From: Bolinopsis microptera
Lineage: Eukaryota > Ctenophora > Tentaculata > Lobata > Bolinopsidae
NCBI RefSeq assembly: GCF_026151205.1
Contig: NC_087082.1
Location: 16,153,365 to 16,217,364, forward strand
DNA: 64,000 bases
Direction: 5' to 3'
Shown here: positions 1-64,000 of the stretch, piece after piece
Layout: each line of letters starts with the position of its first letter
How positions within the stretch are numbered: the first letter of the stretch is position 1
Notes under the pieces: model-generated
What the model saw: only the letters and a program-made list of their open reading frames with translations
The model's database searches: none
Told to the model about the DNA's origin: nothing
Translations under genes and position numbers: made by a program

Positions 1-515
1 GGAAAAATATTTATCCAGACAGCTAATTTTAAAGATATAGCAAACATTTTATTTCATATCAAGGCGATGTTGTCTTTTTCGTAAAATAATCCACAAAATA
101 GAGATGAATTCGGATATCAATCGAACGAATTTCAATTTTGTCAATCATCTTAATTATTAATCAATAAATGTTTTCTTTTTTTATGATCATCAATCTTCTT
201 AATCATTGAATTTGAATATATAATTAATATGTTTATTAAAATATTATTAATCAATAATATTTTTGTATTTTAAGAAATTTTAAAAATCAATCATCTTAAT
301 CAATTTTACCCCACGCAACACTTGTATTGGGTGGCCCTGTGACGTGAAGCAAAATTAATAATTTTAACAAACCATCTTAATCATAGAAAGTTTAATTATT
401 GGCCTAAAACAGAGTTACAAAACAAAAATAATCACTTAATCATAATGTGGAAAGAGGGTCCAGAAATCAAATTGTCCAACCGTTCATTATGTCATAAATG
501 ATCAACCATGTATAA
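1..515. other. AT-rich non-coding stretch
   Basis: Very AT-rich sequence with recurring short words such as atcttaat and taatcaat. I see no coding frame, RNA gene or element end in it. It lies 3' of the first receptor gene. Confidence 0.5.
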
Positions 516-648
516 GGTAGTTCTGGTCAGATTTCTGTATATCATATTATTCTTTGTGCCAAATAACAAACTTTGCCGAGTATATAGGTAGTTCTGATCA
601 GATCTCTGTATATCCTCGTCTTCTTTGAGCCAGATAACGAACTTTTCC
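516..648 (-). repeat. 62-bp tandem duplication of a receptor tail
   Basis: Bases 587-648 encode the last residues of the GPCR at 598-1683. A diverged copy of the same segment lies just downstream at 516-577, separated by 9 bases. The copy still aligns end to end but has an internal stop in the receptor frame, so it is a decayed duplicate in the 3' flank and not coding sequence. Confidence 0.75.
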
Positions 649-1683
649 ATAGATGGTGGGTGGTAGAAGCAGGACTTTTGTTATGTAGTTTCTGTACCGT
701 GCTCTCAGTTCTGGTTTACGAAGGATCAGGATGGTTGGGAATACTGCTGCGTTTATTAAGGGAAGGGTGAATTGTAACAATGCGATGAGGGGTAATGGGA
801 AGATATATTCCCACCAGTCAGCGATTGTATTCACGCAGTACAAAGAGACGCTAATAAAGTACAGTAACGAGATTAGAAACACTGTTAAGTTAACTTGGTT
901 CGCAGTGTTCAGCTGTGGGTTTTCGTGACCTCCAAAGGCTTTCTTTACATAGATCATCTGAAGAATCATGCATACAAGCACGATCAAGCAAGGCAAACCA
1001 AACTGAACTAAAGCCATAACTATGTACACGATAGGGTAGATAAGGTCAGACAATGCAAAGTAACGCTTCATCAACCTTAATACAAGATATGTTGTGCCGT
1101 CTCCGATTGTTTCTATGTCATTCATCATGTGCCATGCTCCCACGTGACCACTACATTTTGGGTTATCTTTATGTCTAGTTATGTAACCATTCCAGGCCCA
1201 AACATCAATAATGCACAGGACTAGGAGAATGGACGGGTAAATGAAAATAAATATCTTCAAAACTCGGTTATTCAGACTGTAAAATGGACGCATTATGTTG
1301 ATGGTCTTCACAACCGTTAGCGCAAGAACGAAATACGTGGAAGTAACTTGGCAGAGTAAGCCAAACGTTTGGCAGACCAGAAAAGTCCAAGGATGCATCC
1401 TCATAGACGGGGTCTTCAAGCACAGCAGTGATATTGAGCCTCGTCCTATCTCTGAACACGCACTTCCAATGTCCACAGCAGCAACCATAATAAAGAATAG
1501 GTACGAAATCCTTCTCCAGTCCTTGTGGTAATCATATACGATCATGGCGTTCTGGATTATGATATAAATAGCTATAGTGATATTGAGTGGGGATATATAC
1601 TGAAAGCCCCATTCATGACCATCTACAACTATGGAGGTACTAGGAGGCGAGTTTGTGGTACTCATATTGTTTGTCCAGATCAT
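598..1683 (-). CDS. Divergent class A-like 7TM receptor (intronless)
   Basis: A 361-residue open frame with seven hydrophobic segments. It fits a rhodopsin-like G-protein-coupled receptor in the plasma membrane. The short N-terminus has NxS/T glycosylation sites (NMS near residue 6, NIT before TM1). The expected disulfide cysteines appear at the start of TM3 (LVCQTF) and in extracellular loop 2 (PKCSG). The DRY position at the end of TM3 reads roughly VKTINIMRPF. The TM7 NPxxY position reads NAAVFPTI, followed by a basic tail, so both signature motifs are degenerate. The start at 1683 is the first ATG after an in-frame TAG upstream; ATG at 1665 is an alternative. The ligand is unknown. It could be a lineage-specific orphan or chemosensory-type receptor. 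The gene call is firm, the subfamily is not. Confidence 0.8.
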   Translation of the reverse strand: MIWTNNMSTTNSPPSTSIVVDGHEWGFQYISPLNITIAIYIIIQNAMIVYDYHKDWRRISYLFFIMVAAVDIGSACSEIGRGSISLLCLKTPSMRMHPWTFLVCQTFGLLCQVTSTYFVLALTVVKTINIMRPFYSLNNRVLKIFIFIYPSILLVLCIIDVWAWNGYITRHKDNPKCSGHVGAWHMMNDIETIGDGTTYLVLRLMKRYFALSDLIYPIVYIVMALVQFGLPCLIVLVCMILQMIYVKKAFGGHENPQLNTANQVNLTVFLISLLYFISVSLYCVNTIADWWEYIFPLPLIALLQFTLPLINAAVFPTILILRKPELRARYRNYITKVLLLPPTIYGKVRYLAQRRRGYTEI

Positions 1684-1729
1684 TGTTCTGCGGGGTAACT
1701 TTACGAGGTTTTGGAGGGAATAAACTAAC

Positions 1730-3252
1730 TATACGATTACGATCCAGAAATGAACTGCGAAAAATATTAGGAAACTTGCTCTTTTGTATAGTGCAGCGTG
1801 AAAATCTCACCTATAGTAGCTACACTCTACAGTTTTTGTATCAAATTTCGTATCAAGAAGTTAATTGATAATGCGCCATGGAAATTTCACGTATAGTAGC
1901 TACCTTATCGGACCTTATTTGGACGGACATTACTTGAACGCTGGAGGCCCTAGCGTTCATCTTAATGTCTGTTAAAATAAAGTCCGTTCATTTAATTTCA
2001 ATAGCTATCATTAGACTCAACTATATCGTTGAATCAATGAAACAAGTAATTATAAAATTTTAACGATCTAAATTGTAAATATCAAATTATGGCATGATCA
2101 TTGATCACTATTCACTATCTTGATCTAAATTTTTTGCCCATGCAGTTGATCTACAAGGGAAAAACAAAGCAATCTCTTCCTAAATATACACAGTTGTTCG
2201 CGAACAGTTGTTCGCGAACAGTTGTTACCAGATCATATGACCGCATATCAATCATGAAATGGTATGAAATTGAATGGTATGTTCATATGTTGTATAGTAT
2301 CTTGGATGCAATTAGTTACGACTAGCATTATTTGCCATTAATTGCAGCGTAGTAAATTGCTGGATCAAATGATATCGATTTAAATGTGGTCTCTCGGATA
2401 TAATTAGTTAAGTTTAGTATTTCGTTTTTGGTGGAGTATTATCAGTTTCCATCATCAATAACAACAACAACTATTCCAATTCCTGACATGGAACTCTTCT
2501 GTCTACTAGACGAAATGAATGGACCCACGGCCTCCCTAGAGAGTTCTCGAGACTTCCTATTCCAGATAAACCTCCTAAAGAGCCCCTAACCTGGGGCCGG
2601 CGGACCCCAGGCTATTATGTTTATGTTCATAATCAAATAGATTAGAGATTAGGCGGAATGGCAGGCTGAGCGCCGCCCAGTAAGACAATCAAAGACTCCC
2701 AGCCAATTCCTTTAAGAATGATCCGCCGCTCGATTATTCCACTTATAATCTTTCAAATGAAAGGCTCCTTCTTTCATGTTTCAAACAATGGGACCTGTGC
2801 ATGGAGTGGTTATTATAATAGTTATGCAACTTTACTGATTACTGAGTATTAAGCACGCTGCACGGTACTCAGTACGTATATACTGTAAGTGTAAGTGTAT
2901 ATAGTGAGTAGATCTCTTTCGTGGCTAAAACAATACTAAAGCAACAGTTGAAGTTTTGAGAAATATTTTTACAAAAAACTGTTTACTTATAAAAATTATT
3001 ATTCTATTACTATTAGTCAATAACTACATCGTGGTTTTAGTAAGGAAGGAAACGTTAAGCAATATAGTTTTACAAAGTAACTAATATAGGTATAGCAATA
3101 TAGTTTTACAAAATAAACTAAAGAATACGGTAAATGGGGAAAGGGATCCAATATCCATTCACATGATTTTTCATAATAATCAAATTCAGCTAAGCTAAAT
3201 AGTTAATCTACTAGTGGAAATCATCATAATATCAAAAAAGCTGCATGCCCTA
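1730..3252. other. Intergenic region between two receptor genes
   Basis: I find no supported gene. At 2191-2229 there is a short direct repeat of two palindromic TGTTCGCGAACA units. Bases 2530-2640 are locally GC-richer. The remainder is AT-rich without long frames. Confidence 0.45.
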
Positions 3253-6200
3253 TCACATTAGAGATGTCTGATTGCTGTTAGATTGTTCGACGATTCTGTC
3301 ATCTCCAATTTGCCTAGCTGTGACAACTTCGCCTAACTCGACAGTTTCAGCAGTGGTTGATAGTCCCAGTATTGTTCTTAATGTTTGTATAACCCTCTGT
3401 AATCCCTTAGTTAATGTTTCTGTAAGCGTTTGATAAAATTCTGTTCTGGTAATGAAGCTTCCTAGAATCTGGAAAGGGATTTTCATTTTTATTAAGATTG
3501 CCAAGTTGTTACTATAAATCAGAGGATTCATAACGAAGTTGATCGGGAGGATGATCACGGAGAACACACTATACCAAGGAGTGGCATCCAGGACTTCAAG
3601 GGAGTGTAGGACACAGATCACTATGAAGGGGATCCAGCAAAGGAAATCAGTGGTAATTATAAGGCAGATTTTTCGGTCAACTTTTCGATTACGTTGGAAA
3701 ATCTCCCGATTGCTTCCAGCCAAATGTATTTTTCTAGATGATTTTTGAGACAGGTAGCCAATGATCAAGTACGAGACTGCGATCAATATGAAGCACACCA
3801 AGTTCAAGGCAAGGATGGTCCACACGAAGTCTCTTTGTGGGTCATCGTTTTTTACAAAATATTTAAACAGGCAGACTCCGTCGTTTCCATAGAAATCAAT
3901 CTTCGGGATCTCTGCCGTAAAGTCGCGGTATAGAAAATCGTGAGAATACATTTCAGTGACCATTTGGCGAATCATTCTCCAGCTCAATTTAGTGTCCATC
4001 ATTCTTCCGTAGTACGCTTCAAGGACTGCTAAAACTTTTTGCTTGTTTGGCGTACCTATGAACACTTTTAGCTCTTCTGCAAAGTTTACTCCGTTGACAA
4101 AGAAGTTCTCAAATTTGACAACAATTGGGATGATAGCAATACTCAGGGACGATATCATCATCATTAACAAACTCAAGAAGACCTGGGATGATTTGATCCA
4201 GGTAACTACACCCGGGATTCTCATAGAATAGTATATTCCATAGGTTCTGGCAAGGCTCAGGCCACACATGGCAAATAGTGAGAGTTGAGACCCTATGGTG
4301 CTAAGGACACCGATTTCTGAGCATGTGCCGCTTGTAATCCAATTGATTTGTTTGGGACAATAATCTTCTCGAAAGATAATCCCATCATAGATTGCGATTA
4401 AGAATATGTAGCAGCCGACTAGAAGGTCTCCAAAGGATATTGTGATGATAAAGGATTTGTTTAGTAGAGCAATTATTGTCCTGCATCTATTTAAAGTAAA
4501 GATGCTTTTTGAAATGATGAAAAGGTTAGCTAAGACAGCTAAAAATCCTATTGACCATGAAAAGACTTTCAAAATAATATCCTCTAAAATATGTCTTTAA
4601 CAATCGACATTGCATTCATCAGATAAGTCCAAACAATCAAACAATCCATTACACTTACTGGTCTTGGGTATGTAATATCCTGTTGAATTGCATTTAAAAT
4701 GGTTAGTACAGGATTCCTCGTCTGAACCATCTCCACAATCATCCACAAGATTACAAACTTTCGAGTAATCAATACACTTGACCTTGTTGTCGCATACAAA
4801 ATATCTGTTTGTGTAGAAATCTCCAAACGACTTTGTGAAAAATGCTAGGTATTCATTATTAGCTACTGTTCCAATCCTGTTTGGGTATTGCTCAGGACAC
4901 ACCTCGTATCTATGGATGTTTTTCAATGGACAAGAAAAACTAATACAACTGTAAGTACAACTAGTGTACACGTACAGCTCTCCAAACATATGGTCACAAC
5001 TTTGAAGTTCTGTCGGTATGATCACTGAAGTTCTCTCTGCTACGCCGAAAAAACGGTGATTTGGGAAGATGAATGATGGAAAGGTTGTGCAGTCCTTAAA
5101 ATGTCCAATGTTTTTCAGCCCCTTTATACAAAACGAGAGATGTTTACTTAAACCTCTGTCGGTAGTTAGAACAGCCGTAGAAATTCTTGCAGAACTTCTG
5201 GACTCAGAGCAGACTTTATTTTAATTTCCACAGGTGTGGAGTCCGTCACAAAGACCACTCAGCTCCACAAACCCAGGGCCAGGCTCATCCCATGGACAGA
5301 GAAAGACATTTTGACAAGTTTTGTCAACTGTCACCACTCTCACTGACTTTCCTTTCCCACAAGTGGGCCATATCTTCTCTTCATCTCTACCATCGATACA
5401 GTCCATCACGTCATCTCCCAACCAAGAGAGTGGTATTTTCAGTTCTCCTGCCCTTCCAACACGTCTTTTTCATTTTTATTGGGTCTTTTCGCGGCAACTG
5501 ATGTGAGTCTCATCTTTATTATCGTTACAGTCTTGTTGTCCGTCACACATCAGATGTTTGTGCACATGGCAATCAAATGAAGGTCCTAAACAGACGTTTT
5601 CAATGTTATCATCACAAATTTGCTCACCGAAACAAATAACGTACTTTGAAACTGTAGACATGTATCCGTTTATCTGACAAGAGACGGCCACCCTGTCAGG
5701 ATCAGAGCAATTTGTCTGCTCTGATGCATAATCTGCGCAATAATTCTTCAGTACGTTACCGGAAGAGTCATGCAGAACTGCACATCTAGTATAATTATGA
5801 ACTGGCACGATTCGATGTGTCCGTACATGTTCACAAGTGTTCACTGTATCGTTTGTTACGGTACAGTTTCCTTCGTCTTCTCCATTTGGACAATGCACCA
5901 CTCTATCACATATCCCAGATAATCCTTCCAGATAAGTATAATGTATTTTTCCAGGGAGTCCCTCGAAGTTGCAATACATGCCATACCTGTATCCGTTACA
6001 GATAGCTTCATTCTCACAATCAAATGCATCACAGACATCATCACAGGCCATGGTAGTGGGAACTCGTTTGCCACACAGTAAGGTCGTCATGTTGGTAGGA
6101 TCAGGGCAACCTTCTTCATCCAATTCAGTATTAACACAGTCAAGATTACCATCACAATCGATACCAATATCAAGGGTCGACCGAGTCCTCGGCCTCGGCC

Positions 6201-7369
6201 TCGGTTTTACCGAGGAATGGCGATTTTTCCTCGGCCTCGGCCTCGGCCTCGGTCAGGAGGACAATTCCTCGGTTCGCCTCGGCCTCGGTCAAAAATAGAT
6301 TCGAAATTCCTCGGCCTCGGCGAAATTTGACGATTTTACCGAGGATTTGACCGAGGATTTTTGTTGAAATTTTGGGAATTTTTCTACAGACTTACAGAGG
6401 TTAATGTAAACGAATTTTTAAAGTTGAAAATAAAACGACCAATTGACCAGGACACAAAACTAAAAATATCATAGTCTAAGATTCATCGTCTGATGAAATG
6501 ACAATATCTGAGCACTCTGAATCAGAATAATCTTCTGTGCACAGCTCAGAAGGGGGACAGTCCTCTTTATTTGGGGCTTCAAATTCATTTGGACAGGGGC
6601 CGAAGTCGTCCCCAAATGTTCCGATGTTCTTTTTGAGAAACAAGCACCCCTCAAAGTTTGTTGGCTTAAGGCTGAGGCGATTTAACTTCAGGATGTGCCC
6701 TGCTGTAGAAAACAATCTCTCTGGTGCTGCTGAGCTCGCCGGCGCAGATAGATATTTCCTTGAACACTCAGCAAGGTTCGGATAGCTCTGCTTATTAGCT
6801 TGCCCCTTCATAATGATTGTAACGTGTGTACACAGTATAGTACACAGTACAATCTGATTAGGTACAGTGCGCTTTTCCTAATAAACAATGCCCTTTTTCC
6901 CAACAATTTTTCTGCCAAAATTCCTCGGCCTCGGCCTCGGCCTCGGTCAAAATTTGCACTCCTCGGCCTCGGCCTCGGCCTCGGTCAAAAAAAAGAAACC
7001 TCGGTTGTCCTCGGCCTCGGTCTTAACTAACTGTATTTTCCTCGGCCTCGGCCTCGGTCGAAAATCCTGCCCTCGGTCGACCCCTGACCAATATATCTAA
7101 TCAATTTGAGTGTTATCTGAAATCTTGGATCAGATTTGTATGTGCACAAGTAGTTTCCACAGAGTCGCTCATCATTCGTTATCTCTGTCTGTGATGTCAT
7201 CCCACAAGCCTGATAAAAGTGTGGGTCGTTCGAACAGAGTTGTCCGTCAATATTATCTTCATAGAAGGATGTATAGTATTCATCAGTGTTGTGGCACTTG
7301 TATCTTAACGAATAGACGTACTTGAGGAATCCATTCTGTTCTTTTACAAAACACTCTTCACCTGTAAAG
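3253..7369 (-). pseudogene. LDLa-repeat GPCR (LGR/relaxin-receptor-like), probably inactivated
   Basis: Read on the minus strand, the ectodomain runs from a splice acceptor near 7370 and holds many cysteines and several LDLa-like modules (CxDG.DE..C), for example DDCGDGSDEESC and DCLDLSDEC. A seven-helix domain follows at 3253-4572. The helix 2 to helix 3 region (GDLLVGCYIFLIAIYDG, a W/C-containing loop, then LSLART in place of DRY) and NPLIY in TM7 resemble leucine-rich-repeat and GRL101/relaxin-type receptors. The frame is constant across 4.1 kb but is broken in several places: a hAT element at 6171-7086 inside an exon; TAA at 5476-5478 and TGA at 5470-5472; TAA at 5221-5223; and TAA at 4597-4599 just before TM1. 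The 439-residue 7TM frame is otherwise open but has no early ATG. A 51-nt intron could hide the 5470-5478 stops. The others have no credible intron. The first exon and signal peptide were not found. Confidence 0.7.
6171..7086 (-). mobile_element. Non-autonomous hAT transposon with 8-bp TSD
   Basis: The termini are inverted repeats: CAAGGGTCGACCGAG on the left and the complement of CAGGGGTCGACCGAG on the right (14 of 15 identical). The flanks are a perfect 8-bp duplication, ACCAATAT, at 6163-6170 and 7087-7094, which is the hAT hallmark. Both subterminal regions are arrays of the hexamer CCTCGG. The interior retains a minus-strand frame at 6476-6811 whose start (KYLSAPASSAAPERLFSTAG) is the hAT C-terminal dimerisation domain, so only the transposase tail survives. 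The element interrupts a coding exon of the LDLa receptor and introduces a TAG at 7027-7029, about 20 codons in. Confidence 0.9.
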
Positions 7370-8239
7370 TGTTGTAATATACGAGTTACGGAATTCAGTC
7401 AAACAAACAGAAAAACAAGTTGTAATTACCGATAATTAGGGATTATCCAGCTTACAGCTGAGCGATCTGAAAATTGCATATGAATCGCATGGTCCAAATT
7501 TGTAATAAGTTAAATTGCACAATCAGCCAGCTTTACCGTTTGAGGTTGGTGATGATGTTGAGGATTCTCGTAACCAGTCAAACTGGGCACTTCTGAAACT
7601 GGGCAATTCTGAAACTTGTGTCGTTGTTGACAGCAATCCTGAAAAGGTTGATGGTAATATATTTTCACGCTCTCATGCTGAAGAGCGGGTAAATGGCTAG
7701 TTTCAAGATTTTATCGAAACGATAAATGATATTAATAAATATCTTATTTTTTACATATTAAGAGCACTTAGACCAAGAAGATTCTCTTGAGAATTGCCAA
7801 AAGTAATACCTGGTTGTTGTAAAGATTGTGATAGACAAATCTTTAATAGAACCAGTAGAAGTTGAAATATCATGACTGAACATAAAAGTATAAGGTTAGC
7901 TGAGTGTCTCAAAGTATAAAATAAGAACAACTATAGGTTTTTATAATCTCAGCATTTCTGAACCTTCCAATTTTTACCAAAACCCGAAATTGGGTACATT
8001 GGACCGTCGCCAGTTAGTGACTCCTTTTGGCTTTTCCCAAACAAAAATTATTACTTTGCCAAAAATCAAGTTGAAAATCACTAACTTGATGACGTCATCA
8101 AGTGGTAAAATATTACGAAGCGGAAAGTTTTTGCACGAAAGAGGAGACGAGCTTTTACATTTTAACAGAAATTATTTGAGCGCCTATTTTTTGAGAAACC
8201 CTGTAAGTGTATATAATATGTACGCATAACGTATAACGG
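7370..8239. other. Flank of the LDLa receptor remnant, no gene recognised
   Basis: This should contain the upstream intron and first exon of the LDLa receptor if those persist, but I could not identify them. Short frames at 7515-7700 and 7990-8229 have no recognisable domain and no clear splice context. Confidence 0.35.
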
Positions 8240-9260
8240 AACCATGAGTGCTGTCAGGGTTAATGGTGAAATGTCAATTCAGGCACTGGACAGGGTGATA
8301 TCCAGGGCCCACCTATACTTAATTTTTGTCTGAACTTTGGAATCTTTTTGCCCGCGGTTCACAAGGCAATCAGTCATGCCCATGGTGATGTACTGCAAAA
8401 GGAACTGAAGGGTGCAGATGAAAAAGTTATCATGGATAGTAACTACGCTGATGATCTGGCAGTGATGGACAATATCCACTGATCTTATTGCCTATTACAC
8501 CTTTTATGCTGGGTTAGAGATCAACGCTAAAAAGACACAATGCATGGCGATCAGCATGAGCAAGTGTGCGTCCCAGCGACCTTACACCGAAAGAGACAGT
8601 ATAAAGCTAACAGTGGAGGGAGAATCTGTTGAACAGGTCAGTAACTTTGCTTATCTTGGTGCCAACATCAGTGGGGATTGTACCATTGACCGAGATCTTG
8701 ACATCAGGATCCAGCGTGCTAATGGTGCGTTCCATCAGCTTTGGAAGATATGGAACAGTAGGACTATAAGAATGCCCACCAAGATCCGTATCTACAAGGC
8801 TGCTGTTATTAATATTCTGTTATATGGAGCTGAAGACTGGAACGCAACAAAGAAGCAGATGAAACGGTGTGAGGTCTTCCATCTGACCTCCCAGAGAAGA
8901 ATCTTAAGAATAAAGTGGTTCTTCCATTTCTCCAATGAAGAAGTTCTCAGGCGTGCTCGAATTAAGTCTATTGAAACTTACGTCGGTTTGGCTAGACTAA
9001 GGTGGTACGGTCACGTTGTCAGAATTCCAGAGACACGGTTTCCCAATTTTTTAATGGATTGGAAACCAAACTATGGATAGAGACTGAGGACGACCCCTCG
9101 AAGGCTGGATGACCTGTGTACTCGAAGATGCGGCTGACTTTAAAGGTGTCGAAAACATCAGCAGAGACGCAGTAAAACAGTTAGCTCTAAAACGAGTGGA
9201 ATGGAGGAACATGTTACACCGTAGAAGAGATGTGTGTGATGCAGGCCACTCCAACGACTA
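8240..9260 (+). mobile_element. LINE (non-LTR retrotransposon) reverse transcriptase fragment
   Basis: The first part carries a decayed RT block (GDIQGPP, then SNYADDLAVMD, the catalytic YADD motif). A frameshift near 8475 leads into the 178-residue frame at 8544-9080, with VSNFAYLGANIS, LLYGAEDW and LRWYGHVVRI. That is the usual order for the thumb and C-terminal part of LINE reverse transcriptases. The frame is lost after 9080, but the conserved tail (about 9200-9260, reading DVCDAGHSND in another frame) is still visible. The 5' half is missing. This is a dead insertion. Confidence 0.85.
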
Positions 9261-9622
9261 GCAGGAGACCTCTTCATGTAGCATGTATGTAGCATAACGC
9301 AGCCAATATCGATGAAAGTGAAACTAAATATAGGTCTCAAATACTTGCATCTTAACAATCACCCCATATCTGTATGATTTGTCCTTAAAACTCAACAATA
9401 GTAGTAATAGTAGTAATAGTACGAGGGTAAATACTACCCTCGTACTCTTAGCGAATTGTGCAACATACCATTATAATATGCGACATTACAGCTACATATA
9501 TGTATCGTTTTATGCGAGGGGCACTACAGAACAACTCGATAACTATTTAAAATGTTCTAGGACATGAACGGTAGTATAGAACATTGTATAGGAGGAAAAA
9601 TATATAACACTAACGGAGAGAA

Positions 9623-9719
9623 TCTACAGTTCAGGGATCATAGCTGGAGACAAAAATGCAAAGATTCTTAATAAGAATCTTTGCATTTTTGTCTCCAGCT
9701 ATGATCCCTGAACTGTAGA
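9623..9719. repeat. 97-nt perfect palindrome
   Basis: Two 48-nt arms are exact reverse complements around a single central base at 9671. A second small hairpin follows immediately: 11-nt arms at 9718-9728 and 9738-9748 around a 9-nt loop. No coding frame or element ends are associated with either. Perfect arms of this length are unstable, so the structure is probably young. Confidence 0.9.
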
Positions 9720-9749
9720 ATAAGAAATAAGAATCATATTTCTTATTCG

Positions 9750-10962
9750 GTAATACCCTCATCTTTTTTCAAGTTGTACACCTCTAATAGAGAATCATTA
9801 AATATGAAGTAGCAAATCACATCAGATGCCAGAATGCGAAAGTGTGTGATACTCTGAGCACTTTATAATTATCTAAATTAAAGTTGTGATTTTGGAAGTT
9901 GTTATTTTTAAAAGTGAACACCATCTGACTTACTGGGACCTTGTGCGACTAAGTGATACTGATAAGTCAATCCTTGACATATTAGAAGCTTATCAGATGG
10001 AAAATGTTAATTAATTGTACTTCTATTTAGACATTTTACATTTAACCCTTTATTTCACCCTTCACTCTCCTTGACCCCTTCCCACCCAACTTCTTGCCGA
10101 ACGTTTAAAGGTTTAGGATGAGGGTTAAAGAAATCATTGGTGATAAATGCCGTTTTTAGACAATATTATGCCTTGAGTGTTGAGATCACTTTATTCCCCT
10201 TTCTTAATCTTAGTGTAACACCTGATCGTGAACTGTGAAGAGAAGTTTATCAGTTATAGAATATAAATGTATAAATCTATATTTACACACATCTCCGAAG
10301 CGTGGAGAGAAATCTTGCTAGGATCATATCATTTACAATTAAACAAATAATCAATTAAACAAATAATCAAAGTTTTAGCACATTTTACAGCATAAAATTT
10401 AAACAAATGAAAACATATAATGCTCTTAGTGGTAAATGGCCGTTTGTTCTGAGCTGTATGATTTTTTGACAATCAACTAGCGGGGCAAGGAATGTACTGG
10501 CTGGTAGCTTTTGTACACACCAAAACGCTAGTCTGGTTGATTAATGACCAAATTAGAGGCGTTGATAGGAAGGCATTATAATTTGTGATTGTAAGAGGGA
10601 ATATTTGGCATGCATTATTCTAGCAGCTATTTTGTAACAAATGGTCTTTACGATTATTAAGGACGGTAGGTATTTTGGGTGTTCAATGGGGGCCGGGGGT
10701 TTAAATTTAAAGGAGAAAAAGAAATGAATATTGGGTTATAATATTAATCATAGATGTCAACCCTGATATAACTATTGTACTAAAAATTTGATCATAATGC
10801 TTAGGGTCTTTATTAGAATTCAAATTGGATATAAAAATAGGATCTCTTTACACTACACTTACTCACTCACACATCACATTTAACTTGACAGAGGAATACG
10901 CTGGCAGAGTATGTCGATTTGGTCATGAAATTTTGGAGGTCAGGTGGAATCCCTGCAGGAGC
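9750..10962. other. AT-rich intergenic stretch
   Basis: No long frame or recognisable RNA gene was seen on either strand. It contains only short T- and A-rich words and lies between two dead LINE fragments. Confidence 0.4.
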
Positions 10963-11735
10963 CTACGAAAATTTAAGGTTACAAATATCACAGTCTTTAT
11001 TTGTCCAGTCATACACGGCATGACAATGCTGGTTGGAAACTAGTGAAGATTTCAGTTTGGATTTCAGGCAAGAAATACTAACAGAACAATCAAAGATTTT
11101 AAGGTTAGGGGTTATTATATTCCATATTTTCGTTGACCTCGTGTTATGGTTGTCTGGGGCATCCGGTTTATTGATAGTAAGCATTGGTTTCCTGGAAGAA
11201 CGAGAATACTCTTCGTACATAGACATAGGAGTAGAAAACTTCATGATCTTGAATAATTCTATGTAGCTATGGTAAGTATAAAGATTTTGTACAGTGAGTA
11301 TCTCGTTGTTTTTAAACAGAGGTTTAGTGTGCTCCTTTTTATAGAATTTACTATCAAGTTTCTGGTCAGTAAATGGTCTGGTTCGAACACACGTTTTGAA
11401 TTTATCCAGGTAGGCTGCTCTATCACCAAACAAGACCCTCAGACAGTACTTCTGTGCAGTGAATATTGAGCTTATACGATTTTTAGCTGCCCCACCCCAT
11501 GCTGATATGCAGTACGACAGATGGGATTCAAAAAGAGTGTAGTATAACTGTCTGTGGAGAAATTCTGGGAGGGAGCAGCGTAGACGACACAGAGTTGAGG
11601 TGGCATGGTTAAGCTTTCGTTTTAGGGCTATTATATGTTCTTCCCATGTTAGATTTTCGTCAATGACGACTCCTAAAAATCTAGCTGACGTTACTCTTTT
11701 GATGGGGTAGTTGTCTATATTCATTATAGACACAG
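10963..11735 (-). mobile_element. LINE 3'-end reverse transcriptase fragment
   Basis: An open frame of about 255 residues carries the post-catalytic part of a LINE reverse transcriptase: ARFLGVVIDENLTWEEHI, then LSYCISAWGGA, then a C-terminal region rich in Lys and Cys. The polymerase core upstream is absent. The 5' truncation point coincides with the MITE at 11743-11956. It belongs to a different LINE lineage from the fragment at 8240-9260, which lacks this FLGVxID tail. Confidence 0.8.
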
Positions 11736-11742
11736 TGCATAC

Positions 11743-11956
11743 CAGGGGTCGACCGGGATCGGAATTTTGTCCCAGCCGGGACAAAGTTCGATTCTTAACA
11801 GTCGTTTCATTTGTCTAAGTCAAAGTAATAAAATAATAAATATGAATTTGAGCTAAATTGAATTAAAAAGATCAAAATTCTGTTTTAAAAATCCCGGCCA
11901 AAACGGTAATACCGGCCGGGACCGGGACAAAAGCGTCAAATCCCGGTCGAGCTCTG
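11743..11956. mobile_element. 214-bp hAT-like MITE
   Basis: The ends are CAGGGGTCGACCGGG and the complement of CAGAGCTCGACCGGG. They are nearly the same as the termini of the hAT element at 6171-7086, so both belong to one superfamily. It has no coding capacity. Flanking octamers (GTGCATAC and GTGCTCAT) agree only in part, so the target duplication has decayed or was never perfect. Confidence 0.75.
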
Positions 11957-11969
11957 GTGCTCATGTGAT

Positions 11970-12142
11970 ATGTTCCGGGGTTCCATGCACGCTGAATACG
12001 ACTGGGATTGCAGGGTTTATAAACAAGCAATAAAATTAACAAGGTACCGTTTCCGATTTTGAAAGAGTTGCCGTACGACAAATTTTGTGACTTCTGGTCG
12101 CTGGGAGTGTTGGTGTACAAAACTTTAACAAGGACCTCCTCC
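11970..12142 (+). pseudogene. Protein kinase domain remnant (subdomains VIII-IX)
   Basis: The frame at about 12057-12142 reads LPYDKFCDFWSLGVLVYK, a clear match to kinase subdomain IX (DxWSxGV). About 60 bases upstream another frame reads VPGFHA, close to the TPGFHAPE activation-segment end, but shifted. No flanking kinase exons were seen. It is most likely a fragment of a duplicated kinase gene. An open stretch at 12186-12356 with an acceptor-like start is of unknown nature. Confidence 0.45.
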
Positions 12143-12279
12143 TTTATAATAATTTAATTTTAATTTGTAAAGTTCGTAGATTCCTCTACAGGGTCATCGA
12201 ATATTTCGACCGCCCTTATTTTACAGTACACTACATTGTAGATGTTCTGATGGAGTATCCTAAGATTCTTGATCTTTTT

Positions 12280-12462
12280 GGCACAGGCACCCCTCCTCAT
12301 TTAACCCTCAATCAAGTTTCCTATCATTCAGCTGAGTCGACCGAGGAGATCGCATAGATCCGATGAATCCTTAGGTACTCCCTAGACTGAGTGACACTGG
12401 GATTCGAACCCTGAACCTTCTGTACAGAAGGCGGAAGCTCTAACCACTAGGCCACCCAGCCA
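12280..12462 (-). mobile_element. tRNA-derived SINE
   Basis: The minus-strand 5' end reads like a tRNA, with box A (TGGCCTAGTGGTTAGAG, about 12437-12454) and box B (GGTTCGAATCC, about 12400-12411). The anticodon arm and spacing are not those of a working tRNA. A unique body follows down to about 12280, ending near an A-rich segment. This arrangement fits a pol III SINE rather than a tRNA gene. Confidence 0.6.
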
Positions 12463-12921
12463 TTTGTTGCATTGTATATTTGATATTGGGGACTTCGTTG
12501 GGATCGGGGATCCTTGTATTGAGGACTAGAAGGATCTCCCGATCTCGTCAGGGGCATTTTCAACAGCAGGATAACGTTCCCCAAATTCCTAGCCTCAGTA
12601 AAGCTGACATGGCACTTCTCAAAGGCGTTATTTGATATTTGATACTATACATGCGAGGACACTATTAAAATTGAATATTCAACTGTGTTGTTATTATACA
12701 TATAATCGTTATTTGGATGATAATTAATTACTCTATCTACACTCGATACGACTGTCACGTGACTTTTTCAACGGCCGTGGCCGTTTTCTAGCGCTAGCTG
12801 GCCCTGAATGAAAATAAGAACCTAGCTGGACTGCTGAACTCGTCAATAGTCTATATAATAATTTGAACGAATATTTCACAAATAATATCATCTGACCGTT
12901 TATATTAATACTTTTGTTGTG

Positions 12922-12990
12922 TTAACTAAATTAAACTAAATTAACTAAATTAACTAAATTAACTAAATTAACTAAATTAACTAAATTAAA
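12922..12990. repeat. AACTAAATT nonamer array
   Basis: About seven copies of a 9-bp unit, aactaaatt, with one slightly altered copy near the start. This is a simple minisatellite in intergenic DNA. Confidence 0.85.
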
Positions 12991-13010
12991 GCCCAATTAA
13001 TATTAAGCTT

Positions 13011-13205
13011 TCAATAGTGCGTGCGCCCGCCATCCGGCGTGCGCGTGGCCGCTCTTATTGTTAAACAATTAGCGCGCTGCGGCCGTAATGTCATGTACTG
13101 ACCATTGTTAATCATTAATGGTCTGGCCCGGCGCCGCGCGCGCTACTTCTCAGCACTTGCCATAACATTTCGAAAAGAAAGCGGCGCGCGCTACTTCGAA
13201 AATCA
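13011..13205. other. GC- and CpG-rich block in AT-rich DNA
   Basis: This is a sharp compositional island rich in CG dinucleotides, with inverted GGCCGC/GCGGCC and a twice-repeated GCGCGCGCTACTTC (about 13136-13149 and 13184-13197). It lies about 0.9 kb upstream of the receptor gene at 14141. It may be an element remnant or a promoter-proximal CpG island; the sequence does not decide. From 13206 to 14140 the DNA is AT-rich with no recognised gene. Confidence 0.45.
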
Positions 13206-14140
13206 AATTTAGACGAGTAACATCCGTCAACCGTAATGGCATAAAGAAAATGGTTATAGCTAGGTTGTGAACACAGCGCTTGGAAAATATATTTTTGAAA
13301 ATTTTAATTTAAATACTATACTAAATTTTTATTATATATCAGCAACTGATTTTATTCCGTTTTACGTTTTTTAATCGGTTTCCCGTTTCTTTGATAGTAA
13401 CGCAGGTTATATAATAGTTATATTTTATCATATTTTCACCGCAAAAGCCCACTCCCCAAAGTGCGCGCATTATTGTAATTTCTTTCAAACTTCATGAACT
13501 TATCGAAATAAAATTTAGTCTTTTGCAATGTATTCAGAGTCAATATGAATATGCACTCATACAAATAACTTGGAATACGTTTGAAAGAGAATAACAATAT
13601 CAAAACGGTACTGAAGTGTTTTTTCTTAAACTCAAAACTATTCCCCCGTTCAATTTTGCTCGCACAACGCCAACTGCGCCAAGTGACTGGAGAGACTCCA
13701 CATAAATATTCCCAGTAGTCATCGGGTACAAAGAAGCACTACTAAGCAATTGTGTTTGATATACAGCTAAGTAAGATAGCAATAATTAATAAAGTGCTTT
13801 ATACAATTCTATTCCACTGGATTAGAAAGTTTGAATAGGTTTTTTTTAAATGGTAATGTATTTGATAATATTTATTAAAATTGTATTTGATAAACAATTA
13901 ATGTTGGAGAGGAAATGTTTGTAGATTTTGCCATATGGAGTGATGATAAGTATAATTTGTAGAGCTGTGTAATGATGTGATTCCATGCATTTAACCTGGC
14001 AGATAATTACTGTGTAAATTGATTTCTCTTTACAAGAAAGATAACAATAGGGTGATCCTGTTGGTCGTTATTACAGAAAACGGTATTGTTGGAGTTTTTA
14101 ACAAAGCCAATTTTATAAATCAAATCAAATCTATTAACTG

Positions 14141-15277
14141 ATGAAAATGTCATATAAAATACTTTCAGTTAGAATGACTGATTACCTGCAGGCAGCTGAC
14201 ATTGGATCTATCGTTCTAGGCATAATTGGGGCAATGATAAATGCATTTCTCTTCTATGTCACTGTTAAACAGCGTGCAATGAATGAAAAATTTGCATTTC
14301 TATTCAAAAACCTTGCATTAAATGACTTCATTAATGCTGTAGCTATTCCTATCTGCTGGTACTGGTTGGCATTCTCTAAAGATGAAGCTGAAAACTTTGC
14401 ATTGTCTTCAAAAGAGCTGACACTCCTGTCTGTATCCCTGTGCACAATAAGTGTTCAGCATCCATTAATTGCTCTGATTGGGTTACTTCGTTATAAAATA
14501 CTTCTAGGACAAGGATCATTTCGAAAGTTTTCTCTCAGGAAAACAAAGCTGTTTGTGGTCATAGTTTGGATTTGTTGTTTTGTCATCCCCCTGCTGGTGT
14601 ATTTTGTGTCATTGATAACCGACAGCAAATCTGAGGTCCTAGATATTCTGCCCAGGATAAATTCTACTGTCTTTCTCTTAGGTGCCTCCTGTGCTATAGC
14701 AATTTTGCTGGTCTTGCTCATCAGGATGGCGAAGATCGTTTACTTCTGGCCGCTGCCAACTTCAACAAGTGCAAGCATTAAAAAATCCCTAGTGAATGTA
14801 TTCTTATTCATGCTTTTCACTGGGTTATTTAGCATCTTACCTGGAATGTTCTGTTTCGAAATGATTGCATGTGGTCCTTCACTGAATCACAAGATAATTC
14901 CTTCACGTTCCATCTGCTCTAAGGCTAGAACTGTCCTGTTTCATGACGTCAAGCTAGAATTTTCGCTCATGTTCTTATCTCTGTGTCTCATGTCGATTTC
15001 CAATGGGGCAGTGTTCTTACTTCAACCATCACTGAGATCACAGTTGTTAAAATCTCTGTGTTGCAAGTCTGACATTGTACAAGACCAGAGACCAATATCA
15101 GCATATGTTTTTGTTGACCCATTGGATCTCATGAAGCAGGAAATTGAAGATGAAAAAGAACCCAGCGTGTTAACTCGTCTGAGAAATGTATCTTCTTATG
15201 GGACTTATGGCAGCTGTGATGAGTCAAACATGCCACGCTCAGATAACTTGACAGCATCCATGAGATCTGATAACTAA
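14141..15277 (+). CDS. Divergent class A-like 7TM receptor (intronless)
   Basis: A 378-residue open frame with seven hydrophobic helices. TM1 begins near residue 20 (IGSIVLGIIGAMINAF). TM2 contains NLALNDFINAV, matching the class A N-L-A-x-x-D signature. TM3 ends in LLRYK, replacing DRY. TM6 contains FSILPGMFCFEM. TM7 reads SISNGAVFLLQPSLRSQ, replacing NPxxY. A cytoplasmic tail of about 75 residues follows, with paired cysteines (LCCKS) and many Ser residues, consistent with palmitoylation and phosphorylation. Starts at 14141, 14147 or 14174 are possible. The last follows a tttcag that could be a splice acceptor and would give a shorter N-terminus. The ligand is unknown. The gene is 0.8 kb upstream of ST7 on the same strand. 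Confidence 0.8.
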   Translation: MKMSYKILSVRMTDYLQAADIGSIVLGIIGAMINAFLFYVTVKQRAMNEKFAFLFKNLALNDFINAVAIPICWYWLAFSKDEAENFALSSKELTLLSVSLCTISVQHPLIALIGLLRYKILLGQGSFRKFSLRKTKLFVVIVWICCFVIPLLVYFVSLITDSKSEVLDILPRINSTVFLLGASCAIAILLVLLIRMAKIVYFWPLPTSTSASIKKSLVNVFLFMLFTGLFSILPGMFCFEMIACGPSLNHKIIPSRSICSKARTVLFHDVKLEFSLMFLSLCLMSISNGAVFLLQPSLRSQLLKSLCCKSDIVQDQRPISAYVFVDPLDLMKQEIEDEKEPSVLTRLRNVSSYGTYGSCDESNMPRSDNLTASMRSDN

Positions 15278-16112
15278 CTTTACTGAGATTGCATTAAGTT
15301 AAGGTTAGTGAATCATAAATAGAATTTGATAACCGGCTAAGATTTTAATTATCTAGTTTATGTTAGTAAAATATATCAATTTGAACAGTTAATTTTTGTG
15401 AGTTTTGAGTTAGATTATTAATTGCAATTATTTTCTTAATTGTTGTTTTTTTTTTATTATTGAGAACGTTTAGAGCTCATCTCTGCACAATTTGTTGTTT
15501 TTATAATTTCCATGTTATTGTATTAGTGTATAAGACTGATTTTGAACATATAGCTATATATAGCTTTTTGTGATTTAATTTTTTCAAATTGATTTCTTAT
15601 ATTTTCATTGGCTCACGTTGAGCTAAAAAGTAACTTTTTGTTTGTATACCTTTTTTATGAGAAGAGCTTATGCAGTTTGGGTCAAGATAGTATTATTCTT
15701 TTTTAAATTCTGCCAAGTAACAATTATCTTGACCTCTGCTGTAAGTGGGTGGTTAAAGGATTTATAATCATTTTTATAACCTGTTTTGATTAATTTATAA
15801 ACAATAATTCATTATAATTGTTTTGTGTAATTATAAACACGTTTGTACAAAATTGTGCATTACTCATTTACTCTGCTGAAGATCTCCAAAATATAATACA
15901 TTGTAACTCCTTTCAGAAGCCTGAAGCCATTGATTGTTGAGAAGTTTTTAAGAAGTTGTAATTTTTTTATATTGGCTATTTGTGGCACAATTAAAACTCA
16001 ATGGTCGTGGTAATGTCTAATTTTTTAGTATCTAATAATTATTATCAATCTTCTATTGTAACTTAATAAGATCAGTATCACTAACATAACTCAATGTAGG
16101 TATAAGAATGCA
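15278..16112. other. Intergenic: receptor 3' flank and ST7 5' flank
   Basis: AT-rich with T-runs and no supported frame. It must contain the 3' UTR of the upstream receptor and the promoter and 5' UTR of ST7, but no diagnostic element could be assigned. Confidence 0.4.
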
Positions 16113-18517
16113 ATGACAGGGAACAAGGGAGTAGTGTCGGACACACTAGACTCCCTCAGCTTCTGGGTAAGCTGGTCATGGACTTACCTTCTTATGCTCT
16201 GGTTCCTTCTCATTATGTTTCTCATCTGGTTTCTGAGGTAAGCAAACAAGAAATGCTAAATAGCAATTTGGTTTTATATGTCATGATACCTTCATTAATT
16301 GTACGAGAAATTATTTACAGTTAGTGAAGTATAATAAATAATATTATATTTTACTCTATTATATAATTTTTAGAAGATTGTTTAGATGAACATAACTACC
16401 TACCCATACTAAATAGTTATTACCTTTAACAACTAGCCTGGTAACCTGCCAAATACTGTGGTAAATCTCAAAAATCGGTGATCAGTCAGTACTTGATGAA
16501 TGTAAATAATTTCTTTTATTTTCAGAGCTCCATTGCGACTTCATGAAAATTTAGATCAGCTGGGGTTCTTCATGAATAGTCTGACCCCGAAATTTTACGT
16601 TGCTCTGACAGGAACATCATCTGTTATCTCTGGGATTATCCTTATCTTTGAGTGGTGGTAAGATACCAAATAAATCATCATTATCAATAATCAGCTACAT
16701 ATGAGAACAAATTATAGGCAAATTATGAGTTCAATATTTCATTGATTGTCTTCCCTCGAACACCCTGAACTTATATACCCCACCACGTGCAGGTATTTTC
16801 ACAAGCACGGTAATTCGCTGATAGAGCAGCTGGCACTGACCTATGTGGCTCCTTTTATCGGTGGTATAGATCTGCCTGAGAAGCCAGCACAGAGTGAATG
16901 TAAAGTTTGGAGAAACCCCATGAACCTCATCAGGGGATGTGAATACTTCAAGTTCATGCAGGTTAGTTGAAATGTTCTTCCAAATTTGAAGATAATCACC
17001 TCCTCACCAGTAGCTGAGCCCATGAATTCTGATTATATCTGTCTGATCTTGTTTATTATAAATTTATCTAGATTATTCCATGTAAAGTGCTGGTATCATC
17101 ATACCAATATAATAATGGATATGATATTTATTTATTCATATTGACAATAAACGATGTTATTGATATATTATCAATAGGAAGCATCCTGCAACTCATAAAA
17201 AATATAATTTTATAAATATCTAAATTAAATTTGAATATTTATTCGTGTTTTAAAAACTGTATAACTCAATCCAATTCATTTGTTAAAAACCGTTATATTC
17301 CTCAGGTGACAGGTAACAGTCCACTAAGCCACTACGACATGAACCTTACAGCACAGGACCAACAGATGTTCTTCTGTCCGGATGTAGCAGGAGCTGGAGA
17401 CAAAGGAGACGAGATGATGGCACTAGCCTGGAGATCTGTAGACACAGAGAAACGCATTCAACTAGCATTGCAGGCAGTTAATGGTAATTCTAACTGTGCC
17501 TCCGCATACGTTTTGCTGGCTGAGGAGTGTGCGTCTACAGTCCCAGAAGCTGATAAGTTCTTCAGACAGGCTCTGAAAATAGCTGATAATAACATCAGGA
17601 AGTTTGTGTCAGTTCCCTCGCACGATGTCAAGGCAAACAGTCTTCATCGCAGAGATATTAATATCTGCGTTTATGCAAGAAGAAGGGTCGCCATGTGTCT
17701 GAGAAAGATGGGAAAGCTCAAAGAATGCATCAAAATAACACGTGAACTTATCAAAGAATTCCCTCTTATGAGCGTGCTTCACATCCATGAGAACCTCATA
17801 GAGGCACTACTCGCACAAAAAGCGTACAACGACGTCCAGGCTCTACTCACCAGATACGACGATCTGACCCTGCCCAAATCAGCTGTTATCTGCTACAGCG
17901 CTGCACTCCTCAAAATCCGTCCAGTCTGTGAGAAGTTCTTTGCTGATGTGACCGTTAAGAAGGGTCTGACTACACATCAGTTTGACGCAGTGGAAGCTCT
18001 TCAGAGAGCAGTCGAGTTTAACCCCCACGTTCCTCAGTATCTTTTGGAAGAAAAGCCGATCATTCTGCCTCCAGAGCATTTGCTAAAAAGGGGGGACTCA
18101 GAGGCAGTAGCTTACTCATTCTACCACGCTGCGCACTGGAAGGAAGTGCCTGGTTCTATAAAATTCCTGGAATGCTTCTGGAAAGACACTTTCAAGCTTA
18201 TCCCCTTTCCGTTAGAGAAAGGTAAGTTATTCCACCCTTATACCAGTGGGACAGAGGAGACTGATAGAGAACTTTTACCTCTTTACCACGATGTATCAGT
18301 TTACCCCAAGAAAGAGTTACCCTTCTTCCTTGTATTTACAGCTGGACTGTGTCTCTTTACCTTATCTCTGGCTCTTCTCACACATTTTTATCCCATATTT
18401 ATGGGTGAGCTGGCTCGAATAGCGCTTGAATATTTTGCCACACCCTTTGCCATGATAGCAGAACAGTTGCAAGCACTTTTACCTCAACAAGTATGGAATT
18501 TATTAACTCGTGCATAA
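16113..18517 (+). CDS. ST7: Suppressor of tumorigenicity 7 protein homologue
   Basis: Four coding exons with GT-AG borders and matching phases: 16113-16237, 16526-16657, 16793-16961 and 17306-18517. They total 1,638 nt, or 545 residues plus stop, close to the vertebrate length of about 585. The N-terminal hydrophobic segment ([19 protein letters not shown]) and [16 protein letters not shown] followed by LIFEWWYFHKHG are diagnostic of ST7. Downstream are the conserved [21 protein letters not shown], the helical TPR-like middle, [24 protein letters not shown] and C-terminal hydrophobic segments. ST7 is a multi-pass membrane protein implicated in growth control in vertebrates; its biochemical role is not settled. 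The large last exon is uninterrupted. The start is the first ATG in frame with the conserved N-terminal segment. Confidence 0.95.
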
Positions 18518-19321
18518 TCGATGATAAGATTTTGTTGCTACTGACCTACTGTGAAATGACAGATTTGACGAGCAGACTTTAAAAACGGATTTAAAGTGAT
18601 GCGATATTAATGATATTGAAATGTGGTTACTAATGTATTCCAGTTTATAAAGCTGCCTATTGATTGTATATTATTATGTTAAAACGTACGGGGTACTTGA
18701 TCAATTTATAAGCTATTTAGTTATTATATTATGTCACTTTAGGTTCAGTAACATAATTGTGTTTTCATTAACAATTACTTAATCATAAAGATTAAAATTT
18801 GCTTCTGTCGTTGTCTCTAATGTAGTCGTCTAGGGTACGGTACCTATCAAGATTTAAATTGCTCCCTTTCACTCTTTCGAATCACCTATATCATATTGTT
18901 GTTAGAACTAGTTATTTAATTAATTAACGTTTTATTAATTATTTATTAATTGGAAATTGTTGCTTTAAATGTTCCACAGAGTAATGAAGATTTATTTCTT
19001 TTGATTTTTGAAAAGTATAGTTTGCCATATTATAACATATTGCACATTTGTTTTTAGTTCCGTAATTATACACAACACCTTAAGATTATATTCAACACCA
19101 TAATATATATAATAATGTATGTATGAACATGATAATATACTACATACTCAATCTGAAATTTTAAATGACCAGACAATATTATAGTGAAAATATACATAAT
19201 TTAGACCACGACCCAACCAAGCGAAGAAAACATACATTTAAATATCAACATGACATTTAGTATCATATTTTAATATCTATAGCCGAAGAAACATGTAAAT
19301 ACTGGAGAGAGTGTGAGACAG
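18518..19321. other. Gap between ST7 and ASAP
   Basis: AT-rich, without coding signal. It should contain the ST7 3' UTR and either the ASAP promoter or intronic sequence preceding the first ASAP exon I can recognise. The conserved N-terminal peptide of vertebrate ASAP proteins was not found here. Confidence 0.4.
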
Positions 19322-52502
<33,181 letters not shown>

Positions 52503-54334
52503 GTAACCGCAGTTACAATTATTGAATTATTGACATTTAGATTTAGGGTTCACGTACACTGATCTAGTTCGACACGTACTCTAGTTTGGCAACTGATTAC
52601 AGAAGTTGGCTAGAAATCACCCCTGTGCTTTATCCAATGCGGTATAAAATAAACCGTACCCTATAATCCAAATCTGTAAACTGCAATACGCAGTGAGTAA
52701 CTTTTAGTAGTCAATTAGTGGGTGGGTGGCATAAACATTCTTCAAACATCATAAATTCGGTGCTAAACGTTTGTCTTGCCAAGATGAACAAAATTCATGG
52801 CATAAAATGGCGATTTACCCAAAGGTTTTTCCATTTTCTCCATAGAAAGTTTATTTATTTTCTGCCATTGGTCTCCGGAACGTCATCTACGAGGGATACC
52901 GGTACAGGCAGAAAGGGTGATGAAAATTCGTACTGGAAATGTGTCAACAATATTTTCGGCGGCCGACTTTCTCGTTACATACACGACTGTTATTTAAGAC
53001 TATTATTATAGATGACTCCACTGCAATGCTGTGAAATAACAGCTCCACTGAAAAACTAAGCACTAAACCCAATACTTCTGCTGGGAGCTCCGTCAGAAGC
53101 TGAAACGGGAAAGTTCCGATACTCCCGTGCCTGTTGGCTGACGCTGTGGGACCTGTAGCAGTCTAGCACTTACATGACCTACGTAACTCAATCTTAATCT
53201 GTTTCGAGGGATTGCGATCCAGCTTGAAACGTCGCCAAGGGTAAACGTACTGTAGTGGGACACGTACTAGTTCGAAACCTGATGTTCGACAAGACCCCCC
53301 TCTTTCGCACTTGTGTCGCACTACAGTCCAGGTAGCGTACTGTAAAGCGATCATGTCATATTTCCAAGCTCAGATCCTATCCTATCCTATCTTACTAATG
53401 GACCATTAAGTGATCTGATATACGAACTATGTTTTCCCAATTTAAAAGGGTAGTTATACTTTCTGAAAAGGTTTGACCATTCTAATGGACATGTCGATCT
53501 TATTTCATTGTACACAGCGATACCAAGTTGAAGTACACAAAATATATGAGATAACCGTGATAGGTCAAAAGTACAATTTTGCAACCACCGCACTTAAATG
53601 TTGCCGTTGATACAAACTGGAGAGCCCACCAGTGTGAAAGTCATTTTCACCTGATTGGAGCTAAAACCTAACCTTCCTGCCAATAATAACTTCAACAAAT
53701 TGGAATACTTGAAGTATATGGGATCTTTGGTTGCTTGTTGAATTAAGTGTTTATTTATACGATTTTATGCACAGTATCCATTTAGAATTATCAAAGCCAA
53801 TCTTTATCCCTTTAGCTTTACCTGGTCGCAGGTCTCTTATAGTTATCGACCTTCGGTACGTGTCAAGCTAGAGCCCAGGTAGCCTACCCTAGTTCGACAG
53901 TTGCAGTTATCTTGTCGAACTTGGATGTTTTCCGAACTAAAGTACGGGTAACTAGATTAAGTTGGTTACAGTAACAGGAGTTCGGTTGAGGAACATCTGC
54001 TGACGAAGCCAGCTATTCATAATTATATTATAGTTTGACTTTAAGCATAAACAGAAATAAAACAAGCTTGTAATGAACGAGAATATGTAAAATTCAAAGA
54101 GCAAGGTCACTAATCAATTATAAGTTAAATGATAATGAAAAGTTATCTAAATATCAATAAATGCTCCCACAAAAAGATAGAAAAAGCACTACTAGTACTT
54201 ATACTGTGAACTCTAGTTACTTTTGAAAAAAAGTCTCTTAAATGTCCATTCAATTTCAATATTGCTTACCGATGGTAAATTAACCAGTCCTTCAAGTATC
54301 GCAGATTGCTTTCAGGAGTTCTGGATCGTGGTGT
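52503..54334. other. Non-coding stretch between the last seen ASAP exon and the kringle gene
   Basis: It follows the donor of ASAP exon 22, so it is probably intronic. It contains dispersed-repeat pieces shared with 60.7-63.9 kb: aaattcggtgctaaa near 52748; gcagtacgcagtgag-like at 52685; gaactatgttttcccaattt at 53424; and gataccaagttgaagtacac at 53519. Further ASAP exons (proline-rich, SH3) were sought and not recognised. Confidence 0.45.
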
Positions 54335-57300
54335 CTAATTGGAAACACATTCTTCAAAGCACCAATCCCACCGAGTTGACCCAGTTGTGTAGCACCAAGG
54401 TGCACCTTCATTACTAGGATCTCTGCAGTAGTTATGATCACCAAGTCCGGAGTCAGGGTAGTTTTCAGGGAGATAAATGTGAGTGTATGGTGTCTGACTG
54501 CTCCATCTCTGGCATGTCGCTCCATTCTTTGTTATGGCCACATCTCCACGATATTCTTCACCTTCGACACACTTAGGCTCTTCTGGTTCCGGTTGTGCAC
54601 ATTCTTCAAAGCACCAATCCCACCGAGTTGACCCAGTTGTGTAGCACCAAGGTGTACCTTCACTACTAGGATCTCTGCAATAGTTGTGATCACCAAGTCC
54701 GGAGTCAGGGTAGTTTTCAGGGAGATAAATGTGAGTGTATGGTGTCTGACTGCTCCATCTCTGGCATGTCGCTCCATTCTTTGTTATGGCCACATCTCCA
54801 CGATATTCTTCACCTTCGACACACTTATGCTCTTCTGGTTCCGGTTGTGCACATTCTTCAAAGCACCAATCCCACCGAGTTGACCCAGTTGTGTAGCACC
54901 AAGGTGCACCTTCATTACTAGGATCTCTGCAGTAGTTGTGATCACCAAGTCCGGAGTCAGGGTAGTCTTCAGGAAGATATCTGTGAGTGTATGGTGTCTG
55001 TCTGCTCCATCTCTGACATGTTGCTCCATTGATTGTTATGGCCACATCTCCACGATATAAACACTCTTCTGTTACTGGTTCTGGTTCAAATAATCCTGGT
55101 AGTACTTCTGGTTCAACTACTTGTGGTTCAAGTACTTCTGGTTCAAGTACTTCTGGTAGCACTTCTGGTTCCGGTTGTGCACATTCTTCAAAGCACCAAT
55201 CCCACCGAGTTGACCCAGTTGTGTAGCACCAAGGTGCACCTTCACTACTAGGATCTCTGCAGTAGTTGTGATCACCAAGTCCGGAGTCAGGGTAGTCTTC
55301 AGGAAGATATATGTGAGTGTATGGTGTCTCTCTGCTCCATCTCTGACATGTTGCTCCATTCTTTGTTATGGCCACATCTCCACGATAGTCTTCACCTTCG
55401 ACACACTTAGGCTCTTCTGGTTCCGGTTCAAGTACTTCTGGTTCCGGTTGTGCACATTCTTCAAAGCACCAATCCCACCGAGTTGACCCAGTTGTGTAGC
55501 ACCAAGGTGCACCTTCATTACTAGGATCTCTGCAATAGTTATGATCACCAAGTCCGGAGTCAGGGTAGTCTTCAGGAAGATATTTGTGAGTGTATGGTGT
55601 CTGACTGCTCCATCTCTGGCATGTTGCTCCATTGATTGTTATGGCCACATCTCCACGATATTCTTCACCTTCGACACACTTAGGCTCTTCTGGTTCCGGT
55701 TGTGCACATTCTTCAAAGCACCAATCCCACCGAGTTGACCCAGTTGTGTAGCACCAAGGTGCACCTTCACTACTAGGATCTCTGCAATAGTTGTGATCAC
55801 CAAGTCCGGAGTCAGGGTAGTCTTCAGGAAGATATATGTGAGTGTATGGTGTCTGTCTGCTCCATCTCTGACATGTTGCTCCATTGATTGTTATGGCCAC
55901 ATCTCCACGATATTCTTCACCTTCGACACACTTAGGCTCTTCTGGTTCCGGTTGTGCACATTCTTCAAAGCACCAATCCCACCGAGTTGACCCAGTTGTG
56001 TAGCACCAAGGTGCACCTTCATTACTAGGATCTCTGCAGTAGTTATGATCACCAAGTCCGGAGTCAGGGTAGTCTTCAGGAAGATATATGTGAGTGTATG
56101 GTGTCTGTCTGCTCCATCTCTGACATGTTGCTCCATTCTTTGTTATGGCCACATCTCCACGATATTCTTCACCTTCGACACACTTAGGCTCTTCTGGTTC
56201 CGGTTGTGCACATTCTTCAAAGCACCAATCCCACCGAGTTGACCCAGTTGTGTAGCACCAAGGTGCACCTTCATTACTAGGATCTCTGCAATAGTTGTGA
56301 TCACCAAGTCCGGAGTCAGGGTAGTCTTCAGGAAGATATATGTGAGTGTATGGTGTCTGTCTGCTCCATCTCTGACATGTTGCTCCATTGATTGTTATGG
56401 CCACATCTCCACGATATAAACACTCTTCTGTTACTGGTTCTGGTTCAAGTACTTCTGGTAGTACGTCTGGTTCAACTACTTGTGGTTCAAGTACTTCTGG
56501 TTCAAGTACTTCTGGTAGCACTTCTGGTTCCGGTTGTGCACATTCTTCAAAGCACCAATCCCACCGAGTTGACCCAGTTGTGTAGCACCAAGGTGCACCT
56601 TCATTACTAGGATCTCTGCAATAGTTGTGATCATCAAGTCCGGAGTCAGGGTAGTCTTCAGGAAGATATATGTGAGTGTATGGTGTCTGTCTGCTCCATC
56701 TCTGACATGTTGCTCCATTCTTTGTTATGGCCACATCTCCACGATAGTCTTCACCTTCAACACACTGCTCAGGCTCTTCTGGTTCCGGTTGTGCACATTC
56801 TTCAAAGCACCAATCCCACCGAGTTGACCCAGTTGTGTAGCACCAAGGTGCACCTTCATTACTAGGATCTCTGCAGTAGTTATGATCACCAAGTCCGGAG
56901 TCAGGGTAGTTTTCAGGGAGATAAATGTGAGTGTATGGTGTCTGACTGCTCCATCTCTGACATGTTGCTCCATTGATTGTTATGGCCACATCTCCACGAT
57001 ATTCTTCACCTTCGACACACTTAGGCTCTTCTGGTTCCGGTTGTGCACATTCTTCAAAGCACCAATCCCACCGAGTTGACCCAGTTGTGTAGCACCAAGG
57101 TGCACCTTCATTACTAGGATCTCTGCAGTAGTTATGATCACCAAGTCCGGAGTCAGGGTAGTTTTCAGGGAGATAAATGTGAGTGTATGGTGTCTGACTG
57201 CTCCATCTCTGGCATGTCGCTCCATTCTTTGTTATGGCCACATCTCCACGATATTCTTCACCTTCGACACACTTAGGCTCTTCTGGTTCCGGTTGTGCAC

Positions 57301-59089
57301 ATTCTTCAAAGCACCAATCCCACCGAGTTGACCCAGTTGTGTAGCACCAAGGTGCACCTTCACTACTAGGATCTCTGCAATAGTTGTGATCACCAAGTCC
57401 GGAGTCAGGGTAGTCTTCAGGAAGATAAATGTGAGTGTATGGTGTCTGTCTGCTCCATCTCTGACATGTTGCTCCATTCTTTGTTATGGCCACATCTCCA
57501 CGATAGTCTTCACCTTCAACACACTGCTCAGGCTCTTCTGGTTCCGGTTGTGCACATTCTTCAAAGCACCAATCCCACCGAGTTGACCCAACTGTGTAGC
57601 ACCAAGGTGCACCTTCATTACTAGGATCTCTGCAATAGTTGTGATCACCAAGTCCGGAGTCAGGGTAGTCTTCAGGAAGATATATGTGAGTGTATGGTGT
57701 CTGTCTGCTCCATCTCTGACATGTTGCTCCATTGATTGTTATGGCCACATCTCCACGATATAAACACTCTTCTGTTACTGGTTCTGGTTCAAATAATCCT
57801 GGTAGTACTTCTGGTTCAACTACTTGTGGTTCAAGTACTTCTGGTTCAAGTACTTCTGGTAGCACTTCTGGTTCCGGTTGTGCACATTCTTCAAAGCACC
57901 AATCCCACCGAGTTGACCCAGTTGTGTAGCACCAAGGTGCACCTTCATTACTAGGATCTCTGCAATAGTTGTGATCACCAAGTCCGGAGTCAGGGTAGTC
58001 TTCAGGAAGATATATGTGAGTGTATGGTGTCTGTCTGCTCCATCTCTGACATGTTGCTCCATTGATTGTTATGGCCACATCTCCACGATATTCTTCACCT
58101 TCGACACACTTAGGCTCTTCTGGTTCCGGTTGTGCACATTCTTCAAAGCACCAATCCCACCGAGTTGACCCAGTTGTGTAGCACCAAGGTGCACCTTCAC
58201 TACTAGGATCTCTGCAATAGTTGTGATCACCAAGTCCGGAGTCAGGGTAGTCTTCAGGGAGATAAATGTGAGTGTATGGTGTCTGTCTGCTCCATCTCTG
58301 ACATGTTGCTCCATTGATTGTTATGGCCACATCTCCACGATATAAACACTCTTCTGTTACTGGTTCTGGTTCAAGTACTTCTGGTAGTACGTCTGGTTCA
58401 ACTACTTGTGGTTCAAATACTTCTGGTTCAAGTACTTCTGGTAGTACTTCTGGTAGCACTTCTGGTTCCGGTTGTGCACATTCTTCAAAGCACCAATCCC
58501 ACCGAGTTGACCCAGTTGTGTAGCACCAAGGTGCACCTTCACTACTAGGATCTCTGCAATAGTTGTGATCACCAAGTCCGGAGTCAGGGTAGTCTTCAGG
58601 AAGATATATGTGAGTGTATGGTGTCTGTCTGCTCCATCTCTGACATGTTGCTCCATTGATTGTTATGGCCACATCTCCACGATATAAACACTCTCCTGTT
58701 ACTGGTTCTGGTTCAAGTACTTCTGGTAGTACTTCTGGTTCAACTACTTGTGGTTCAAGTACTTCTGGTAGTACTTCTGGCTCAAGTACTTCTGGTAGTA
58801 CTTCTGGTTCTGGTTCTGGAATTGGTTCTGGTGCTGGTGTTGCCGGTATAACTTCTGGTTCTGGTTCAAGTACTTCTGGTTTCGGTTTTTTACATTTAGC
58901 CTGACCGCACAATTTTACCATTTGATTTTCTAATCTTTTACACTTCTTATCACTACTGCCTGCGCACGAGCTCTCGTAACCTTTGTCTTTACATTCTTTC
59001 CATTGTTTTTTAATCCTCTTGCTACATTTTCCGGTGACAACTGCCAGTACACCAGTCAAGATGAAGACAGTCAATAGAAGTCTTCCCAT
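54335..59089 (-). CDS. Secreted 16-kringle protein with RGD in every kringle
   Basis: A single open exon of 1,584 residues from ATG 59089. An in-frame ATG at 59116 gives nine more residues, but the inner start begins a clean signal peptide (MGRLLLTVFILTGVLAVVTG). Next comes a short basic Cys domain (KCSKRIKKQWKECKDKGYES), a Pro-Glu-Val-Leu linker, then 16 kringles. Each has six cysteines in kringle order (CLYRGD, TCQRW, NYCRDP, PWCYT, DWCFEEC). All 16 read YRGDVAI, placing an integrin-type RGD where typical kringles have YRGT or similar. Long PEVLEPEV linkers follow kringles 1, 3, 8 and 13; the others are joined by short EPEEPKCVEGEEY-type links that add a cysteine. No protease domain. Likely role: extracellular adhesion, matrix or defence protein (inference). 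The stop follows CFEECVSN. Confidence 0.9.
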   Translation of the reverse strand: MGRLLLTVFILTGVLAVVTGKCSKRIKKQWKECKDKGYESSCAGSSDKKCKRLENQMVKLCGQAKCKKPKPEVLEPEPEVIPATPAPEPIPEPEPEVLPEVLEPEVLPEVLEPQVVEPEVLPEVLEPEPVTGECLYRGDVAITINGATCQRWSRQTPYTHIYLPEDYPDSGLGDHNYCRDPSSEGAPWCYTTGSTRWDWCFEECAQPEPEVLPEVLPEVLEPEVFEPQVVEPDVLPEVLEPEPVTEECLYRGDVAITINGATCQRWSRQTPYTHIYLPEDYPDSGLGDHNYCRDPSSEGAPWCYTTGSTRWDWCFEECAQPEPEEPKCVEGEEYRGDVAITINGATCQRWSRQTPYTHIYLPEDYPDSGLGDHNYCRDPSNEGAPWCYTTGSTRWDWCFEECAQPEPEVLPEVLEPEVLEPQVVEPEVLPGLFEPEPVTEECLYRGDVAITINGATCQRWSRQTPYTHIYLPEDYPDSGLGDHNYCRDPSNEGAPWCYTVGSTRWDWCFEECAQPEPEEPEQCVEGEDYRGDVAITKNGATCQRWSRQTPYTHIYLPEDYPDSGLGDHNYCRDPSSEGAPWCYTTGSTRWDWCFEECAQPEPEEPKCVEGEEYRGDVAITKNGATCQRWSSQTPYTHIYLPENYPDSGLGDHNYCRDPSNEGAPWCYTTGSTRWDWCFEECAQPEPEEPKCVEGEEYRGDVAITINGATCQRWSSQTPYTHIYLPENYPDSGLGDHNYCRDPSNEGAPWCYTTGSTRWDWCFEECAQPEPEEPEQCVEGEDYRGDVAITKNGATCQRWSRQTPYTHIYLPEDYPDSGLDDHNYCRDPSNEGAPWCYTTGSTRWDWCFEECAQPEPEVLPEVLEPEVLEPQVVEPDVLPEVLEPEPVTEECLYRGDVAITINGATCQRWSRQTPYTHIYLPEDYPDSGLGDHNYCRDPSNEGAPWCYTTGSTRWDWCFEECAQPEPEEPKCVEGEEYRGDVAITKNGATCQRWSRQTPYTHIYLPEDYPDSGLGDHNYCRDPSNEGAPWCYTTGSTRWDWCFEECAQPEPEEPKCVEGEEYRGDVAITINGATCQRWSRQTPYTHIYLPEDYPDSGLGDHNYCRDPSSEGAPWCYTTGSTRWDWCFEECAQPEPEEPKCVEGEEYRGDVAITINGATCQRWSSQTPYTHKYLPEDYPDSGLGDHNYCRDPSNEGAPWCYTTGSTRWDWCFEECAQPEPEVLEPEPEEPKCVEGEDYRGDVAITKNGATCQRWSRETPYTHIYLPEDYPDSGLGDHNYCRDPSSEGAPWCYTTGSTRWDWCFEECAQPEPEVLPEVLEPEVLEPQVVEPEVLPGLFEPEPVTEECLYRGDVAITINGATCQRWSRQTPYTHRYLPEDYPDSGLGDHNYCRDPSNEGAPWCYTTGSTRWDWCFEECAQPEPEEHKCVEGEEYRGDVAITKNGATCQRWSSQTPYTHIYLPENYPDSGLGDHNYCRDPSSEGTPWCYTTGSTRWDWCFEECAQPEPEEPKCVEGEEYRGDVAITKNGATCQRWSSQTPYTHIYLPENYPDSGLGDHNYCRDPSNEGAPWCYTTGSTRWDWCFEECVSN
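54340..58695 (-). repeat. Coding kringle array, 252-bp unit with higher-order repeat
   Basis: Repeat spacing measured at a fixed point is 252-255 bp for neighbours, 273 bp once, and 330-342 bp where a long linker intervenes. Long linkers divide the array into blocks of 1, 2, 5, 5 and 3 kringles. The two five-kringle blocks have periods of 1,344 and 1,359 bp, so a five-unit segment was duplicated as a whole. Units differ at few bases, indicating recent expansion or conversion. Assembly copy number should be treated with caution. Confidence 0.9.
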
Positions 59090-59186
59090 TGCACTATACC
59101 TATAAATATTTACCAATTATTGATGCAATTTTCTCGAGCTCAAAATTGTACACATTTTCAAAACATTTTATTCTTAAAATATTATA

Positions 59187-59400
59187 ACTATTTCCGGGAA
59201 TTATATAATGCACTAAAACTCGTCGAAACTGAGAGCTGATAACTTGCAGATTTTTCCCGCAAGGAACTGAAGGTATTTTGAGCACACACTGCGAGTCACC
59301 TCAGACTGGCTGGCTGGAAGTTTCAAAACAAATAACAGTGGCTCACTATATATTACACACTATATTATATCATGCACACGTATCACATTACAAATATTAC
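59187..59400. repeat. Diverged element copy just upstream of the kringle gene
   Basis: This 215-bp segment aligns with the left arm of the inverted-repeat element that starts about 240 bp further on (shared gggaattatat, cactaaaactcg, gagagctgataa, cgtatcacattaca). It begins about 100 bp upstream of the kringle start codon, so the gene's promoter probably lies in transposon-derived DNA. Confidence 0.65.
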
Positions 59401-59427
59401 AGGAGCCACCGTCAATAGTTATAATAC

Positions 59428-60652
59428 TATAATACCTTCTGGGAATTATATCCACTAAAACTCGGGGACACTGAGAGCTGATAATTTGCACATTTTTCCC
59501 GCAAGGGAAGCGAAGGTATTATCAGCATAGACTCAGACTGGCTGGCGGCAAGTTGTAAAACAAAGAACACTGGCGTTCTATATATTAGACACTATATTGT
59601 ATCATGCGCACGTATCACATTACACCCCTTCCAATCGGAACCGGAAAATATTATAATATAATAATAGCTTGGCTATTGAGTGCTGAGCGCGATAATTCCC
59701 GACAGCTTGCTGGAGGGAACGCGCGGGCATAGGTGCAGATTTCGTTTTGAGGTGAACTTTTATGTTCCCGAGAAATCTTCTTAAGTTTGCTTTTTTTTCT
59801 CCTCGGGCACATTCGTAACCTACGGGCCAGGTAAACCTAAACTACATATTGACCGTTATGTATGTCGGTATCTGTTGAGGAGCCAAATCATCTGAAAAGC
59901 CCTAAACCTATATTTTGGTCAGGCACGTAGCCAGGATTTTTCTTTGGGGGGGGGGCTGTCGGCGAGCGAAGCTGCAAGCTGTGGCAGGGGTCTGGGGGCG
60001 CAGCCCCCAGCAGGGTCCAGGGGCGGACCCCAATGGCGGGGGCTAGGGGGGGCGCAGACCCCCGGAAAAATTTTGCGAAATAGGGTCTTTTAGGCTAAAT
60101 TGAAAGTTTAATGAATTTACAAAAATGTATGGTTTGGCATAATCATTGCCTACAATCCTGACCTGAGTAAATTCCCCCTTTCAGACTTTATTTTGGGTTG
60201 AAAATTGAGTTTATCGAGAGGAAGTGAAAAATCTCTGGTTCAAATTTGGATTTGAAGCCATGTTTAATTTTTTCTGTGGAGGTCACTTTTTTGCGCAGAA
60301 AGCGCTCGATTTTAGGGGAAAAAAATTTATGTTTGCTTTTAATTTTTATGGTCCCGTCGGCACCTGAAATCGACGAAATCTGCAGGGGTGCGCGCGGGCA
60401 CGAAATTGCCAAGCTATTATGTATTATAATATTTTCCGGTTCCGATTGGAAGGGGTGTAATCCGATACGTGCGCATGATACAATATAGTGTCTAATATAT
60501 AGAACGCCAGTGTTATTTGTTTTACTACTTGCCGCCAGCCAGTCTGAGTCTATGCTGATAATACCTTCGCTTCCCTTGCGGGATTTATCGGCAAATTATC
60601 AGCTCTCAGTGTCCGAGACTTTTAGTGGATATAATTCCCGGAAGGTATTATA
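59428..60652. mobile_element. 1.2-kb element with about 245-nt inverted arms
   Basis: The left arm (59428-59670) and right arm (60405-60652) are reverse complements with scattered changes (taccttctgggaattatat, gcgaaggtattatcagcata, ccttccaatcggaaccggaa). The interior has the core gataattcccgacagcttgc at 59691 and a G-rich segment near 59945-60065 (cgtagccaggatttttcttt, ggggcgcagcccccagcag). No transposase frame. The right arm recurs at 63400-63630. Confidence 0.8.
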
Positions 60653-60654
60653 AC

Positions 60655-60760
60655 AAATAATATTTTCGCTTCTTCGGGCTGCAAATTCCTTCCAGCAAGC
60701 TGTCGTGAATTATCACGCGTAGCTCGAAGAAGCGAAGGTATTATTGTATTATAAATTCGG
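60655..60760. mobile_element. Small hairpin element with conserved core
   Basis: Arms ttcgcttcttcgggct and agctcgaagaagcgaa enclose the reverse complement of the gataattc-gacagcttgctgg core found at 59691 and 63337. It abuts the right arm of the 1.2-kb element, and probably belongs to the same family. Confidence 0.6.
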
Positions 60761-61671
60761 TACTAAAAGTGTTGTTTCTCCAAGCTGATTGCTATCCTGA
60801 TAAAAATATTTTTAATGGTTATAATATAACATTTTATGAAATGTTTTGAAATTTCCGAAATTTGCCATTGGACCCCGAGGTCCAAAGTTATGGACCCGGC
60901 ATGTAACCTAATTACCCGAAATCTGATCCCGAGATATCTCTATATGAGGACCCCGTAATATGTTAATCGATAGCTCGAAATCAAATTTTCAATTATGGTT
61001 TAAAAATTCCTGAAACTTTCTGAAATTTGCGGTTAATATCCGGTTAAGCAGCTTTAGAACCGGAACCGGATAATAAATCCGGAATAAAATTCAGCCGGAT
61101 AACCGGTGGGTTCCTAAATTGTATTACGTAATCAGATAGAAGAGGAAGCAGCAAAAGGAGCTCTTAGACTCAAATCCAACAACCACTGGATGTATGAGCC
61201 GATGGTTAACAAGAAGGTCAACCTAACCACCCACACAAAACTAAACGAACAGTAACTAAAGGCTCACCAAATGCGGAGAAAACAAAGTTTAACTTTTTTT
61301 TCTCCACTTATTAATATTTTACCGGGGTAAGCACAGGGCTCCAATGCTCTATCTTACAGTGGTTATGATCTATCCAATAGTGATAATGACCACAGCCCCC
61401 TACGAAGAAAAAGGTATGCGTCAATAAAGATGTTAGGATGTCCAATTTAGGTGCCATATATGTAATTCGATGGCATTTTATCACTTGCAGAGGCAACATG
61501 TAAGACGTAGGTAATATTTTGCAAATAGTGGGATTCTGCACCTGCCTAAACACTAAAACTTTTTTATGTGCGGCAAATTTCCAATGTTTCTGATGTTGTG
61601 TCGTGAAAAACGCTTGATCCTAACCATAGTCACGGACATGTCGATATATCTATGTACACAACGATACCAAG

Positions 61672-61853
61672 TACAGTAAAACCCCCATTTACCGCGGATT
61701 TTGGGGAAAGGAAACATCCGCAGTAAATCGGGATTCGTGGTAAATCAGAGTTTTGTTTGTTTATATTATACATGTTAACTGTTAAGCCCTATTTGGGGAA
61801 AAGGATATCTCCGCAGTATATCAGGGTTTGCAGTAAATCGGGGTTTTACTGTA
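61672..61853. mobile_element. Pogo/Tc1-type MITE, TA target
   Basis: The ends are TACAGTAAAACCCCCATTTA and the complement of TACAGTAAAACCCCGATTTA, inverted with one mismatch in 20, with TA at both borders. The length is 182 bp, without coding capacity. The surrounding repeat (gacatgtcgat, acgataccaag, then acacaaat) is present without the insertion at about 53490-53545, giving an empty-site comparison. Confidence 0.85.
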
Positions 61854-62640
61854 CACAAATCTGATAGAACGAATAACAGCCGATGGTGCAAAAAATTGCG
61901 ACTTGGATAATGTGATGGAACATACAGAACTTATCTTGTCGATAATTATACATGACCTGACTGTCTGAGCTTAAATGCCTGATTCCGATGATGCCCAACG
62001 AAGACATTATGTTGATACCAAGTTATACTTGTATTCTATTGTGATGAAGGGGCCTTGCTCCATTCACCATTGTTTGGGTGGTATAATTTCTGAGCAGAGT
62101 GTTTCGCCCAGCTTTTAATGATGAATCATGTACACTATTGAGCTTTCCCCGACTCTCTTAGTGGCTATTTTTCACAAAGTTATAAACTGCAGTACGCAGT
62201 GAGCAACGAGGCGCCATTCAGCTCTATCCCTATTATCTTCAGTTGTGGTCAGCTGAGCACCAACTTGCAATTCGCTCCCGTTAATATTACATATTATACA
62301 GAGTTTATTAGAAAAATGTATACCACATTCACATTGGACATGAGCACCAACACATTTACACAGATTATCAAAAATGAAATACTTTCTGCATTCACATTGT
62401 CTTCATTTTGAAAGCAGAGACAAAGTAATCAAAAGTTCAATTTAAACAATGAATGGGCCAATGAATAGATATATATAATATAAATAATTCGAATATATAC
62501 ACGATTGAATCATTTGGAAGTCCGTAAACATAAATATATTCAACTACTCAAGACTTTAAAACCTTTGGGAATAAACACTAATATAAATCCTTTTGGCCCT
62601 CCCTTACTCCATATTAATTTTAATTTTATATCCGTTTTTA

Positions 62641-63245
62641 GGGGGGGGGGCAATGGGTATTTTTTTTGTGAAATTTAATTTCGAGATAGTAGTTAAGTTG
62701 ACCAACAAACTAGGACCAGTGACCGAACTTTTGAGGGGGTCCCGGACCCCAACCGCCAAACGGTGCTCGCGGGGCAGCCACGCCCATATTTGGTCCAAAT
62801 TAGGCCTAATTTAGCCAAATATCCTGAACATGCCCAAAACCCAGATTTTTACTTGTAGCTAGTGGTCTCCTGAACTCGTATATGAAATTTCATCAAGATT
62901 GGACAAAAAATGACTGAGTTATGAGCCAAAAACCATATGTCCATATTTGGGCATATGCACCAAATTTGGTAGATTTCGTCCCATAAATTGGTCAAATATC
63001 AATATTTTGAATGAAACTAGCTTTATATGAAAGGTAAGGCCAAACTACATATCCTCTGTAAGTTATAGCTTTATATCTGTTTAAATGTGGATACTAAAGC
63101 GAAAATAACCCAAAAAATTAACAAAATTGCCCATATCTTCGTTCGCGATATTCGCGGAATTGATTTCATTAATTTGGAAATAACTCAATCAGTTTTCAAA
63201 ATGTTTGCATGAAATTTTCGGAATCGACTCTAATCGCATTTCCAC
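62641..63245. mobile_element. TIR element with G-run end, copy 2 (right end lost)
   Basis: Starts with a G run and the tttgtgaaatttaatttcga terminus, then matches the reverse complement of the interior of 41902-42641 (gaccaacaaactaggacc, ggtcccggaccccaaccgcc, catatttgggcatatg). It stops near 63245 without a second inverted end. The copies have diverged substantially, so this family is old. Confidence 0.8.
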
Positions 63246-63295
63246 CTCCATTCGCCATTGTTTGGGGTAATCCCTGAGATGAGTGTTTCTACAAC

Positions 63296-63632
63296 AATCA
63301 AATACAATAATACCTTGGCTGCTTTGGGCCGCTCGTGATAATTCCCGACAGCTTGCTGGAGGGAATTTGCGGCCCGAAGCAGCCAAGGTGTTATTTCTTA
63401 TAATATTTTCCGGTTCCGATTAGGAAGGGGTGTAATCCGATACGTGCGCATGATACAATATAGTGTCTAATATATAGAACGCCAGTGTTATTTGTTTTAC
63501 AACTTGCCGCCAGCCAGTCTGAGGTCTATGCTGATAATACTTTCGCTTCCCTTGCGGGATATATCGGCAAATTATCAGCTCTCAGTGTCCGAGACTTTTA
63601 GTGGATATAATTCCCGGAAGGTATTATAATAT
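63296..63632. mobile_element. Hairpin-core element plus right arm, third family copy
   Basis: Arms accttggctgctttgggccgc and gcggcccgaagcagccaaggt (about 63312-63393) enclose the core gataattcccgacagcttgc at 63337. Bases 63400-63632 repeat the right arm of the element at 59428-60652 with few changes. No left arm is seen. The rest of the window to 64000 holds no recognised feature. Confidence 0.7.
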
Positions 63633-64000
63633 AAATTGCTCTCTCATCTAATCTTGAATGCCAATTAAATGTCAACTTATGTCAGCTTCTTGAGTACAGA
63701 TGATTATAAGCCATTTGATTGGTACACCCATTGCAAAAAAAGCACTAATGTGAATGCCAGCCATTTACTACATAACCATCCACCATCGTTCATTGCTTCT
63801 AAAACGCCCAACTCTCGTCCGAATAGTATTGTAAACCCTGGTCATTAGGCAAGTTCCTTAGTTCGCACAAGATGGACTACGTTTTTCCCAATTTAACTTT
63901 AGAAGATTGTCACAGGAAGAACTTTTAAAATAGGCTTATGATATTTCACATTTCTAATTTTTTAATTGAATTTGAACAATAACGTCCTTTAAACTATCCT

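Follow-up and report, generated by a model that had tools for sequence, protein, structure and literature searches.

A protease-free array of sixteen near-identical kringles, each carrying RGD, in the ctenophore Bolinopsis microptera

Introduction

Large arrays of kringles that lack an active protease have been described in hedgehog apo(a) (PMC11555715) and in the flatworm protein Tmed-krg1 (PMC9229212). The latter, from Theama mediterranea, carries six kringles and is reported to be expressed in anchor cells and to give a non-adhesive phenotype upon knockdown (PMC9229212). Other published accounts describe kringles combined with a membrane-attack domain in an annelid protein (PMC2762978), in groups of two to three in proteases of lower chordates (PMC6337849) and at the N-termini of receptors in amphioxus (PMC2246102); given the amphioxus receptors, a kringle alone does not imply an adhesive role.

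The residues named for the lysine site of kringles are D54, D56, W60, F62, W70, R35 and R69 (PMC11555715). According to the same source, a Glu at position 56 accompanies a smaller site in apo(a) KIV7, and the sites of KIV5-8 are weak (PMC11555715).

Here we analyze a gene for a 16-kringle protein of B. microptera, found in a 64,000-nucleotide stretch of contig NC_087082.1 (positions 16,153,365 to 16,217,364, forward strand), hereafter the window. All positions below are those of the window. An earlier note on this DNA had drawn attention to an RGD tripeptide repeated in every kringle, and its claims are considered together with our results.

Results

The coding sequence lies at 54335..59089 on the minus strand, with a start ATG at 59089 and a stop codon at 54335-54337, and encodes 1584 aa in one uninterrupted frame. 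The earlier note had described the gene as a single exon. The uninterrupted coding sequence agrees with this, although the gene may still have an intron in its 5′ UTR. The first 20 residues of the translated protein (59030..59089) form a hydrophobic leader that looks, by eye, like a signal peptide; they are followed by a basic N-terminal head with six Cys (aa 21-69, 58883..59029; pI 9.7, net charge +11, 14 Lys among 49 residues) and an acidic Pro/Glu/Val stretch (aa 70-133, 58691..58882; net charge −18). Sixteen kringles come next, joined by Pro/Glu linkers of two size classes, 9-16 aa and 39-43 aa. The protein stops three residues past kringle 16, so that the frame holds no C-terminal domain. 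For the mature chain, we computed a pI of 4.26 and a net charge of −194; we found no N-glycosylation sequon in it and saw, by eye, no transmembrane stretch. Every kringle holds six of the protein's 102 Cys and the head accounts for the remaining six, so that there is no odd one.

Pfam analysis of the whole open reading frame gave 16 matches to PF00051 (Kringle; E 3.3e-264, 854.5 bits vs. a cut-off of 34.3), and no other Pfam domain scored above cut-off in the 1584 aa. In particular, no trypsin-like domain follows the kringles as it does in plasminogen family proteins, which bears out the earlier claim that the frame lacks a protease domain. No protease domain was matched either in the subset of other frames submitted to Pfam (10 other window ORFs and 9 further frames), and a kringle HMM applied to all six frames (open frames of at least 20 aa) found no more kringles elsewhere in the 64-kb window. 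The 16 kringles and the apparent signal peptide, judged by eye, support the idea of a multivalent, protease-free array that is probably secreted. The head matches no Pfam family above cut-off: Serglycin, with an E of 0.083 that falls short of its cut-off, was the sole hit when E values up to 1 were allowed, and a comparison with the PDB returned four matches, the best at E 0.58. A ShKT-like fold, suggested for the head by its cysteine pattern, was dropped as no match supported it.

The kringles, located by regular expression on the minus strand, fall into two forms, both with RGD. Type A (71 aa, beginning CLYRGD; n = 5) comprises kringles 1 (58478..58690), 2 (58136..58348), 4 (57554..57766), 9 (56210..56422) and 14 (54851..55063). 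Type B (75 aa, beginning CVEGE[ED]YRGD; n = 11) comprises kringles 3 (57884..58108), 5 (57299..57523), 6 (57047..57271), 7 (56795..57019), 8 (56540..56764), 10 (55958..56182), 11 (55706..55930), 12 (55454..55678), 13 (55181..55405), 15 (54599..54823) and 16 (54347..54571). The form goes with the preceding linker: type B kringles follow the 9-16 aa linkers, type A kringles 2, 4, 9 and 14 follow those of 39-43 aa, and kringle 1 follows the 64-aa acidic stretch. All 16 contain six Cys. The distance from Cys1 to Tyr9 is 2 in type A and 6 in type B vs. 8 in plasminogen kringles, and the start of the domain is thereby shortened. The best PDB match of a window kringle is human plasminogen, with kringle 3 as the best domain (79.5 bits, 57% identity).

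At the DNA level, the kringle cores are 94.2-100% identical (mean 97.1%, 120 pairs), and 55 of 69 core codons are invariant across the 16 copies. All four combinations occur at 41 of 55 informative site pairs in the cores. Moreover, core DNA is identical between K1 and K11, K3 and K9, and K6 and K16, although K1 and K9 are of type A but K11 and K3 of type B. Because of these four-combination site pairs and of identical cores shared across types, we infer recombination or conversion among the repeats, and the array, as judged from its sequence, is recent or homogenised by recombination.

We then consider the lysine site, where all 16 kringles read S54, E56, W60, Y62, R69, W70 and Y35. The aromatic trough (W60, Y62 and W70) is retained together with R69 in every copy, the acidic pair 54/56 is incomplete (S54 with E56) in every copy, and Arg/Lys35 is replaced by Y35, again in 16/16. 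With its trough kept and its charged centres half lost, the predicted lysine cleft is altered. Strong canonical lysine binding by these kringles is unlikely because D54 and R/K35 are replaced, and the loss of these residues may abolish lysine binding entirely. Binding by these kringles may instead be weak or altered, and weak sites present in 16 copies could act jointly. An unlikely but still credible explanation is that the protein is a lysine-binding array like plasminogen, apo(a) or Tmed-krg1, as the authors of the latter propose for their protein, and that it grips lysine-rich partners, perhaps the basic heads of its neighbours in a head-to-tail assembly. The trough and R69 kept in all copies, the E56 found also in weak apo(a) sites (PMC11555715) and the richness of the head in Lys would all fit such a protein; against it, the Ser at 54 and the Tyr at 35 remove half of each charged centre from all 16 kringles.

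Regular expression searches confirmed that RGD is present in 16/16 kringles and always inside YRGDVAI, as the earlier note had read. Among nine human plasminogen/HGF kringles, YRG is found in six: all nine have Tyr9 and Gly11, and 6/9 have Arg at position 10. In none of the nine is residue 12 an Asp (T, K, N, T, K, T, L, T, N). The kringles of tPA (K2) and KREMEN1 read YRGT. By these comparisons, YRG is ordinary kringle sequence and D12 alone is unusual. When the 69-aa core was shuffled, RGD appeared in 3,789 of 100,000 trials (3.8%, a figure that reflects composition alone), and 42 of the 67 three-residue windows of the core protein are as invariant as RGD. The 16 RGDs amount to about one event, because the copies are near-identical and exchanging and hence non-independent. 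The array exceeds chance; the RGD does so less, because shuffles yield it at this frequency, YRG is the consensus and the copies are non-independent. A single origin followed by multiplication would most simply account for the tripeptide, which by itself would be no evidence of an integrin grip. The view of RGD as the telling feature of this protein is consequently unsupported: D12 is the single novelty next to a canonical YRG, the copies lack independence and most windows of the core are equally invariant.

That integrins are bound by the RGD of every kringle, which would make the protein a 16-valent RGD adhesive or opsonin, seems quite unlikely to us. The presence of RGD in all copies agrees with it. 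So does the variability of residue 12, mostly polar in the nine human kringles, which would suit a surface side chain, and Cys1, just 2 or 6 residues before Tyr9, would bring RGD close to the domain edge. A contact with integrin has also been proposed, by docking, for the urokinase kringle (PMC2323671). However, urokinase has a lone kringle in a protease, docked through residues 113-123 at the hairpin tip and not through RGD or the YRG site (PMC2323671). Furthermore, the canonical YRG and a Gly11 invariant in nine human kringles point to a backbone probably fixed by the fold, with no free RGD loop, and the RGD copies are non-independent. Neither of two AlphaFold2 models, built from alignments of the window's own repeats only, reached confidence (mean pLDDT 41.2 and 49.7), and Foldseek and VIA-align comparisons of the second with the PDB gave no confident match. 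Less probable still is the fuller version, in which a shortened kringle with YRG turned into RGD, repeated 16 times on acidic spacers, forms a high-avidity polymer offering RGD to integrins from a disulfide-locked scaffold. A functional RGD would make this protein a naturally occurring polyvalent ligand of integrins, displayed on kringles.

Each of the 15 distances between successive repeats (252, 255, 273, 330 or 342 nt) is divisible by three, and the array is therefore kept in frame. Over the 120 kringle pairs, mean dN is 0.021 and mean dS 0.065 (dN/dS about 0.3). Together with the in-frame spacing, this ratio suggests maintenance of the array at the protein level, and nothing in it is specific to RGD. 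A low-function array, arising as an assembly artefact or because tandem copies multiplied neutrally in a decaying gene, is very improbable, for although the 252-nt kringle array is one of numerous tandem repeats that TRF reports across the window, 4.75 kb run without stop or frameshift, the spacings keep the frame in 15/15 cases and dN/dS is about 0.3. Near-identical repeats are liable to copy-number error in assembly, and the kringle copy number of 16 could be wrong.

Directly upstream of the kringle gene, related repeats are found in both orientations (59208-59670, 60422-60750 and 63301-63649; 231-nt arms, 94% complementary). These are perhaps short mobile elements, and they may include the promoter region of the kringle gene. 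The first AATAAA past the kringle stop on the gene's strand is at 53750-53755; the window contains 118 such motifs vs. 101 expected, and we give this no weight. Downstream, on the same strand, AbfB-like frames (PF05270) occupy 47021-47985 (-), with a match above cut-off at 47332-47568 (E 5.5e-05) and one below cut-off at 47021-47242 (E 0.0065); beside them, near 47980, a leader-like ATG frame was seen by eye. This locus perhaps encodes an intron-containing secreted carbohydrate-binding protein.

Elsewhere in the window, an ST7 open reading frame at 17231-18517 (+) covers profile positions 127-533 of PF04184 in one frame (E 5.4e-175), so that this portion must be nearly or wholly free of introns. 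A rhodopsin-type receptor is encoded at 3253-4572 (-) (7tm_1, E 3.8e-10). Both are in keeping with DNA of an animal. Two further ORFs, at 598-1683 (-) and at 14141-15277 (+), resemble receptors by eye, but Pfam matched nothing in them with E of 0.01 or less. TRF also detected tandem arrays at 28406-28939 (41 nt, 13 copies, 96% matches) and 40698-41063 (59 nt, 6.2 copies, 97%). About 91 CA units lie in a row at 28126-28308. Rfam gave no match at gathering score over the window, and no tRNA was found in it.

Discussion

With moderate confidence, we favour a multivalent kringle protein that is secreted, strongly acidic and adhesive or matrix-like in kind, with repeats that exchange sequence and an RGD that is the copied state of a founder. 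Its 16 kringles, presumably disulfide-bonded, would be strung like beads on Pro/Glu spacers, which may be stiff, behind a basic cysteine-rich head. The most likely work of such a molecule would be structural or adhesive, many weak and near-identical faces jointly binding a basic or lysine-rich partner or matrix. Tmed-krg1, whose knockdown is non-adhesive (PMC9229212), provides a precedent for this reading. The array would have grown by tandem duplication and kept its uniformity through unequal crossing-over or gene conversion. A single founder kringle would have gained its Asp after a canonical YRG, and RGD would then have been copied along. Sequence exchange among coding repeats can be seen cleanly in the kringle gene.

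Searches for relatives gave 3 pattern matches in viral contigs with one kringle as query, 8 in the same contigs with a second query and 61 in a further contig collection with a third; none was confirmed, and as the collections consist of viral and prokaryotic contigs, these searches say little about animals. With no relative in viral or prokaryotic contigs, no function is therefore transferable by orthology. According to the earlier note, no protein with this regular kringle-RGD design is known to have been described. Among the matches listed from the open-licence literature, no title or abstract opening mentions a kringle array with RGD, in line with that statement, but protease-free arrays as such are known from hedgehog apo(a) and Tmed-krg1.

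The window array shares several apo(a)-type traits, namely near-identical copies, exchange between copies and no active protease. The free cysteine used by apo(a) for apoB coupling is absent from it, all 102 Cys coming in sixes. Hedgehog apo(a) also consists of a repeated kringle resembling plasminogen K3, without K4, K5 or a protease-like part (PMC11555715), and plasminogen K3 is likewise the best PDB match of the window kringle; hedgehog apo(a) is likened here by description, not by sequence. It is described as a plasma protein that can bond apoB-100 through a free cysteine (PMC11555715). The window protein differs from it in that its kringles have a shortened start and six Cys each, are joined by acidic Pro/Glu linkers and follow a basic head rich in Cys. 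In human apo(a), the KIV-2 repeat unit is given as about 5.5 kb (PMC10487946), vs. a 252-nt coding unit in an uninterrupted coding sequence here.

Tmed-krg1 resembles the window protein as an invertebrate multi-kringle protein in which kringles are the sole named domains, and a value of 4.87, apparently its pI, is tabulated for it (PMC9229212). The main text of that paper has no occurrence of RGD (PMC9229212). Tmed-krg1 is predicted to be membrane-bound and has six kringles (PMC9229212), whereas the window protein has 16 and no transmembrane stretch by eye. With its 16 copies and acidic spacers, the array of this animal represents a further design beyond the apo(a) of primates and hedgehogs and the six-kringle protein of flatworms.
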